Of a stretch of 64,000 nt of DNA, positions 1-64,000 are shown piece after piece. Numbering within the stretch: the first letter of the stretch is position 1; each line of letters begins with the position of its first letter. The position numbers were made by a program, and so were the translations under genes. The stretch spans positions 1 to 64,000 of the forward strand of contig JAPPNE010000044.1 of NCBI GenBank assembly GCA_028818775.1, read 5' to 3'. The notes below the pieces were generated by a model that saw nothing but the letters and a program-made list of their open reading frames with translations, did not search any database and was not told the DNA's origin. Source of the DNA: Deltaproteobacteria bacterium (GTDB lineage Bacteria > Desulfobacterota > Binatia > UBA9968 > JAJDTQ01).

Positions 1-86
1 GACGGCTGCGGCGCATGGGCGAAAGCCCCTACAAGCGCCAGTTCCGCAGCATGTCCTTCGCACGCCGCGACATCGCCCTGGAATAG
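1..86 (+). CDS. C-terminal end of an unidentified protein (partial)
   Basis: An open frame enters from the left edge and stops at TAG 84-86. The visible 27 residues are basic and end in SFARRDIALE. I do not recognise the family. It lies 27 bp upstream of the HEAT-repeat gene on the same strand, so the two may be co-transcribed. Confidence 0.4.
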   Translation, partial: RLRRMGESPYKRQFRSMSFARRDIALE

Positions 87-113
87 AATTGTCAAGGTCT
101 CGATCGAGCACCC

Positions 114-2249
114 GTGACCGATCCCGCTAGCGTAATCTTCCCGTATCTTCGGGCGCCGGAAGAGCCGATCCGCTGCGCCGCCGCCCGCGCCCTCGGCGCT
201 TTGGGCGACGAGAAGGCGGCGCCGGCTTTGGTGGAAGCGTTGCTGGACCCGGATCCGGACGTGCGCGCCGATGCCATGGGGGCGCTGGCGCGCTGCGCCC
301 GGCCGGAGGACGCGCCCGCGGTCCGGCGCTCGTTGCGGGGCGACCCAGTGGGCGAGGTCAAGACGGCGGCGGTGCGGACCTTGGGCCGGCTCAGGGACGA
401 GGCGTCCACGCCGTTGCTGCGGGCGCTGGCGCGGGATCGATGCGAGTCGGAGGCGGCATGGGAGGAGGGTGCGTGGGACGACTGGCTCGACGTGCAGGTC
501 GCCGCCATTACGGCCCTGGGGGACATGGGCGACGAGTCCGCGGTCGATGATCTTATCCGGGCGCGGGCCGACGAGGACGGCCAGGATCTCGACCACGTGG
601 TCTTTGCCGCCCTGGCAAAGATGCCCGGACGTGGAGTCGCGGCTCTCCTTCATTTCCTCGGGGACGGAGACGCGCGGGTTCGGCAGCGCGCTCTGACGGC
701 GCTGTCGCGGGCCGGGCGGGATCGGCTGGCGCCGCTCCGCGACCGCTTGGTCGTCGACCCGAGCCCGGGCGTTCGCCGGCTTGCCGTGGACTGCCTGGAC
801 GCCAAAGATGCGGCGTTGCCCGCCCTGGCATTGAAGGATCCCGACGCCTCGGTCCGCGCCGTCGCGTTGTCACGGGTCGCTGCCGGCCGTGCGGATATCG
901 TCCGGGCGGCTCTTGCCGATCCCGACACCGAAGTCCGCGCCACGGCCCTCGAAGCGCTGGCGCCGCATATCTCCCCCGGTGACGAGCCGGCGCTTGCCGC
1001 AACACTGACGGCCTGGCTCTGGGAGGCCGATGCCCGCTTGGCCGTGGCGTGCGCCTCGGCGCTGCCCCGGGTGATGGGAACGGAGGCGGCGAGCACGCTA
1101 CGCGACACGGCGGCGGACGGAGAAAGGCTGCCCGAGGTGCGCATCGCCGCGCTCAGGTCACTAGGGGAGATCGGCACCCGGGCAGCGGTCGCTTCGCTGC
1201 GGGCAACGGCGCTGGACCCGGTCCGGCAGGTCCGGCTGGCCGCGCTGGCGGCGGCTGCCGAGGTGACGCGCGGCACCTCCGAGGAGGGTCGGGGACCAGC
1301 GCGAGCCCTCTTGATCGACGCTGTGTGCGGGAATCTTCGGCGTGGGTCCTCCGACGGCGCGGACACGGCCGATGACCTACCGGTCCGCGCTGCTTCCGGG
1401 CCGGGCGGGAGCGGACCCATCGCCATCACTCCTGAAGGCGGCATCGTGGCCGCGGACGCGCCGGCGCCGAACGCCGCCGTCGGGGGCGCCGGCGCCGGAG
1501 GACAGCCGTACCCGCGCTCTACGCTGGAAGCGATTCAGGCCACGGGGCTTCAGACGGCCGCGCCGGCCCAGGCCCCTCCGGCGTCTTCGCCGGCCGGCGG
1601 GCGGACCCGCTCCCGCCGCGTGCCGGTGGAGGGCACGGACGACGTCGAGGCCGATGTCCGGATGGCGGCGATCAGGCTTGCCGCGGAGTGCGAGGGCGAT
1701 GACATCGACGATTCGCTGGCGGCGGCCGCGGAGTCGACGGCGTCCGAACTGCGGGCGGCTTGCTTCGAAGCCATCGCCCAACGCGCCGACTCCATGCCGC
1801 TGTCACCCGTCCTGCGGGCCGTCCTGGTCCGCTCCCTGGGATGCGAGGACGCCCGGGTGCGCTGCGCCGCCGTGCGGGGCTTGACCAGCGCGGCGGACGA
1901 TGTGGCCCCACGGCTCGTCCCGCTGCTTGACGACACCGACGCTTCGGTCCGGGCGGCGGCGTTGACGGCGGTTGCCGCCGTCCAGCCCGCGAGAGTCGTG
2001 GCGGGTTTCCGCGACTCCTCGCCCCTGGTTCGCCGAGCCGCGGTGAACGCCGCCATCGCGGCAGGTGAGGATCACTTCCTTGAAGACGGTCTGCGGATGC
2101 TGGTGGAGGATGGGCACACCGACAGCCTCATGGAGGCTTGCGCGCGTCACATCGGCGTGACACCGAGGTTGGTCGAGATGCTGAGCGCTTCCGAAGTCTC
2201 GAGGTCAGGGCTTCGGACCGTTCTGGAAGCCCTGGGCAGCGTCCAGTAA
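114..2249 (+). CDS. HEAT-repeat (PBS-lyase-like) scaffold protein
   Basis: A 711-residue protein starting at GTG 114. It is built almost entirely of about 30-residue alpha-helical repeats of the form VR..A..ALG..GD..A...L..AL.D, the pattern of HEAT/PBS-lyase-like repeats. The repeats occur in two blocks, roughly residues 10-400 and 515-700, separated by a Gly/Ala/Pro-rich low-complexity linker (about 411-513). There are no catalytic motifs, signal peptide or membrane segments, so it is probably a cytoplasmic interaction scaffold. HEAT proteins of this kind often serve as chaperones or adaptors for neighbouring enzymes, but its partner is not visible because the upstream gene is cut off. The repeat assignment is firm; the function is unknown. 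Confidence 0.85.
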   Translation: MTDPASVIFPYLRAPEEPIRCAAARALGALGDEKAAPALVEALLDPDPDVRADAMGALARCARPEDAPAVRRSLRGDPVGEVKTAAVRTLGRLRDEASTPLLRALARDRCESEAAWEEGAWDDWLDVQVAAITALGDMGDESAVDDLIRARADEDGQDLDHVVFAALAKMPGRGVAALLHFLGDGDARVRQRALTALSRAGRDRLAPLRDRLVVDPSPGVRRLAVDCLDAKDAALPALALKDPDASVRAVALSRVAAGRADIVRAALADPDTEVRATALEALAPHISPGDEPALAATLTAWLWEADARLAVACASALPRVMGTEAASTLRDTAADGERLPEVRIAALRSLGEIGTRAAVASLRATALDPVRQVRLAALAAAAEVTRGTSEEGRGPARALLIDAVCGNLRRGSSDGADTADDLPVRAASGPGGSGPIAITPEGGIVAADAPAPNAAVGGAGAGGQPYPRSTLEAIQATGLQTAAPAQAPPASSPAGGRTRSRRVPVEGTDDVEADVRMAAIRLAAECEGDDIDDSLAAAAESTASELRAACFEAIAQRADSMPLSPVLRAVLVRSLGCEDARVRCAAVRGLTSAADDVAPRLVPLLDDTDASVRAAALTAVAAVQPARVVAGFRDSSPLVRRAAVNAAIAAGEDHFLEDGLRMLVEDGHTDSLMEACARHIGVTPRLVEMLSASEVSRSGLRTVLEALGSVQ

Positions 2250-2418
2250 CGGATTGCTCGGCGCGGCGATGGCGCTGGCGGAGCCTAATCCACGCTCATG
2301 CTTCCAACCCTCACGGCGTTTTGTGACGGGGCGGAGGTCCCGCCAGCATACCTATTGACAACACATGCGTCTAAAGATACGTTTATCACTACGTTTAGTT
2401 GAATTGGTGGAGGTTCTA

Positions 2419-2700
2419 ATGGCGAAATTGCCTCATATTATACCCGTGACCGACCTGCGGCAGGATGCGGCGGCCGTGTTGAAGCGGGTCGGCAAGTCGC
2501 GCGAGCCCTTCGTCATTACGCAGCGCGGCCGGGCGGCCGCGGTGCTGCTGAGTGCGGAAGCTTACCAGCGTGCGGAGTCTGAACGGCAAATGCTCCGGCT
2601 ACTGGCGCAAGGAGAGAAAGATATTGCCGAGGGACGGGGTGTCCAGTTGGACGCGGTGCTGGCGGAGGCCGACGCGCTGCTCGCGGCTGAAGACTTGTGA
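2419..2700 (+). CDS. Phd/YefM-type antitoxin
   Basis: A 93-residue protein of the Phd/YefM antitoxin family. The N-terminal part (IPVTDLRQDAAAVLKRVG, then EPFVITQRGRAAAVLLSAEAY) is the DNA-binding fold of this family; the acidic C-terminal helix would cover the toxin. ATG 2419 is chosen because a GGAGG-like site lies just upstream and family similarity begins there; an upstream in-frame ATG at 2365 would add 18 atypical residues. It overlaps the toxin gene by 4 bp (GTGA), the usual translational coupling. By family precedent the antitoxin, with toxin, represses its own operon. Confidence 0.9.
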   Translation: MAKLPHIIPVTDLRQDAAAVLKRVGKSREPFVITQRGRAAAVLLSAEAYQRAESERQMLRLLAQGEKDIAEGRGVQLDAVLAEADALLAAEDL

Positions 2701-2981
2701 GTGTCCGATTCACGCTATCTGCCCGTGCCCAATTCCTTGCCGCGATTTCCTATATCAGGCGCGACAACCCGGAAGCAGCGAGACGGTTTCGTCAACGCTC
2801 GGAGGAAGTTCTACGCCGGATCGAGAGCTTCCCGGAATCCGGCAGAGTCATTCCCGAATTTCCGGAATTGCCCTACCGGGAAGTCGTCGTTCCTCCCTAC
2901 CGCTTCTTCTACCGTCGCGAAGGCGACACGGTCTGGATCGCAGGTGTGTGGCATGGCGCTCAACTACCGGGTGAACCCTGA
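2697..2981 (+). CDS. RelE/ParE-family toxin
   Basis: A 94-residue basic protein starting at GTG 2697 within the antitoxin stop. It has the ParE/RelE superfamily pattern: F..A..YI...NP.AA..F, then a stretch with SGRVIPEFPELPYREVVVPPYRFFYR and a C-terminal beta strand containing VWIAGVWHG. ParE members poison gyrase and RelE members cleave mRNA on ribosomes. The sequence resembles the ParE/YoeB-like side more, but the target cannot be decided from sequence. It forms a complete two-gene module with the upstream antitoxin. The genes on both sides look chromosomal, so this may be a small inserted module. Confidence 0.88.
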   Translation: MSVRFTLSARAQFLAAISYIRRDNPEAARRFRQRSEEVLRRIESFPESGRVIPEFPELPYREVVVPPYRFFYRREGDTVWIAGVWHGAQLPGEP

Positions 2982-3050
2982 GGATCGCGGAGGCGTGTGG
3001 GCGTTGAATCTCCAGGCCTGTCAGGCGAGGGAACCGGACAGGACATTACG

Positions 3051-3965
3051 ATGCGCATTGTGATCCACGGACAGCAGGCGTTCGGAAAGGCCGTGCTGGA
3101 ACGGCTTGCGACGGGACCCGACGAGGTGGTTGGGGTTTTCTGTCCGCCGGACCACGAGGACCGGCCCGCGGACCCGCTCAAGGAAGCGGCGCTGGAGCGC
3201 GGGCTGCCGGTGCGCCAGCCCGCCACCTGGAAGACGGACGAGGCGCTGGAACTGATCAGGTCCTTCCAACCCGACCTTTGCGTCATGGCCTATGTGACGC
3301 TGCTGGTGCCGAAGCGAGTGCTGGACGCGCCCGCGCTGGGCACGATCCAGTACCATCCCTCGCTGTTGCCGCTGCACCGCGGACCCAGCTCCATCAACTG
3401 GGCGCGCATCATGGGGGACGAGAAGACCGGCCTCACCATCTTCTGGCCGGACGAGGCTCTGGACGAGGGTCCGATCCTGCTGCAGAAGGAGGTGGAGATC
3501 GGCGAGGACGACACCGTGGGCAGTCTCTACTTCGGCAAGCTCTTCCCCATGGGCGTCGACGCCCTGGCCGAGGCCGTGGAGCTGGTGCGCGCCGGCACGG
3601 CCCCGCGCATCGAGCAGGACCACGGCCGGGCGACCTACGAGAGCTGGTGCGGCGAGGCGGATGCGGAGGTCGACTGGTCCAGGCCGGCGGAGGAGGTGCA
3701 CCGCCTCATCTGCGGCACCGACCCCCAGCCCGGCGCCTGGACCACCGTCGACGGCAACAAGCTGAAGCTTTTCGGCAGCCGGGTGGGAGCGGACAAGGGC
3801 GCGCCGGGAGAGATCCTCGACCTCTCCGGTGCCGGCATGGCAGTCGCCGCCGGCGAGGCGAGTGTTTGGGTGCAGCGGGTGAGGGCGCATGATTCGCGCG
3901 CAAAGGTCGGCGCCGCCGAATACGCCGGGCAGGCTGGCGTTGGTCCCGGGTCGCGCCTGGGCTGA
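3051..3965 (+). CDS. Formyltransferase-fold protein, 10-formyl-THF hydrolase-like
   Basis: A 304-residue protein of the Fmt/PurN formyltransferase fold. Residues 1-200 resemble the hydrolase domain of 10-formyltetrahydrofolate dehydrogenase more than methionyl-tRNA formyltransferase: MRIVIHGQQAFGKAVLERL, VVGVFCPPD, the catalytic block IQYHPSLLPLHRGPSSINW with its histidine, and DEALDEGPILLQ with the catalytic aspartate. The C-terminal part (W.RPAEEVHRLICGTDPQPGAWT) matches the Fmt C-terminal barrel. Family members release or transfer a formyl group from 10-formyl-THF. The aldehyde dehydrogenase half found in the eukaryotic enzyme is absent. ATG 3051 is chosen where similarity starts. It lies 106 bp upstream of a CoA ligase gene on the same strand. 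The exact acceptor (water, sugar nucleotide or other) is not settled. Confidence 0.75.
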   Translation: MRIVIHGQQAFGKAVLERLATGPDEVVGVFCPPDHEDRPADPLKEAALERGLPVRQPATWKTDEALELIRSFQPDLCVMAYVTLLVPKRVLDAPALGTIQYHPSLLPLHRGPSSINWARIMGDEKTGLTIFWPDEALDEGPILLQKEVEIGEDDTVGSLYFGKLFPMGVDALAEAVELVRAGTAPRIEQDHGRATYESWCGEADAEVDWSRPAEEVHRLICGTDPQPGAWTTVDGNKLKLFGSRVGADKGAPGEILDLSGAGMAVAAGEASVWVQRVRAHDSRAKVGAAEYAGQAGVGPGSRLG

Positions 3966-4071
3966 CTTGTCATTTTCGGACCCGTTTCTCTTCGTTACGG
4001 ACTCGTTCCTCCTCATCGGCCCGACGAAAGGTTGAGCGGCGTCCGCGTTCCGTGCCAAAGTTTACCGGAAG

Positions 4072-5316
4072 ATGGTACGCGCCCGGTTGGACAGGCTCAA
4101 CGGCATGCTCGACGAGGTGCTCCGGACCAACGAGTTTTATCGGCGCAAGCTCGAAGGGCGCGTCGCACAACGCCCGGAAGGCCTGGATGAGTTGTCGGAG
4201 CTGCCGTTTACCACCAAGCAGGAGTTGGTGGACGACCAGCTCGGGCACCCGCCGTTCGGAAGCGACCTGACCTATCCGCTGGAGCGCTACGTGCGTGTGC
4301 ACCAGACCTCGGGCACAACGGGGCGGCCCATGTACTGGCTGGACACCGAGGCGTCGTGGGACTGGTGGGGCGAGTGCTGGAAGGCGGTGCTGGAAGCGGC
4401 CGGGGTCGGGCCCGAGGACCGGATCTTTTTCCCGTTCTCCTTCGGGCCGTTCGTGGGGTTCTGGAGCGGCTGGGAGGGCGCCCGCAAGGTGGGTGCGCTG
4501 GCCGTCTCCGGCGGCGGACAGTCCACGCAGCAGCGGCTCAAGAGCCTCCTGGACTACGGCGCCACCGTGCTGGTGTGCACACCCACGTATGCGCTGCACA
4601 TGGCGGCGGAGGCGCGCCGCGCGGGCATGGACCTGGCGCGGAATTCGGCCGTGCGGGTAACGGTGCACGCGGGCGAGCCCGGCGCGAGCATCGCGTCCAC
4701 CAGGCAGCGCATCGAGGAGGCATGGGGCGCCCGCTGCTTCGACCACACCGGCGCCACCGAGGTGGGCGCGTTCGGCTTCGCCTGCGAGGCCCTGGCGGAG
4801 GGAGTCCACGTCAACGAGGACGAGTTCATCGCCGAGGTGGTGGACCCGGAGAGCGGCACGCCGCTGCCGGACGGCGCCCGAGGCGAGCTGGTGCTGACCA
4901 ACCTGGGCCGGGTGGGGAGTCCGGTCATCCGCTACCGCACCGGCGACCTGGTGGAGCCGCGGCGGGGACCCTGCGCTTGCGGGCGCGATTCGCTGGTGTT
5001 GCAGGGGGGTGTTCTCGGGCGCGTGGATGATATGGTGGTGGTTCGGGGAGTGAACGTCTTCCCGAGCGCGGTGGAGGGCATCGTCCGGCGGTTTCCCGAG
5101 GTGGAGGAATTCCGCGTGGACGTGGTGCGGACCGACGGGATGGCCGAGTTGAAGATCACGGTGGAGCCGGTCGCGGCCGGGGCGCCGGCCGGACTCGGGG
5201 AAGGCGTGGTGGAGTCCGTCCGGGACAACCTGCACATCCGTCCGGTGGTGGAGGTGGTGGCGCCGGGGACCCTGCCCCGGTTCGAGTTGAAGGCAAGGAG
5301 GTTCTTTCGGAGTTGA
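4072..5316 (+). CDS. PaaK-like aryl-CoA ligase (AMP-forming)
   Basis: A 414-residue adenylate-forming enzyme of the phenylacetate-CoA ligase type. It has the early NEFYRRKL motif, the phosphate-binding loop TSGTTG (residues 79-84), the HTGATEVG motif, and the YRTGD hinge region followed by a CACGRD cysteine pair and a GVNVFPSAVE C-terminal domain entry, all typical of PaaK. Such enzymes activate aromatic or aryl-acetic acids with ATP and CoA in the cytoplasm. Its stop overlaps the TTG start of the molybdenum-hydroxylase small subunit, so it is translationally coupled to an enzyme whose relatives act on aryl-CoA esters. That suggests it makes the substrate for its neighbours. The N-terminus is slightly short for the family; the start is the least certain part. 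Confidence 0.85.
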   Translation: MVRARLDRLNGMLDEVLRTNEFYRRKLEGRVAQRPEGLDELSELPFTTKQELVDDQLGHPPFGSDLTYPLERYVRVHQTSGTTGRPMYWLDTEASWDWWGECWKAVLEAAGVGPEDRIFFPFSFGPFVGFWSGWEGARKVGALAVSGGGQSTQQRLKSLLDYGATVLVCTPTYALHMAAEARRAGMDLARNSAVRVTVHAGEPGASIASTRQRIEEAWGARCFDHTGATEVGAFGFACEALAEGVHVNEDEFIAEVVDPESGTPLPDGARGELVLTNLGRVGSPVIRYRTGDLVEPRRGPCACGRDSLVLQGGVLGRVDDMVVVRGVNVFPSAVEGIVRRFPEVEEFRVDVVRTDGMAELKITVEPVAAGAPAGLGEGVVESVRDNLHIRPVVEVVAPGTLPRFELKARRFFRS

Positions 5317-5837
5317 GCAGCGCCATTTCCGACAGCGAGACCATCACCGGCAAGCGCCTGATGCGCCTGCGGGTCAACGGCGAGCCGCACGAGGTGGCGG
5401 GACACGTCACCCACAGCCTGCTGGAGGTGCTCCGGGAGGAGATGGGCCTCACCGGCACCAAGCACGGGTGCGAGCTGGGCGAGTGCGGCACCTGCACCGT
5501 GCTGGTGGACGGCGAGCCCATCTACTCGTGCCTGATGCTGGCGGTGGAGGCCGAGGACCGGGAGGTTACCACGGTGGAGGGCTTGGCCCTGCAAGGCCGG
5601 GCGCATCCCTTGCAACGGGCGTTCTCGGACCTGAGCGCCGCCCAGTGCGGCTACTGCATTCCCGGCATCCTGCTGGCGGCCAAGGCGTTGCTGGACAAGC
5701 AGCCGGACCCGGCACGCGCCGACATCGAGGAGGCGCTGTCGGGTAACCTGTGCCGCTGCACGGGCTATACCAAGATCATCGAGTCGGTGGAGCAGGCCGT
5801 CAGGGAAATGCGCGGCCAAGAAGGTACACGGGCATGA
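5313..5837 (+). CDS. hcrC: Molybdenum hydroxylase [2Fe-2S] subunit (HcrC-like)
   Basis: A 174-residue iron-sulfur subunit of the xanthine oxidase family. Plant-type cluster ligands are C53, C58, C61 and C73; the second, helical-domain cluster uses C112/C115 (CGYC) and C147/C149 (CRC in LSGNLCRCTGY). It passes electrons between the molybdenum site and the FAD/[4Fe-4S] subunit. The start is TTG 5313, overlapping the upstream CoA-ligase stop, with an AAGGAGG site 12 bp upstream. It also overlaps the large-subunit ATG (ATGA at 5834-5837). Family assignment is very secure; the 4-hydroxybenzoyl-CoA reductase subgroup is inferred from the FAD subunit. Confidence 0.92.
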   Translation: MSSAISDSETITGKRLMRLRVNGEPHEVAGHVTHSLLEVLREEMGLTGTKHGCELGECGTCTVLVDGEPIYSCLMLAVEAEDREVTTVEGLALQGRAHPLQRAFSDLSAAQCGYCIPGILLAAKALLDKQPDPARADIEEALSGNLCRCTGYTKIIESVEQAVREMRGQEGTRA

Positions 5838-8203
5838 AGAAGAACGGGTTCTCGGTCATCGGCAAGCCGCTGCCGCGCATCGACGGTCCGGCCAAGTGCG
5901 CCGGCGACACGCGCTACGCCGACGACATGGTGCTGCCGCGCATGCTGTTTTCCCGGCTGCTGCGGAGCCCGCACCCCCACGCCCTGGTGCACGGCGTGTC
6001 GGCCCGCCGGGCGCTGGAGTTGGCGGGCGTCCACGCGGTCATCACGGGCGCGGACGTGCCTACCAAGTTCGGCATCATGCCTTCCACCCAGGACGAGGAG
6101 GCGCTGGCGGTGGACAAGGTGCGCTACGTCGGCGACCCGGTGGCGGCGGTGGCGGCGGTGAGCGAGGACGTGGCCGAGGAGGCGCTGGGGCTCATCGACG
6201 TCGACTACGAGGTGCTCGACCCCATCCTGTCCATCGAGGGCGCGCTGGCGGCCGAGGATCACCGCATCCACACGTGGAACCGGCACGCCAACATCCAGAA
6301 GGCGGTGTCCTTCGAGTTCGGCGACGTGGACGGCGGTTTCGAGGAGGCCGACGAAGTCTTCGAGGGCACCTACTTCTTCCAGGGCAACACGCACCTGCCC
6401 ATGGAGCAGTATTGCGCGCTGGCGAGCTACACCCCCGACGGCAAGCTCACGCTGTGGTCCTCCACCCAGACGCCGCACTACGTGCACCGTGCCCTGTCCC
6501 GGGTGCTGGGGCTGCCCATGGGGCACATCCGGGTGGTCGCCACGCCGGTGGGCGGCGGCTTCGGCGGCAAGAGCGACCCGTTCTCCCACGAGATCGCGGT
6601 GGCCAAGCTGGCCATGGTCACCGGGCGGCCGGTGAAGATCACCCTCAACCGGGAGGAGTCGTTCTACGTGCACCGGGGACGCCATCCGGTGAAGATGTGG
6701 ATGCGTACGGGTGTCAAGCGCGACGGCACCCTCACGGGCATGTGGTTTCGCTCCTTCCTGGACGGCGGCGGCTACAGCAGCTACGGCTTGGCCACGGTCT
6801 ACTACACCGGCGCGCTGCAGACCGTGACCTACGAGCTGCCGGCCTACAAGTTCGAGGGCGTGCGCGTGTTCACCAACAAGCCGCCGTGCGGCCCCAAGCG
6901 CGGCCACGGCACGCCGCAGCCGCGCTTCGCCATGGAAGTGCAACTTGACGAGATCGCCGAGAAGCTCGGGCTGGACCCGGTGGAAATGCGCCTCAAGCAG
7001 GTGGTGGTGCCCGACAGCGTCACCGTGAACGGTCTGCGAGTCTCCACCATCGGCCTGCGGGAATGCATCGAGAAGGTGGCCGAGCGCTCGGGCTGGAAGG
7101 ACAAGCACCGCGCGCTGCCCCACGGCCACGGCATCGGTTTCGCCGCCAGCTCCTACATCAGCGGCGCGGGCCTGCCCATCTACTGGAACGACATGCCCCA
7201 CTCGGGAGTGCAGCTCCGGGCGGACCGGGGCGGCGGCGTCACGGTCTTCTGCGGCTCCACGGACATCGGCCAGGGTTCGGACTCGATCCTCGCCTTCGCC
7301 GTGGCCGAGGAGCTGGGGCTTCGGCCGGAGGACGTGCGCGTGGTGACGGCGGACACCGACCTCACCCCGGTGGACCTGGGGAGCTACTCCAGCCGGGTCA
7401 CGGTGATGACCGGCAACGCCGCCATCCAGGCCTGCGGCAACCTCAAGGAACGCCTGTTCGAGGTGGCCTCGGAGGTGCTGGAGGTGCCCGCCGACGACCT
7501 GGAGATGGAGGAAGGGCAGGTGCGCAGCCGCAGCCTGCCGGAGCGGGGCCTGGCCTTCGCCGAGTGCGTCGAGCGCGCCGAGACCCGCTTCGGCACCCTG
7601 GGCACCACCGGCAGCTACCGGCCGCCGCGCCATCCGGGCGACTACAAGGGCGCCGGCGTCGGCCCCACGCCGTCGTACAGCTACTCCGCCGCGGTGGTGG
7701 AGCTCCACTGCGACGGCGACACCGGCGAGATCCGCATCGACAAGGTATGGATCGCCCACGACTGCGGCCGCGCCTTCAATCCCTTGTGGGTGGAGGGGCA
7801 GGTGGAGGGCAGCGTGTACATGGCGTTGGGCGAGGTCTTGATGGAAGAGCAGATCTTCCGCAAGTCGGGCGTGCACAAGATCCCTTCCATCCTGGAGTAC
7901 AAGAGCCCTACCACGCTGGAGACGCCGCCCATCGAGACCATCCTGGTGGAGACCGACGACCCCGAGGGCCCGTTCGGCGCCAAGGAGGCCGGCCAGGGTC
8001 CGCTGCTGCCCGTGATACCGGCGGTGTCCAACGCCGTCTACGATGCCGTGGGCGTGCGCATCCGCGAGATACCGGTGACCCCCGACAAGATCCTGCGGGC
8101 GCTGGACCAGCGGCTGAAGGATCCCACCGTGCCGGCCTTCGAGTTTCCCACGCCGATTCGCTGGGCCCCGGGCCAGGGCGTCGAGGTGCCGCAAAAGAGC
8201 TAG
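5834..8203 (+). CDS. hcrA: Molybdenum hydroxylase catalytic (Mo-cofactor) subunit (HcrA-like)
   Basis: A 789-residue molybdopterin-binding subunit of the xanthine oxidase family. Visible blocks are the N-terminal IGKPLPRIDGPAKCAGDTRYADD, the cofactor loop TPVGGGFGGK, the STDIGQGSDSI block and the C-terminal GPFGAKEAGQGP block. In most family members the equivalent of the last block ends in a catalytic Glu (GE); here the aligned residue is Gln721. Relatives include 4-hydroxybenzoyl-CoA reductase, CO dehydrogenase and nicotinate dehydrogenase. ATG 5834 overlaps the small-subunit stop. The gene order is small, large, FAD subunit. If the HcrB assignment holds, this is the subunit that would bind an aryl-CoA. 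Whether Gln721 is a lineage trait or changes the chemistry is open. Confidence 0.9.
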   Translation: MKKNGFSVIGKPLPRIDGPAKCAGDTRYADDMVLPRMLFSRLLRSPHPHALVHGVSARRALELAGVHAVITGADVPTKFGIMPSTQDEEALAVDKVRYVGDPVAAVAAVSEDVAEEALGLIDVDYEVLDPILSIEGALAAEDHRIHTWNRHANIQKAVSFEFGDVDGGFEEADEVFEGTYFFQGNTHLPMEQYCALASYTPDGKLTLWSSTQTPHYVHRALSRVLGLPMGHIRVVATPVGGGFGGKSDPFSHEIAVAKLAMVTGRPVKITLNREESFYVHRGRHPVKMWMRTGVKRDGTLTGMWFRSFLDGGGYSSYGLATVYYTGALQTVTYELPAYKFEGVRVFTNKPPCGPKRGHGTPQPRFAMEVQLDEIAEKLGLDPVEMRLKQVVVPDSVTVNGLRVSTIGLRECIEKVAERSGWKDKHRALPHGHGIGFAASSYISGAGLPIYWNDMPHSGVQLRADRGGGVTVFCGSTDIGQGSDSILAFAVAEELGLRPEDVRVVTADTDLTPVDLGSYSSRVTVMTGNAAIQACGNLKERLFEVASEVLEVPADDLEMEEGQVRSRSLPERGLAFAECVERAETRFGTLGTTGSYRPPRHPGDYKGAGVGPTPSYSYSAAVVELHCDGDTGEIRIDKVWIAHDCGRAFNPLWVEGQVEGSVYMALGEVLMEEQIFRKSGVHKIPSILEYKSPTTLETPPIETILVETDDPEGPFGAKEAGQGPLLPVIPAVSNAVYDAVGVRIREIPVTPDKILRALDQRLKDPTVPAFEFPTPIRWAPGQGVEVPQKS

Positions 8204-8224
8204 GTATCGTCACGAGGCGGATTG

Positions 8225-9250
8225 ATGCTGCGACTTCCCGATTTCACTTATGTCCGGCCCCGCACGCTGGCGGAGGCGTCCGGCGCGCTTCAGGAGCTGG
8301 GTGCGGAGGCGATGGTCGTGGCCGGGGGCACCGACGTCTACCCCAAGATGAAGCGCGGACAATTCACGCCCCGCTATCTGGTTTCGTTGAGCCGTATCGA
8401 AGAGCACCGGGGCATCCGTCGCGAGGAGGGGCGCGGGTTGTGGATCGGCGCGGGCGAGACCCTGAGCGCCGTCGCCGGCCATGAAACCGTGCGCCGGGCC
8501 TTTCCGGCGCTGGCCGACGCGGCCGGACTGGTGTCCACGCTTCAACTCCGCAACGCCGGCACCATCGGCGGCAACCTGTTCGTGGATACCCGCTGCAACT
8601 ACTATGACCAGTCGTTCTTCTGGCGCCAGGCCGTGGGCTTCTGCCTCAAGAAGGACGGGGACATCTGCCTGGTGGCGCCCAAGAGCCGCGTCTGCCTTGC
8701 CATCTGCTCCTCGGACACCGCCCCGGTGCTCAGCAGCCTGGGCGCCGAGGCCGTTCTCGTCGGCGCCGGCGGCAGCCGCGAGGTTCCGCTGGACTCCCTC
8801 TACCGCGACGACGGCATCGACTACCTCGCCAAGCAACCGGACGAGTTGTTGCGGGGGGTGTGGATCCCGGAGGAAGCGTTCGGATGGCGCAACGTCTACC
8901 TCAAGCTGCGCCGCCGGGGGTCCTTCGACTTCCCGGTGCTGGGGGTGGCGGCGGCCTTGCGGATCGATGCGTCGGGCACGTGCGAGGGGGCCAAGATCGT
9001 CCTCACCGCGGTCGCGTCGGCGCCCAAGGTGGTGGCCGATGCCACCGGGGTCCTGTGCGGCAGGCCGGTGGACGAGGGCGCCATCGACGAGGCCGCGGAA
9101 CTGGCCATGCGCGTGTCCCATCCGCTGGACAACGCGGACATGGATTACTGGTATCGAAAGCGCATGACCCGCGTCTATGTCACGCGCGCGTTGCGGCAAC
9201 TGGCGGCAGCCGGCGAGACGGCCGGCGGCGCGGACGCGCCCACCGCGTGA
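8225..9250 (+). CDS. hcrB: FAD-binding subunit with extra [4Fe-4S] motif (HcrB-like)
   Basis: A 341-residue CoxM/HcrB-type flavoprotein subunit. FAD-binding signatures are AGGTDVYPKMKRG and NAGTIGGNLFVDTRC. It contains a cysteine-bearing insert, C124, C140, C148 and C157 (gaps of 16, 8 and 9). To my knowledge this is exactly the spacing of the four ligands of the additional [4Fe-4S] cluster in the 4-hydroxybenzoyl-CoA reductase beta subunit; ordinary xanthine or CO dehydrogenase FAD subunits lack it. The motif YYDQSFFWR and GFCLKKDG also match that subgroup. ATG 8225 follows a GAGGCGG site and lies 21 bp past the large-subunit stop. The substrate cannot be fixed from sequence, but an aryl-CoA is likely. 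Confidence 0.88.
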   Translation: MLRLPDFTYVRPRTLAEASGALQELGAEAMVVAGGTDVYPKMKRGQFTPRYLVSLSRIEEHRGIRREEGRGLWIGAGETLSAVAGHETVRRAFPALADAAGLVSTLQLRNAGTIGGNLFVDTRCNYYDQSFFWRQAVGFCLKKDGDICLVAPKSRVCLAICSSDTAPVLSSLGAEAVLVGAGGSREVPLDSLYRDDGIDYLAKQPDELLRGVWIPEEAFGWRNVYLKLRRRGSFDFPVLGVAAALRIDASGTCEGAKIVLTAVASAPKVVADATGVLCGRPVDEGAIDEAAELAMRVSHPLDNADMDYWYRKRMTRVYVTRALRQLAAAGETAGGADAPTA

Positions 9251-9270
9251 GCGGTACGGGAGGGGAAGCC

Positions 9271-10743
9271 ATGGCGGTACCCGCTGAACTGGAAGCGAGG
9301 CTGGCGAGCCTGGAGAACCACCTGCGTACGGAGAACCCGATTCTTCTGAGCGCGGTCCAGAGCTTCCGCAAGCTCGACGACATCTCGCGGCGGTTGGGTT
9401 TCCTGGCCGCCGACGAGTCCCACGCCACGCGCATTCCGTGGTGGCCGCTGGTGGCCGTCCTGGGAACCTATTCGTCCGGCAAGTCCACCTTCATCAACGA
9501 TTACCTGGGGCAGGGGGTGCAGCCCACCGGCAACCAGGCGGTGGACGACCGCTTCAGCGTCCTGTGCTTCGGCAAGGAGCAGGACGTCCGCGTGTTGCCG
9601 GGGGTGGCGCTGGACGCCGACCCGCGCTTCCCGTTCTACAAGATGAGCCGCGCCATCGAGGAGATCAGCGCCGGCGAGGGCAGCCGCATCGACGCCTACC
9701 TCCAGCTCAAGACCTGCTCCAGCGAGGCGTTGAGAGGCAAGATCTTCATCGACTCGCCCGGCTTCGACGCCGACCAGCAGCGGACCGCGACACTACGGGT
9801 CACGGACCGCATCATCGACCTGTCGGACTTGGTGCTGGTGTTCTTCGACGCCAGGCATCCGGAGCCCGGCACCATGCAGGACACCCTTCAGCACTTGGTG
9901 GAGGAGACGATCCACCGGACCGACTCGAGCAAGTTCCTTTACGTGTTGAACCAGATGGACAACACCGCCCGGGAGAACAACCCGGAAGACATCGTGGGCT
10001 CCTGGCAGCGGGCGCTGGCGCAGAAGGGGCTCACCGCGGGGCGTTTCTACTGCATCTACAGCCCCAACGCCGCCGTCGTCATCGAGGACGACGGGCTGCG
10101 GGGGAGTTTCGAGCAGAAGCGGGACGAGGATCTTTCGGAGATCCATGGACGCGTCCGGCAGGTGGGCGTGGACCGCTGCTATCGCATCATGGGCGTCCTG
10201 GAGCACACCGCGCGCGACATCGAGTTGCGCCTGGTGCCGAGGCTCCGGGAGATGATCACCGACTGGCGCCGCCGGGTGCGGCGGCTGGACGGCGCCGTCT
10301 TCGCCGTGCTGCTGGCCGCGGTGCTGGGGTGGGCGGTCTGGCAGGGCGCATGGAGCGACTACTGGGCGGTGCTTTCAGGGGCGTCGGCGTGGACCTACGG
10401 CGTGCTGGCGGCCGCGGCCCTGGTGGCCGGCTACGTCCACCACACCGTCCGGCGATTGGCCGCCGGGCGGGTCCTGCGAACTCTCCGGCGCTCGCTGGGA
10501 GCCGAGCGCGACACCGAGGTGCTCGACGCCCTCACCGCGGCATTCCGCAAGAACACGAGCCTCTGGCGCAACGTGTTCTCGGCGCGTCCGGCCGGCTGGA
10601 ACCCCGCCACCCGGCAGCAACTCTCCGAGGTGATCACCGAGGCCAACGGCTACGTGCAGACTCTCAACGACCAGTTCACCAACCCCGGCGGCCGGACGGA
10701 CGCGGCGCCCCCGGCGGATCCGCCCGCCGAGGCGTCCGGGTAG
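9271..10743 (+). CDS. Dynamin-like (EHD-type) membrane GTPase
   Basis: A 490-residue GTPase. P-loop GTYSSGKST is at residues 65-73, switch/G3 DSPGFD near 161-166 and G4 NQMD near 227-230. A C-terminal region with two hydrophobic segments (about 342-361 and 377-396) flanked by basic residues would anchor it in the membrane. The layout resembles bacterial dynamin-like and EHD-type proteins, which remodel or bridge membranes. ATG 9271 follows a GGGAGGGG site 20 bp after hcrB, so it seems to be the last gene of the CoA ligase/molybdenum hydroxylase operon. Why a membrane GTPase should be co-transcribed with this enzyme is not obvious. The fold is secure; the cellular role is unknown. Confidence 0.8.
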   Translation: MAVPAELEARLASLENHLRTENPILLSAVQSFRKLDDISRRLGFLAADESHATRIPWWPLVAVLGTYSSGKSTFINDYLGQGVQPTGNQAVDDRFSVLCFGKEQDVRVLPGVALDADPRFPFYKMSRAIEEISAGEGSRIDAYLQLKTCSSEALRGKIFIDSPGFDADQQRTATLRVTDRIIDLSDLVLVFFDARHPEPGTMQDTLQHLVEETIHRTDSSKFLYVLNQMDNTARENNPEDIVGSWQRALAQKGLTAGRFYCIYSPNAAVVIEDDGLRGSFEQKRDEDLSEIHGRVRQVGVDRCYRIMGVLEHTARDIELRLVPRLREMITDWRRRVRRLDGAVFAVLLAAVLGWAVWQGAWSDYWAVLSGASAWTYGVLAAAALVAGYVHHTVRRLAAGRVLRTLRRSLGAERDTEVLDALTAAFRKNTSLWRNVFSARPAGWNPATRQQLSEVITEANGYVQTLNDQFTNPGGRTDAAPPADPPAEASG

Positions 10744-10752
10744 CCGGCGACG

Positions 10753-11445
10753 CTACGACTTGTCCGTGGCCGCCGCCAGAGGAACCTTCCCGGGCACGCC
10801 GGCGTGTTCCGGTGGGGTGAATTCGCGGCCGACGATGCCCGAGGAGACGATGAACTTGAATGCCTCCTCGATGTTGTAGTCGGTGTCGATGACTTCGTTC
10901 TCGGGCACCAGCACCAGGAAGCCGGACGTCGGGTTCGGGGTGGTGGGGATGAAGACCGACAGCATCGTGTCGGCGGAGGAAAGGTTGAACGTGTCGGGCC
11001 GGGGCGTGGCCACGAGCCCCATCATCCAGGCCCCCTTTCTGGGATACTCGAGCAGCACCACCCGCTGGAAGCTCCGGCGCGGACCGTGGAGCGTCTCCAC
11101 CAACTGTTTGACGGCGCCATAGATGGAACTGACCAGCGGCAGGCGCATGACCACCTGGTTGAGCGCTGCCAGGACGCGGCGGCCGACGATGTTGGTGCCG
11201 AACACTCCGACGAGGAAGATCAGCAACAGGACGATGAGCAAGTTGATGAACGGGACCAGGAGCGTCAGCCAGTAAAGCTCATCGAGGTTGAACAGCGACA
11301 GGACCCACCTCAGCACAGGCGTGCCCGAGTTGCTCAGCAGATTGAAAAGGAACGCGATCAGCAGGTACGTCACGAAAAGGGGGATCAGGATCAGCACCCC
11401 CGTGATCATCGCGTTTCGCAGGAAATGAGGTTTTCTCGCTTGCAT
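10753..11445 (-). CDS. DUF502 family membrane protein
   Basis: A 230-residue protein with two strong hydrophobic segments near the N-terminus (ITGVLILIPLFVTYLLIAFLF and LTLLVPFINLLIVLLLIFLVG) and the conserved C-terminal soluble block with VVLLEYPRKGAWMMGLVT-like and IPTTPNPTSGFLVLVP motifs that define DUF502. Function is unknown for the family; members are widespread inner-membrane proteins. The start at 11445 (ATG) is chosen because the upstream open frame lacks similarity and would overlap the promoter of the divergent gene. It converges with the GTPase gene, whose stop lies 9 bp away. Confidence 0.85.
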   Translation of the reverse strand: MQARKPHFLRNAMITGVLILIPLFVTYLLIAFLFNLLSNSGTPVLRWVLSLFNLDELYWLTLLVPFINLLIVLLLIFLVGVFGTNIVGRRVLAALNQVVMRLPLVSSIYGAVKQLVETLHGPRRSFQRVVLLEYPRKGAWMMGLVATPRPDTFNLSSADTMLSVFIPTTPNPTSGFLVLVPENEVIDTDYNIEEAFKFIVSSGIVGREFTPPEHAGVPGKVPLAAATDKS

Positions 11446-11534
11446 AAATGCTCGTGCGGCGCTTGTGATGGGGCCAAAGGATACGCGAAGCCCACCACCG
11501 TGGCAAGAGTCCCCGGATAGTCCTTCACACAGTG

Positions 11535-11562
11535 TTGACAATTTCGCCTAAGTCGTTATACA
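11535..11562 (+). promoter_or_regulatory. Sigma-70-type promoter for the trehalose-synthase-like gene
   Basis: TTGACA at 11535-11540 and TATACA at 11557-11562 with a 16-bp spacer: a near-consensus promoter 46 bp before the TTG start at 11608. It lies in the divergent gap with the DUF502 gene. Confidence 0.7.
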
Positions 11563-11607
11563 GTCGGCAAAATTCCTGCCCGTTTTCGCAGCACAGGAGA
11601 ACAGAAC

Positions 11608-13029
11608 TTGACCTTTCTCAACGATACCATCGATGCGTTGGAGCATTCTCCGTCCGGACCCCTCGGCGGAAACGGGCGCGACGACATTCTCGCGGGGCTT
11701 GAAGAACACCGGCCGGAAGGCTCCTTCGACCTGTCCGATTACGCGGCGGTCATCGGCGGGGAGCGCATGGACGAGATCAAGCGGCTGGCGGAGCCGTTGA
11801 CGGGACGCACGTGGGTCAACGTCAACTCCACCTCCGTGGGCGGGGGCGTCGCCGAGATGCTGCGCAGCGCGGTTCCCTTCGCTCAGGCGCTGGGGCTGAC
11901 CGCCCGCTGGTGCACCATCCGCGGCAACGATGCGTTCTTCCAGGTCACCAAGAAGTTCCACAACCTGCTGCAGGGCGCGGACGGGCCGATTACCCTGGAC
12001 GAAATATTCGGCGCCTACCTCGACACCATCGAGGAGAACGCCCGCGATGCATTCATCGCCGCGGACCTCACCGTCCTGCACGACCCGCAGCCCGCGGCCA
12101 TGATCATGAACGCGCCGATTCTGGGCAAGACGCTCTGGCGCTGCCACATCGATACCTCGATACCCAACAAGGCCGTATGGCGCTTTCTCCTGCCGTACAT
12201 CAACCAATATGACGGTGCCATTTTCACCACGCGCGAGTTCGTGGGGCCGGGGCTCAAGGTCCCCGTGTACGAGATCATGCCGTGCATCGACCCACTGGCG
12301 CCGAAGAACCGGCACTACACCCGGGCCGAGGCGCTGGACATCCTCCAGCCGCTGTTCACGGCCGACGGCGTGGACCCCGAAAGGCCCATCTTCGCGGCTG
12401 TTTCCCGCTACGACCGTCACAAGAACCAAGGGACCATCCTCAAGGCGTTCTCGCGGCTGGTCGAGGAACGGCCGCGGGGGCCGAGGCCCTACCTGCTCTT
12501 CATCGGCAACACCGCCACCGACGACCCGGAAGGAGACGCGGTGCTGAACGAGTTGCGGCAGCAGGCCGGTGACCGCGCGGACGTCCGGTTCTGGGTCAAC
12601 GTGGAGGACAACGACCGCGTGGTGGGGGCGCTGATGAGCATCGCACGGGGCTTCGTGCACGTTTCGACCCGCGAGGGCTTCGGGCTGGTGGTGGCGGAGG
12701 CCCTGTGGCAGGGGGCGCCGGTCATCGGCTCCCGCGTGGGCGGCATCCGGCGCCAGATCATCGACGGAGTCACGGGCCATCTCGTGGAACCCCGCGATGT
12801 CGACGCCATCGCCGCGCGCATGGCGGCGGTGCTGGACGACGCGGACGCGGCGGCGGCCTTGGGGCGGCAGGGGCGGGAGCACGTGCGCGAGAACTTCCTG
12901 CTTCCGGAGTTGGTGAAGCGTTACCTGATCCTCATGAGGCACTATTTGGGCATCACCGCGGATCTTCCGCCGTTCACGTATCGCGAAATCAGCAACGATG
13001 CAGTCGCTCGTGAGTATCCGTCGGCGTAA
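11608..13029 (+). CDS. GT4-family glycosyltransferase, trehalose synthase (TreT)-like
   Basis: A 473-residue glycosyltransferase of family GT4. The N-terminal half contains VNSTSVGGGVAEMLRSAVP, ARWCTIRGNDAFFQVTKKFHN and WRCHIDTS, characteristic of trehalose glycosyl-transferring synthases. The C-terminal half has the nucleotide-sugar block AVSRYDRHKNQGTILKAF and THE E-x7-E type block STREGFGLVVAEALWQGAPVIGS. TreT enzymes join NDP-glucose and glucose to trehalose. The start is TTG 11608, preceded by CAGGAGA and the strong promoter at 11535. The neighbouring polyphosphate glucokinase also uses free glucose, so both may act on the same pool. Assignment to GT4 is secure; TreT specificity is likely but not proven. 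Confidence 0.82.
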   Translation: MTFLNDTIDALEHSPSGPLGGNGRDDILAGLEEHRPEGSFDLSDYAAVIGGERMDEIKRLAEPLTGRTWVNVNSTSVGGGVAEMLRSAVPFAQALGLTARWCTIRGNDAFFQVTKKFHNLLQGADGPITLDEIFGAYLDTIEENARDAFIAADLTVLHDPQPAAMIMNAPILGKTLWRCHIDTSIPNKAVWRFLLPYINQYDGAIFTTREFVGPGLKVPVYEIMPCIDPLAPKNRHYTRAEALDILQPLFTADGVDPERPIFAAVSRYDRHKNQGTILKAFSRLVEERPRGPRPYLLFIGNTATDDPEGDAVLNELRQQAGDRADVRFWVNVEDNDRVVGALMSIARGFVHVSTREGFGLVVAEALWQGAPVIGSRVGGIRRQIIDGVTGHLVEPRDVDAIAARMAAVLDDADAAAALGRQGREHVRENFLLPELVKRYLILMRHYLGITADLPPFTYREISNDAVAREYPSA

Positions 13030-13055
13030 CATGACCGTGCATGCTCAACTTTTTC

Positions 13056-13084
13056 TTTACAACTTCGTTAAAGCGGCATACTAT
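13056..13084 (+). promoter_or_regulatory. Sigma-70-type promoter for the HU-ParA-CHAD genes
   Basis: TTTACA at 13056-13061 and TACTAT at 13079-13084 with a 17-bp spacer, 60 bp upstream of the HU start. The surrounding bases are markedly AT-rich compared with the flanking genes. Confidence 0.65.
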
Positions 13085-13144
13085 TGGTCTTACCGGTTAA
13101 AATTGGAACGACATCCCGTCCACCGGGGTGAGGAAGGGAGGGTT

Positions 13145-13501
13145 ATGGCAGCGACAAAGACACCGGCGAAGGCCGCCCGGAAGACGGCGGCCAAGACAGC
13201 GACGAGAATGACCCAGGCACAGATCGTGTCTGATCTGGCGGCCAAATGCGATCTCAGCAAGACGGTGGCCAAGGATTTCCTGGACAATCTGTCGGCGTTG
13301 GCGGTCAAGGAGGTCAAGAAGAACGGCGTCTTCATCGTTCCGGGCATCGGACGCCTCGTGAAGGACAGCCGCAAGGCCCGCTTGGGACGCAATCCCGCCA
13401 CCGGCGAGACGATCAAGATTCCCGCCAAGAGGGTGGTCAAGTTTCGTGTCGCCAAGGCTTGCAAGGACGCCATCGTACCACCGAAGAAACCGCGGAGCTG
13501 A
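13145..13501 (+). CDS. HU/IHF-family DNA-binding protein with Lys/Ala-rich N-terminal tail
   Basis: A 118-residue protein. Residues 1-22 are a Lys/Ala/Thr-rich tail (AATKTPAKAARKTAAKTATR). The remainder is an HU domain: MTQAQIVSDLAAKCDLSKTVAKDFLDNL, then the beta-arm region GIGRLVKDSRKARLGRNPATGE and KRVVKFRVAKACKDAI. GRNPATGE is the conserved DNA-contacting arm signature. Such proteins bend and compact DNA; histone-like tails add nonspecific DNA or polyanion affinity. ATG 13145 follows a strong GGAAGGGAGG site and its own promoter. It is followed on the same strand by a ParA ATPase and a CHAD protein. Confidence 0.93.
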   Translation: MAATKTPAKAARKTAAKTATRMTQAQIVSDLAAKCDLSKTVAKDFLDNLSALAVKEVKKNGVFIVPGIGRLVKDSRKARLGRNPATGETIKIPAKRVVKFRVAKACKDAIVPPKKPRS

Positions 13502-13513
13502 TCCGCCCAGGCT

Positions 13514-13537
13514 GGAGGTCATGGGAGGATGGCCTCC
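13514..13537 (+). terminator. Possible attenuating hairpin between HU and ParA genes
   Basis: GGAGGTCAT (13514-13522) can pair with ATGGCCTCC (13529-13537), with one G-U pair and a 6-nt loop. There is no U-tract, so it would only partly reduce read-through. It could set a high HU to ParA ratio. Confidence 0.3.
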
Positions 13538-13578
13538 ACACGGCGCGGTGTCCTGATGGACTCGGTGGACGTTGAACC

Positions 13579-14403
13579 ATGGCGGGGGAGTCCAGACAGG
13601 GCAGGGTCCTGGCCCTCTACCATTTGAAGGGCGGAGTCGGCAAGACGACCGCCGCGGTCAATCTTGCGTATCTGAGTGCTGATTCGGGTTTCAAGACGCT
13701 GATCTGCGATCTCGACCCGCAAAGCTCGACGACTTATTTCTTCCGTGTCAAGCCGGCGCTCAAGCACGCCCGGAGGGTACTCCTCAAGGGCGGCGCGAGA
13801 GTCGCGGACAACATCAAGGGAACCGACTACGAAGGTCTGGATCTTTTGCCGGCGGATTGGTCTCTTCGGCATCTGCCGTCCCTGCTGGGTCGCGTCAAGC
13901 GATCCAAGAGGCGGCTGAGGGAGATTCTCGATCCGTTCCGGGGTGAGTACGACCTGATCGTCCTGGACAGCCCGGCCACCGCGACTCTGCTGGCGGAGTG
14001 CATATTCGTGGCCGCCGACTTGTTGCTGGTTCCGGTGGTCCCGTCTACCCTCGCGGCCCGCGCCTACGCGAACCTGCGCCTCTTCCTGCGGCGCAAGGGA
14101 TATGATGAAGCAAAGGTGTGGGGTTTCTTTTCCATGGTGGAAGCCCGCAAGAAGATGCACCGGGCCACGATGCAGGCCATGCGGGAACAGTTCCCGCAAT
14201 GGTTGCCGGCGACGATCCCCTACACCGTGGACGTCGAGAGCATGGGCCTCGCCCGGGCACCGCTTCCGGTCCGTTCCCCGAGAGCCGTCGCGACCCGGCG
14301 TTTCCGGGAGTTGTGGGAACAGGTCGCCGGACGCGTGGACGGCCGCGGCCCGGAAACGGACCCTTGGGCGCGGTCGTTTCCGGTACGCGAAGTTCTGGAA
14401 TGA
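13579..14403 (+). CDS. ParA/MinD-family ATPase
   Basis: A 274-residue P-loop ATPase of the ParA/Soj type. It has the deviant Walker A LKGGVGKTTAAVNLAYL with the signature lysine, switch I region CDLDPQSSTTYFF, and Walker B YDLIVLDSPATATLL. The C-terminal part (VWGFFSMVEARKKMHRATM) fits the family. It lacks an N-terminal DNA-binding domain, so it is the short, nucleoid-surfing type used to position plasmids, chromosomes or protein organelles. No ParB gene or parS-like sites are seen nearby, so ordinary chromosome partitioning is less likely. Its stop overlaps the start of the CHAD gene (ATGA at 14400-14403), implying coupled synthesis and a functional link with that protein. Confidence 0.88.
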   Translation: MAGESRQGRVLALYHLKGGVGKTTAAVNLAYLSADSGFKTLICDLDPQSSTTYFFRVKPALKHARRVLLKGGARVADNIKGTDYEGLDLLPADWSLRHLPSLLGRVKRSKRRLREILDPFRGEYDLIVLDSPATATLLAECIFVAADLLLVPVVPSTLAARAYANLRLFLRRKGYDEAKVWGFFSMVEARKKMHRATMQAMREQFPQWLPATIPYTVDVESMGLARAPLPVRSPRAVATRRFRELWEQVAGRVDGRGPETDPWARSFPVREVLE

Positions 14404-15959
14404 AGTCGCCGGCCACTCCCCCACCCGTAGAACAGTCTTTCCTCATCCCGTCCGGCGAGGCGGGCCGGGGCGTGTTGCGCGACTTGCGCCGGACCTTTGC
14501 CTTGAGCGAGGACGGCCGCTCCAGGGTGGAAACGCTGTACCATGACACGTTCGACGGGCGCCTCTTTGCCCGCTCCCGCGCGCTGCGCCTCGCCCGGGGG
14601 GAGTTGACGCTCGAATGTCTCGACTCGCCCCACGATGTGGCTTGCGTGTCCTTCGATGGCTCGCCTGAATTCGCCGACGGGCTTCCTCCGGGTGTGCTGC
14701 AGGAAGCGTTGCGCCCGCTCACCGGGAATCGCGCGTTGCTGCCGCTCTTCTCGATCCGCTCCGACGTTCGTGCCTGGCGTCTGACGAATCGCGAACAGAA
14801 GACAGTGCTGCGGTTGGCGCTCCTTGACGAAGAGGCGGCGTACGGCGGGCGCTCCGAGCGGCTGGGTCACCGCGTGGTGGTCCGTCAGGTACGCGGTTAC
14901 AAGAAGTCTTTCCGCGAGGTGTGCGAGTGGTGGGAGCGGCGGGGCGTCAGGCCCGAGGGCCACTCCCGCTTTCGCGCGGCGCTCGAGGCGTTGGACCTGG
15001 ACCCGGCGCGCACGGCGTCCCTGTCGCGGGTTCCGCTGACCGCCTCCATGCACGCGAGCGACGCGGTCCGGGCCATGCTGCACGCTCAGTATCGGGTGGC
15101 GCGCGCCAACGAGGAGGGCCTCCGCAACGACACGGACGCCGAGTTCCTGCACGACTTCCGGGTGGCCGTCCGCCGCGCCCGCTCCTTTCTGGGCCAACTC
15201 CGCGAAGTCTTCAAGCCCGGGCCCGCGGCCGAGTTGAGGAAGAGCCTGTCGCGCCTGGGCCGCTCCACCAATGCCCTGCGCGATCTGGACGTGTACATGG
15301 AACACCGCGGGGAATACCATGCCCTGCTCAGTGATCCCCTGGCCGGCGATCTCGCGCCGCTGTTCGATCATGTCGCGGGGGCGCGGGCCGCGGCCCGGCG
15401 GGAGGTCACGGCCGCGATGGGCTCGGCCGCCTATCGCGATGCGCTGGAGCGCTGGCGGGCATGCGTCGAGGAGGACGCGGGACTCCCCGCGGGCCGGCAC
15501 GGCTCGGAGCCCCTGGCGCAGGTGGTCGGCGCGCGCGTGGCGCGGAGGTGCCGCACCGTCCTGGAGCAAGGCTACGCCATACCCGAGAACGCCGATCCGG
15601 ACGCGTTGCATTCCCTGCGCATCGAGTGCAAGCAGCTCCGTTACCTCACCGAGGTCCTCGCAGAGCTGTCGCCGGAGGTCCGTGGCGTGGTCCCACGCCT
15701 CAAGAAGCTTCAGGACGCGCTCGGGAGGATACAGGACCTGACCGTGCACGAGGCCCGGACACGGGACTTCGCCCGCGCCCTGTCGGAGGCGGGCTCCGAT
15801 GCGGCGCTGCCGGCAATCGAGGTGCTGGTGTCGCGCATGGGCGCGGAAAGGGACCTGGAGTGCGCCAGGGTGCGCGGGCTGTTCGTCAAGTTCAGCCGCG
15901 GCCTGCGTGAAACCGAGCCGCCGTATACGCTGCTGCTGCCCTGGCTGCGGCCGTTGTAA
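14400..15959 (+). CDS. CHAD domain protein with degenerate CYTH-like N-terminus
   Basis: A 519-residue protein. Residues 1-200 resemble a CYTH/triphosphatase tunnel fold (YHDTFDGRLFARSRALRLARG), but the ExExK catalytic signature is replaced by EQSF, so catalysis is doubtful. Residues about 216-519 form a CHAD domain, with conserved His/Arg blocks LHDFRVAVRRARSFL and LHSLRIECKQLRYLTE that provide a basic surface. CHAD domains bind inorganic polyphosphate and target polyphosphate granules in bacteria studied so far. The gene is translationally coupled to a ParA ATPase and lies 44 bp from the convergent polyphosphate glucokinase gene. This makes a polyphosphate-granule adaptor a reasonable inference. 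Confidence 0.85.
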   Translation: MKSPATPPPVEQSFLIPSGEAGRGVLRDLRRTFALSEDGRSRVETLYHDTFDGRLFARSRALRLARGELTLECLDSPHDVACVSFDGSPEFADGLPPGVLQEALRPLTGNRALLPLFSIRSDVRAWRLTNREQKTVLRLALLDEEAAYGGRSERLGHRVVVRQVRGYKKSFREVCEWWERRGVRPEGHSRFRAALEALDLDPARTASLSRVPLTASMHASDAVRAMLHAQYRVARANEEGLRNDTDAEFLHDFRVAVRRARSFLGQLREVFKPGPAAELRKSLSRLGRSTNALRDLDVYMEHRGEYHALLSDPLAGDLAPLFDHVAGARAAARREVTAAMGSAAYRDALERWRACVEEDAGLPAGRHGSEPLAQVVGARVARRCRTVLEQGYAIPENADPDALHSLRIECKQLRYLTEVLAELSPEVRGVVPRLKKLQDALGRIQDLTVHEARTRDFARALSEAGSDAALPAIEVLVSRMGAERDLECARVRGLFVKFSRGLRETEPPYTLLLPWLRPL

Positions 15960-16003
15960 CCCTCCATCGGGTCACGGTGCGCGGGCCGGGGCGACCGCCG
16001 TCA

Positions 16004-16768
16004 CTAGCGCGGCGTTCGGCGGCGCGAAGGGAACATGGCCGCGCCGATGATGCCGGCCTGGTTGCCGAGGCGGGCGGCCTCCACCCGACAGCCCACGTCC
16101 TTGATGTAGGGGAAGAACCTTTCGGGGCGCTTGCTGACGCCGCCACCCAGGATGAACAGATCGACTCCCAGCAGGTACTCGACGTGGACCAGGTAGTCGT
16201 TGAGCCGCTTGCCCCACTTCTTCCAGCTCAGGCGCCTGCTCGTGCGGATGCTCGCCGCCGCTCGCTTCTCGGCGGGCTTGCCGCGCATCTCGAGGTGCCC
16301 CAGCTCCGTGTCGGGCAGCAGGACGCCGTCGCGGAAGACGGCTGATCCGATGCCGGTCCCCAGGGTGACCACCAGCACGGTGCCGGCGACACCCTTGCCC
16401 GCGCCGAACTCGAACTCCGCCAGCCCGGCGGCGTCGGCGTCGTTGCCGATGGCCACGCTCGGCGCGTTCAGCTCGGTCTCGAGACGGCCTGCCAGGTCAT
16501 AGCCGATCCATGAGGGATCGAGGTTGGGTGCGCGCTGGACCCGGCCGCTCTTGACCAGGCCGGGGAAGCCGCAGCCCACCGCGCCGCGCCATTGCAGTTG
16601 CCGCCGCAGCTCCTTGATGGTCTCCATGACCGCCGCCGGCGTCGCCGGCTGCGGCGTGGGCTGGCGCACGCGTTCCGTCGCCAGCTCTCCGCTCGCGGTA
16701 TCCACCAGCGCCGCCTTGACCCCGGTGCCGCCGATGTCGATGCCCATGACTCTGTCTGCTTCGCTCAT
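16004..16768 (-). CDS. ppgK: Polyphosphate glucokinase
   Basis: A 254-residue ROK-fold kinase. It has the phosphate loop GIDIGGTGVKAALVD, the polyphosphate glucokinase block TPQPATPAAVMETI, GFPGLVKSGRVQRAPNLDPSWIG, NDADAAGLAEFEFG and TLGTGIGSAVFRDGVLLPDTELGHLEM. These match the polyphosphate-dependent branch rather than ordinary ROK glucokinases, and the length is typical. It phosphorylates glucose to glucose-6-phosphate using polyphosphate (or ATP). ATG 16768 is preceded by an AGGAGACG-like site. It is convergent with the CHAD gene, and ppk1, which makes its substrate, lies about 14 kb away. Confidence 0.92.
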   Translation of the reverse strand: MSEADRVMGIDIGGTGVKAALVDTASGELATERVRQPTPQPATPAAVMETIKELRRQLQWRGAVGCGFPGLVKSGRVQRAPNLDPSWIGYDLAGRLETELNAPSVAIGNDADAAGLAEFEFGAGKGVAGTVLVVTLGTGIGSAVFRDGVLLPDTELGHLEMRGKPAEKRAAASIRTSRRLSWKKWGKRLNDYLVHVEYLLGVDLFILGGGVSKRPERFFPYIKDVGCRVEAARLGNQAGIIGAAMFPSRRRTPR

Positions 16769-16915
16769 CGTCTCCTCGTAGCCGCGCACGTGAACTCTGC
16801 CGCTTCATCATCATGGAACCCCCGCCACAATTCAACACCCGGCAACAGGCTCACCTTGCCGGAGACGGGAAATCCTGCACATATTGGTCCACGGGCTCTG
16901 TAACGCACCATCATC

Positions 16916-18886
16916 ATGCTCCACGTTCTCACCAGCCTGGTGGCCGTCCTGGCCGCTACGGTGGCCACGGTCTCCGTGTTCCACAAGCTGAGGCTTCCCG
17001 CGGTCATCGGCTATCTCGCGGTGGGCGTGGTCATGGGTCCCCACGGCTTGAGCGTCATCGGGCACGGGGAGGAGCTCGAGCTCCTGGCCGAGATCGGCAT
17101 CGTGTTGCTGCTGTTCTCCATCGGTCTGGAGTTTTCCTTCGAGCGCTTTCTCGCCGTCAAGGGGCCGATCATCACCGGCGGTCTGCTGCAGGTGGCGCTC
17201 ACCGCCCTGGCCGTGACCGCGGTGGGCGTCCACCTGGGCTATCCCGTGCGCATCAGCTTCTTCTTCGGCATGCTGGCGTCCCTCAGCAGCACCGCCATCG
17301 TGCTCAAGATCCTGAGCGACCGTGACGAGTTGTCGGCCCTCCACGGCCGGCTCGCCATCGGCACCCTCCTGCTCCAGGACATCATCGCCGTGCCCATGAT
17401 GCTGTCGGTGCCGGTGCTGGGGGAGACCGACACGTTTTCCTTCCAGGTGGTTGCGCTCACGCTGGGGAAGGCGATCCTGGCCGTGTTCCTGATCTTCACG
17501 GCGTCGCGTTTCGTCGTGCCGTGGTTCTTGCACCAAGTGGCGCGCCTGCGCAGCCAGGAGGTTTTCGTCCTGTTCGTGCTGCTCATCTGTCTCGGCACCG
17601 CGTGGGCGGCGTTTCAGACCGGCATTTCCCTCGCCTTGGGGGCGTTCATCGCCGGTTTGCTGATCTCCGACTCCGAATACAGCCACCAGGTGATCGCCGA
17701 CATCCACCCGTTGCGCGACACTTTCGCCGGCATCTTCTTCATCTCCATCGGAATGCAGGTGGACTTCCACTTCGTCAGCGAGGAACTCGCCGTGATCGCC
17801 GGCGCCTTGCTGCTGCTGGTGCTCATCAAGGGCGGCCTCATCACCGCCATCTTCGCGACCTTGCAGCGGTCGTTTCGTCTCGGCCTGTTTCTGGGCCTGG
17901 CGCTCGCCCAAGTGGGCGAGTTCTCGCTCATCCTGGCGCGCATGGGCGGCGCGTTCGAGCTCCTGTCGCCGGCCCAGGAGCAGATGTTCCTGGCCGTCGC
18001 GATCCTCAGCATGCTGGCGACCCCGCTGCTGATCCTCGCCGGGAGTCGCTTGGGGATGGCGCTGCACGGCGGCGCCGGGACGCCTGGGGAGCCGTCCCAA
18101 GACGCCGTGGCCGGGCACGTCCTCATCGTGGGCTACGGACTCAACGGCCGGAACCTGGCACGGGTCCTGCGCGAGGTGGACATCCCCCACAGAATACTGG
18201 ACCTCAACCCCCAGGCGTCGCGAACGGCGCGTGCCGAGGGCGAAAGTATCGACTTCGGCGACGCGACGCGTCCGGCGGTGCTGAGCGGAATGGGCGTGGA
18301 ACGGGCGCGGGTCCTGGTGGTGGCCATCAGCGACCCCTCGGCGACCTCGCGCGTCGTCGCGAACGCGCGGCGGTTGAACCCCGATCTCTACATCATCGTA
18401 CGGACGCGCTACGTGGCCGAGATCGCGCGCCTCACGCGGTTGGGCGCCAACGAGGTCATCCCGGAGGAGTTCGAGACCTCGGTGGAGATCTTCGCCCGGG
18501 TCCTCCAGGAGTACCACGTGCCGCGCAACGTCATCACCCTGCAGGTGGAGATGGTGCGCCGGGAGGGTTACGGGATGCTGCGCGGGCTGCGGCTGGAGGG
18601 CAAGAGCCTGGACCGCTTCGGCCGGTTCCTCACCGGCGCCACCGCCGACACGTTCCTGGTGCAGGAGGAGGCGCCGGGCGCGTCCATGACCATCGGGGAG
18701 CTGAAGCAGCACTTCCAGGGGCGCACCGGGGTCCTGGCGCTGGTCCGGGACGGCGTCTCGGTGGAGAGCCCTCCCATGGACCACCGGCTGTGCCCCGGCG
18801 ACATCCTGGTGCTGCTGGGGAGCCACGCGGACCTCGACCGCGCCGTGCAACTGCTGACGGCGCCGCGGGAAGACGGGATTGAGTGA
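16916..18886 (+). CDS. Kef/CPA2-type cation:proton antiporter with TrkA-N and TrkA-C domains
   Basis: A 656-residue protein. Residues 1-385 carry about 12 hydrophobic segments with CPA2 motifs (LLAEIGIVLLLFSIGLEF, SLSSTAIVLKIL, IGTLLLQDIIAVPMM, GISLALGAFIAGLLISDSEY). Residues about 400-520 are a Rossmann RCK/TrkA-N domain with the nucleotide loop VGYGLNGRNLARVLRE and acidic LDLNPQ. The tail is a TrkA-C domain (about 570-650). It likely exports K+ or Na+ in exchange for protons under ligand control. The gene is monocistronic, ending 78 bp from convergent glnA with a strong hairpin between. Ion specificity is uncertain. Confidence 0.9.
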   Translation: MLHVLTSLVAVLAATVATVSVFHKLRLPAVIGYLAVGVVMGPHGLSVIGHGEELELLAEIGIVLLLFSIGLEFSFERFLAVKGPIITGGLLQVALTALAVTAVGVHLGYPVRISFFFGMLASLSSTAIVLKILSDRDELSALHGRLAIGTLLLQDIIAVPMMLSVPVLGETDTFSFQVVALTLGKAILAVFLIFTASRFVVPWFLHQVARLRSQEVFVLFVLLICLGTAWAAFQTGISLALGAFIAGLLISDSEYSHQVIADIHPLRDTFAGIFFISIGMQVDFHFVSEELAVIAGALLLLVLIKGGLITAIFATLQRSFRLGLFLGLALAQVGEFSLILARMGGAFELLSPAQEQMFLAVAILSMLATPLLILAGSRLGMALHGGAGTPGEPSQDAVAGHVLIVGYGLNGRNLARVLREVDIPHRILDLNPQASRTARAEGESIDFGDATRPAVLSGMGVERARVLVVAISDPSATSRVVANARRLNPDLYIIVRTRYVAEIARLTRLGANEVIPEEFETSVEIFARVLQEYHVPRNVITLQVEMVRREGYGMLRGLRLEGKSLDRFGRFLTGATADTFLVQEEAPGASMTIGELKQHFQGRTGVLALVRDGVSVESPPMDHRLCPGDILVLLGSHADLDRAVQLLTAPREDGIE

Positions 18887-18899
18887 CTGGACGGAAGAT

Positions 18900-18929
18900 G
18901 GTTGGGGCGACCCTTCGGCCGCCCCAACC
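18900..18929. terminator. Bidirectional hairpin between convergent antiporter and glnA genes
   Basis: A perfect 10-bp stem, GGTTGGGGCG (18900-18909) with CGCCCCAACC (18920-18929), and a 10-nt loop, placed in the 78-bp gap between two converging stop codons. No U-run follows on either strand. Confidence 0.6.
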
Positions 18930-18964
18930 CGGGTTCGTCCGTCTACATTCGGTGGTGCGGATTC

Positions 18965-20380
18965 CTAGATGTCGTAGTACAGGGCGAACTCGTAGGGGTG
19001 CGGCCGCAGCCTCATGGGGTCCACCTCGTTCGTGCGCTTGTAGTCGATCCACGTCTCGACCACGTCCTGGGTGAAGACGTCGCCCTTCAGGAGGAAGGAA
19101 TGGTCCTTCTCCAGGGCGTCCAGCGACTCGTCGAGGCTGCCGGGCAGGGACTCCACCTTGGCGGCTTCCTCGGGCGCGAGGTCGTAGAGGTTCTTGTCCA
19201 GCGGCTTGGGCGGCTCGATCTTGTTGGCGACGCCGTCGAGCCCGGCCATCAGCATGGCCGGGAAGGCGTAGTAGGGGTTGCAGCTCGGGTCCGGGCTGCG
19301 GAACTCCAGGCGCCGGGCCTTCTCGCTGGTGGAGTAGGTCGGGATGCGCACCGCGGCGCTGCGGTTGCGCTGCGAGTACATGAGGTTGATGGGCGCCTCG
19401 TAGCCCGGCACCAGCCGCCGGTACGAGTTGGTGGTGGGAGCGATGAACGCGCACAGGGCGGCGGCGTGCTTCAGCAGCCCGCCGATGTAGTAGCGCGCGG
19501 TGTCGCTCAGCAGCGCGTAGTTCTTGGCGTCGTAGAACACGTTCTTGTTGTTCTTCCACAGGCTCTGGTGGGTGTGCATGCCCGAGCCGTTGTCCTGGAA
19601 GATCGGCTTCGGCATCATGGTCACGGTCTTGCCGTTGCGCAGGCCGACGTTCTTGACGATGTACTTGTACTTCAGCACCTGGTCCGCCATGGCGGTCAGC
19701 GTGCCGAAGCGCATGTCGATCTCGGACTGTCCGGCGGTTCCCACCTCGTGGTGATGCACCTCGCACACGATGCCGCAAGACTCCAGCGTCTTGACCATCT
19801 CGGAGCGCACGTCCTGGAGACTGTCCATGGGCGGAACCGGGAAGTATCCTTCCTTGTAGCGCGGCTTGTAGCCCAGGTTCTTCTTCTCGCCGTTGCCGGA
19901 GTTCCAGTAACCTTCCTCGGAGTCGATGTAGTAGAAGCCGTAGTTGTAGCTCTGGTCGAAGCGAACGTTATCGAGGATGTAGAACTCGATCTCCGGGCCC
20001 CAGTAGCTCGTGTCCGCGATGCCGGTGGACTTGAGGTACGCCTCGGCCTTCTGCGCGACGTAGCGCGGATCGCGGCTGTAGGGCTGGCCCGTGAGCGGGT
20101 CCTTGATGTTGCACACCAGGGTCAGGGTGGGCAGCGCGGTGAACGGGTCCATGAAGGCGGTGTTCGGATCCGGGAACAGCAGCATGTCGGATTCGTCGAT
20201 GGTCTGGAACCCGCGGATGCTGGAGCCGTCGAAGCCGATGCCGTTCTCGAACAGATCGGTGTCGAACTCGTTGGTGGAGATCGAGAAGTGCTGCCACAGT
20301 CCGGGCAGGTCGCAGAAGCGCAGGTCGACGATCTCCGCGCCGTTCTTCTTGGCAAAGTCGAGCACTTGTTTCGCTGTCAT
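18965..20380 (-). CDS. glnA: Glutamine synthetase type I
   Basis: A 471-residue GSI. Signatures include GFDGSSIRGF, FMDPF, the metal-binding WGPEIEFYILD and EVGTAGQSEIDMRFG, ATP-binding KPIFQDNGSGMHTHQSLW, and RNRSAAVRIP. Tyr399 sits in NLYDLAPEE, the adenylylation site, so activity is likely controlled by GlnE. It condenses glutamate and ammonia. ATG 20380 has a GGAAGGAA site upstream, and a perfect sigma-54 promoter lies about 50 bp before the start. This predicts NtrC-dependent induction under nitrogen limitation, together with amtB-glnK at 33.6-35.2 kb. Confidence 0.98.
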   Translation of the reverse strand: MTAKQVLDFAKKNGAEIVDLRFCDLPGLWQHFSISTNEFDTDLFENGIGFDGSSIRGFQTIDESDMLLFPDPNTAFMDPFTALPTLTLVCNIKDPLTGQPYSRDPRYVAQKAEAYLKSTGIADTSYWGPEIEFYILDNVRFDQSYNYGFYYIDSEEGYWNSGNGEKKNLGYKPRYKEGYFPVPPMDSLQDVRSEMVKTLESCGIVCEVHHHEVGTAGQSEIDMRFGTLTAMADQVLKYKYIVKNVGLRNGKTVTMMPKPIFQDNGSGMHTHQSLWKNNKNVFYDAKNYALLSDTARYYIGGLLKHAAALCAFIAPTTNSYRRLVPGYEAPINLMYSQRNRSAAVRIPTYSTSEKARRLEFRSPDPSCNPYYAFPAMLMAGLDGVANKIEPPKPLDKNLYDLAPEEAAKVESLPGSLDESLDALEKDHSFLLKGDVFTQDVVETWIDYKRTNEVDPMRLRPHPYEFALYYDI

Positions 20381-20431
20381 GGCGTTCTTCCTTTCAAGAG
20401 CGTGGTTGACGGTAATTCCTCTGATTCAGAC

Positions 20432-20446
20432 GCAACGTCCGTGCCA
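20432..20446 (-). promoter_or_regulatory. Sigma-54 promoter of glnA
   Basis: On the minus strand TGGCAC (20446-20441), 5 bp, TTGC (20435-20432): an exact match to the -24/-12 consensus. Transcription would start near 20420, leaving about 40 nt of leader before the glnA ATG. Confidence 0.85.
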
Positions 20447-20786
20447 AGGCGGCGTCAGGCCGATCGGCGGTGTATTTGCCTGCCCGAGCGGGTCCGGCGT
20501 GTGTGGCAGGTCAACGGCCGGCCGCGCGAATGCACAGTTTTTGTTCAATGGCTGCCCAACGATTGAGCATGCCTCATGAAATGAAGACCCTGGCAAGGCG
20601 GTGCAAGGGCGAGCTTCGTCCCAGGCTTCGCTTCGCAACTTGGCTTGACATCAAGGTGCGGCGGGTGCAAACAGTATACGTTTTTCATTGAAAGATACAT
20701 ATTCTTCGAGATGGCAATGGCAATCGGAATGTCATGGATTGGCATGGGAGCTTCAACGCCACGGAATCACGCTAAGGAGGTTATTC
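20447..20786. other. Non-coding stretch between glnA promoter and lipoprotein gene
   Basis: About 340 bp with no supported gene. It should hold the NtrC enhancer sites of glnA, but I find only isolated half-site-like GGTGCA/TGCAC words (around 20531, 20596 and 20666) and no convincing dyad. The right half is AT-rich and marks the start of the lower-GC accessory island. Confidence 0.4.
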
Positions 20787-21812
20787 ATGGTGAATGTGTC
20801 CGATGGAATCCGTAGGATGGCCATGGCTGTCGTGCTTGCGGTCTCGCTATCCGGTTGTGGAGGCGGCGGTGGGGAAGGCTCGCCGGTCCGTCCGCCTGAC
20901 ACTGGCGTCGTGCCGCCCGACACTGAGGTATCAATCGATTGGTGGATCGAAGGACCGCTGACAGGCGTAGCCTCAGGAGAAGCCCATGACGCTTTGGAGG
21001 CGGCTCAGCGAAGGGTCAGCCCGGCGATCCCGGGCAGGGACACCAGAACCTTCGGATCGCAAATCTATGCGGTGGACGCGGCAGGGAATACCGGCAACGA
21101 ATCTTTTGCGGGTTTCCATTTGGCATTGCCATCGAACGACACCCCCTACGGTCAATGGGGTTTTTGGAACCACAGTCGTCTTTCGCCGGATATCGCCAAG
21201 GTTCAGTGGCGATACTCTCCGCGGTATGAAGACCGGAAGAGAAGAGCGGTGTACGGCATTCTGGATTACGGACTCTTCTGGATCCTGGACACCGAAAACG
21301 ACGGGGGAGAGGGGGGGTCGGTTGCTGGATTCAGTCGGTCTCTTTCAAACCAACTCTATGCAGTCCATAGTCCCGGCCACCAAATACTCAGCCCGGCCTT
21401 TCCAGACTTCTTTCCCCGCCCCAACCGGAGCTTGGCCGACCCGGTCGGCCCGCATGGCGCCACGTGGACAGGGGATGCCTTGGGGTTCTCGAAAACGACC
21501 CGCAAGACCGTCTACGGACCAGCCGAACTAACCGTCACGGGCGCCTCCACGGTCCCCGTCGATGTGTACTATTACGCGATGAGACTCCAGATCGACCTGA
21601 ATAACGGCGACAGGCTGATCTTCAACGATCTGACAGGCACCGGCAGTGGTGACAAAAGTTTCAGCAGTCCTGGCAATCACCACCATCCTTTTCAGCAGGA
21701 TCGGGCACAGGGCATGCTGTTGCGGAGTGCCGATGATGTGGGTGTTGTGGATGTGGTCGGCGCTTTCGAGACCGCCGACTACATCGGTGCCTTTGGTGCG
21801 AAAAGAAAGTAA
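20787..21812 (+). CDS. Surface lipoprotein, transferrin-binding-protein-like barrel
   Basis: A 341-residue putative lipoprotein. Residues 1-28 are a signal peptide ending in a lipobox SLSGC, followed by a Gly-rich tether. The C-terminal half contains YGPAELTVTGAS, a strand-rich block with DLNNGDRLIFNDLTG, and the terminal AFETADYIGAFGAKR. That last motif is typical of the eight-stranded barrel domain of TbpB-like surface lipoproteins and their many uncharacterised relatives. These usually bind host iron proteins or other ligands; in an environmental bacterium the ligand is unknown. ATG 20787 follows a perfect TAAGGAGG site. No TonB receptor or Slam gene is adjacent. GC content is lower than the flanking core. 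Confidence 0.65.
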   Translation: MVNVSDGIRRMAMAVVLAVSLSGCGGGGGEGSPVRPPDTGVVPPDTEVSIDWWIEGPLTGVASGEAHDALEAAQRRVSPAIPGRDTRTFGSQIYAVDAAGNTGNESFAGFHLALPSNDTPYGQWGFWNHSRLSPDIAKVQWRYSPRYEDRKRRAVYGILDYGLFWILDTENDGGEGGSVAGFSRSLSNQLYAVHSPGHQILSPAFPDFFPRPNRSLADPVGPHGATWTGDALGFSKTTRKTVYGPAELTVTGASTVPVDVYYYAMRLQIDLNNGDRLIFNDLTGTGSGDKSFSSPGNHHHPFQQDRAQGMLLRSADDVGVVDVVGAFETADYIGAFGAKRK

Positions 21813-22297
21813 GGGCCTGGAGAACACAAGCCCGCCCGACTCCCCTACCAGGTACCACTTAGGCGCCACTTTATTTCCGGGCCATGCGCACGAAGGCGCT
21901 TCGATGACGCAATGACGGTGTATTGCTCCTGCCGCGGGATGGCACCCGCAACCGTTCCGGGAAGTCGTGCTGATTCGGTCGAGCGGAGTTGGTGAGCGGC
22001 CCGCAATGTACCGAGAAACTTCGTTTCGCCGCAACAAACGAAGTGACGCACCAGGCGGCTCCACGGCCTGAACGAACGGATATTGGCATTCTGTCCAAGG
22101 ACTAGCCCACACCGCAGGATAGCCTTGGACATGTCTGGTACTTGGCCAGTGAACCGTTAGCCAGTACGCCATATCACCGCGGTGGCGGGGTCGCCTAGCA
22201 TGGGACTACCATGAGGGACGAAAGGACCCTTGCAGCGGCTAGGCGCGACGCAGGGCGTCCGACTCGGCCGGTGTTGAACGCCTGTCGCACACGGATT
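21813..22297. other. Non-coding stretch, 485 bp
   Basis: No reading frame with family similarity on either strand, no tRNA-like fold and no recognisable insertion-sequence ends. Base composition is mixed. It separates the lipoprotein gene from the AbiE remnant and may be scar DNA from island turnover. Confidence 0.4.
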
Positions 22298-22326
22298 TTG
22301 AAGCCATCCATTTTAGATGGTTAATA
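22298..22326 (+). promoter_or_regulatory. Promoter with palindromic operator in its spacer, upstream of abiEi
   Basis: TTGAAG (22298-22303) and TTAATA (22321-22326) are 17 bp apart. The spacer is filled exactly by an interrupted palindrome, CCATC (22304-22308) and GATGG (22316-22320). AbiEi antitoxins repress their own promoter, so this is a plausible operator. A second dyad, TTTCAA/TTGAAA, lies at 22342-22364. Confidence 0.5.
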
Positions 22327-22382
22327 CCCATGTACAGACACTTTCAACGAAACGCATCTTGAAATGTTTTGGTGTTATTTTA

Positions 22383-23222
22383 ATGGTTATGGGCCAACAA
22401 AGAACACCACGTCTGAAACCCCTTCTGGATGTGGTCCCCCCGGGCTTCATGGTGGATACGCCGTGGCTCAGGGCTCAGGGCATCGACCCCAAGTCCATTC
22501 ACGACTATGTTGCCCGCGGATGGCTTGAGCGGGTCATTCGAGGGGTGTACCGCCGTCCGCTGCCGGAAGGCGCACGGGAGGCATACGGAGAGTCATGGGA
22601 AATCCCCCTTCTCTCCCTGCAGTGGCTCATGAAATACGCCGTGCATCTGGGCGGGGAGAGCGCCCTCGATGTACTCGGCTACGCGCATTATCTGAGCCTC
22701 GGAGGAAAGCGGTGCGTTTGGCTCTACGGCGAGGCGCCGTCCTGGCTCAAGCGGTTGCCGATGGGGACGCAGATCGTGGTGCGCCGGCGCACGCTTTTCG
22801 GCGACGACCGGCTGGGCATCGAGGATGCCGGGGCTGGGGCGGGCGGACCGGCGGTCGGCGTGTGGCGCTGGCCTCTCAAGGCATCGTCTCCAGGCCGAGC
22901 CATCCTGGAGGCCCTTGACGAGCTGCCGCGGCACGCGAGCTTCGAGAACTTGGACAAGGCATTCGAGGGGCTGGCGTTGCTCCGACCCGGGCGGCTCATG
23001 GCGCTTTTGACGGCTTGCCGCAGCGTAAAGGTGCGCAGGCTGTTCTTTGTCTTCGCGGACAGGCACGGGCACGAATGGCGCAAGCACCTGGACGCATCGA
23101 GGATCGACTTCGGTTCGGGACCGCGGGCCTTGGTGGAGGGCGGCAAGCTTCACCCGGCCTACCGCATCTACATGCCCCGATCACTCGCGCCCGAGAAACC
23201 TGCGGTGGACGGCAATGCTTGA
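22383..23222 (+). CDS. AbiEi-type antitoxin/transcriptional regulator (type IV TA)
   Basis: A 279-residue protein of the AbiEi (COG5340) family. The N-terminal winged-helix region has GFMVDTPWLRAQGIDPKSIHDYVARGWLERVIRGVYRRP, followed by LLSLQWLMKY.VHLGGESALDVLGYAHYLSLG and the basic C-terminal antitoxin domain. AbiEi represses the abiE operon and neutralises the AbiEii nucleotidyltransferase. ATG 22383 is used because the open frame's earlier ATG (22317) lies inside the predicted promoter. The gene overlaps the start of the abiEii remnant by 8 bp, the normal arrangement for this operon. The antitoxin looks intact although its toxin is broken. Confidence 0.85.
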   Translation: MVMGQQRTPRLKPLLDVVPPGFMVDTPWLRAQGIDPKSIHDYVARGWLERVIRGVYRRPLPEGAREAYGESWEIPLLSLQWLMKYAVHLGGESALDVLGYAHYLSLGGKRCVWLYGEAPSWLKRLPMGTQIVVRRRTLFGDDRLGIEDAGAGAGGPAVGVWRWPLKASSPGRAILEALDELPRHASFENLDKAFEGLALLRPGRLMALLTACRSVKVRRLFFVFADRHGHEWRKHLDASRIDFGSGPRALVEGGKLHPAYRIYMPRSLAPEKPAVDGNA

Positions 23223-23324
23223 CCGGTACGTGGCGCAGGTCCGCCTGCTGCTGAGTGGCTTCGGTAGAATTACCCGGTTTCCCTCGACGGTGCAGAAGTC
23301 GCATTTCTGTCCTTCATCAGTTGA
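23215..23324 (+). pseudogene. Truncated abiEii toxin remnant
   Basis: The frame opens with MLDRYVAQVRLLLS, the typical AbiEii/AbiGii N-terminus, at the expected overlap with abiEi. It then loses similarity at once. A different frame from about 23268 reads NYPVSLDGAEVAFLSFIS and stops at 23324; this looks like the C-terminal region of AbiEii proteins (weak match). A full toxin is about 280-300 residues, so roughly 85 percent is missing, including the GGT nucleotidyltransferase motif. Confidence 0.7.
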
Positions 23325-23593
23325 GTTGCCTTCGGGGTGGCTGCGACGCTTCGAGACTGCGTTCTGAACCAGACACTCATCGACAAGGAGACCAACATAG
23401 GGATCGGCAAGAAGGCGCCCGCGGTCTATCTGGGTGAGATCGAGGCTGAACTGGGCGCAGAGCGCCTGGACAAGGTTCTGGAGTCGCACCTTCTTCCAGG
23501 CGGGACCGACTCCTCCGCGAGGGGCAGTTCTCGGACTTCGTGGACGAGCGCCAGCAGCAGTTTGCTGAGAGGATCGAGCAAGTCACGAAGTAA
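23325..23593 (+). pseudogene. Frameshifted C-terminal remnant of a DUF262/GmrSD-type protein
   Basis: From about 23337 the frame reads LRDCVLNQTLIDKETNIGIG then KKAPAVYLGEIEAELG and LDKVLESHLLP, resembling the extreme C-terminus of DUF262/DUF1524 (GmrSD-like) anti-phage endonucleases. Near 23507 the reading shifts by one base and continues as REGQFSDFVDERQQQFAERI, ending at TAA 23591-23593. Only the last 85 or so residues of a 500-600-residue family survive, with no start codon. Family assignment is from memory of the motif style and is moderate. Confidence 0.5.
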
Positions 23594-24111
23594 GTCGTGC
23601 CGTCGTCCATCCTGCATCTCTGGATGAGAAACCCCACAAGGCGTCCTTCATCCCGCTTTCCTCGTCCTCACGCGATCGCGGGGGTGCCACCCTTTGCGGT
23701 TTCGGGCCGCAAGCCCGAGCGGCGCTAGATCGGACGCAGGGTTGTGGACAGAGGTGAAACGAGTGTTCTCTCCGACAACCTCGCCGGCTATGTTGATCCG
23801 CCCCGATTCGGGCTTCAGAGGCTCGTTCCCCGATTAGCGGAAGCAACCCATATGAACCAGCGCAAGTAAGCGGTATACTGACTCATTGGTGGAGTGAATC
23901 CCTTGTGGCCCTAAGGACAGCGGCCTCGGGTTCGCGTATTTCAACAGGTGAGATACAGTGGGAACGGCTACAGTACAGACGGCACGCGCCACTAGGCAGG
24001 AATCCCCACCTTCGGCATCTGGTGTCTTGTCAGCCTTAGCCGGCAACTATCCACAGCAAAGGCTCCTGCAGACCAGGTGCTTGGAAGGCTCGTCGTGACG
24101 GAGGTCAGAGG
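23594..24111. other. Degenerate stretch with a possible TnpB-tail/omega-RNA scar
   Basis: No intact gene in 518 bp. At 23960-24016 one frame reads VGTATVQTARATRQESPPS, preceded by in-frame stops. The segment ACTAGGCAGGAATCCCCACC (23991-24010) resembles the conserved end of IS200/IS605 tnpB genes, where the protein tail (RQEAP-like) and the guide-RNA scaffold overlap. The rest of a transposase is not recognisable, so this is at best a relic. Confidence 0.3.
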
Positions 24112-25158
24112 ATGGGAGCGGAACCGAAGGGTCCAGCGGGAAGTTCGGCGTTAAGAGGCACCGCTGGTGAACCAGACAGGCCCGGACGCGGCGTGGCCAG
24201 CCAGAAAGTTCTGCCATTAGGGCGTCCCGAACCGGACCGCCATCCGTCTAAGCTCCTGCAACCGCAACCCGCCTACACAACGGATTTCGGCGCGATGTTT
24301 CAGGCGGATTCGTCCCAAGGAATGGCGGCCATGCCAGACGAGAGCGTTGACCTAGTTGTCACTTCGCCTCCCTACGCCCTTCACTTCAAGAAGGAGTACG
24401 GAAACGCCGAAAAGGAAGACTACGTTGAGTGGTTCCGGCCATTTGCCCAACAGATTTTTAGAATACTTAAACCCGAAGGAAGCTTTGTCCTAAACATTGG
24501 TGGCAGCTATGAAAAAGGAAGACCCACTCGCTCCCTTTACCACTTCCACCTCCTGCTAATGCTCTGTGAGGACATTGGATTTTGCCTCGCCCAAGAATGC
24601 TTCTGGTACAACCCCGCCAAGCTTCCCAGTCCCGCGGAATGGGTAAACGTAAGACGAATCCGAATCAAGGATTCTCTGGAGTATGTGTTTTGGCTTTCCA
24701 AGACGCCGTTCCCATACGCAGACAATCGGCAAGTACTGGAAGAGTACAGCGACGACATGCGCCGCATGATTACACGCGGATACAAGAGAAGGAAACGTCC
24801 GAGTGGTCACAACATCACCGACAAATTCCAGGCTGACCGTGGCGGCTCGATCCCTTCCAATGTCTTGATGAGGGGGAACAACGAGAGCAACTCTCCATAC
24901 ATCCGGTTGTGCGCTGAGTATGGGATTAAACCCCATCCTGCGCGATTTCCATCCGCCCTCCCTGAGTTCTACATCAAGTTTTTGACTCGCTTGAGTGGTT
25001 TGGTCGTCGATCCATTCGCTGGCAGTAATACGACCGGCGCCGTGGCTGAATCGTTACACAGACAGTGGTTGGCGTTCGAGACGGAGCCCAAATATGTCGA
25101 AAACTCGAAGCTGCGTTTCGGACTCATTCCTGAGCAACTAAAATGCTCACAAACGTAG
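24112..25158 (+). CDS. DNA methyltransferase, beta class (N4-cytosine or N6-adenine)
   Basis: A 348-residue SAM-dependent DNA methyltransferase. The catalytic motif TSPPY (residues 84-88) precedes the SAM-binding motif [10 protein letters not shown] (300-309), the beta-class circular order, with a target-recognition region between (about 170-270). A GGAGGT site 6 bp before ATG 24112 supports this start, although the first 50 residues are low-complexity and may be dispensable. It overlaps the next gene by 16 bp. GC content is clearly lower than in the flanking core genes, as expected for an acquired restriction-modification unit. SPPY-type enzymes methylate N4-C or N6-A; which one is not decidable here. 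Confidence 0.93.
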
Positions 25159-26147
25159 ACGACCTGCTCGTCACTGCCAGAAAGGTCTTCAGTTCTTCGG
25201 ATGTACCCAAACCGTTTGCGCTGCTTCAGGCAGCGGGTAGGGTGAGGCGTGGCGAGACCCCAGCCGCCATCGCGCGGGAAATCAGGTCTACACGGGCAAA
25301 AGTTCAGGAAGTGGCTGACGCGACTGATCCAATCCGTGCGGTCTTCGGCGTCAGTCTGACCGACGCTTCCACCGACGATGCTCTGGCGAAGACACGGAGA
25401 GGTGTTGGCCAGATGTTGGTCGGGACTCTCGCAGAACGCTCCTTCGAGGCAACTTATCGGAGTATCGTGCAGACGGATGAGCTTCGCCTGGAAGATGATC
25501 GAGCGGGCCGGACCGACACAGACTACCGGGTCTACAACGGTCAAGACCGCCCCGTGTTCCGAATCAACATCAAATTCCACGGCTCGGCTTTTCGTAAGGC
25601 TGTTGAACTGGTGGGTCTCGAATCTGCTGATTGCTTCCCGCTCGCGACCTACAAGATTTATTCCGCCAGGAAGAAACAAGAGCAAGAATACCTGCCCTAT
25701 CTGTTTGTCATCGTCAGCATTCCTGGACTAACCGGCGACTCCGCGGGTGCTGCCGTACCGGAGGACGTGACGCACCTCACAGCGCTGTACATGAAGTCGT
25801 CGCAACCGCGCAAGCAGAACTTCGAGGACCACATCGTTCATCACTTGGTGGACGCTCCGCAAGTCCGGACAGTCGCGGAAGCAATCAAACGGATCAGCGT
25901 ACAAATAGATAGTGCACCTTGGCGGGTCATTTCTGCACGCCGTGCAGACCGACTCCTGCACGAACTACTCTTTGATCGAGTTTACGCCGTACGCGTAAGA
26001 GGGTTTGCGAGCAACTACAGTCGTGCCGAAGTGGACATGCACTTCTCCATTTCCAAGGACTTGACGGCACTCGAAGAGATGCTGGTGCTGTTGCGCGATC
26101 ACGGGTTGCAGGGGCTCACGACGCGTATCGAGCGCGGAGATCTTTGA
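25143..26147 (+). CDS. Probable type II restriction endonuclease
   Basis: A 334-residue protein of no family I can name, coupled by a 16-bp overlap to the methyltransferase. The central region has [12 protein letters not shown] (D124/D126 area) and [12 protein letters not shown] about 16 residues later. This resembles a PD-(D/E)XK nuclease core with NIK (142-144) in place of ExK, and E98 upstream as a possible extra metal ligand. The N-terminal helical part contains a helix-turn-helix-like [21 protein letters not shown]. The position beside an orphan-looking methyltransferase is the strongest argument for a cognate endonuclease. The specificity is unknown. Confidence 0.6.
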
Positions 26148-26233
26148 GGCACTACTTCACGGCAAGGAGAAAGCTCGATCGGCTAACGACTTTGCGAATC
26201 GCTCCCTGTAGGTACGGGTCACGATGCCGACTC

Positions 26234-27952
26234 CTAGGCTTGCGAAGACCTCCGCGAGCCAGCAAAGCCGAGGCTGAGGCTGATCACCGGGGCGAGGCCC
26301 GCGGCGACGATGGCGAGGGCCGGAAGCGCCGCCTGCTCGAACGCTTCGTAGGAGGCGTACTCGTAGACGTGGGTCGCCAGGGTGTTGAAGTTGAAGGGCC
26401 GCAGGATCAGGGTCATGGGCAGCTCCTTCATGGCGTCGACGAAGACCAGCATGGCGCCGGTCATGAGGCTGCCCCGCAGCAGGGGGAAATGGATGCGGGC
26501 GAGCAGCCCCGCCGGACGGTGGCCCAGGGAGCGGGCCGCCGCGTCCATGTTGGGCGTGATCTTGGTGAGCCCCGCTTCCACCGAACCGAAGGACAGGGCG
26601 AGGAAGCGCACGGTGCAGGCGAAGACCAGGGCGTACAGCGTGCCGCTGAAGATCAGGCCGGTGGCGGTGCCGAAGTACTGGCGCATGAAACCGTCGATGA
26701 GGTTGTCCAGGGCGGCCGCGGGGATCAGTACCCCCACCGCCAGCACGACGCCCGGGACCGCGTAGCCGATGCTCGCCAAGCGCGTGGCCGTGCGCACGAA
26801 GCCGGTGCCGGACAGCCGCGCTCCGTAGGCGAGAAAGAGGCCGCCGCACAGGCACACCAGCGCGGCAACGCCGGCCACCGCTATGCTGTTGAAGGCGAGG
26901 CCCAGGGTGCTGACGCCGACGGCGGCGTCTTCGCTGCCGATGGCGGAGGCGCCCAGCAGCACGGCGGGGACCAGGAAGCCCAGGGCCACGGGCGTGGCGC
27001 AGGCCAGGAACGCCAGGATGCCGCGGGTGCCGTTTAGGCATGCGATGGGGTCGCGCCGGGGCGCGGACTGGCTGAATTGAAAACGCCGCCGCCCCCGGGC
27101 GATATGCTCCAGGGCGGCCATCACCAGCACCAGGACCAGCACCATGGAGGCCAACTGCGCCGCCGCCGGCGTGTTGTTCATGCCGAACCACACGCGGTAG
27201 ACGCCGACGGTCAAGGTCTGCACCGCGAAGTAGTCCACGGTGCCGAAGTCATTGAGGGTCTCCATGAGCGCCAGCAGCACGCCCACCGCGATGGCCGGTC
27301 GCGCCAGCGGCAGGCCCACGCGCACGAAGCAGCCCCAAGTGTCGTGCCCGAGGCCGCGGGCGGCGTCCCACAGGTTCTGCGACTGCTCGACGAAGGCCGC
27401 TCGCGCGAGCAGGTACACGTAGGGGTAAAGCACCAGGGACATGAAAGTCGCGGCGCCGCCCAGCGAACGGATTTCCGGAAACCAGTAATCGCCCGGGCGG
27501 TGCCAGCCGAAGAGCTGGCGCAGGGCGGTCTGCACCGGACCGGCGAATTCGAGCAGGTCGGTGTAGGCGTACGCCACGATGTAGGAGGGCATGGCCAGCG
27601 GCAGCAGCAGTGCCCACTGGAGCACGCGCCGGCCGCGGAACTCGAACAGGGTGACCAGCCAGGCCGTGCTCACGCCGATGACCAGCACGCCCGCGCCCAC
27701 TCCGGCAATGAGCAGCAGGGTCTGGCCGATGTAGGTCCCCAGGACGGTGGAGGCAAGGTGCGTCCACGCGTCCCCGCTGTTGTCCAGGGCGATGCCCAGC
27801 ACCGCCAGCATCGGGCTGAAGAACAGCGCCGCCAGGGCGAGGATTCCGAGGGTCCAGCCGTCGAGCCGGGACGATCGGGAGCGGGCGCGTTGGTTGGGAA
27901 CCTGCGGCGCGGCCGAGGCCGCGCCGGCGGGATTGGTCTGCGTGTCCTGCAT
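26234..27952 (-). CDS. Iron(III) ABC transporter permease (FbpB/SfuB type)
   Basis: A 572-residue integral membrane protein with two homologous halves of about six segments each, as in FbpB. Each half has an EAA-type loop: LWDAARGLGHDTWGCFVRVGLPLARPAI and MDAAARSLGHRPAGLLARIHFPLLRGS. It would form the channel of a ferric-iron importer with a periplasmic FbpA and an FbpC ATPase, neither of which is in this window, so it may be split from its operon or use partners elsewhere. Its 3' end lies 86 bp from the restriction gene, marking the right boundary of the accessory island. Confidence 0.9.
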   Translation of the reverse strand: MQDTQTNPAGAASAAPQVPNQRARSRSSRLDGWTLGILALAALFFSPMLAVLGIALDNSGDAWTHLASTVLGTYIGQTLLLIAGVGAGVLVIGVSTAWLVTLFEFRGRRVLQWALLLPLAMPSYIVAYAYTDLLEFAGPVQTALRQLFGWHRPGDYWFPEIRSLGGAATFMSLVLYPYVYLLARAAFVEQSQNLWDAARGLGHDTWGCFVRVGLPLARPAIAVGVLLALMETLNDFGTVDYFAVQTLTVGVYRVWFGMNNTPAAAQLASMVLVLVLVMAALEHIARGRRRFQFSQSAPRRDPIACLNGTRGILAFLACATPVALGFLVPAVLLGASAIGSEDAAVGVSTLGLAFNSIAVAGVAALVCLCGGLFLAYGARLSGTGFVRTATRLASIGYAVPGVVLAVGVLIPAAALDNLIDGFMRQYFGTATGLIFSGTLYALVFACTVRFLALSFGSVEAGLTKITPNMDAAARSLGHRPAGLLARIHFPLLRGSLMTGAMLVFVDAMKELPMTLILRPFNFNTLATHVYEYASYEAFEQAALPALAIVAAGLAPVISLSLGFAGSRRSSQA

Positions 27953-28098
27953 CTGCTGGCTGCTCCGGCCGCGGCCGGGGTGATGCCCATGCGCGGTGCG
28001 GCCGAGGGCGAGCCTGAAGCCCGCCCTGCGTCAGATGCCGGAAACTAGCACAAGAAGTCTTGTGACTCAAACCCTTAATGTTAGAGTGGTGGAACTTT

Positions 28099-30111
28099 TC
28101 AGGAACCCGTTGCCGAACGTACCCGTTTCGGCTCGCTGGCGGCCGGTAAACGGGTACCCACTGGTTGTCCCGCCCCGGCACCGGCCTCCCCGGCGGCGGC
28201 CGGTTCCTCCGCCGCGACATCCCGGTCCAGGTAGGTGCCGGCGGCCAGGACTTGCGCCAGGAGGCGCTCCAGGCGCGCCGAAGGGGCATCCGCCTGGGCC
28301 GGGTCGGGCACGGCGTGGAGCTCCCTCGGGGCCTGCTCGCGGGCGAGTTCCTCGTAGCCCCAGCGGGCGAGCATGTCGGCGCAGGTGTCGGATTCCCGCA
28401 CGTCGAGGATCGCCGGGGCGCCCTCGGCGTCCGTTTCCACCGTGACCTCGGCCGGCCGGCCGAAGAGGTTGTGATCGCTGCTGAGGGCTTCCTGGTAGGC
28501 GCCCACGAACAATACCGCCAGGGCGTAGGCGTCGTCCCAGGGCAGCGCGTGGAGCTCGAAGGTCGAGCGTGGTTCCTGGGGATGCGAGAACTTGTTGATG
28601 ACGCCGTCGGAGTCGCAGGTCAGGTCCGCCAGCACCGCCTTGAGGGCGGGCTTCTCCTTGAGCCGGCTGGTGGGCATGATGGGGAACAGCATGTCCAGGA
28701 TCCAACTGTCCGGCAGCGACTTGAAGATCGAGAAGTTGAACGCGTGCAGACGCGCGGCGATGCGTTCAAGAGCCGCCTTGTCCTCGCCGTCGAAGCGTCC
28801 GTGGCGCGCGTAGCGGCTCGCCAGCTCGACGATGCGGGAGAAGGCGGACTCCGCCTGCGCGCGCTGCTTGAGCGACAGGAAGCCCAAGGAGAAGGCCGAC
28901 AGCATCTCGTCCTTCTTCTGGTAGGCGTCGTGCAGATACTCGCGCCAGTTCTTGCTGTTGATCTCCACCACCATGTCGTTGAGCTCGTTGACGGCGTCCA
29001 CGTTGGACGCGCGCGCTCGGGCACGCACGGGTTTCGGGCTCGTTTTGGGCTGTTCGAGCGGGTCCACCAGCAGCACCTCGTGGTGGGTAACCAGGAACCG
29101 CCCGGCTTCGGTGATGATGCGCGGCTCCACGATGCGCGCCCGGTCCAGCACTTCCTTGGTGGTGTAGATGATGTCGTTGGCGTATTCCTGGACGTTGTAG
29201 TTGACGCTGGAGTCCGCCGAGCTGTTGCTGCCGTCGTAGTCCACGCCGAGCCCGCCGCCCACGTCCAGTGTGTCCAGGGGGACTCCCAGCTCCTTCAACT
29301 CCACGTAGAACCGCAGCGCTTCCTGGAGCGCCTGCTTGAAGTTGCGGATGTGGGTGATCTGCGAGCCCAGGTGGAAGTGCAGCAGCCGCAGGCGGTCCAG
29401 CAGCCTGCACTCCTTGAGCAGCCGGGTGCAGTCCAGCAGGTCGGACGCGGTCAGGCCGAACTTGGAGAGGTCGCCCGACGACTCCTCCCAGCGGCCCATG
29501 CCGCTGGCGTTGAGCTTGACCCGTGCGCCCAGGCGCGGGCACGGCAGCCCCTTGGCTCGCAGCTCGGCGATGAGCTCGTACTCCCGCGGGCGCTCGAACA
29601 CCACGACGATGTTGTAGCCGGCCGCCCCGGCCGCGGCCGCCAGCTCGAGATAGGCCGAGTCCTTGTAGCCGTTGCAGATGATCGGACCGGTGCTGTCGCG
29701 CAGCATGGACAGGGCGATGCACAGCTCGGCCTTGGTGCCCACCTCGAGGCCGGCGCCGTGGGGCCGGCCGGCCGCGCAGATGCGCGCCACCGTGGCCTTG
29801 CGGCTGTTGACCTTGAGGGGATACACGGAGGTGAACGAGCCGCGGAAGTCGAAGGTCTCGGTGGCCGTCTTGAACGCCCGCTGGAGAGTTTCCATCTGGC
29901 GGTCGATGAGCTGCGGGAAGCGCACCAGCACCGGCAACCGGACCCCTTGCCGCTGCAGGCGGATCACGAGTTCGTGCAAGTCCACCTTGCCGGCCGTGGC
30001 CGTATTCGTGATGACCTCCAGGTGACCCGCGTCGTTCACGTTCACGAAGCCCTCGCCCCACGAACGCCAGTGCGCAAACGGTTCGCCCGCTCCCAATGGC
30101 AGCCTTTTCAT
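28099..30111 (-). CDS. speA: Biosynthetic arginine decarboxylase
   Basis: A 670-residue PLP-dependent decarboxylase of the SpeA type. It has the PLP lysine block FTSVYPLKVNS, GLEVGTKAEL, LRLLHFHLGSQI, LDVGGGLGVDYDG and EAGRFLVTHHEVLLVD, and a C-terminal region with LPDSWILDMLFPIMP and CDSDG (substrate-site block). It converts arginine to agmatine, the first step of the agmatine route to putrescine. ATG 30111 follows a weak purine-rich site. The last 40 residues are Ala/Glu/Gly-rich and variable. No agmatinase gene is adjacent. Confidence 0.96.
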   Translation of the reverse strand: MKRLPLGAGEPFAHWRSWGEGFVNVNDAGHLEVITNTATAGKVDLHELVIRLQRQGVRLPVLVRFPQLIDRQMETLQRAFKTATETFDFRGSFTSVYPLKVNSRKATVARICAAGRPHGAGLEVGTKAELCIALSMLRDSTGPIICNGYKDSAYLELAAAAGAAGYNIVVVFERPREYELIAELRAKGLPCPRLGARVKLNASGMGRWEESSGDLSKFGLTASDLLDCTRLLKECRLLDRLRLLHFHLGSQITHIRNFKQALQEALRFYVELKELGVPLDTLDVGGGLGVDYDGSNSSADSSVNYNVQEYANDIIYTTKEVLDRARIVEPRIITEAGRFLVTHHEVLLVDPLEQPKTSPKPVRARARASNVDAVNELNDMVVEINSKNWREYLHDAYQKKDEMLSAFSLGFLSLKQRAQAESAFSRIVELASRYARHGRFDGEDKAALERIAARLHAFNFSIFKSLPDSWILDMLFPIMPTSRLKEKPALKAVLADLTCDSDGVINKFSHPQEPRSTFELHALPWDDAYALAVLFVGAYQEALSSDHNLFGRPAEVTVETDAEGAPAILDVRESDTCADMLARWGYEELAREQAPRELHAVPDPAQADAPSARLERLLAQVLAAGTYLDRDVAAEEPAAAGEAGAGAGQPVGTRLPAASEPKRVRSATGS

Positions 30112-30193
30112 CGTCCCGTGGTACCCTCCTTGCCGTTTGCTGATGCGCGCGTTATCCGCGTCGACTCGCCCTGAGCCGCCGTAGTCACTCCCG

Positions 30194-30273
30194 CCTCCTG
30201 CGTCACTCCCCGCACCACCCCTGGATTCCCGCTTTCGCGGGAATGACGGTGGGGTTGGGAGTGACGCAGGAGG
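30194..30273. repeat. Nested inverted repeat upstream of speA
   Basis: Outer perfect arms of 17 bp (30194-30210 and 30257-30273, CCTCCTGCGTCACTCCC and complement) enclose an inner 8-bp hairpin, ATTCCCGC (30225-30232) TTTC GCGGGAAT (30237-30244). The inner part resembles the common intergenic element that reads HSRESGNP when translated. Confidence 0.8.
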
Positions 30274-30335
30274 GCCAGAACCGCGGTTCGCGATTGTACC
30301 ATAGTTTACGGCTGTTTGTGGGGAGGGGAGACGGA

Positions 30336-32447
30336 TCAGCGCGCCAGGCGCAGGCCCACGTCCGCTTCCGGCTTGGGCGCGTGCTGTTCGGCCAGGTAGG
30401 CGTAGATGGCTTCCTGGGCGTGCGTTCGACTGCCGCCGGCCGCGGGCTGGTAGCGGTTGCGCAGGTCCTTGTCCAGCACCCGCGCCTTGACGTTGTCGTC
30501 CCAGAGGATGTCGAGCAGGTCCTTGAGCCGCTTCTTGAGCGAAGGATCGTAGACGGGACAGGCTACCTCGACCCGGTGGTCCACGTTGCGTTCCATCCAG
30601 TCGCCCGAGGAGATGAAGAACTTCTCGTCGCCGCCGTCGGCGAACGCCATGACCCGCGAATGTTCCAGGAAGCGGTCGAGGATCGCCGTGGCCTGTATGC
30701 GCTCGCTCACGTCCTTGACACCCGGAACCAGCGAGAACATCCCGCGCACCATGAGGCGCACGTCGACACCGGCCTCGCTCGCCTCGTAGAGTTTCCGGAT
30801 CAGGCCGCGGTCCTCGAGGTTGTTGACCTTGAGGATGATCCAGGCGGGCAGGCCCTTGCCGGCGTTCTTGATCTCGGTGTCGATGAACCGCGTGAGCTTG
30901 CGCCGGGTGTCGTAGGGAGAAACCAGCAGGTGCTTGAAGGTGGTCCGCCGGTAATTGGATTCGAGGAAGCTGAAGACCCGCTTGACCTCGCCGGTGATGC
31001 GTTCGTCGGCGGTGAACAGGCTGTCGTCGGTGTATATGCGCGCGGTGGTCTCGTTGAAGTTCCCGCTGCTGACGTTGGCGTAGAGCACGGTCTTGCGGTG
31101 CGACACCCGGGTGATGAGGATCAGCTTGGCGTGGACCTTGAGTCCCGGCACGCCGTGGATGACCCGTACCCCTTCCTCCTGCAGCCGCTCCGACCAGTAG
31201 ACGTTGTCGGCCTCGTCGAAGCGCGCCTGCAGCTCCATCACCACCGTGACCTTCTTGCCGTTGCGGCTGGCGTTGATCAGCGCATTGACGATCTTCGAGT
31301 TCCGCGCCACCCGGTACAGCGTCATCTTGATGGAGCGCACCTTGGGGTCGATGGCGGCCTGCCGCAGGAACTCGATCAGGTAGTCGAAGTCCTGGTACGG
31401 GTAGTGCACCAGGATGTCCCGGCGCCGGATGGCCTTGAAGAAAGTCTTCTCCGCGTCGATGTGTCCGTGCGGCAGCGGCGGCAAGGGAACCGCCGACAGC
31501 TTCTTCGGGCCGATGCGCGGGAACCCCATGAAGTCCTTGAAGTTGTGATAGCGTCCGCCGGGGATGAACGGTCCCGACTGGTCGTCCAGCCCCATCTTGT
31601 CCTTCAGCAGCTTGAGCAACCGCCGGGGGATCTGGTTGTCGTAGATGAAGCGCACCGGCGCCCCGGACCGGCGCTGCTTGAGTCCCTTGGAGATCTTCTC
31701 GATGTAGCTCTCGTAGAGGTCGTCGTCCAGGTCGAGTTGGGCGTCGCGCGTCAGCTTGATGGTGTAGGCCTCGAAATGGTCGAACGGGAAGATCGAGAAG
31801 ATGTCCTTGAGGCAATAGCGGATGACGTCGTCCAGCAGGATGACGTAGTGCCGGTCGCCCGCCCGCGGCAGGATCACGAAGCGCGACAACACGTCGGTGG
31901 GGATCTCGATCAGCGCGTATTCCGACCGCCGGGAGCCGCTGCTGTAGAGCCAGATGGCAAGATAGATGGCCTGGTCCTTGAGCTGCGGGAACTCCGTCAG
32001 GTGGTTGATCATCAACGGAATCAGGTTCGGCCGCAGCTTCTGCTGGTAGAATTCCTCGATGAACGCCTGCTGATCGCGGTTCAGGTCCTTCTCCGTGACG
32101 ATGGAGATGCCGTGGCGCCGCAACTCCGCGAGAATGTTCCGGTAGATGCTCTCGAAGTCGGCCTGCTGCTTCAGGACGACGGCATGGATTTCCTGGAGCA
32201 CCTGTGCGGGGTCGTCGCCCATGAGGCGCTGCGCGCCGGCGCCGATCTGCTCCAGGCGCCGCAGGTGCGCCACGCGCACGCGAAAGAACTCGTCCTGGTT
32301 GGACGAAAAGATCCCGAGGAAGGTCAGCCGCTCAAGCAACGGCACCGACGGGTCCGACGCCTCCTGAAGGACGCGGCCGTTGAACGCCAGCCAGCTTATC
32401 TCCTTGTTTCGCAGCGGCAGCGTCGAATTTTTTTTCCGTCCGGCCAT
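30336..32447 (-). CDS. ppk1: Polyphosphate kinase 1
   Basis: A 703-residue PPK1. N-terminal NKEISWLAFNGRVLQEASD, FSSNQDEFFRVRVAHL, the middle block PFDHFEAYTIKLTRDAQLD, the phospholipase-D-like catalytic blocks HAKLILITRVSH (autophosphorylated histidine) and DHRVEVACPVYD, and FISSGDWMERNVDHR are all present at normal spacing. It reversibly makes polyphosphate from ATP. It lies alone between two inverted-repeat elements. With ppgK and the CHAD protein at 14-17 kb it indicates an active polyphosphate economy. Confidence 0.97.
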   Translation of the reverse strand: MAGRKKNSTLPLRNKEISWLAFNGRVLQEASDPSVPLLERLTFLGIFSSNQDEFFRVRVAHLRRLEQIGAGAQRLMGDDPAQVLQEIHAVVLKQQADFESIYRNILAELRRHGISIVTEKDLNRDQQAFIEEFYQQKLRPNLIPLMINHLTEFPQLKDQAIYLAIWLYSSGSRRSEYALIEIPTDVLSRFVILPRAGDRHYVILLDDVIRYCLKDIFSIFPFDHFEAYTIKLTRDAQLDLDDDLYESYIEKISKGLKQRRSGAPVRFIYDNQIPRRLLKLLKDKMGLDDQSGPFIPGGRYHNFKDFMGFPRIGPKKLSAVPLPPLPHGHIDAEKTFFKAIRRRDILVHYPYQDFDYLIEFLRQAAIDPKVRSIKMTLYRVARNSKIVNALINASRNGKKVTVVMELQARFDEADNVYWSERLQEEGVRVIHGVPGLKVHAKLILITRVSHRKTVLYANVSSGNFNETTARIYTDDSLFTADERITGEVKRVFSFLESNYRRTTFKHLLVSPYDTRRKLTRFIDTEIKNAGKGLPAWIILKVNNLEDRGLIRKLYEASEAGVDVRLMVRGMFSLVPGVKDVSERIQATAILDRFLEHSRVMAFADGGDEKFFISSGDWMERNVDHRVEVACPVYDPSLKKRLKDLLDILWDDNVKARVLDKDLRNRYQPAAGGSRTHAQEAIYAYLAEQHAPKPEADVGLRLAR

Positions 32448-32504
32448 GGCAACGCAGGAACGAGAAACTACAACAAAGAGGAATTTTGATCAATTGTTAT
32501 CCGT

Positions 32505-32582
32505 CGACTTCGCTCGCGCTACGCTCAGGACGAACGGAGCCCAGCCTTCCCCGTTCGTCCTGAGCGTAGCGCAGCGAAGTCG
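32505..32582. repeat. Long inverted repeat between ppk1 and a binding-protein gene
   Basis: Arms of 33 nt (32505-32537) and 32 nt (32551-32582) are complementary except for one inserted C, with a 13-nt loop. The arms contain the words TTCGTCCTGAGCG and GCGAAGTCGAAGG, typical of dispersed palindromic elements in metagenomic genomes. It sits 8 bp past the stop of the minus-strand gene at 32590, so it may act as that gene's terminator. Confidence 0.85.
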
Positions 32583-32589
32583 AAGGACC

Positions 32590-33465
32590 CTAGCCGACCG
32601 CTTCCGCGTGGTACCGCAGGTCGTAGTAGGCGGCGAGGTCGGTGCCCTTGCCCGGCGGGAGATCGAACGAGACCCGGAGGTCCAGCGGCACCTGCAACCC
32701 GTCGACGTCAAGGTCCGTGGTGGCGGGCAGGGAGGACAGCTCCTTGGCCGCGCCTGCCTCGTCCAGTTCCAGGGCGTTCCGCAGCACCCCGAGCGCCTCC
32801 GCCCGGTTGCCCGGGTCGTTGCCCCACGCGGTGGCCTCGGCCAGGCACTTGAGGAGATCCACCAGTTCGCGCCGGTGCGCCGCCGCCCACGCGGTGGTGA
32901 CCGCGAAGACGCCGCCCGGGTAGTTGGGCAGCACCTCGCGGTAGTCGGCGATGCGGCGCATGCCCTCCGCTTCCGCCCGCCGGTCCCAGGGCGGGTTCAG
33001 GATGCCGGCGAAGGTCTGGCCGCTCTTCATGGATTCGAAGCGCGGACCGGTGGCGCCGACCGGGTCCAGCTTGTAGTCGCCGCGCTTCATGTCCAGTCCG
33101 TGGGCCAGCAGGATCCGCCGGAGCACCAGCGCGTAGGCCGTGTCCACGGCGTCCACCGCCAGCAGGCGGCCGCGCAGGTCCTCCCAGTCGCCGATCTCGG
33201 GGCGCACGTACACTGGCAGGCCCATGCGCTCGGAAGCCCGCGCCACCGCGTGGATGTCGGCGCCCTCGCGCCCCGACCAGGCGAGCACGTTGTCGAAGGC
33301 GGTGGAGGCAAGATCGTAGGTGCCGTCGCTCAGGCCGCGCATCTGTTGCGTGGAGCTGCGGGTGACGATGGTCTCCACCTCCAGGCCGTGGGCGGCAAAG
33401 AGGCCGCGTTGGCGTCCGATGACGACCGCGGGGTTCTCGCCGAAAGTGATGAAGTGAACGAGCAT
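32590..33465 (-). CDS. SsuA/NMT1-like substrate-binding protein without signal peptide
   Basis: A 291-residue protein resembling ABC-type nitrate/sulfonate/taurine and NMT1-like binding proteins: FGENPAVVIGRQRGLFAAHGLEVE, then STAFDNVLAWSG and LLAVDAVDTAYALVLRRIL and a second lobe with YREVLPNYPGGVFAVTTAWAAAH. It starts directly with the first beta strand. ATG 33465 has a GGAGG site at proper distance and there is no hydrophobic leader, so it is probably cytoplasmic and not a transporter component. No permease or ATPase gene is adjacent. It may be a ligand sensor or enzyme-like derivative of the fold. Confidence 0.7.
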   Translation of the reverse strand: MLVHFITFGENPAVVIGRQRGLFAAHGLEVETIVTRSSTQQMRGLSDGTYDLASTAFDNVLAWSGREGADIHAVARASERMGLPVYVRPEIGDWEDLRGRLLAVDAVDTAYALVLRRILLAHGLDMKRGDYKLDPVGATGPRFESMKSGQTFAGILNPPWDRRAEAEGMRRIADYREVLPNYPGGVFAVTTAWAAAHRRELVDLLKCLAEATAWGNDPGNRAEALGVLRNALELDEAGAAKELSSLPATTDLDVDGLQVPLDLRVSFDLPPGKGTDLAAYYDLRYHAEAVG

Positions 33466-33490
33466 GCGGGCCTCCGGGTGATGGTTCTAT

Positions 33491-33514
33491 GGCGTGTTCG
33501 TACACGAACACGCC
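33491..33514. terminator. Perfect hairpin between glnK and the binding-protein gene
   Basis: GGCGTGTTCG (33491-33500), loop TACA, CGAACACGCC (33505-33514). It lies after the glnK stop and 26 bp before the next minus-strand start. It could be the amtB-glnK terminator or an operator of the downstream gene; no U-run follows. Confidence 0.5.
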
Positions 33515-33606
33515 GGGAACCGCCAGCGCTCCCGGATCGTCGGCCGGCCCGCGCGGAGAGGGGAGAGGGAGGCGGGCTCGCGGCCCGCCCCCCTCGGTGA
33601 AGGGAG

Positions 33607-35209
<1,603 letters not shown>

Positions 35210-35281
35210 CAGATTGTCCCCCGTTTGAAGTGATTTCCTGCCTCGCGGTTCGATCCGCGGGCGGATGTCGGGAGAGAAGAA

Positions 35282-35296
35282 GCAAATACGGTGCCA
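35282..35296 (-). promoter_or_regulatory. Sigma-54 promoter of amtB-glnK
   Basis: On the minus strand TGGCAC (35296-35291), 5 bp, TTGC (35285-35282): an exact -24/-12 match, oriented toward amtB. Transcription would start near 35270, about 60 nt before the GTG. Confidence 0.85.
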
Positions 35297-35424
35297 ACAG
35301 GGATGTCGGTCTCTCGGCTCGCGGGAATGACGTTCCGAGCCGGCGGTTCGTTTCCGCGCTTGCTCAACAAACAGGCATGTGCGCAACAAGCAGGCAGGTG
35401 AGGACCGGCGGACCGCCCGTCCCC

Positions 35425-37179
35425 CTATCCTCCGCGGAGTCTCTGCCTGAGGTTCGCGTGCTGCTCCTTGATCCCCGCCGGGAGCCGGTCTTCGAACTTC
35501 TCGAAGAACTCCGACTGGCTGCGCAGGTTCGTGCGCCAGCCTTCCCGGTCCACGTGGAGCAGCCGGTTCAGGGCGCCGCCGGCGACGTCCGCTCCGGCGC
35601 AGTCGATGCTCGAAGTCTTGGGCAGGTAGCCGATGGGGGTCTCGTCGGCGCTGCCGCCGTCGCGCGAGCGCTCGATGATCCACCGGAGCACGCGCAGGTT
35701 CTCGCCGAACCCGGGCCACAGGAAGCCGCCGCGCTCGTCCCTCTGGAACCAGTTCACGCGGAAGATCTTGGGTGGACGGGTCAGGCGCTTGCCCATGGAG
35801 AGCCAGTGGTTCCAGTAGTCGCCCATGTTGTAGCCGCAGAACGGCAGCATGGCCATGGGATCGCGCCGCACCACCCCGACGGCTCCGGTGGCGGCCGCGG
35901 TGGTCTCCGACGCCAGGGTGGCGCCGAGGAAGGTGCCGTGGGCCCAGTCGAAGGACTGGTAGACCAGTGGAACCAGCTTCTGGCGCCGGGCGCCGAAGAG
36001 GATGGCGCTTATGGGGACGCCCTGGGGGTTCTCGCGCTCCGGCGAGATGGACGGGCATTCGCCGGCGGGCACGGTGAAACGGCTGTTGGGATGGGCCACG
36101 GGACCCTCCTTGGCGAGGTGCCACGGCCGCCCGCGCCAGTCGGTGACGCGCTCGGGCACCGGGTCGTCGTGCCCCTCCCACCACACGCCCCCGTCGGGTT
36201 TCAACCCCACGTTGGTGAAGATGGTGTTCTTGCGGATCGTGCGCATGGCGTTGGGGTTGGTCCTGGAGTTGGTCCCGGGGACCACGCCGAAGAACCCGGC
36301 TTCGGGGTTCACCGCCCACAGGCGCCCGTCGTCGCCCACCCGCAGCCACGCGATGTCGTCCCCGACGGTGAACACGCGCCAGCCCTTCATGGACTCGGGC
36401 GGCACCAGCATGGCCAGGTTGGTCTTGCCGCAGGCGCTCGGCAACGCGCCGCACACGTAGGTGGTCTCACCCTCCGGGCTCTCGAGGCCGACGATCATCA
36501 TGTGCTCGGCGAGCCAGCCTTCCCGCTGGCCCAGGACGCTGGCGAGCCGCAGCGCCATGCACTTCTTGGCCAGCAGCGCATTGCCGCCGTAGCCGGAGCC
36601 CACGCTCCAGATGGTGTTGTCCTGCGGGAAGTGGCAGATGAAGCGCCGGTCGATGTTCAGGTCCGCCTTGGAGTGGAGTCCGTGGGTGAAGTCGTCTGAG
36701 CCGCCGAGGTGGTCGAGGGCGACCTGGCCCATGCGCGTCATGGAGCCCATGCTGAGGGCCACGTACACGCTGTCGGTCAGCTCGATGCCGACCTTGCTGA
36801 ACGGGGAGCCCGCCGGTCCCATGAGGAAGGGAACCACGTACATGGTGCGCCCGGCCATGGAGCCGTCGAAGATCACCCCGAGCCGGTCGTAGGCTTCGTC
36901 CGGCGCCATCCAGTTGTTGGAGGGGCCGGCGTCGTCCTGCTCGCGGGAACACACGAAGGTCAGATGCTCCGTGCGCGCCACGTCGTTGGAGGCGCTGCGG
37001 TGGAGGTAACAGCCCGGCAGGCTCTTCTGGTCCAGCGGGATCAGGTCGCCCTCGCGGATCGCCAGTTGGGTCAGCCGTTCCCGCTCTTCCTCCGAACCGT
37101 CGCACCAGACCACGTCGTCGGGGCGGCACACGGCCGCCGCTTCCTTCACGAACTTCCGAACAGCCTCGTTCACGTGCAT
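35425..37179 (-). CDS. pckG: Phosphoenolpyruvate carboxykinase (GTP)
   Basis: A 584-residue GTP-type PEPCK. It has FLMGPAGSPFSKVGIELTDS, the P-loop/kinase-1a region CGALPSACGKTNLAMLVPP with the reactive cysteine, TVGDDIAWLR, NPEAGFFGVVPGTN, and FLWPGFGENLRVLRWI. It converts oxaloacetate and GTP to PEP, the entry to gluconeogenesis, fitting a heterotroph growing on organic acids. It follows a zinc-ribbon protein gene by 9 bp, so the two are likely one operon. Confidence 0.97.
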   Translation of the reverse strand: MHVNEAVRKFVKEAAAVCRPDDVVWCDGSEEERERLTQLAIREGDLIPLDQKSLPGCYLHRSASNDVARTEHLTFVCSREQDDAGPSNNWMAPDEAYDRLGVIFDGSMAGRTMYVVPFLMGPAGSPFSKVGIELTDSVYVALSMGSMTRMGQVALDHLGGSDDFTHGLHSKADLNIDRRFICHFPQDNTIWSVGSGYGGNALLAKKCMALRLASVLGQREGWLAEHMMIVGLESPEGETTYVCGALPSACGKTNLAMLVPPESMKGWRVFTVGDDIAWLRVGDDGRLWAVNPEAGFFGVVPGTNSRTNPNAMRTIRKNTIFTNVGLKPDGGVWWEGHDDPVPERVTDWRGRPWHLAKEGPVAHPNSRFTVPAGECPSISPERENPQGVPISAILFGARRQKLVPLVYQSFDWAHGTFLGATLASETTAAATGAVGVVRRDPMAMLPFCGYNMGDYWNHWLSMGKRLTRPPKIFRVNWFQRDERGGFLWPGFGENLRVLRWIIERSRDGGSADETPIGYLPKTSSIDCAGADVAGGALNRLLHVDREGWRTNLRSQSEFFEKFEDRLPAGIKEQHANLRQRLRGG

Positions 37180-37188
37180 GCGTTCCCT

Positions 37189-37476
37189 CTATTTGATACC
37201 TCTCCGCTTCGACGGAGCGCGTTTCGACGGCGGCGTCCCTCGAGTTGCTGGCCTGTCCGGGTCGTCGCTCTTGGGCGGCGTGCCCTTGGGGTCGTTGGTG
37301 ATGAAGTGCCCGCAGTTGATGCAATAGACCGTGTAGGCCGGCTCGCGGCGGTGGTAGACGGTGTGGAAGTGGCCCTGGGAGCTGTTGATGGTGACGTCGA
37401 CCTTGTAGAGCTTGATGACGACCTTGTGGCTGCAGTTCGGGCACACTACCGTTTCGGCTACTTCCGTTGTGGCCAT
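37189..37476 (-). CDS. Small zinc-ribbon protein
   Basis: A 95-residue protein with two cysteine pairs, CPNC (near residue 12) and CINC (near 52), making one zinc ribbon, and a Lys/Arg/Pro-rich C-terminal tail. There is no catalytic motif. It is upstream of and 9 bp from pckG, so it is co-transcribed with it. The function is unknown. Confidence 0.7.
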   Translation of the reverse strand: MATTEVAETVVCPNCSHKVVIKLYKVDVTINSSQGHFHTVYHRREPAYTVYCINCGHFITNDPKGTPPKSDDPDRPATRGTPPSKRAPSKRRGIK

Positions 37477-37566
37477 CCGAACTCCCCAGAAGGCTGATGA
37501 ACCCGGTGCACGCCTGTTCCCGGCTCAGGGTTCCCCTATATAGCCCAGCGACCCGTCGCACACAAA

Positions 37567-38685
37567 TCAGCACCAGTAGTCTTCACGCCCTCCCTGGACC
37601 CACCAGTTCTCCCGCGCCTGGATGTCCAGCTCGAACCCCTTGCCGTGCTCCCGCGCCAGTTCGTACAGCTTCTTGGCCAGGGCGATGTCCACGATGCCCT
37701 GGCCGCCCTGGTTCTTGTACAGGAGGACCTGGTCGTCGCTGGTGCGTCCCGGTGCCTTCCCGGTCAGGATGTCGGCGATGTCGACCACCTTGTCCCAGGT
37801 GATGACGCCGTCCTGGACCGGCCAGTAGATGTCGCCCTGCTGGGAGTCCACCGCCTGCTCGCGCGAGAGGGCGACGATGAAGTCGCAGCGTTGCAAGGTG
37901 GCGTCGTCGATCTCCCGCCGCGGCTTGTCCAGGTTGCCGCTTTTCACCAGCTCGATGTTGCTGCCGATGACCGAGATGATGTACTGGCCCGGCTCCAGCC
38001 AGGAGCCGTCGATGACGGGCACGTTGGTGTTGGTCATGCACAGGATGATGTCCACGTCCTGCGCGGCGCGCGGCGCTTCCGCCACCGGCTCCACCGGCAC
38101 GTGGGTGATCTCCGTCATCTTTCGGGCAAAGGCCTCCCGGTGCGCCGGCGTGGGGCTGTAGACCTTTGCGCTGTCGATCCTGCGCAGCTCGGTCAGGCCC
38201 ACGAAGGTGGAGTAGGCCTGGTTGCCGGAACCGTAGATGCCCACCGTGCGCGCGCCCTCCTTGGCCAACAGGTCGAGGCCCGCCAGGCTCGTGGCCGGCG
38301 TGCGCAGGTCCGCCACCCCCGCCGCGTGCTTGGGCCGGTGCGCCATGATCCCCAGGAGGGTCCCCGTGTCCGCGTCGTAGACCAGTGCCAGCTCGGTCTG
38401 GTCGGGGTTGTAGGGCGGCCGCCGCTGCTGGTCGCCGACGATGGCCTTCCGGTGCAGCGCCACCTGCGCGCCCACGGCGCCGTAGCTCGACGATCCGCCG
38501 GCGTAGATGTTGAGCACGGTGTCGAACGGCGCCTCGGCCACGGTGCGGTGCAGGTTCAAGCGTTTGCGCGGCGCGTTGACGCCCTCGGACGTGCCGATCT
38601 TCCTGAGCGCGTTCTCGGTGATGGAGACGGCTTCCGGAAAGGGAACCAACTCGTCCACGTCCTGGGAATGGAAAAACAGGGCCAT
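37567..38685 (-). CDS. Ornithine cyclodeaminase/mu-crystallin family protein
   Basis: A 372-residue NAD(P)-dependent enzyme of the OCD/mu-crystallin family. It has ELALVYDADTGTLLGIMA, the domain entry LRTPATSLAGLDLLA, the nucleotide loop GIYGSGNQAYSTF, and CMTNTNVPVIDGSWLEPGQYI. Relatives include ornithine cyclodeaminase, alanine dehydrogenase, ketimine reductase and opine-type enzymes. Substrate residues are not diagnostic here. It is slightly longer than typical OCD (about 330-350), with an extended C-terminal region containing NQGGQGIVDIALAKKLYELA. Neighbours on the strand are transport-related. Confidence 0.85.
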   Translation of the reverse strand: MALFFHSQDVDELVPFPEAVSITENALRKIGTSEGVNAPRKRLNLHRTVAEAPFDTVLNIYAGGSSSYGAVGAQVALHRKAIVGDQQRRPPYNPDQTELALVYDADTGTLLGIMAHRPKHAAGVADLRTPATSLAGLDLLAKEGARTVGIYGSGNQAYSTFVGLTELRRIDSAKVYSPTPAHREAFARKMTEITHVPVEPVAEAPRAAQDVDIILCMTNTNVPVIDGSWLEPGQYIISVIGSNIELVKSGNLDKPRREIDDATLQRCDFIVALSREQAVDSQQGDIYWPVQDGVITWDKVVDIADILTGKAPGRTSDDQVLLYKNQGGQGIVDIALAKKLYELAREHGKGFELDIQARENWWVQGGREDYWC

Positions 38686-38928
38686 GAATACCTCCGGTGC
38701 GGGATCGCGAATTTGCCGGGACAGGATCGCACAGGCATGGGCGGTGAGCGGGGAAACGAACGCCTCACCGCCTACTCCGCCGGATCTGGGCTAATCGAAT
38801 CTAGGCTAATCAGATAGCCCGGTGGCGGCGGAAACGCAAGGTGACGGTGAAAGAGGACGCTCCTGCCGCCGGTGCGGAGCCCGGAGACGAACTAGAGGAA
38901 GGAACGAAACGACGGATTGGCGGCGCGG
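38686..38928. other. Non-coding gap, 243 bp
   Basis: Nothing recognisable; presumably the promoter region of the cyclodeaminase-like gene. It has no clear -35/-10 pair or hairpin. Confidence 0.3.
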
Positions 38929-39759
38929 TCAGAACACCATCTCAACCTTGGACGCGCAGCGGAACCCGTAGTAGGCGTGTCCGCGCGCCTGCCTGCCAGG
39001 GTCCACGATGTGCCGCGACGTGGCGGTGAGGCCTTCGGGATCGCTGGAGGCGTTGCCGCCCCGGGTTACCCTCGGGTAAGGTACCGACAGGTCCTCGCGC
39101 CCGTCCTTGGGGTCGTAGGGGTAAGTCGTCGCAGTGGAGCGGGTCCACTCCCACACCTGTCCGGCCATGTCCATGACGCCGTAGGGACTGCGCCCCTTGG
39201 GATACCGGCCCACGGGCACCGATTCGCCGCGCCAGCCGCCGAAGAAGGCCAGCTCCCCCGTGGGCGGTTGGTTGCCCCACGGGTACAGCCGCCCGTCGGC
39301 GCCGCGCGCGGCCTTCTCCCATTCCGCCTCGCTCGGGAGCTTCTTCTCGAGCCACTTGCAGTACGCCACCGCGCCGTGCCAAGCCATCTCCGAGGCCGGG
39401 TAGTCCTCGAAACCCTTCTCCACCTGCCAGGTGTCGCCCGCCGGGTGGATGCGGTTGTCGTCGTCCAGCACGTCCAGGTACATCTCGCCCTTGGGCCCCA
39501 CCGGCCCCTTGGCCGAGATGAAGCGCGCGTAGTCCTTCATGGTGACGAGGTTCCGGTCGATGAAGAACGCCGGCAGGAAGAGCTTGTGGGCCGGCCCCTC
39601 CCCGGGCGGACCTCCGTCCCGCCCCATGGTGAACTCCCCCGCGGGGATGAGCACCATGCCCGCATGCTTGCCCTCGGCGGCGGCGGCCGTGCCGGAAAGG
39701 ACGAGACTTGCGGCCAATACCAGCGACCCTGCAATGGAGCCCAGGCTGGGCCTCATCAC
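38929..39759 (-). CDS. Exported SUMF1/FGE-fold protein
   Basis: A 276-residue protein with a signal peptide (residues 1-27, AxA-type end) and a formylglycine-generating-enzyme sulfatase-modifying fold. It has MVLIPAGEFTMGRD, PAHKLFLPAFFIDRNLVT, KKLPSEAEWEKAARG, YPWGN, YGVMDMAGQVWEWT and the terminal YGFRCA. The redox-active cysteines of true FGE, expected after RGG, are absent (RGGNASSDPEG), so it is unlikely to modify sulfatases. Related non-FGE members act in nonheme iron oxidations or bind ligands. It lies 94 bp downstream of the TctC gene on the same strand. Confidence 0.85.
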   Translation of the reverse strand: MMRPSLGSIAGSLVLAASLVLSGTAAAAEGKHAGMVLIPAGEFTMGRDGGPPGEGPAHKLFLPAFFIDRNLVTMKDYARFISAKGPVGPKGEMYLDVLDDDNRIHPAGDTWQVEKGFEDYPASEMAWHGAVAYCKWLEKKLPSEAEWEKAARGADGRLYPWGNQPPTGELAFFGGWRGESVPVGRYPKGRSPYGVMDMAGQVWEWTRSTATTYPYDPKDGREDLSVPYPRVTRGGNASSDPEGLTATSRHIVDPGRQARGHAYYGFRCASKVEMVF

Positions 39760-39853
39760 GATTCCCTCCAGGCGCTGCGTGGGGCACCACGGGAGGTTCC
39801 CCGTGCCTCCGCGTGGGGCATGCCACTTCCTTGGGTCGAGGCTCCTCGCCTCC

Positions 39854-40873
39854 TCAGTAGTTGAACGTCTTTTTCAGCACCGGCTTGTTCGCCTCGGGAA
39901 TGTCGACCATCTGCTGCACGAGGGTTTGCAGGTCCTTCCCGTGGAGCGGGTTGATCTGTATCCGCACCTTCGCGGCGTCCTTGAGGAATTCAGGATCCTT
40001 CATCACCTGGGCGAACGCGTTGCGCATGGTCTCCACGCGTTCCGGCGGCACTCCGGGAGGCATGGTCCAGGGCCGCCCCACGGAGAGCTGCTTGTTGTAG
40101 ACTTCCAGGATGGCCTTCTTGTCCCCCTTGGCGAGGTCGGAGGCCAGCGGCACGTCCTTCAGTCCGGGGTGCTTCTCGCGTCCGACCTGCACCAGGATGC
40201 GGATGGCCTTTTTCTCGAACCAGTCCTTCTTGAGGGCGCGCAGCGAGGCGTAGCCCCACCCGCAGATGCCGTCCACCTCTCCCTTGTCCACGGCCAGCGC
40301 GGTAGCCATGATGCCGCGGTACCCGGAGGTCACCTTCATGTTGGTGCCCATGACGTTGTTGAGCATCAGCGGCACGATGAAGATGTCGGAGCGCGGCTGC
40401 GTGGCCGCCATCTTCACCGGTTCCTTGGCGTTGACCAGGTCTTCGGCGGTCTTGTACTTGCTGTCGGAGCGGACGAAGCAGGACGCGGTCTCCTGCACCG
40501 GGGTGCCGATCCAGTTGAACTTCGTCGGGTCGAAGCGCGCCTGCTTGACGCCCAAGGCCTTCGTCAGCGGCAGGGTCCGGTGAATCGCGCCCATGGTGAG
40601 GCCGTCCTTCTTGGCTATGTTGTAGAGCCAGTTCGCCGCCACCATCCCCGAGGCGCCGGGCATGTTCTTCACCACCACCTTCGGGTTTCCGGGAATGTAT
40701 TTCGAGATGTATCGTGCCGCGGTCCGCGGGTAGAGGTCGTAGGACGTGGCGGCGTCCGCGGACACGACGATCACCACCTGCTTGCCCTTGTAGACCGACT
40801 CGTCCGCGGTGGCCGCCTGGACGAGGAAACCGAGCACGATCAGGGCTCCAAGGATAGTGCGAAGAACAGTCAT
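39854..40873 (-). CDS. Bug/TctC-type periplasmic solute-binding protein
   Basis: A 339-residue periplasmic binding protein of the tripartite tricarboxylate transporter family. A signal peptide (1-23, ending ATA-D) is followed by YKGKQVVIVVSADAATSYDLYPRTAARYISKYIPGNPKVVVKNMPGASGMVAANWLY, a typical Bug N-lobe, and VTSGYRGIMATALAVDKGEVDG. ATG 40873 follows a GGAGGA site. A TctA-TctB fusion that could be its membrane partner lies 5.7 kb away on the other strand. Ligands of this family are usually dicarboxylates, aromatic acids or similar. Confidence 0.9.
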   Translation of the reverse strand: MTVLRTILGALIVLGFLVQAATADESVYKGKQVVIVVSADAATSYDLYPRTAARYISKYIPGNPKVVVKNMPGASGMVAANWLYNIAKKDGLTMGAIHRTLPLTKALGVKQARFDPTKFNWIGTPVQETASCFVRSDSKYKTAEDLVNAKEPVKMAATQPRSDIFIVPLMLNNVMGTNMKVTSGYRGIMATALAVDKGEVDGICGWGYASLRALKKDWFEKKAIRILVQVGREKHPGLKDVPLASDLAKGDKKAILEVYNKQLSVGRPWTMPPGVPPERVETMRNAFAQVMKDPEFLKDAAKVRIQINPLHGKDLQTLVQQMVDIPEANKPVLKKTFNY

Positions 40874-40943
40874 GCATCGTCCTCCTTCCGGTGCGTCGTG
40901 TGGGATGGATTCCCTCTGGATGACGCCCTTTGTCATGGACCCC

Positions 40944-40971
40944 TCTATGTGACTTGTGATTCGTTTGTCAA
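40944..40971 (-). promoter_or_regulatory. Probable promoter of the TctC gene
   Basis: On the minus strand TTGACA (40971-40966) is followed after 16-17 bp by a weak CATAGA/ATAGAG -10 (about 40949-40944), 71 bp before the ATG at 40873. Confidence 0.45.
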
Positions 40972-41156
40972 GCCGCTGCCGTCACGGTTGGGGAATCGGC
41001 CGGGCGCGGTTAGAAGGGGGGCGTCCCGGAACGGCCGGCTTTGTGTGAAGGCGCGGTTTGTGGCAATGTCGGCGGTGCCTTCCGCGTCGCCGTCGCAACC
41101 GTCGCTTCGCGACGGAGCAGCGGGCCGGCGAAGCAGGGCCAGGAGGAGACTCGGCA

Positions 41157-42116
41157 GTGCTCATACGGTACGTCGCCATGCGCCTCGTGCAGTTGGTCCC
41201 CATGGTGCTGGTGGTCACCATGGTGGTCTTCTTCGTCATGAGGATCATCCCCGGAGACCCGGTGCTGGTGATGCTGGGCGCGGTGGAAGGGGCGGCGATC
41301 TCGGAGGACGTCTACAACGCCATGCGCCTGCGGCTGGGCCTGGACCGGCCGCTGATCGTGCAGTACCTCGACTGGCTGTGGGACATGGTGCGGGGCGACC
41401 TCGGGGCGTCCATTACCTACCGGATTCCGGCCCTCGACGTCATCCTGGCCCGGCTGGTGCCCACGGCTTACCTCATGGTCGGCGGCGTCATCATGGCCGT
41501 GGCCATCGCCGTGCCCGGCGGCGTGCTGGCCGCCATCCACAACAACACCAAGTGGGACCACTTCGCCACGGGCTTCGTCATCCTGGGCATCACCGTGCCC
41601 ACGTTCTGGCTGGCCCTCGTCGCCATTCTCGTGTTCGCGGTGTACCTGGGCTGGCTTCCCGCCATCGGATATACGCCTCCGCAGGAAGGTATCGTGGAGT
41701 TCCTGCAGCACCTGGTCCTGCCCATGACCGTGGTGGCCCTGAACGTGGCCGCCACGGTGTTGCGCTTCCAGCGCCAGGACTTCCTCGAGCAGATGAACCT
41801 GGACTATGTGCGCACCGCCAGGGCCAAGGGCCTGAGCGAGAGGCTGGTGTTGTGGAAGCACGTCCTGCGCAACTCGCTGATGACGACGGTGACGGTGGTG
41901 GGCCTGCAGATGGCCTACCTGAGCGGCTTGGTGACCGTCGTCGAGAACGTCTTCAACTATCCCGGCATCGGTTTTCTGCTGTTGAACTCCATTCACACGC
42001 GGGATTTCGTGGTGGTTCAGGGAGTGGTGCTGTTCATGGTCTTCCTCGCCATCGGCGTCAACCTGGTGGTGGACATTCTCTACGCGGTGCTGGATCCGCG
42101 GGTCCGCTACAAGTAG
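41157..42116 (+). CDS. Dipeptide/opine-type ABC transporter permease (DppB-like)
   Basis: A 319-residue permease with six membrane segments. It has MRLVQLVPMVLVVTMVVFFVMRIIPGDP, typical DppB N-terminus; RLRLGLDRPLIVQYLDWLW and the EAA loop DYVRTARAKGLSERLVLWKHVLRNSL. GTG 41157 follows an AGGAGGA site. It pairs with the DppC-like protein encoded 13 bp downstream to form the channel of a peptide, nickel or opine importer. Confidence 0.92.
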   Translation: MLIRYVAMRLVQLVPMVLVVTMVVFFVMRIIPGDPVLVMLGAVEGAAISEDVYNAMRLRLGLDRPLIVQYLDWLWDMVRGDLGASITYRIPALDVILARLVPTAYLMVGGVIMAVAIAVPGGVLAAIHNNTKWDHFATGFVILGITVPTFWLALVAILVFAVYLGWLPAIGYTPPQEGIVEFLQHLVLPMTVVALNVAATVLRFQRQDFLEQMNLDYVRTARAKGLSERLVLWKHVLRNSLMTTVTVVGLQMAYLSGLVTVVENVFNYPGIGFLLLNSIHTRDFVVVQGVVLFMVFLAIGVNLVVDILYAVLDPRVRYK

Positions 42117-42129
42117 GGAGGAACGCCGG

Positions 42130-43044
42130 GTGGAACTCCAAGCCCCCTATCCGTCGACAACCTCCGGGCCGGGGTACCGTTTGTGGCGCGCGTCCGGCCG
42201 CGCGGTCAGCGCGACCCGCAACGATCCGCGGGCCGCGGTGGGCGTCACGCTGCTCTTTCTCTACATCCTGATCGCCCTGGTGGGGGCGAGCTTCTCTCCC
42301 TACGATACCACCACGCCCAACATCAAGGTGCGCATGCAAGGACCGAGTTGGGAGCACCCTTTCGGCACCGACCGCATCGGCCGGGACGTCGCCACCCGCA
42401 TCATCGCCGGCTCGCGCGTGAGCCTGCACGTGGCCGCGGGCGCGGTCATCGTGGCGCTGCTGCTGGGGGCGCCGCTGGGCGCCCTGTCGAGCTACGTGGG
42501 CGGGGCCTTCGATGCGCTGGTCCAGCGCGTGATGGAGGGCATCATGGCCTTCCCGTCGCTGGTGCTGGCGTTGGCGTTGGTGGCGCTGGCCGGGCCCAGC
42601 GTCCCGATGCTGTGGTTCGCCATCGCCTTCAGCTCCATCCCGCGCTACGCCCGCATCGTCCGTAGCGGCGTGCTGACGCACAAGGAACGGGAGTATGTCG
42701 AGGCCGCCCGGGCCATGGGACAGCGGCCCATGGGCGTCCTGATGAAGCAGATCCTGCCCAACATCATGGCGCCCATCGCGGTGCAGATCACCCTGGACTT
42801 CGCCCGCGCCATCGGCGTGGAGGCGGCCCTCAGCTACCTGGGCCTGGGCTTGTCGGTGCCGTACATCAGTTGGGGCCTGATGGTCCGGGAGGCGCAGGAC
42901 TTTCTGGAGGTGGCGCCCTGGCTGGCGGTGTTTCCGGGCATCGCCCTGGCCGGCGTTATCCTGGGCTTCACCCTGTTGGGCGACAGCCTGCGGGACCGCA
43001 TGGATCCGCGCACGCGCCTGCCCTTGAACCGGCGGGGGCGGTAG
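42130..43044 (+). CDS. Dipeptide/opine-type ABC transporter permease (DppC-like)
   Basis: A 304-residue permease. It has the N-terminal HPFGTDRIGRDVATRIIAGSRVSL, characteristic of DppC, and the EAA loop YVEAARAMGQRPMGVLMKQILPNIMAPI followed by the GLGLSVPYISWGLM segment. GTG 42130 has a GGGAGGA site overlapping the DppB stop region. It is co-transcribed with DppB; no ATPase gene follows. Confidence 0.92.
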   Translation: MELQAPYPSTTSGPGYRLWRASGRAVSATRNDPRAAVGVTLLFLYILIALVGASFSPYDTTTPNIKVRMQGPSWEHPFGTDRIGRDVATRIIAGSRVSLHVAAGAVIVALLLGAPLGALSSYVGGAFDALVQRVMEGIMAFPSLVLALALVALAGPSVPMLWFAIAFSSIPRYARIVRSGVLTHKEREYVEAARAMGQRPMGVLMKQILPNIMAPIAVQITLDFARAIGVEAALSYLGLGLSVPYISWGLMVREAQDFLEVAPWLAVFPGIALAGVILGFTLLGDSLRDRMDPRTRLPLNRRGR

Positions 43045-43077
43045 GCCACGGAGGGCCCTCCCAACGCGCGGCGCAAG

Positions 43078-43106
43078 TTGACACTCGTCCGGCCGCGGTG
43101 CTAGCG
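43078..43106 (+). promoter_or_regulatory. Possible promoter before the DppA-like gene
   Basis: TTGACA (43078-43083) is followed after 17 bp by a weak CTAGCG -10 (43101-43106), 53 bp before the ATG. It could allow extra synthesis of the binding protein beyond read-through from the permeases. Confidence 0.4.
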
Positions 43107-43159
43107 TCGCGGCCGAATCATCACCCTGATCGAGCCCAACCCGAGAGGAGGAGATCACG

Positions 43160-44770
43160 ATGACAGGCAGCACCCGAAGAGATATTGTGCGCGGTTCATT
43201 GGTGGGCGTGGCATTTTTGTTGGCCGGTTGGGTCGCGCTCGCCGTCGGCCCGCCGGGCCTCTCCACGGCCGAAGCCGCGGACAAGCCCCGCATCGGAGGA
43301 ACCCTGAAGCTGGGCAACGCCAAGGGCATCGGCACGCCCATTCCCTTCGTGGCCTTCACCTCCATCCCCGAGTACATCAAGAACAACATGTACGAGCCCC
43401 TGGTGATGTACGACCAGAAGGGCGACATCCATCCGTGGCTGGCGGAGAGCTGGTCGCCCAACGCCGATTCCAGCGAGTGGACGTTCAAGCTCCGCAAGGG
43501 GGTCAAGTTCCACAACGGCAAGGAGTTGACGGCCGAGGACGTGGTCTGGTCCGTCAACCACATCCGGGACCCGGCCAACGGCGCGGCGGGCCAGGGGCAG
43601 TTGGCCGACAACGTCGCCGAGGCCACGGCCGTGGACCAGCACACCGTGAGGTTCAAGGCACCCGGGCCGCGCGGCCTCTTGCCCGAGATTCTCGCCAACA
43701 CGTCGACCCTTCACATCGCCCCGGCCGGGTCTCTGGCCAAGGGCCAGCAGAAGATAAAGGGCGGCGCGCCGCCGGCGGGCACGGGCCCGTTCAAGTTCAA
43801 GTCCTGGACCCCGGGGCAGGAGCTGCACGTGGTCCGTCATGACGGCTACTGGGGCGGGGCCGCGTACCTCGACGGCGTCCGCTTCATCGTGATCCGCCAG
43901 AAGGCGGCCCGGGCCGCCGCGGTCCAGGCGGGCGACGTGCACCTGACGGAGCGCCTGGGGCCGACCTTTGTGCAGCGCATCGACAGCAAGCGCATCAAGG
44001 GGCTGCGGTACATGCCCATCGGCGCCGCCGGGCTCAGGCTTCTCGTCTTCAACACCCAGTCGGCGCCCGTTTCCGATCCGCGCGTGCGCAAGGCCATCGC
44101 GCTCTCGCTGGACAAGGGCGCGATCCTCGACGAGGCCACCTTCGGGCTCGGCGTCCCGGTGGAGACCTGGGGCGTCCCGAACACCGACTGGGAGACCTCC
44201 CTCGGCTTCAAGTGGAAGCGGAACGTGGCCGAGGCCAAGCGCCTGCTCAAGGAGGCCGGTTACAAGGGCCAGCCCATCACCCTGGGAGCCACCCGCGGCC
44301 AGGGCGATCCCTGGACCGAGCCCATCATGCGGCAGGCGGCCGAGGCGGGCATCAAGTTCTCGCTGCAGAACCTGGGCGGAGCCGAGCTCATCAAGAAGAC
44401 CATCGCGGGTGAGCTTCACGTCTCCGTCTACGGGGGAGGCGGGACCGGTGAGCCGTTCGTGGCCAACATCCAGCACCTCGGCTGCGCCGAGGGCAAGCAC
44501 GGCGTCAGCAACGTCACTCGCTACTGCACTCCCGAGCTGGAAAAGCTCGTGACGCAGTACCTGGAAGAGCCGGACCGGGCCAAGCGGCTCGCCATCTGGA
44601 AGAAGTTCGCCCAGACATACTTCGTCGACGACGTGGTCCACTACATCATCGGCTGGTCCAACATCCGGAACTACGTGTGGCGCGACGAGGTCAAGAACTG
44701 GGAGCGGGGTCCCACGCAGGAGTACTGGCACGCCAAGGGCGGGCTTTGGAGGACGTGGCTGGAGCCGTAA
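43160..44770 (+). CDS. Dipeptide/oligopeptide-type ABC solute-binding protein (DppA-like)
   Basis: A 536-residue binding protein of the SBP_bac_5 family. A signal peptide with a twin-arginine-like start (STRRDIVRGSLVGVAFLLAG, cleavage near residue 40) is followed by GGTLKLGNAKG, MYEPLVMYDQKGDIHPWLAESW and FKLRKGVKFHNGKELTAEDVVWSVNHI, the family signature. It would deliver peptides, opines or similar compounds to the DppBC-like permease encoded upstream. Its stop lies 103 bp before an amidohydrolase gene that may act on the imported compound. Confidence 0.93.
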   Translation: MTGSTRRDIVRGSLVGVAFLLAGWVALAVGPPGLSTAEAADKPRIGGTLKLGNAKGIGTPIPFVAFTSIPEYIKNNMYEPLVMYDQKGDIHPWLAESWSPNADSSEWTFKLRKGVKFHNGKELTAEDVVWSVNHIRDPANGAAGQGQLADNVAEATAVDQHTVRFKAPGPRGLLPEILANTSTLHIAPAGSLAKGQQKIKGGAPPAGTGPFKFKSWTPGQELHVVRHDGYWGGAAYLDGVRFIVIRQKAARAAAVQAGDVHLTERLGPTFVQRIDSKRIKGLRYMPIGAAGLRLLVFNTQSAPVSDPRVRKAIALSLDKGAILDEATFGLGVPVETWGVPNTDWETSLGFKWKRNVAEAKRLLKEAGYKGQPITLGATRGQGDPWTEPIMRQAAEAGIKFSLQNLGGAELIKKTIAGELHVSVYGGGGTGEPFVANIQHLGCAEGKHGVSNVTRYCTPELEKLVTQYLEEPDRAKRLAIWKKFAQTYFVDDVVHYIIGWSNIRNYVWRDEVKNWERGPTQEYWHAKGGLWRTWLEP

Positions 44771-44873
44771 GGGTCCGGTTTGACACGGCCTTGAGCCGGG
44801 AGTACACCGAGAACAAGTTCGATTCGTACTCGGCGTGGGAACCGATCAGGCTCGACTGGAGGGCCGGAGTTCT

Positions 44874-46076
44874 ATGGCAACGCTCAAGATGAAGTACGGC
44901 GTCGTCTCCGCGGACGATCACATCCAGGAGGCCCCGGATGTCTGGACCAACAGGATGTCGAAGGCGAAGTTCGGCGACGACATCCCCCACATCGTGGAGC
45001 TGCCGGACGGCACCCAGACTTGGTCCCTGGGCGGCAACGCCAAGGGATTCGGCGGGCTGGCTCGTGTTTCCGGCGTCAACCCCAACGTGAAGAGGTGGGA
45101 GGACGTGCCTCGCTCCACGTACGAGGTTTCGGAGCGCCTGAAGGTCCTGGACCAGGAAGAGCTGGACGCCTCGGTGCTCTTCCCCAACATCATCGGCATC
45201 ACCAACCAGAACTTCCAGAAGGAGGGCAGCGAGGCCTTCCGGCTGGCCTGCATCCAGGCCTACAACGACTGGCTCATCGACGAGTGGCAGGACGTCACCC
45301 CCCGGTTCATCGCCCAGTGCGTCGCCCCCATGTGGGACGTGGACCTGAGCGTGGCCGAGATCCATCGCGCGGTGAAGCGCGGCCACAAGGCGCTGGTATG
45401 GCACGGCGCTCCCCATATCCTGGGGCTCAAGCACTTCAACGATCCCTACTGGTACCCGGTCTATCAGGCCTGCTGCGACCTGGACGTGCCCATTTGCCTG
45501 CACTCCACCGCGCTGCCCGCGCTGCCATCGTGGGAGTCACTCGAGAAACAGGCCCAGTTTGCTCTCGGCGTTTCCATGAGCTTCGTGAGCCACATGGAGA
45601 TAGTCTCCAACGTCCTCTATTCGGGCGTGTTCGAGAAATTCCCCAGGCTCAAGACCATCAGCGTGGAGAGTGGCGTGGGCTGGCTGCCCTACCTGCTGGA
45701 GGAGCTGGACCACGAGTTCGAGGAGCGCAAGGTTGCCGAGAATTCCTCCCTCACGCGCAAGCCCAGCGACGTTTTCCAGACCAACATGTGGGCCACCTTC
45801 TGGCACGAGCGCCACGGCATCCGCAGCCGCGACGAGATCGGCGTGGACAAGATCATGTACTCGGTGGACTACCCCCACGGCACCACCACGTTTCCCAAGT
45901 CGGTGTGGTGCCGTACCCACTCGCTGCAGGACGTCACGTCCGCGGAGGAGCGCAAGAAGATGCTGATGGACAACGCCATCAAGCTCTACAAGCTGGACGT
46001 GGACGAGTCCGGCATCCACCAGCCCCTCTACGAGCCCGGTCCCATCAGCGTGGGGCCGCGGCCGGAGGCGGCCTAG
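44874..46076 (+). CDS. Amidohydrolase-2 family metal-dependent hydrolase
   Basis: A 400-residue TIM-barrel hydrolase of the amidohydrolase_2 type. The N-terminal metal block is VVSADDHIQEAPDVW (the usual D-x-H-x-x-E pattern), CLHSTALPA supplies a middle histidine, SFVSHMEIVSNVLYSGVFEKFPRLKTISVESGVGWLPYLLEELD is a family block, and the final aspartate lies in MYSVDYPHGTTTFP. Members decarboxylate or hydrolyse aromatic and cyclic acids. ATG 44874 follows a GGAGGG site. It terminates the peptide-type ABC operon, suggesting it processes the imported substrate. Confidence 0.85.
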   Translation: MATLKMKYGVVSADDHIQEAPDVWTNRMSKAKFGDDIPHIVELPDGTQTWSLGGNAKGFGGLARVSGVNPNVKRWEDVPRSTYEVSERLKVLDQEELDASVLFPNIIGITNQNFQKEGSEAFRLACIQAYNDWLIDEWQDVTPRFIAQCVAPMWDVDLSVAEIHRAVKRGHKALVWHGAPHILGLKHFNDPYWYPVYQACCDLDVPICLHSTALPALPSWESLEKQAQFALGVSMSFVSHMEIVSNVLYSGVFEKFPRLKTISVESGVGWLPYLLEELDHEFEERKVAENSSLTRKPSDVFQTNMWATFWHERHGIRSRDEIGVDKIMYSVDYPHGTTTFPKSVWCRTHSLQDVTSAEERKKMLMDNAIKLYKLDVDESGIHQPLYEPGPISVGPRPEAA

Positions 46077-46087
46077 CCTCACCCCGT

Positions 46088-46507
46088 TTACGCGTACGCG
46101 GGGTCGCCGTAGGTCATCAGCTCGATCAGGTTGTCGTCGGGGTCGCGGACGTACAGGCTGGTGCCGACGCCCTCGGAACCGGTGCGGGCCACGGGACCGG
46201 AGATGACGGCGACTCCGGCCTGCTGCAGGAAGTCCCGCGCCTCCTGCACGGTCCCTTCCCAGCGCAGGCAGAAGTCCGCGCCGCCGGTGGCGTAGTTGGG
46301 TGCGTGCGTGGGGCTCTCGGTCTCGTAGCGGTCCACCACGTACAGGTTGATCTTCTGCGTCTCGCTGATGCGGATGATCGGCCGTGTGCCGCGTCCGCCC
46401 GGACGCTCCTGCCACCCCGCGTCGAGTCCGAGCTTGCGATAGAACGCGAAGGTCTCTTCCAGGTCCTTGACGACCAGCACCCAGTGGTCAATGGCTGCGA
46501 TTCCCAT
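46088..46507 (-). CDS. VOC-family (glyoxalase/dioxygenase-fold) protein
   Basis: A 139-residue single VOC module: AIDHWVLVVKDLEETFAFYRKLGLD, a middle strand with KINLYVVDRYE, and YVRDPDDNLIELMTYG, which carries the terminal metal-ligand glutamate. The family spans glyoxalases, ring-cleavage dioxygenases and resistance proteins, so the reaction is not defined. It is convergent with the amidohydrolase gene (11 bp apart) and divergent from the TctAB gene. Confidence 0.85.
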   Translation of the reverse strand: MGIAAIDHWVLVVKDLEETFAFYRKLGLDAGWQERPGGRGTRPIIRISETQKINLYVVDRYETESPTHAPNYATGGADFCLRWEGTVQEARDFLQQAGVAVISGPVARTGSEGVGTSLYVRDPDDNLIELMTYGDPAYA

Positions 46508-46625
46508 GGTTTGTCCTCTTTGAATCCGTTGCGGTAGGTTACACACGTTCATACGAGTCAACGGGACACGACACTCGTCCAAACCACTAGTCCAAACCGC
46601 ACGGGAATTACAAGGGAAGGTGCCC

Positions 46626-48662
46626 ATGTGGGAAGCGGCCCTCAGCGCGGTGGAGAACATCTTCGGCTGTCCCTGTGTCGCCGGAGTGGTGCCGAAGAGT
46701 CTTGCCTTCCTCGGCCTGGGCGTCGTCATGGGGCTCTCCCTGGGCGCCATTCCCGGCCTCGGCGGGCTGGTGGGTCTCGCCATCCTCCTGCCGTTCACGC
46801 TGGACCTCGATACCCTGAGCGCGTTCGCGGTCATGATCGGGCTCATCTCGGTGACGAGCACGTCGGACACCATCCCGTCGGTGCTGTTCGGGGTGCCGGG
46901 CACCGCGGCTTCGCAGGCCACCATCCTGGACGGTCATCCCATGGCCAAGAAGGGCGAGGCGGGGCGGGCCTTCGGCGCCGCGTACATGGCGTCCATGATG
47001 GGGGGCCTTTTCGGCGCGCTGATCCTCGCCGTCTCCATCCCGGTGCTGCGGCCCATCGTGCTCGCGTTCAGCGCCCCCGAGTTCTTCATGATGGGCATGC
47101 TGGGCATCTCCATGGTGGCGGTGCTGAGCGGCGGTGCGCCGTTAAAGGGGCTGGTGGTGGGGGCCCTGGGGCTCATGGTGGGCATGGTGGGCATGGACTA
47201 CCAGGTGGGGGAGATGCGCTGGACCTTCGGCCAGCTCTACCTCTGGGAGGGGGTGCCGCTGGTGCCGGTGGCCCTGGGCATCTTCGCCATCCCGGAGATG
47301 GCGGACCTCGTGATCCGCGGCACGCGCATCGCCGACGTGCCCAGGGACGCGCTGCGCGGCGTCACCGCGGGCATCCGCGACGCTCTGCGCCACTGGTTCC
47401 TGGTGCTGCGCTCCAGCGCCGTGGGCGTGTGGGTGGGCGCGACGCCGGGCCTGGGCGGCGCGGTGGTGGACTGGTTCGCCTACGGCCACGCGGTGCAGAC
47501 GGAGCGCGGCGCCCGCGACACCTTCGGCACCGGCGACGTGCGCGGGGTCATCGCGCCGGAGAGCGCCAACAACGCCAAGGAGGGCGGCTCGCTGATCCCG
47601 ACCCTGGCCTTCGGCGTGCCCGGCAGCGCCGCCATGGCCATCCTGCTCGGGGTGTTCCTGATCCAGGGCATCGCCCCGGGCCCCGACATGCTCACGAAGC
47701 ACCTGGACGTCACCTATACCATGGTGTGGAGCATCGCCATCGCCAACATCTTCGGCACGGGTCTGTGCCTGCTCCTCACCAACCACCTGGCCCGCCTCGC
47801 CAACGTCCGCGTGCACCTGCTGGCGCCGCTGATCATCGTCGTCGTGTTCCTGGCCGCGTTCCAGGCCAAGCGCCACTTCGGCGACCTGATCCTGCTGCTG
47901 TCGTTCGGTATCCTGGGATGGCTGATGAAGCGCTTCGGCTGGCCCCGTCCGCCCCTCATCCTGGGGCTGGTGCTGAGCAGCGTGCTGGAGAACTACTTCT
48001 TCATCGCCGCCAGCCACTTCGGCGTGACCTGGCTGTGGCGCCCCATCGTCCTCGTCATCGGCGCGCTCATCGTCCTGAGCCTGGTGTACGGTCAACGGTG
48101 GACCCGGACGGGCATGCCGGCGGACGAGCCCGCGCCAGAGCCGTCGGCGCCGGCGTTCCGCTTCCACCTGAGCGTCCCCGCCGTGTTCTCCCTGGCCATC
48201 CTCCTCCTGGTGCTCACCGGCGTGGTCACCGCCCGTGGGTGGCCGCCCCAGGCACGGCTCTTTCCCCTGGTGATCGGTCTGGCCGCGACGGGCATGTGCG
48301 CCGCTCAACTGCTACTGGACCTCTTCCGGGTCCCCGTGCGAGGCGCCGGCCGCATCATGGACCTGGAAGCGGAGCGAGGCGTCCCGGGCCGGGTCATCGC
48401 GCGCCGCGCCGCCGACATCTTCGGCTGGATCCTGGGGCTGCTCGCATCCATCTGGCTGATGGGCTTCCTGTTGAGCGTGCCGCTCTTCATGTGGCTCTAC
48501 CTGGCGCTACGCGCCCACGCCGGCTGGCGCCTCTCCCTCGGTTACACCGCGCTGGCGCTGGCGCTGCTCCTGGGCATCTTCCACTACACCCTCCACATCC
48601 CCTGGCCGGAGGGTTTGGTGGCCGCCCCGCAGGAGGCGTTGCTGCAGTGGCTGGGCGGGTAG
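46626..48662 (+). CDS. TctA-TctB fusion, tripartite tricarboxylate transporter membrane subunit
   Basis: A 678-residue membrane protein. Residues 1-500 are TctA: MGLSLGAIPGLGGLVGLAILLPFT, SVLFGVPGTAASQATILDGHPMAKKGEAGRAFGAAY, the repeat GATPGLGGAVVDWFAYGHA and ESANNAKEGGSLIPTLAFGVPGSAAMAILLG. The C-terminal 160 residues, after a Pro/Ala linker, add four hydrophobic segments of the TctB type. Separate genes are usual. ATG 46626 is preferred over GTG 46620 because a GGGAAGG site is then 6 bp away. The binding-protein partner may be the TctC gene at 39.9-40.9 kb. Confidence 0.9.
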   Translation: MWEAALSAVENIFGCPCVAGVVPKSLAFLGLGVVMGLSLGAIPGLGGLVGLAILLPFTLDLDTLSAFAVMIGLISVTSTSDTIPSVLFGVPGTAASQATILDGHPMAKKGEAGRAFGAAYMASMMGGLFGALILAVSIPVLRPIVLAFSAPEFFMMGMLGISMVAVLSGGAPLKGLVVGALGLMVGMVGMDYQVGEMRWTFGQLYLWEGVPLVPVALGIFAIPEMADLVIRGTRIADVPRDALRGVTAGIRDALRHWFLVLRSSAVGVWVGATPGLGGAVVDWFAYGHAVQTERGARDTFGTGDVRGVIAPESANNAKEGGSLIPTLAFGVPGSAAMAILLGVFLIQGIAPGPDMLTKHLDVTYTMVWSIAIANIFGTGLCLLLTNHLARLANVRVHLLAPLIIVVVFLAAFQAKRHFGDLILLLSFGILGWLMKRFGWPRPPLILGLVLSSVLENYFFIAASHFGVTWLWRPIVLVIGALIVLSLVYGQRWTRTGMPADEPAPEPSAPAFRFHLSVPAVFSLAILLLVLTGVVTARGWPPQARLFPLVIGLAATGMCAAQLLLDLFRVPVRGAGRIMDLEAERGVPGRVIARRAADIFGWILGLLASIWLMGFLLSVPLFMWLYLALRAHAGWRLSLGYTALALALLLGIFHYTLHIPWPEGLVAAPQEALLQWLGG

Positions 48663-48671
48663 GGCCGACGC

Positions 48672-49556
48672 CTACCGTCCCTGGGCGGCGATGAATCCCC
48701 GAACGACTTCGTTGAACTCCCGCGGGTGCTCCCGGTAGGAGAAGTGCCCCGCCCGGTTGATGATGTGCATCTGCGAGCGCCGCTCGCGCATGGCCAGCAG
48801 CTCGAAAAGCCGCAGTCCCTGCGCCAGGGTGGCGGTGGGGTCGTTGTAGCCCCACACCAGCAGGGTGGGCCTCTGCAGCCCGCGGTCGCGGATCCAGCCG
48901 AGGGTCTCCTCCTTCTGGAGCGAGTGCTTCGTCAGGAACAGGCTCTTGCGCAGACCCCGGGTGACCATCCGGTCCACGGTCTCCTGGTACTTGGGCAGTT
49001 GCGCGATCTCGGTCATGGAATCGAGCCAGTCTTCGGTGATGTGCGCGCCGCTGTAGGAGTAGCGCTCGATGACCCAGCGCTGGCTCTCCCGCGTGAGCCG
49101 CGGTTCCGGGGCGTCGGCGAAGACGATGTGGTTCCGTCCCATGCCCGGCGCCAGCGTGTTGGTGTCCACCGGGATGCACGACCGCACCAGGTCCGGACGC
49201 TCGAGGGTCATGCGGGCGGCCACGTAGGCGCCGCGGGAGTGGCCCACGACGTGCACGCCGCCCAGCTTCAGGGCCTCGATGAAGCCGATGGCGTGGCGCA
49301 CGGTCGCCGCCATGGTGTAGTCGTCGTCGCTCGGCGGGTTGTCGGTCAGCCCCTGGCCGAGCTTGTCCAGGGCGTAGACGTGGAACCACCGTGCCAAGGC
49401 GTCGAAGTTGAGCCCCCAGTCCAGGCCGCAGTCGGCGGCGTCGTTGGAGCCGAACACGCCGCCGTGGATCAGCACGAGGTTCTCGCCGCTTCCCTTCTCG
49501 AAGTAGCGCGTGCGGATGCCGTTCACGTCCACGAATTTTTCGTCTGTGGCATTCAT
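48672..49556 (-). CDS. Alpha/beta hydrolase, MhpC/BphD-like
   Basis: A 294-residue alpha/beta hydrolase. Oxyanion region LIHGGVFGSND, nucleophile elbow GHSRG, acid in VWGYNDPTATL and the histidine in NRAGHFSYREHP give a full catalytic triad. The fold and motif spacing resemble meta-cleavage-product hydrolases such as MhpC and BphD, but substrate-specific residues cannot be assigned. The gene diverges from the ThDP-enzyme gene across a 122-bp gap, so the two may share a control region. Confidence 0.88.
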   Translation of the reverse strand: MNATDEKFVDVNGIRTRYFEKGSGENLVLIHGGVFGSNDAADCGLDWGLNFDALARWFHVYALDKLGQGLTDNPPSDDDYTMAATVRHAIGFIEALKLGGVHVVGHSRGAYVAARMTLERPDLVRSCIPVDTNTLAPGMGRNHIVFADAPEPRLTRESQRWVIERYSYSGAHITEDWLDSMTEIAQLPKYQETVDRMVTRGLRKSLFLTKHSLQKEETLGWIRDRGLQRPTLLVWGYNDPTATLAQGLRLFELLAMRERRSQMHIINRAGHFSYREHPREFNEVVRGFIAAQGR

Positions 49557-49613
49557 CGGGGTTCACTCCTGTAGGCGACAAAAGGCATGTATGGTAACCG
49601 GACTCGAGCCACC

Positions 49614-49631
49614 GCATATTCATAAGCATAT
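49614..49631. promoter_or_regulatory. Direct repeat in the divergent promoter region
   Basis: GCATAT occurs at 49614-49619 and 49626-49631, 12 bp apart, in an AT-rich patch between the divergent hydrolase and ThDP-enzyme genes. It may be a regulator site or hold -10 elements; weak evidence. Confidence 0.3.
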
Positions 49632-49678
49632 TTGTAACGCGGGACACCAGCGCCGATGATCGGAGCGCGGGAGAGCTG

Positions 49679-51376
49679 ATGATCACAGCCCACGAGAAGA
49701 TTTGCGAAGTTCTGTCGGAGGCGCGGATCGACTTCGTCTTCGGCATTCCCGGGGGCAGCGCCATGCGCATCTTCGATTCGCTGGCCGGCCATGCCGACAA
49801 GGTGCGGCCCATCCTGGTGCGGCACGAGCAGTCCGCCTCGATCATGGCGGACATCTACGGCCGCCTTACAGGCAGGCCGGGGGTCGTTCTCGGGCAGGGT
49901 GCGTTCATCGGCACCAACGCCATATTCGGCACCCTGGAGGCGTATCTGGCGGGTTCGCCCATGGTGGTGCTGGGGGACACCACCGAGGGCGGCGACTTCT
50001 CCCTGAACCCCAGGAACGCCAGCGGCTGGGGCCACTACGGGGCGTTCGACCTGAGGAAGCTGCTGGAGGGCATCACCAAGTTCTCGGTGCTGGCCGCCTC
50101 CCCCAAGGAAGCGGTGCTGGGCCTTCAGATGGCCATCAAGCACGCGGTCACCGGGCGGCCGGGCCCCACCGCCGTGGTCATGCGCCAGGGAGCCATCGCG
50201 GGCGCGCTGGATCCGGACAAGCCGCCGCGCGTGCACCCGACCGAAAACTGGCTGCGAAAGTCCCCGACCCTGCCGGCCGTGGAGGACCTGGTTTCGGCCA
50301 TCGAGCGGCTCCAGGCGGCGGCGCGGCCGGTCATCATCGCGGGCAACGGCGTGCACGCCGCCAAGGCGTATGACGAACTGGCGGCCATGGCCGAGCTGCT
50401 GGGCAGCCCGGTGGCGACCACCTACAACGGCAAGAGCGCGTTCCCCGAGACCCATCCGCTGGCCGTCGGCATGATGGGCCGTTACGGACAGCCGGTGGCC
50501 AACAGCGTCATACGCGAAGCCGACACCCTCCTGGTGGTGGGGTCGCGGCTGGCCCCCAACGACACCAACAGCGAGCAGCTCATCGACGCCGGCCGGCAGA
50601 GCCTGATCCAGATCGACATCGAGCCGCGCAACGCCGGCTGGTCCTATCCGGTGGAGACGGCGCTCATCGGCGACGCCAAGGCGGTGTTGGCGCAACTGCT
50701 GCGCATGGGCGGCGAGGGCCTCCGGCGCGATGGCCGGGAAGGAGCGGCCGTCCGGCTGGAGGAACGCAAGCGCACCGAGCGGTTCTTCGAGAACCCGGCG
50801 CTCCACTCCGGCGCGGTGCCCATCCTGCCGCAGCGCCTGGTTCGGGATCTCAACGAGGCGCTGGACCCGGAGGCCATCGTCACCCTCGACGCCGGCAGCA
50901 ACCGCGTGTGGATGGCCCACTACTTCAAGACCAAGGCGCCGGGAACCCTCTTCGTGCCCGGAGGTCTGGCCGGGATGGGTTGGAGCGCGCCCGCCGCGGT
51001 GGGCGCGCAACTCGTGCACCCGGATCGTCCGGTGGTGAGCGTCAGCGGCGACGGCGGCTTCTCCATGTCGGTGCACGTCATCGCCACCGCCGTGCAGTAC
51101 AACCTGCCTGTGGTCTTCGTCGTCATGAACAACTCCGCGCTGAGCATGATCGCCACCGGCGACCTGGGAGGGGACTCCCCCGCCGCCTTCAGCGACACCG
51201 ACTTCGCCGCCATTGCGCGGGGCTTCGGCGCCGACGGCCTGCGGGTCGACCAACCCGCCGAAATTCAGGACGCGGTCAGGGAGGCGTTGACGAAGAAGCG
51301 TCCCACCGTGATCGACGTGATCACCGACGGCTCGGAAGGTCTCGGGAGCATCAGCAGCGGCGGCACCGTGGGCTGA
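49679..51376 (+). CDS. Thiamine-diphosphate-dependent enzyme (acetolactate-synthase-like)
   Basis: A 565-residue three-domain ThDP enzyme. The N-terminal FGIPGGSAMRIFD and the activating glutamate in LVRHEQSASIMADIYGRLTG are present, with a middle domain (RPVIIAGNGVHAAKAYDELAAMAELLGSPV) and the C-terminal diphosphate motif SGDGGFSMSVHVIATAVQYNLPVVFVVMNN. The family includes acetolactate synthase, benzoylformate and oxalyl-CoA decarboxylases and sulfoacetaldehyde acetyltransferase. A cofactor-only assignment is safest. It is followed 66 bp downstream by a LysR-type gene on the same strand. Confidence 0.9.
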   Translation: MITAHEKICEVLSEARIDFVFGIPGGSAMRIFDSLAGHADKVRPILVRHEQSASIMADIYGRLTGRPGVVLGQGAFIGTNAIFGTLEAYLAGSPMVVLGDTTEGGDFSLNPRNASGWGHYGAFDLRKLLEGITKFSVLAASPKEAVLGLQMAIKHAVTGRPGPTAVVMRQGAIAGALDPDKPPRVHPTENWLRKSPTLPAVEDLVSAIERLQAAARPVIIAGNGVHAAKAYDELAAMAELLGSPVATTYNGKSAFPETHPLAVGMMGRYGQPVANSVIREADTLLVVGSRLAPNDTNSEQLIDAGRQSLIQIDIEPRNAGWSYPVETALIGDAKAVLAQLLRMGGEGLRRDGREGAAVRLEERKRTERFFENPALHSGAVPILPQRLVRDLNEALDPEAIVTLDAGSNRVWMAHYFKTKAPGTLFVPGGLAGMGWSAPAAVGAQLVHPDRPVVSVSGDGGFSMSVHVIATAVQYNLPVVFVVMNNSALSMIATGDLGGDSPAAFSDTDFAAIARGFGADGLRVDQPAEIQDAVREALTKKRPTVIDVITDGSEGLGSISSGGTVG

Positions 51377-51442
51377 ACAAAACCTGTTCCAATACCTCAA
51401 GAAACTCTTTTCTTTCCAAGAAAAACTGATATCGTAAATGAT

Positions 51443-52423
51443 ATGAGTGAACCCAGGTTCAGAGTCCCGTCCACCAGCGCTCTGGTCGCGTTCGAGGCTA
51501 CGGCTCGGCTCGGCGGTGTGATACGCGCATCCGAGGAGTTGCTCACCTCCCAGTCGGCGGTCAGCCGTCACATCCGCAACCTGGAGACGAGGATCGGCGA
51601 GAAGCTGTTTCGGCGGCAAGGCCGGGGAGTGGTTTTGACACCGAGCGGTCAGGATTACTATGTCGCGGTCAAGGCCGCGTTGGAAAACCTGCATGCGGCC
51701 AGCAAAGGGCTCGGCGTGCAGACGCCCAGCGTGACCATCGCGTGCACGAAGGAGGTGGCGAACTTCCTGCTGCGCCCCTCCATTCCACAGGTCAAGCGCG
51801 CCATGGACGACAACGCGGATGTGCGCGTTCTGACCTGCGACTACGACATGCTGCAATTCCTCGCGCCGACGGGGATCGACGTCCTTTTCGAGTATGCGGC
51901 CGCGCCGAGCGAGCCGGCCGCGGTGAAGGTGCTGGACGAGGAGATCGTCCCGGTCGCCTCTCCGACCCTCGTCAGACGGTTCGAACGGGCTCTCGGCAGG
52001 CACCCGCGCCATTGGGCGGATATTCCACGTCTGGAAGCGATCCAGAACGGCGAAACGTGGGCCACGTGGACGACGTGGTTCAGCGCACACGACTGCGATC
52101 CGCCCAAGGCCCCGACGGAAACCCTCGATGACTATCAGGAGCTGCTGGACGCCGCCGCCAGCGGTCTGGGGATGGCCATCGGTTGGAACGGCTTCGTGAG
52201 CGCGTACCTGGATTCCGGGCGGCTCGTCCGGCTCAGGGACAACTGGTTGCGGACCCACATCGGCTTGTATGCCGTCCCTACCCAGGCCAGCTCCGGCAAC
52301 CGGAACGCGGCGGTTTGCCTGTCCACGCTCGCCGCCCTGGGTGAAGTGCTTCCGGGAGCGCGCCAGTTGTCGCCGCAGCGACAGCCGAACCGCGGCGACG
52401 GCGCCTTTCTCGAACGAATCTGA
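51443..52423 (+). CDS. LysR-type transcriptional regulator (GcvA-like)
   Basis: A 326-residue LysR regulator. The N-terminal helix-turn-helix (ALVAFEATARLGGVIRASEELLTSQSAVSRHIRNLETRIGEKLF) is standard; the C-terminal effector domain ends with a GcvA-like segment, AASGLGMAIGWNGFVSAYLDSGRLV. It likely controls the neighbouring ThDP enzyme and possibly the divergent hydrolase. ATG 51443 has only a weak ribosome site. Confidence 0.9.
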   Translation: MSEPRFRVPSTSALVAFEATARLGGVIRASEELLTSQSAVSRHIRNLETRIGEKLFRRQGRGVVLTPSGQDYYVAVKAALENLHAASKGLGVQTPSVTIACTKEVANFLLRPSIPQVKRAMDDNADVRVLTCDYDMLQFLAPTGIDVLFEYAAAPSEPAAVKVLDEEIVPVASPTLVRRFERALGRHPRHWADIPRLEAIQNGETWATWTTWFSAHDCDPPKAPTETLDDYQELLDAAASGLGMAIGWNGFVSAYLDSGRLVRLRDNWLRTHIGLYAVPTQASSGNRNAAVCLSTLAALGEVLPGARQLSPQRQPNRGDGAFLERI

Positions 52424-52467
52424 CGCCCGCGGCAACGTGGCCTTGATGCGCGACGCGCCACGGCGCG

Positions 52468-53754
52468 TCACAGCGCGGCCGTGTCGAAGAAGCGCCGCAG
52501 CACGCGGCTCAGGTTGAACGCGTCCGCCGCGCCCGCCAGTTCCCGCACCGAATGCATGGCCCACTGGGGCACGCCCACGTCCACGGTGCGCACGCCGGTT
52601 TCGGCCGCGGTCAGCGGCCCGATGGTGCTGCCGCAGGCCATGTCGCTGCGCACCACGAAGGTCTGGACCGCCACTCCCTCAGCCGCCGCCAGCCGCCGGA
52701 AAATCGCGGCGGTCTCGCTGTTGGTGGCGTAGCGCTGATTGGCGTTCATCTTGATGACCGGGCCGCGGTTCAACAGCGGCCCGTGGTTGTCGTCGTGCCG
52801 GTCGGCGAAGTTGGGGTGCACGCCGTGGGCATTGTCCGCGGAGATGAGCATGGAGCGGGGCAGGGCGCGGTTGCGTTCCTCCGGGTCGGGCAAAAGGCGT
52901 TCCAGCATCTGGTTCAGCATGGGGCCGCGGGCCCCGGAGGCCGTGGTGCTGCCCACTTCCTCGTGATCGTTGCACACAAGCAGCGCGCCCGCGTCGCCGC
53001 TTGCCTCCAGCAACGCCCGCATGCCGGCGAAGCAACTCAGCAGGTTGTCGAGCCGCGCCGAGGCGATGAACTCCCGTTCCAGTCCCACCAGGGCCGGCGG
53101 CTGGGTGTCGTAGAGCACCAGTTCATGGTCCAGTATCTCGGCGGCCCCGGCGCCTGCTTCCTCCAGCCGTTGCCGCAGCAGCGTTTTCAGGTCGAAGTCC
53201 TCGCCCTGCCGTCCGAGCACGGGCGGCAGGTACGTCTGCTGGTTGATGGAGCGGCTCTCGTTGGCGTCCCGGTCCAGGTGGATGGCGAGGCTTGGGATCA
53301 CGGCCACCGGCTCCTTGAAGTCCACGAGGCCGTGGGCGATGGCCCCGTCGCGGTCGAGATAGCTCACGCGCCCGGCGATGGACAGGTCCCGGTCGAACCA
53401 GGGATTCAGCAGCGCGCCGCCGTACACCTCGACCCCGAGTTGCAGATAGCCTTTCCGGTGGGTTTCCGGTTGGGGCTTGAGCTTGAGACAGGGCGAATCG
53501 GTGTGCGCGCCCACCATGCGCAGCCCGCTCGCCGGAAGCGACGTCCGGGCCGGCAGGGTCCAGGCGATGACGGAGGAGTCGTTGCGGGTGGTGAAGTAGC
53601 GTCCTCCGGGTCGCAACTCCCACGGCTCCGCCTCGGGCCGGCGTTCGAAGCCGGCATCCGTCAGCCGCCGCGCCATCTCGCCCACCGCGTGGAACGGCGT
53701 GGGCGACGCGGCCAGGAAGTCCATCAACTCCCTGTTGAAAGCTTCTGGGTCCAT
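52468..53754 (-). CDS. M18-family aspartyl aminopeptidase
   Basis: A 428-residue M18 metallopeptidase. Zinc-site blocks are [25 protein letters not shown] (catalytic glutamate) and [12 protein letters not shown], plus [10 protein letters not shown] and the terminal [14 protein letters not shown]. It removes N-terminal acidic residues from peptides in the cytoplasm. It is the last gene of a minus-strand cluster (acyl-CoA ligase, SDR, amidohydrolase), 29 bp after the amidohydrolase; a functional link is not obvious. Confidence 0.95.
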
Positions 53755-53783
53755 GGGCGTTCGAGGGTCCGCGCCGCCGGATG

Positions 53784-54782
53784 CTAATCCAGGCGGTACT
53801 CCCTCATCGGGTTGGTGACGGCGATGCGCTCGATGGCGTCGTCGTCGAGGCCTGCCTTTTCCAGGCTCCCCAGAGGGTCGGGGTCGCCGGGCGGGAACGG
53901 CGCGTCGCCGCCCAGCAGGATGCGGTCGATGCCCGCCATCTCCCGGAGGAACCGCAGCGCGTCGCGGCTGTGAACGATGCTATCGTAGAGGAAGCGTCGT
54001 ACGTAGGCGCTGGGGGGGTGCGCCGCCCGGTCGCCGGTGGCGTTCCGGTCGGCGGCGTCGTGCATGCGGTCGAAGCGGCCGATGAGGTAGAGCAGGTTGC
54101 CGCCCCCATGGGCCAGCAGCAGGCGCAGCCGGGGGAAGCGGTCGAGGGTGCCGCCGAGGATCATGGAGCTCACCGCCAACGTGGTGTCCATGGTGTAGGC
54201 GCAGGTCTGGTTCAGGCTGAACTTCTCGGCCCGGGGCGGCGGCTGGGGCAGGGAAGGGTGCACGAACACCGGCATGTCCAGGGCCTCGCAGGCGCTCCAG
54301 AACTCCTCCAGGGAAACCTCGCCCAAATTCCGGCCGTCAACATTGGCGGTGACGATGACGCCGACGGCGCCGTTGGCGGCGCAACGCTCCAGTTCCCGCG
54401 CCGCCGCGGCCGCGTCGTTGAGGGGCGCCGAGGCCATCCAGGAGAACCGTTCCGGACGGGCGGCACACAGTTCGGCGATGCCGTCGTTCAGGATGCGGTG
54501 CCAGGTGTCGCAGCGCCCGGCGTCGAGGCCGTAGCCGAAGATGTCCGTCCACACCGAGAGGATCTGTCGCGCCACCCGTTGCCCGTCCATCTCCGCCAGG
54601 CGCCCATCCAGGTCCAGCAGGCCGGGAAGGAAGGGGCGCACCTCCAGGCCGTCGTCGAACCGGCAACATCGGGCGCCGGCCCCCTTGTCCACCAGCGAGA
54701 TGCCCAGCTCCACGCCCCTGGCGGACAACGCCTCCAGCGCCCTGGGCGGCACGAAGTGCGCGTGCACGTCAATCGCGGTCAC
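53784..54782 (-). CDS. Amidohydrolase-2 family hydrolase/decarboxylase (ACMSD-like)
   Basis: A 332-residue TIM-barrel protein resembling aminocarboxymuconate-semialdehyde decarboxylase. It has the N-terminal [11 protein letters not shown] (HxH metal site), [30 protein letters not shown] and the final aspartate [15 protein letters not shown] relatives decarboxylate or hydrolyse acidic aromatic intermediates. The start is GTG 54782, which overlaps the SDR stop by 14 bp, so translation is coupled. It has no close sequence kinship with the other amidohydrolase (44.9 kb). Confidence 0.88.
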
Positions 54783-55581
54783 GGGAACGATCCATCAAGG
54801 CCTTTTCCTGGCCTCCGTCGATTTCGATCATGGTGCCGTTGACGAAGTGCATGAGCGGCGACGCCAGCATCACCACGAGATTGGCGACTTCCTCGGTCTC
54901 GGCGATGCGTCCCAGCGGGATCGAGCGCGGCGCCAGCTTGTCGGCCTCCTCGTAGCTCAGGCGCATGTCCCGGGACATGGCCTGCACCAGCCCGGTCCAG
55001 CGCTCGGTGCGCACCGGGCCCGGGTTTACGGCGACGAAGCTGATGCCGTGCTTGCCGTACTGGCCCGCCAGCGACTTGGTCAGGTTCTGGCCCGCGGCGT
55101 TGGCCGCGCCGGGCGCGACCTCCCAGTAGGACGTCTTGACACCGTCGTTGCCGATGAGGTTCACGACGCGCCCGCCGCCCTGCTCGCGCATGATGGGAAG
55201 AGCGTAGCGCATGCAGCGGACGTAACCCATGAACTTGAGCTGCAACGCCAGGTCCCAGTCGTCTTCGGTCAGGTTCTCGATGACCCCGCCCGGAGCGGCG
55301 CCGGCGTTGTTCACCAGGATGTCGATGCGCCCCAGCGCCTCGCCCGCGGACTCGACGAAGCGGCGCGCGTCCTCGTCCTTGGTCAGGTCGGCGGTGATGG
55401 GAACGATCCTGCGGCCGGTGGCGCCCGCCACCTCCTCGGCCGCGGCTTCCAGCGGCCCTGCCCGGCGGGCGCACATGGCCACGTCGACCCCTTCGCGCGC
55501 CAGCGCCTGCACGATGGCCTTGCCGATGCCCTCGCTGCCGCCGGTCACGACGGCGGTCTTACCTTGCAGCTCCAGGTCCAT
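54769..55581 (-). CDS. Short-chain dehydrogenase/reductase-fold protein lacking YxxxK
   Basis: A 270-residue SDR. The cofactor loop TGGSEGIG (13-20), NNAG (91-94) and the terminal GTMIEIDGG are normal. At the active site, where YxxxK is expected before the NLTKSLA helix, the sequence is P157-G-A-A-N161, and the usual Ser is also missing (VVNLIGNDG). A tyrosine at residue 152 (TSYWEV) is out of register. It may use another residue or act without oxidoreduction. ATG 55581 follows an AGGAGAGA site. It sits between the acyl-CoA ligase and an amidohydrolase in one operon. Confidence 0.85.
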   Translation of the reverse strand: MDLELQGKTAVVTGGSEGIGKAIVQALAREGVDVAMCARRAGPLEAAAEEVAGATGRRIVPITADLTKDEDARRFVESAGEALGRIDILVNNAGAAPGGVIENLTEDDWDLALQLKFMGYVRCMRYALPIMREQGGGRVVNLIGNDGVKTSYWEVAPGAANAAGQNLTKSLAGQYGKHGISFVAVNPGPVRTERWTGLVQAMSRDMRLSYEEADKLAPRSIPLGRIAETEEVANLVVMLASPLMHFVNGTMIEIDGGQEKALMDRSRDRD

Positions 55582-55695
55582 GGATCTCTCCTGTTGACGC
55601 CCGGCCACCGGTCTCCGCGGCCTGCGAGGCACGGCGGGGTCTTGGACCCACCCCCGTGCGGCGCCGTCCGTTCTCCGCGATCGCGACTCCTGCGC

Positions 55696-57201
55696 TTACT
55701 CCTCCCGGATGAACAGATCCCGGTACCGCTCCCGCAACGCCGCCTTCGCCACCTTGCCGAGATCGTTGCGCGGGATTGCATCCACGACAAGGATGCGTTT
55801 CGGCACCTTGAAGGACGCAAGCTCCGTCTTGAGATACCCGATACAGGCGCTTTCGTCGAACGCCGCCGGGGTGGCGGTCTCCACCACGGCGGTCACCGCT
55901 TCGCCGAAATCCGGATGAGGCACGCCGAACACGGCGGACGAGGACACGCGCTCGCAGCCGTCGAGGGCGTCCTCCACCTCCTTGGGATACACGTTGAGGC
56001 CGCCGGTGATGACCACGTCGGTTTCCCGTCCCAGGATGCGTACGCAACCGTCGCCGTCGATCTCCGCCACGTCGCCGGTCACGAACCAGCCGTCCTCGGT
56101 GAAGGCCCGCTCTTCCGGCCGGTTCCAATAGCCGGCAAAGACGTTGTGGCCGCGGGTCTCCAGCACTCCCGTGGCGGACGAGGTGAAACGTCCGTCCTCG
56201 TTGGCTGTCCGCACCGCGATACCCGGAAGCGGCCAGCCCACCCAGCCCCGGCGCCCGTCGGTACCCGGCGGGATCGCGGTGATGATGGCCGCCTCGGTGG
56301 AGCCGTAGCGCTCGATGATTTCAATGCCCGTGACCATCCGGAACTGTTGGGCGGTCTCCGGCGGCAACGGTGCGGACCCGGAGATGGCCAGGCGAAACGT
56401 CCCGGTGACGGCCGCCCCCAGGCCCGGTTCCTTGAGCAGCCGCGCGTAGTGCGTCGGCACCCCCATCATGACGGTGCAGCGCGGAAGTTCCCGGAGTACG
56501 CTCTCCGCCTCGAACCGGGGGAGAAAGCAGACGGCGCCGCCGGCCGTGAGCATGACATTGATGGCGGTCAGGAGCCCGTGGGCGTGATAGGCGGGCAGCG
56601 CGTGCATCAGCACGTCGTCGCGTCCCAGCCGCCATACCGTCACGAGCGCCTTGGCGCTCGCCGCCAGATTGCCGTGGGTGATCAAGGCGCCCTTGGGACG
56701 GCCCGTAGTGCCGGACGTGTACAGCAGCGCGGCCGGCGTCTCCTCGCGCACCTCGGCAATCACGGGCGCGGACCCGGAAGTGCGCGCCAACTCGGCGAAG
56801 GAGCCCTGGTCGCCGCGCAGATCCTCCACCCGGCACCCCAGCCGCCGGGCCGCTGGTGCGAAGGTATCCCTCTCGGCCGGGTCGCAGACGAGCAGCGCAG
56901 GGCGCGCGTCATCCAGCAGGGTCTCCACCTCCCGCGGGGTGTAGGCCGTGTTCATGGGATGGAGGATGGCGCCGATCTTGAAGCACGCATGAGCTAGAAA
57001 GACCGCCTCGACGCACTTCTCCACCCGGACCGATACCCGCTCGCCCGGCTGGATGCCGCAGGCCGCCAATGCTCCCGCCGCTCGGTCGATGGCGGCGAGC
57101 GCTTCACCGGTGGTCAATACGGCCTGACCCGGCCGCAGGAAGGCGGCACGCGCCGCGTCCCGGCTGCCATACAGCGTATGGATGAGATTGTCCCGCGTCA
57201 T
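55696..57201 (-). CDS. Acyl-CoA ligase, malonyl-CoA synthetase (MatB)-like
   Basis: A 501-residue adenylate-forming ligase. It has LLYTSGTTGRPKGALITH, LPAYHAHGLLTAINVMLTAGG (close to the MatB block), IIERYGSTEAAIIT, the hinge GWFVTGDVAEIDGDGCVRILGR and the C-terminal catalytic lysine region RNDLGKVAKAAL. MatB enzymes activate malonate or methylmalonate; other short or branched acids are possible. It is the first gene of a four-gene minus-strand operon. Confidence 0.88.
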   Translation of the reverse strand: MTRDNLIHTLYGSRDAARAAFLRPGQAVLTTGEALAAIDRAAGALAACGIQPGERVSVRVEKCVEAVFLAHACFKIGAILHPMNTAYTPREVETLLDDARPALLVCDPAERDTFAPAARRLGCRVEDLRGDQGSFAELARTSGSAPVIAEVREETPAALLYTSGTTGRPKGALITHGNLAASAKALVTVWRLGRDDVLMHALPAYHAHGLLTAINVMLTAGGAVCFLPRFEAESVLRELPRCTVMMGVPTHYARLLKEPGLGAAVTGTFRLAISGSAPLPPETAQQFRMVTGIEIIERYGSTEAAIITAIPPGTDGRRGWVGWPLPGIAVRTANEDGRFTSSATGVLETRGHNVFAGYWNRPEERAFTEDGWFVTGDVAEIDGDGCVRILGRETDVVITGGLNVYPKEVEDALDGCERVSSSAVFGVPHPDFGEAVTAVVETATPAAFDESACIGYLKTELASFKVPKRILVVDAIPRNDLGKVAKAALRERYRDLFIREE

Positions 57202-57223
57202 GTTCTGCCCGCTTAAAAAATAT

Positions 57224-57252
57224 TTGACCGTCCGATAAACGAAATGTAGGAT
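57224..57252 (+). promoter_or_regulatory. Sigma-70-type promoter for the coiled-coil protein gene
   Basis: TTGACC (57224-57229) and TAGGAT (57247-57252) with a 17-bp spacer, 23 bp before the ATG, in an AT-rich gap. Confidence 0.6.
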
Positions 57253-57275
57253 ATCTTTGGATGAAGGGATGAGGC

Positions 57276-57710
57276 ATGGTGATCTTGAAGGAATACGCCG
57301 CGGTTGTCACCGCGTTGGTTACGGTGATTGCCGCCTTGGGTGCTCTGGGTCTGTGGGCCATCAATGCCCAGGTCACACCCGAGATCAAGCGGCTGGAAGC
57401 GCGGATCGACGTGCACGAGACGCTGCTCAGGCAAATCGACCGCAAGCTGGATGCCAGCATCAGGCAGGGAAACGAGAGATTCACCCGCTTCGAAGCCGCC
57501 ATGAACGAGCGGTTTGCGCGCTTCGAGAAGGTGCTGAATGAACGGCTTGAGAGCTTCGAACGCACGGTGAACGCAAAGTTCGAGACCATCGATGCAAAGT
57601 TCGAGACCATCGATGAGCGGTTCGAGCGCATCGAAGGTGAGATAACGACCATCCGCAGCGACATCAAGGCGATTCTGCTGCGACTCCCGAGAAAGGCGGA
57701 TACCGGGTAG
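57276..57710 (+). CDS. Membrane-anchored coiled-coil protein, function unknown
   Basis: A 144-residue protein. Residues 5-32 are one hydrophobic segment; residues 35-140 form a continuous heptad-rich coiled coil. The coiled coil contains a tandem 7-residue unit (KFETIDA, KFETIDE, RFERIEG) encoded by an exact 21-bp duplication at 57573-57614. There are no catalytic motifs. It stands alone, divergent from the acyl-CoA ligase gene. Similar small anchored coiled coils occur widely without assigned function. Confidence 0.75.
   Translation: MVILKEYAAVVTALVTVIAALGALGLWAINAQVTPEIKRLEARIDVHETLLRQIDRKLDASIRQGNERFTRFEAAMNERFARFEKVLNERLESFERTVNAKFETIDAKFETIDERFERIEGEITTIRSDIKAILLRLPRKADTG
57573..57614 (+). 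repeat. Exact 21-bp tandem duplication inside the coiled-coil gene
   Basis: The unit at 57573-57593 is repeated at 57594-57614, in frame, with a degenerate third copy to 57635. It adds whole heptads, so copy number could vary without breaking the frame. Confidence 0.8.
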
Positions 57711-57731
57711 ATTGCAAGCTCTTTCAAGTGG

Positions 57732-58523
57732 TTACCGTCCTCGGAACTCGGGCTTGCGCTTTTCCTTGAAAGCCCGGAGGCCCTCGGCATAGTCAGCGCT
57801 GGCGTCGGCTTCGAGGGCGAGCCGGCGTAGCGCTTCGCCGTCGCTTTCCTGCCGCGTCAGGGCAGTCAAGGATGCCTTGGCGGCGGCCAGGGTCAAGGGC
57901 GCATTCCGGGCCATGTCGCGGGCCATACGCCGCCCTTCTTCCAGAACGTTTCCGGACCGCACCACGCGATGTACCGCGCCGCAGCCCTCGGCCGCGCGCG
58001 CATCGCAACGCCCGGCGCCCAGCAGCAGGCCGCGTACCACCGAGTCCCCGAACACCCGCACGAAACGCGCGATCCCGCGCGGGTCGTACCCCAGGCCCAG
58101 ACGCGCCGCCGGCACCATGAAGTAGGCGTCCTCCGCGGCGACCCGCAGGTCGCAGGCGCACGCCAGGGACGCCCCCGCCCCCACGCACGGCCCCGCGACG
58201 CAGGCCACGGTGGGTTGCGGCACCGCCTCCAGCGCCCGCAGGGCGCTCTCGACCAGGTCGTCATAGGCGCGGGTGGCGCCGGGAGCCCGGAGCGTTGCGA
58301 ATTCCCGGATGTCCGCCCCGGACGAGAATACGATCTCGTCGCCCGCCAGCAGGATCACCCGCACGGTGCCGTCGTGCGCCACCGTCCTGGCGAAGCGCCG
58401 GAGTTCGGTCCACATGGCGATGGAGATGGCGTTGCGGCTGTCGCCGCTGCGCAGCCGCAACTCGGCGACGCCGTCGGCCGTGGACACCTGTATGGACCCC
58501 GCCGATGACATGCCGCCGCTCAT
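57732..58523 (-). CDS. Enoyl-CoA hydratase/isomerase-fold protein with atypical active site
   Basis: A 263-residue crotonase-fold protein. VFSSGADIREFATL supplies the first oxyanion-hole strand and GPCVGAGASLACACDLRVAA the second. The two glutamates of true enoyl-CoA hydratases are replaced: Ser119 aligns with the first and Ala139 with the second (YFMVPAARLGLGYDPRG). It is thus probably an isomerase, hydrolase, decarboxylase or other crotonase-type enzyme and not a standard hydratase. Its ATG overlaps the upstream hydrolase stop (58520-58523). Confidence 0.85.
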   Translation of the reverse strand: MSGGMSSAGSIQVSTADGVAELRLRSGDSRNAISIAMWTELRRFARTVAHDGTVRVILLAGDEIVFSSGADIREFATLRAPGATRAYDDLVESALRALEAVPQPTVACVAGPCVGAGASLACACDLRVAAEDAYFMVPAARLGLGYDPRGIARFVRVFGDSVVRGLLLGAGRCDARAAEGCGAVHRVVRSGNVLEEGRRMARDMARNAPLTLAAAKASLTALTRQESDGEALRRLALEADASADYAEGLRAFKEKRKPEFRGR

Positions 58524-59374
58524 GAATCCCGCCGGTGCGCCATCCACGCGCCGTCGGCGACCGCGCGGAACAGGTCCGCCAGCGCCGCGTTGACCGCGGC
58601 CGGCTCTTCCAGGGTCAGCGTATGGCCCGAGCGCGGCACCACCACCAGGGCCGCCATGGGCGCCGTGCGCTTGAGGAAGACGCTGCCGTCCAGGCACGGG
58701 TCGTCCTCGTCGCCGACGATGACAAGCAACGGGACCGCGAGGCGCGACAGCGGCTCTTGCAGGTCCCACAGGGTAGGGCGCCGGCCCTGCACCTGCGACA
58801 TGGTGAGGGACAACCCGGTGGCGGAATGGTCGGCCAAGGTCTTCTCGAACTCGGCGAAGCCGCGGGGATCCTTGGATTCGAAGGCCTTGCGCATCGGAGT
58901 ACGGGCGTACGCGGCGGCGGCAGCCTCCATGGGTTCTTCCCGAAACATGTGCGCGATGTCCGCGCACATGGCCGCGCGCTCCTCGCCCTCGTCCGGATGG
59001 GAGCCCCAACCGCAGCCGATGGCGGCCACCGACAGACAACGCCCGGGATGGTGGATGGCCACGTGCAGCGCGGTGTAGGCGCCCATCGAATGCCCCACGA
59101 TGTGCGCCCGCTCCAGCCCGAGGCCGTCGAGCACCGCCACGACGTCGTCCCGGGCGATGTCCTGGCCGTAGGCTTCGGGTGCGTCGGGCACCTCGGACGG
59201 CGGGTAGCCGCGGGCGTCGAAGGCAATGCAGCGGTGGGAGCGCGAGAAGTACCGCATCTGCGGCTCGAAGCTCCGGTGGTCGCCGGCGAACTCGTGCACG
59301 AACACGATGGGGACGCCCTGTCCTGATTCCTCATGGTAGAGACGGATGCCGTCGGGTGCGGTGATGGTCGGCAA
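58520..59374 (-). CDS. Alpha/beta hydrolase
   Basis: A 284-residue alpha/beta hydrolase. It has VFVHEFAGDHRSFEPQM, the nucleophile elbow GHSMG, acid in VGDEDDPC and the histidine in PRSGHTLTLEEP. A TTG start at 59374 is used because an AGGAGGG site lies 5-6 bp upstream and no ATG gives a comparable N-terminus. It is 17 bp after a small membrane protein gene and overlaps the crotonase gene, so three genes form one operon. The triad is complete; the substrate, possibly an ester or CoA-derived intermediate, is unknown. Confidence 0.85.
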   Translation of the reverse strand: MPTITAPDGIRLYHEESGQGVPIVFVHEFAGDHRSFEPQMRYFSRSHRCIAFDARGYPPSEVPDAPEAYGQDIARDDVVAVLDGLGLERAHIVGHSMGAYTALHVAIHHPGRCLSVAAIGCGWGSHPDEGEERAAMCADIAHMFREEPMEAAAAAYARTPMRKAFESKDPRGFAEFEKTLADHSATGLSLTMSQVQGRRPTLWDLQEPLSRLAVPLLVIVGDEDDPCLDGSVFLKRTAPMAALVVVPRSGHTLTLEEPAAVNAALADLFRAVADGAWMAHRRDS

Positions 59375-59391
59375 GGAAGCCCTCCTGTCCT

Positions 59392-59793
59392 CTATCCCAA
59401 GTTTCTCCGGTGCATGCTCAGCAGCACCGCCGAGCCCAGCGACACGCCGACGGCGACGAGGGAGTACATGACCGCCAGTACGACGTCGGCTCCCGACGGC
59501 GGCGGGTTGCGGCTCCAGTACAGGAAGAGGTTCACGACGACGTAGAGCGCGTAGGCGTGCGCCATCCCGATGACGATGCGCTTCATGTACCAGAGGCCCA
59601 GGCCGTAGACCACCAGGTAGACGCCGAACACGAGGCTCCACAACACGCCGTCACCGGCCGACAGGCGGGTGCCGAACAGGACGAAGCCGCTGTGCTCGGT
59701 CAGTTGAAGGGGCTTGGAGAAGTTGGAGAGCGCCAAGAGCCAAAAGCAGATCGCGAGCCCGCGGAAGATACGGTCCGGGCGTTCCTTCGTCAT
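59392..59793 (-). CDS. Small four-segment membrane protein
   Basis: A 133-residue protein with about four hydrophobic segments (near residues 10-25, 45-70, 75-95 and 103-127). It has no recognised family motif. A charged N-terminus (TKERPDRIFRG) should stay in the cytoplasm. The ATG at 59793 has an AGGAGGACGACG site. First gene of the hydrolase-crotonase operon. Confidence 0.7.
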   Translation of the reverse strand: MTKERPDRIFRGLAICFWLLALSNFSKPLQLTEHSGFVLFGTRLSAGDGVLWSLVFGVYLVVYGLGLWYMKRIVIGMAHAYALYVVVNLFLYWSRNPPPSGADVVLAVMYSLVAVGVSLGSAVLLSMHRRNLG

Positions 59794-59957
59794 CGTCGTC
59801 CTCCTTCTCTCACTTCCTCGCGTGGCGCGCGCCGATGCTCGCCATCACGCCTGCAGACGAGAAATGATCCTCGCATCTTATCATGTGAATGAAGGGACAG
59901 AACACGGGCGCGACCCGTTCGGCGCGCGCCGGCGTTGGCGAGACGGCGGCGGCGCCT

Positions 59958-62480
59958 TCACAACTCGCGCAACGCGGTGGCCGGCGGCGTATGGACCAGC
60001 CGGCGGGTGCCGAGATAGCCGACCGCGGTGACCATCAGAATGCCGAACAGCGGCCCGACGGCCCAGATCTGCGGGTGCAGGCTGGTGGGCAGCTCGAAAA
60101 CGAAACGGTTCAGCGTGAACGTGGTGATTTCCGCGCCGATGACGGCCACGAGCCCGGCGAACGCACCCAGCGCCGCGAACTCCGCCACCAGCGCGCCGGT
60201 GATGAGCCGGCGCGTACCGCCCAGGGCGCGCAGCAGCGCCAGCTCCTTCAGGCGCTGGTCGCGACCCGACTGGATGGACGCGATCAGCACCAGCAAACCG
60301 GCGCACAGCACCAGTGCCAGCACCAGCTCCACGGCCTGGGCGACGTGGGTGATGATGCGCCGCAGGTGGGTGATGAGCTGGTCCACGTCGATGACCGAGA
60401 CGGTGGGATGGCGGGAGAGCAGTTCGTTGAGGAACGCCTTTCGTTCCGAGGGCAGGTGGAAGCTGGTCATGTAGGTGGCGGGCTGCCCGTCCAGCGCGCC
60501 CGGCGAAAGGATGACGAAGAAGTTGGGCTGCAGGCTGTCCCAGGCCACGCGCCGGGTATTGGTGACGGTGGCGCTGAAGGGCAGCCCGCCGACGTCGAAG
60601 GTCAGGGAGTCGCCCAGCGCCAGCCCGAGGGCCGCCGCGTACTCTTCCTCCAGCGACGCGGATGGAGCGGCGCCGGCGGACCACCACTTGCCGTCCACCA
60701 CGACGTTGTGGGCGGGCAGGTCCGCCAGGAACGTGAGGTTGCGTTCGCGCAGGATTCCGGGCCGGCTCCGGCCGCCGGGGCCATCCCGGTCGTCGTCCGG
60801 GTCTTCCCGGCGCTCACGCCGTTGCCACTGCCCGGCCGCGATGCCGTTGACCGCGGTGATGCGGCCGCGGATCATCGGGAACATCCTGCCGTCGTAGCCG
60901 GCGCGGGCCTTCAGCAGGGTTTCGACCGCGTCCACCTCGGCCGGCGCCACGTTCATCACGAACTGGTTGGGTGCGCGCTCCGGTATGCGCGCCTGCCATT
61001 CGTCGATGAGCGCCGTGCGCACCAGCAGCATGATCAGCAGCAGCATGACGGCCACGCCGAAGACCACGATCTGCCCCACGTTCTCGCGGTGGCGGCGGTG
61101 CAGGCCCGCCAGGGCCAAGCGCCAGACGCTGCCGGCCTGCATGCCCAGGGCGCGACCGCCGCGCAGCAGGACCAGCGCCAGCCCGGTGAACACGGTGACG
61201 GTCACGGCCGCTCCGGCCAGCGCCCATCCCGTCAGCGTGGCGTCGCCGCTGTACCACACCAGCAGGCCCAGGCCGCCGGCAGCGGCGCAGCCGTAGGTCA
61301 ACGCCGAGGCCGTTGCCGGCGCCAGGTCCCGGCGGATGACGCGCATGGGCGAAACCCCGCGCAGGCGCAGGAGCGGCGGCAGGCCGAACGCCAGCACGCA
61401 GATGAAGCCGCTGAGAAGACCCACCCACATGGGCCGTGCCCCCGGTAGCGGCAGCGATACCGGCAGGAAGCCGCGGAGCGCCGCGATGATGCCGAAGTGG
61501 GCCAGGGCGCCCAGGGCTAGGCCGGCCAGGGCGCCCGCCACGCCGATGATCAGGAGCACGAGGGTGTAGCCCCACTGTACCTGCCCCGGCGTGGCGCCCA
61601 GGGTCTTCAGCACGGCCACGTGGTCGTAGTGCCGGCGGGCGTAACGACGGGCGCTCAAGGCTACGGCGACGCCCGCCAACAGCACCGTCAGCAGGCCGCC
61701 GAGCAGCAGGAAGCTCTCCGCGCGCCCCAGGGCGCTGTCGATGCGGGCGTTGGCGGAGCGCACGTCGCGCCAGCGGTAGCCGGGCGCCAGCTCGTCGCGG
61801 ATGGCGTCGTGGAGCGAGCGCAGCGCGTCGTCACCGCCCGCCAGTAGCAGGCGGTAGCGGATGCGGCTGCCGGGCTGGATCACCCGCGTGGCCGGGAGGT
61901 CCTCCGCGCGCATCAGGAGCCGCGGCGCGAACCCCAGGAAGCCGCCGCCCCGGTCCGGCTCCGAAGCCAGCACGGCCGCCACCGTGAAGTCGGCGTAGCC
62001 GACGGAGACCGTGTCGCCCACCTTGACGCCCAGGGCCGGAAACAGGCGTGAGTCCAGCCAGACCTCGCCCGGGGCCGGCAGGCCGTCGGTGCGCCGGCCG
62101 CGGCCGAAGGGCTCGTCCGCCACCCGCAGCGTGCCGCGCAGGGGATAGCCCGGGGTCGCCGCCTTGACGCTGGCGAGTCGGCTGCGCCCCGTGGCGTCCG
62201 CGGAGGCCATGGACGGGAAACGGATGACGTCGGCCACGGCCAGCCCGCGCGCGGCGGCGAGGTCGCGGAAGCGCTGCGGCACCGGGCGCGACGCGTCAAT
62301 GACACGGTCCGCACCCAGGAGGCTCGCCGATTCCGCCACCAGCGCCCGTTGCAGACGGTCGACGAACAGGCTCACCGCCGTCACCGCGCCCACCGCCAAC
62401 AGCAGCGCGGCGAGCAACAGGCGCAGCTCTCCGGCGCGCCAGTCGCGCAGCGCGAGACGCAGCGCCAGCGACAGGCTCAC
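59958..62480 (-). CDS. YbbP-like ABC exporter permease (FtsX family)
   Basis: An 840-residue membrane protein with the FtsX/MacB-like layout: one N-terminal membrane segment (LLLAALLLAVGAVTAVSLFV), a large periplasmic domain, three segments around 265-390, further segments around 415-520, a second periplasmic domain and three C-terminal segments. GVSPMRVIRRDLAP and KELALLRALGGTRRLI are FtsX family blocks. GTG 62480 is the best start in this frame; an ATG slightly upstream is out of frame. With the ATPase encoded 67 bp upstream it matches the YbbA-YbbP pair beside tesA in E. coli, thought to export or remodel lipids or metabolites. Confidence 0.9.
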   Translation of the reverse strand: MSLSLALRLALRDWRAGELRLLLAALLLAVGAVTAVSLFVDRLQRALVAESASLLGADRVIDASRPVPQRFRDLAAARGLAVADVIRFPSMASADATGRSRLASVKAATPGYPLRGTLRVADEPFGRGRRTDGLPAPGEVWLDSRLFPALGVKVGDTVSVGYADFTVAAVLASEPDRGGGFLGFAPRLLMRAEDLPATRVIQPGSRIRYRLLLAGGDDALRSLHDAIRDELAPGYRWRDVRSANARIDSALGRAESFLLLGGLLTVLLAGVAVALSARRYARRHYDHVAVLKTLGATPGQVQWGYTLVLLIIGVAGALAGLALGALAHFGIIAALRGFLPVSLPLPGARPMWVGLLSGFICVLAFGLPPLLRLRGVSPMRVIRRDLAPATASALTYGCAAAGGLGLLVWYSGDATLTGWALAGAAVTVTVFTGLALVLLRGGRALGMQAGSVWRLALAGLHRRHRENVGQIVVFGVAVMLLLIMLLVRTALIDEWQARIPERAPNQFVMNVAPAEVDAVETLLKARAGYDGRMFPMIRGRITAVNGIAAGQWQRRERREDPDDDRDGPGGRSRPGILRERNLTFLADLPAHNVVVDGKWWSAGAAPSASLEEEYAAALGLALGDSLTFDVGGLPFSATVTNTRRVAWDSLQPNFFVILSPGALDGQPATYMTSFHLPSERKAFLNELLSRHPTVSVIDVDQLITHLRRIITHVAQAVELVLALVLCAGLLVLIASIQSGRDQRLKELALLRALGGTRRLITGALVAEFAALGAFAGLVAVIGAEITTFTLNRFVFELPTSLHPQIWAVGPLFGILMVTAVGYLGTRRLVHTPPATALREL

Positions 62481-62547
62481 GGCGCGGGCTCCGGCAGAGT
62501 CTGTACGCGCCTCATGCAGCTCTCCACGTTGACCTTGACGCTCCTGA

Positions 62548-63235
<688 letters not shown>

Positions 63236-63237
<2 letters not shown>

Positions 63238-63904
63238 GAGAGTTTTCTCGATGGGACGGTCGCCGGCTCTTCTGATTGGACTGTTGCGGGGTTCCCTGCT
63301 CGTGGCCGTGCTTGTTGCAGTAGCTGGACACGCGCCGGCTTCGGACGCGGGCAAGACCGTGCTGGTCATGGGAAACAGTATCAGCGCCGCCTATGGACTT
63401 CAAACCGGGAAGGGCGAGCGCGGCTGGGTGGAGTTGCTTCGCGAGCGCCTGGGACCGCGTCACCGCGTGGTCAACGCCAGCATCAGCGGCGACACCACCG
63501 TGGGCGGCCTGGCGCGCCTGCCCAAGACGCTGGCAGTCCACAAGCCCGACATCGTCATCATCGAGCTGGGCGGCAACGACGGCCTGCGCGGCTACCCCGT
63601 GGCCTCCATCCGCGCCAACCTCCTGGCCATGAGCCGCGCCGTCATCGCCGCGGGCGCCAGACCCGTCCTCGCCGGCATGCAGATGACCCCCAACCTGGGG
63701 CCGCGCTACACCGGCGCCTTCCGCCGGATGTACCCCGACGTCGCCGCCGAGACCGGTGCCGCGCTCGTACCCTTCATCCTCGAAGGCGTCGCCCTCGACG
63801 AGAACCTCATGCAGCGCGACGGCATCCACCCCAACGCCAAGGCCCAGCCGCGGCTGCTGGACAACGTCTGGCCGGTGCTGGAGCCGTTGTTGGAGGGGGA
63901 CTGA
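63236..63904 (+). CDS. tesA: Periplasmic arylesterase/thioesterase TesA-like (SGNH hydrolase)
   Basis: A 222-residue SGNH hydrolase with a signal peptide (about residues 1-35). Block I is VMGNSISAAYG, so the usual GDSL is GNSI with the nucleophilic serine kept; block III is ELGGNDGLRG with its oxyanion Asn, and block V DGIHPNAKAQ has the catalytic Asp and His. TesA cleaves acyl-CoA or other esters in the periplasm. The arrangement with a divergent YbbA-YbbP pair matches E. coli. It starts at ATG 63236 or ATG 63251. Confidence 0.9.
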
Positions 63905-64000
63905 GGGGTTAGTCGGTGACCCGGACGTTGTCGGGGTCTGGACGATCCAGACGAGGAGCAGGAAATGGAGAACGGCGAGTTCGCAGACGGAGAATAATGA
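63905..64000. other. End of window, no gene seen
   Basis: The last 96 bp hold only a very short ATG frame (63965 onward) with no family similarity. Nothing else is supported. Confidence 0.4.

Follow-up and report, generated by a model that had tools for sequence, protein, structure and literature searches.

The genes for a ParA-type ATPase and a CHAD protein, which lie side by side in the window (the whole 64-kb stretch of DNA analysed here), belong to a conserved pair tied to polyphosphate (polyP) genes, a conclusion that is strongly supported by gene neighbourhoods in two phyla. We propose, with a probability of roughly two in three, that their products work as a two-protein system for the positioning and segregation of polyP granules. 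With slightly less assurance, we favour the broader view that a dedicated, ATP-driven ParA-family system, with CHAD as its adaptor, serves granule positioning and inheritance in at least two phyla and on some plasmids.

Genes of the window

HU-like, ParA and CHAD genes, all on the plus strand, are present at the positions and in the order given in the initial annotation, as established by Pfam matches and ORF coordinates (Table 1), and the annotated ATGA overlap between parA and the CHAD gene was confirmed in the sequence. A TreT-like glycosyltransferase gene lies upstream of the HU gene, and the CHAD gene is the only one in its 4.1-Mb draft genome. Two links to polyP metabolism are found in the window: ppgK, situated directly downstream of the CHAD gene in convergent orientation, and ppk1, on the same contig 14–16 kb from parA-CHAD. 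The suspected linkage to ppk and ppgK is present here, and PPK1 genes also occur in the clusters of relatives. The ppk1 product is the proposed maker of the polyP cargo, while the ppgK product is a possible consumer of stored polyP, outside the core system.

Table 1. Features of the window and the evidence by which each was assigned
Feature	Position	Strand	Evidence
HU-like gene	13145-13501	+	Pfam PF00216, E 8.5e-22
ParA-type ATPase gene, 274 aa	13579-14403	+	PF13614 (AAA_31), E 1.4e-30
CHAD protein gene, 519 aa	14400-15959	+	CHAD domain residues 225-453, Pfam E 1.7e-50
N-terminal domain of CHAD protein, ~200 aa	14400-14999	+	Conserved in long CHAD proteins
ATGA start/stop overlap, parA/CHAD gene	14400-14403	+	Sequence
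ppgK, polyphosphate--glucose phosphotransferase	16004-16789	-	NCBIfam NF045942, 295 bits, cut-off 250
ppk1, polyphosphate kinase 1	30336-32447	-	PF02503 match; profile match 936 bits; ORF

Pairing of ParA and CHAD across genomes

Adjacency of ParA and CHAD extends to many families in two phyla and to Paracoccus plasmids, which dispels the concern, voiced with the initial annotation, that it was limited to this genome. Within the genus of the window genome, CHAD directly adjoins ParA in 8/8 species having that ParA, and the one species without a CHAD-linked ParA is represented by a 76%-complete genome. A second family of the same class contains a genus in which 7/7 species carry ParA (∼47% identical) and CHAD (∼31%) genes in adjacent positions, there as a convergent pair with overlapping 3' ends. 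No CHAD-linked ParA was detected elsewhere in the class, in which 148 genomes were searched.

Genomes drawn at the level of the phylum gave a similar picture. CHAD-linked ParA was present in at least 22 of 395 genomes of the own phylum, own genome included, and in at least 21 of 396 drawn around the Acidobacteria genome of locus L035, both counts being lower bounds because six ParA candidates were scored per genome. CHAD directly adjoins ParA in 18/22 and 16/21 of these, respectively, or in 34/43 genomes when the draws are pooled, leaving 9/43 without an adjacent CHAD. Among own-phylum genomes having the ParA, CHAD is absent from the whole genome in two (G182 and G473), present but distant from ParA in another (G384), and was not found in the 76%-complete genome G466, in which ParA lies at a contig edge and is followed by CYTH and NUDIX/SixA genes. 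The Acidobacteria genome of L035 has a single long CHAD gene, located on a contig other than that of ParA, and long CHAD genes without an adjoining CHAD-linked ParA occur in G385, G365 and G161. On Paracoccus plasmids, CHAD adjoins ParA in 6/6 records having this ParA; CHAD was not found near the more distant plasmid ParA of Halomonas, Pontibacter, Marinobacter and Novosphingobium (four records). Viral contigs yielded distant ParA relatives only, CHAD relatives being absent.

CHAD is found in 19/22 genomes with CHAD-linked ParA versus 29/373 without it (395 genomes; Fisher p = 1e-16), and CHAD adjacency, at 34/43, compares with 0/18 for chromosomal parA loci (p = 4e-9), although these p values overstate independence because the genomes are related. 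A stronger argument than the p values is that the pair occurs in two phyla and in three arrangements, CHAD-ParA, ParA-CHAD and convergent. A 4-bp overlap is also observed in the reverse gene order at 11 other loci, both gene orders thus showing overlap. Pairwise distances of ParA and CHAD are correlated (r = 0.91, 23 pairs), in part through shared species history. A natural ParA-CHAD fusion was not seen.

Polyphosphate genes around the pair

ParA-CHAD clusters contain Pfam-confirmed genes for PPK1, PPK2, CYTH, SixA-type histidine phosphatase and NUDIX proteins. Outside the window, at least one polyP-related gene lies beside or near ParA at 20/22 own-phylum loci. Uninterrupted runs of such genes are found at several loci, examples being PPK1-CHAD-ParA-CYTH-NUDIX/SixA (L137, L139, L149) and PPK1-CYTH-CHAD-ParA (L144, L147). 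On the Acidobacteria side, PPK1, PPK2, CYTH or NUDIX/SixA genes are found in several cases. None of PPK1, PPK2, CYTH, NUDIX/SixA or CHAD was detected at chromosomal parA loci of the class (0/18; ∼7 kb searched on each side). Conservation of ParA-CHAD across distant bacteria, amid polyP genes, suggests a dedicated machine that both places polyP storage granules and shares them out.

The ParA subfamily and the absence of ParB

The window ParA carries the deviant Walker A motif KGGxGKT with the signature lysine, the switch I Asp and the Walker B Asp, and residues K17, G18, G19, K22, T23, D44, D46 and D130 are invariant in an alignment of 30 members. R190, nearly invariant in the same alignment and adjoined by Lys191, aligns with Soj Arg189, which we take to be a DNA-contact position. 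The window ParA is predicted to dimerise in an ATP-dependent manner and to bind the nucleoid or membrane non-specifically. In a tree of 51 proteins, CHAD-linked and chromosomal ParA are split by a branch with 100/100 support. The closest solved structures to the window ParA are DNA-segregation ParA/Soj proteins (8ray, Soj), with BcsQ scoring far lower and McdA structures reaching ≤65 bits versus 134 bits for a ParA. The Soj stretch IPRNVRLAEAPS is replaced in the CHAD-linked subfamily by an IPY-DVE-MG motif, a substitution that may mark a different partner. AlphaFold2, run on a 5-sequence alignment, gave a ParA model too poor for use (pLDDT 53).

The initial annotation described this ATPase as having neither ParB nor parS, and that description holds. 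No ParB lies beside the window ParA, a search of the 64-kb window that tolerated as many as 3 mismatches to the parS consensus gave no match, and the parA-parB pair of the same genome sits on a separate contig (C46). ParB is encoded at 18/18 chromosomal parA controls versus zero loci of the CHAD-linked subfamily, so that a ParB beside ParA in relatives, looked for as contrary evidence, did not appear.

The CHAD protein

The CHAD domain scores 172.6 bits against a curated Pfam cut-off of 25.6, and its nearest solved relative is CtCHAD of Chlorobium, for which there is a structure with polyP. Mutation of His253, Arg256, Arg260, Arg296 or Arg418/Tyr419 weakens polyP binding by CtCHAD (PMC6537752). 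The corresponding residues of the window CHAD, H251, R254, R258, R294, R414 and Y415, are invariant in an alignment of 26 proteins. The annotated function of polyP binding is thereby reinforced, the residues proven in the literature being intact throughout the paired proteins, and the window CHAD is predicted to bind polyP.

The N-terminal ∼200 aa of the protein form a conserved domain with the motif D-T-F-D-W/G-R-L, which has no match in Pfam or the PDB and is a candidate for the region that contacts ParA. A Y-x-D-T-F-D motif prompted consideration of a CYTH identity, which was rejected as unsupported by Pfam (no CYTH match in the window CHAD at E up to 10), by the PDB or by comparison with a profile of the neighbouring CYTH family (probability 1%). 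Partners of ParA proteins typically bear a basic N-terminal activating peptide; none is evident in the window CHAD. An AlphaFold2 model of CHAD from a 4-sequence alignment was too poor for use (pLDDT 46).

Proposed mechanism and alternative explanations

In the mechanism that we propose, the CHAD protein would coat the granule, with its conserved basic pore holding the polyP, and would act as the cargo adaptor that stimulates the ParA ATPase, probably through its N-terminal domain. ParA dimers with bound ATP would associate non-specifically with the nucleoid, CHAD-coated granules would release ParA locally and then climb the remaining ParA gradient as in a diffusion ratchet, and the granules would thereby become dispersed and be inherited by both daughter cells, in the way that McdA distributes carboxysomes coated with McdB. 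Contact between ParA and CHAD, a gradient on the nucleoid and movement of granules are the steps that we infer.

The chief alternative, which we regard as unlikely, is that the ParA-family ATPase, instead of moving granules, exerts control over polyP synthesis or over how a complex of polyP enzymes is put together at the granule, with CHAD as scaffold. BcsQ, a ParA relative linked to cellulose synthesis, offers a parallel, the neighbourhoods are shared with PPK1, PPK2, CYTH and NUDIX/SixA enzymes, and genome G473 pairs ParA with two PPK2 genes while lacking CHAD. However, the constant partner of ParA is CHAD, a non-enzymatic binding protein, rather than any single enzyme; the solved proteins nearest to ParA are those of DNA segregation, with BcsQ far behind; and Arg190, followed by Lys191, preserves the position at which Soj contacts DNA, all of which favour positioning over regulation. 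A coupling, by ParA-CHAD, of polyP to some other process through CYTH/NUDIX enzymes is the explanation to which we give least credence. CYTH genes do occur at 9 own-phylum loci and in Paracoccus, and cAMP signalling, one such process, was proposed as a role of the Acidithiobacillus CYTH-CHAD protein (PMC6416229), but the window CHAD has neither a detectable CYTH domain nor an adjoining CYTH gene. Plain ParABS is rejected, given the lack of ParB/parS, the separate clade and the parA-parB pair elsewhere in the genome. It is likewise highly improbable that the protein is an ordinary plasmid or chromosome partition ATPase beside which CHAD lies by chance: some subfamily members are plasmid-borne and database models name the window ParA a partition ATPase, albeit below cut-off, yet adjacency to CHAD is conserved in two phyla and three arrangements, in addition to the evidence that excludes ParABS.

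The initial annotation envisaged a third component, HU, as the interface between nucleoid and granule, and a three-gene system can be conceived in which a Lys/Ala-rich HU serves as the tether between granules and nucleoid, in the manner of AlgP of Pseudomonas aeruginosa (PMC9239181) and ParA-CHAD adds spacing. The HU, ParA and CHAD genes are indeed co-oriented with short gaps, and one promoter-like site lies upstream of HU. The Lys/Ala stretch itself is real, although it is an N-terminal extension of ∼20 residues, MAATKTPAKAARKTAAKTATR, and not a C-terminal tail. HU adjoins ParA in all 8 congeners; however, the genus is syntenic over a ten-gene block running from a xanthine-dehydrogenase-like gene to KefB, HU included, and the adjacency of HU therefore carries no special signal. 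In the stretches searched around 54 other subfamily loci, no HU was found, the Lys/Ala extension is missing in 4/7 congeners (L039, L040, L041 and L045), and the window genome contains five HU-family genes. Thus, of the three-gene adjacency initially suggested, the ParA-CHAD part is conserved (34/43 genomes) while the HU part is confined to the own genus; HU is rejected as part of the module and is probably a bystander, and we consider the three-gene system improbable.

Relation to known systems

If the proposed two-protein system is correct, polyP granules would constitute a new class of cargo for ParA/MinD ATPases, CHAD proteins would gain a role beyond binding, and the spacing and sharing-out of polyP granules in bacteria would have a two-gene explanation, consisting of a conserved ParA and a proven polyP-binding domain, that can be tested. 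As Paracoccus carries the pair on plasmids, such tests are possible in cultured strains.

The initial annotation knew of no established system with its three-gene composition. That statement stands with one qualification: a folD-ppk-parA-CHAD cluster of Acidithiobacillus has been known since 2019 and was described again in 2024 (PMC6416229, PMC10892726). As published, that cluster resembles ours in the kind of gene neighbourhood, a likeness which we do not extend to the ParA subfamily, and differs in that its parA was assigned to the partitioning of chromosomes or plasmids and its CHAD was read as copper- or cAMP-related; these papers contain neither a positioning role nor a wider survey. A 2025 review names AlgP as the sole factor for polyP granule spacing, mentions no ATPase and states that the energy need of spacing remains to be seen (PMC13052382), and polyphosphate goes unmentioned in a survey, published in 2023, of the cargos of ParA/MinD ATPases in Halothiobacillus (PMC10241942). 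In the open-licence literature, no paper that we found proposes that ParA drives the positioning of polyP granules, although such a proposal may exist elsewhere.

AlgP resembles the proposed system in cargo and outcome, namely spaced polyP granules on the nucleoid, and differs in being a single tether protein that resembles histone H1 and for which no participating ATPase is known (PMC9239181). CHAD phosins and CtCHAD share the CHAD domain and the same polyP-binding residues but have been described as polyP binders only, the text of the CtCHAD paper making no mention of ParA as a gene (PMC6537752). ParABS includes the nearest solved relatives of the window ParA, with the same ATPase motifs, whereas the window ParA falls in a separate clade, has no ParB and carries IPY-DVE-MG in place of the Soj stretch. 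McdA-McdB, in which a ParA/MinD ATPase and a cargo adaptor position carboxysomes, is like ParA-CHAD in consisting of a ParA-family ATPase that operates without ParB/parS and is encoded beside a cargo-tied protein. It differs in cargo, for which polyP granules are proposed here, and in its proteins, as McdB and CHAD are not related and McdA is only a distant sequence relative of the window ParA. The arrangement typical of an Mcd-type adaptor, a gene that lies beside that of the ATPase and is conserved there across lineages, is nonetheless the one found for CHAD, in 34/43 genomes.

Long CHAD proteins and their gene neighbourhoods

The conserved N-terminal ~200 aa of long CHAD proteins is marked by a D-T-F-D-W/G-R-L motif and matches no entry in either Pfam or PDB. 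The same domain is also present in long CHAD proteins lacking a ParA partner (loci L163, L164, L177 and L178). Throughout the genus of the window, the cluster is flanked by genes for a TreT-like trehalose synthase and a polyphosphate glucokinase, hinting at a link between sugar and polyphosphate (polyP).

Features of the CHAD cluster and related polyP clusters
Feature	Position	Remark
N-terminal domain of CHAD protein	window 14400-14999	~200 aa, conserved in long CHAD proteins
TreT-like trehalose synthase	window 11608-13029	one flank of cluster
Polyphosphate glucokinase	window 16004-16789	other flank of cluster
NUDIX-SixA histidine phosphatase, fusion or gene neighbours	L148:1320-2276	also L137, L149, L152

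NUDIX and SixA histidine phosphatase domains, fused or encoded by adjoining genes, recur in polyP clusters, and these proteins may represent an unstudied polyP or nucleotide-polyphosphate hydrolase.

In the genus of locus L037, the 3' ends of the convergent parA and CHAD genes overlap by ~160 bp (L037:8922-11274 and other loci of the genus), an unusual antisense arrangement retained in all seven species.

ParA and CHAD genes also occur apart. At L156:1007-2969 and 7049-7798, genome G473 encodes a ParA of the subfamily with two PPK2 genes close by, and the genome contains no CHAD gene. A distant subfamily ParA on Marinobacter plasmid pMAQU02 adjoins a Bmp-family protein (L134:5998-8506), with phbB and pyruvate kinase genes nearby. 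Long CHAD genes at L177 (genome G385), L178 (G365) and L179 (G161) have no adjoining subfamily ParA, two of the three having PPK2 and NUDIX/SixA neighbours; these loci provide natural cases of ParA absence for comparison of granule positioning.
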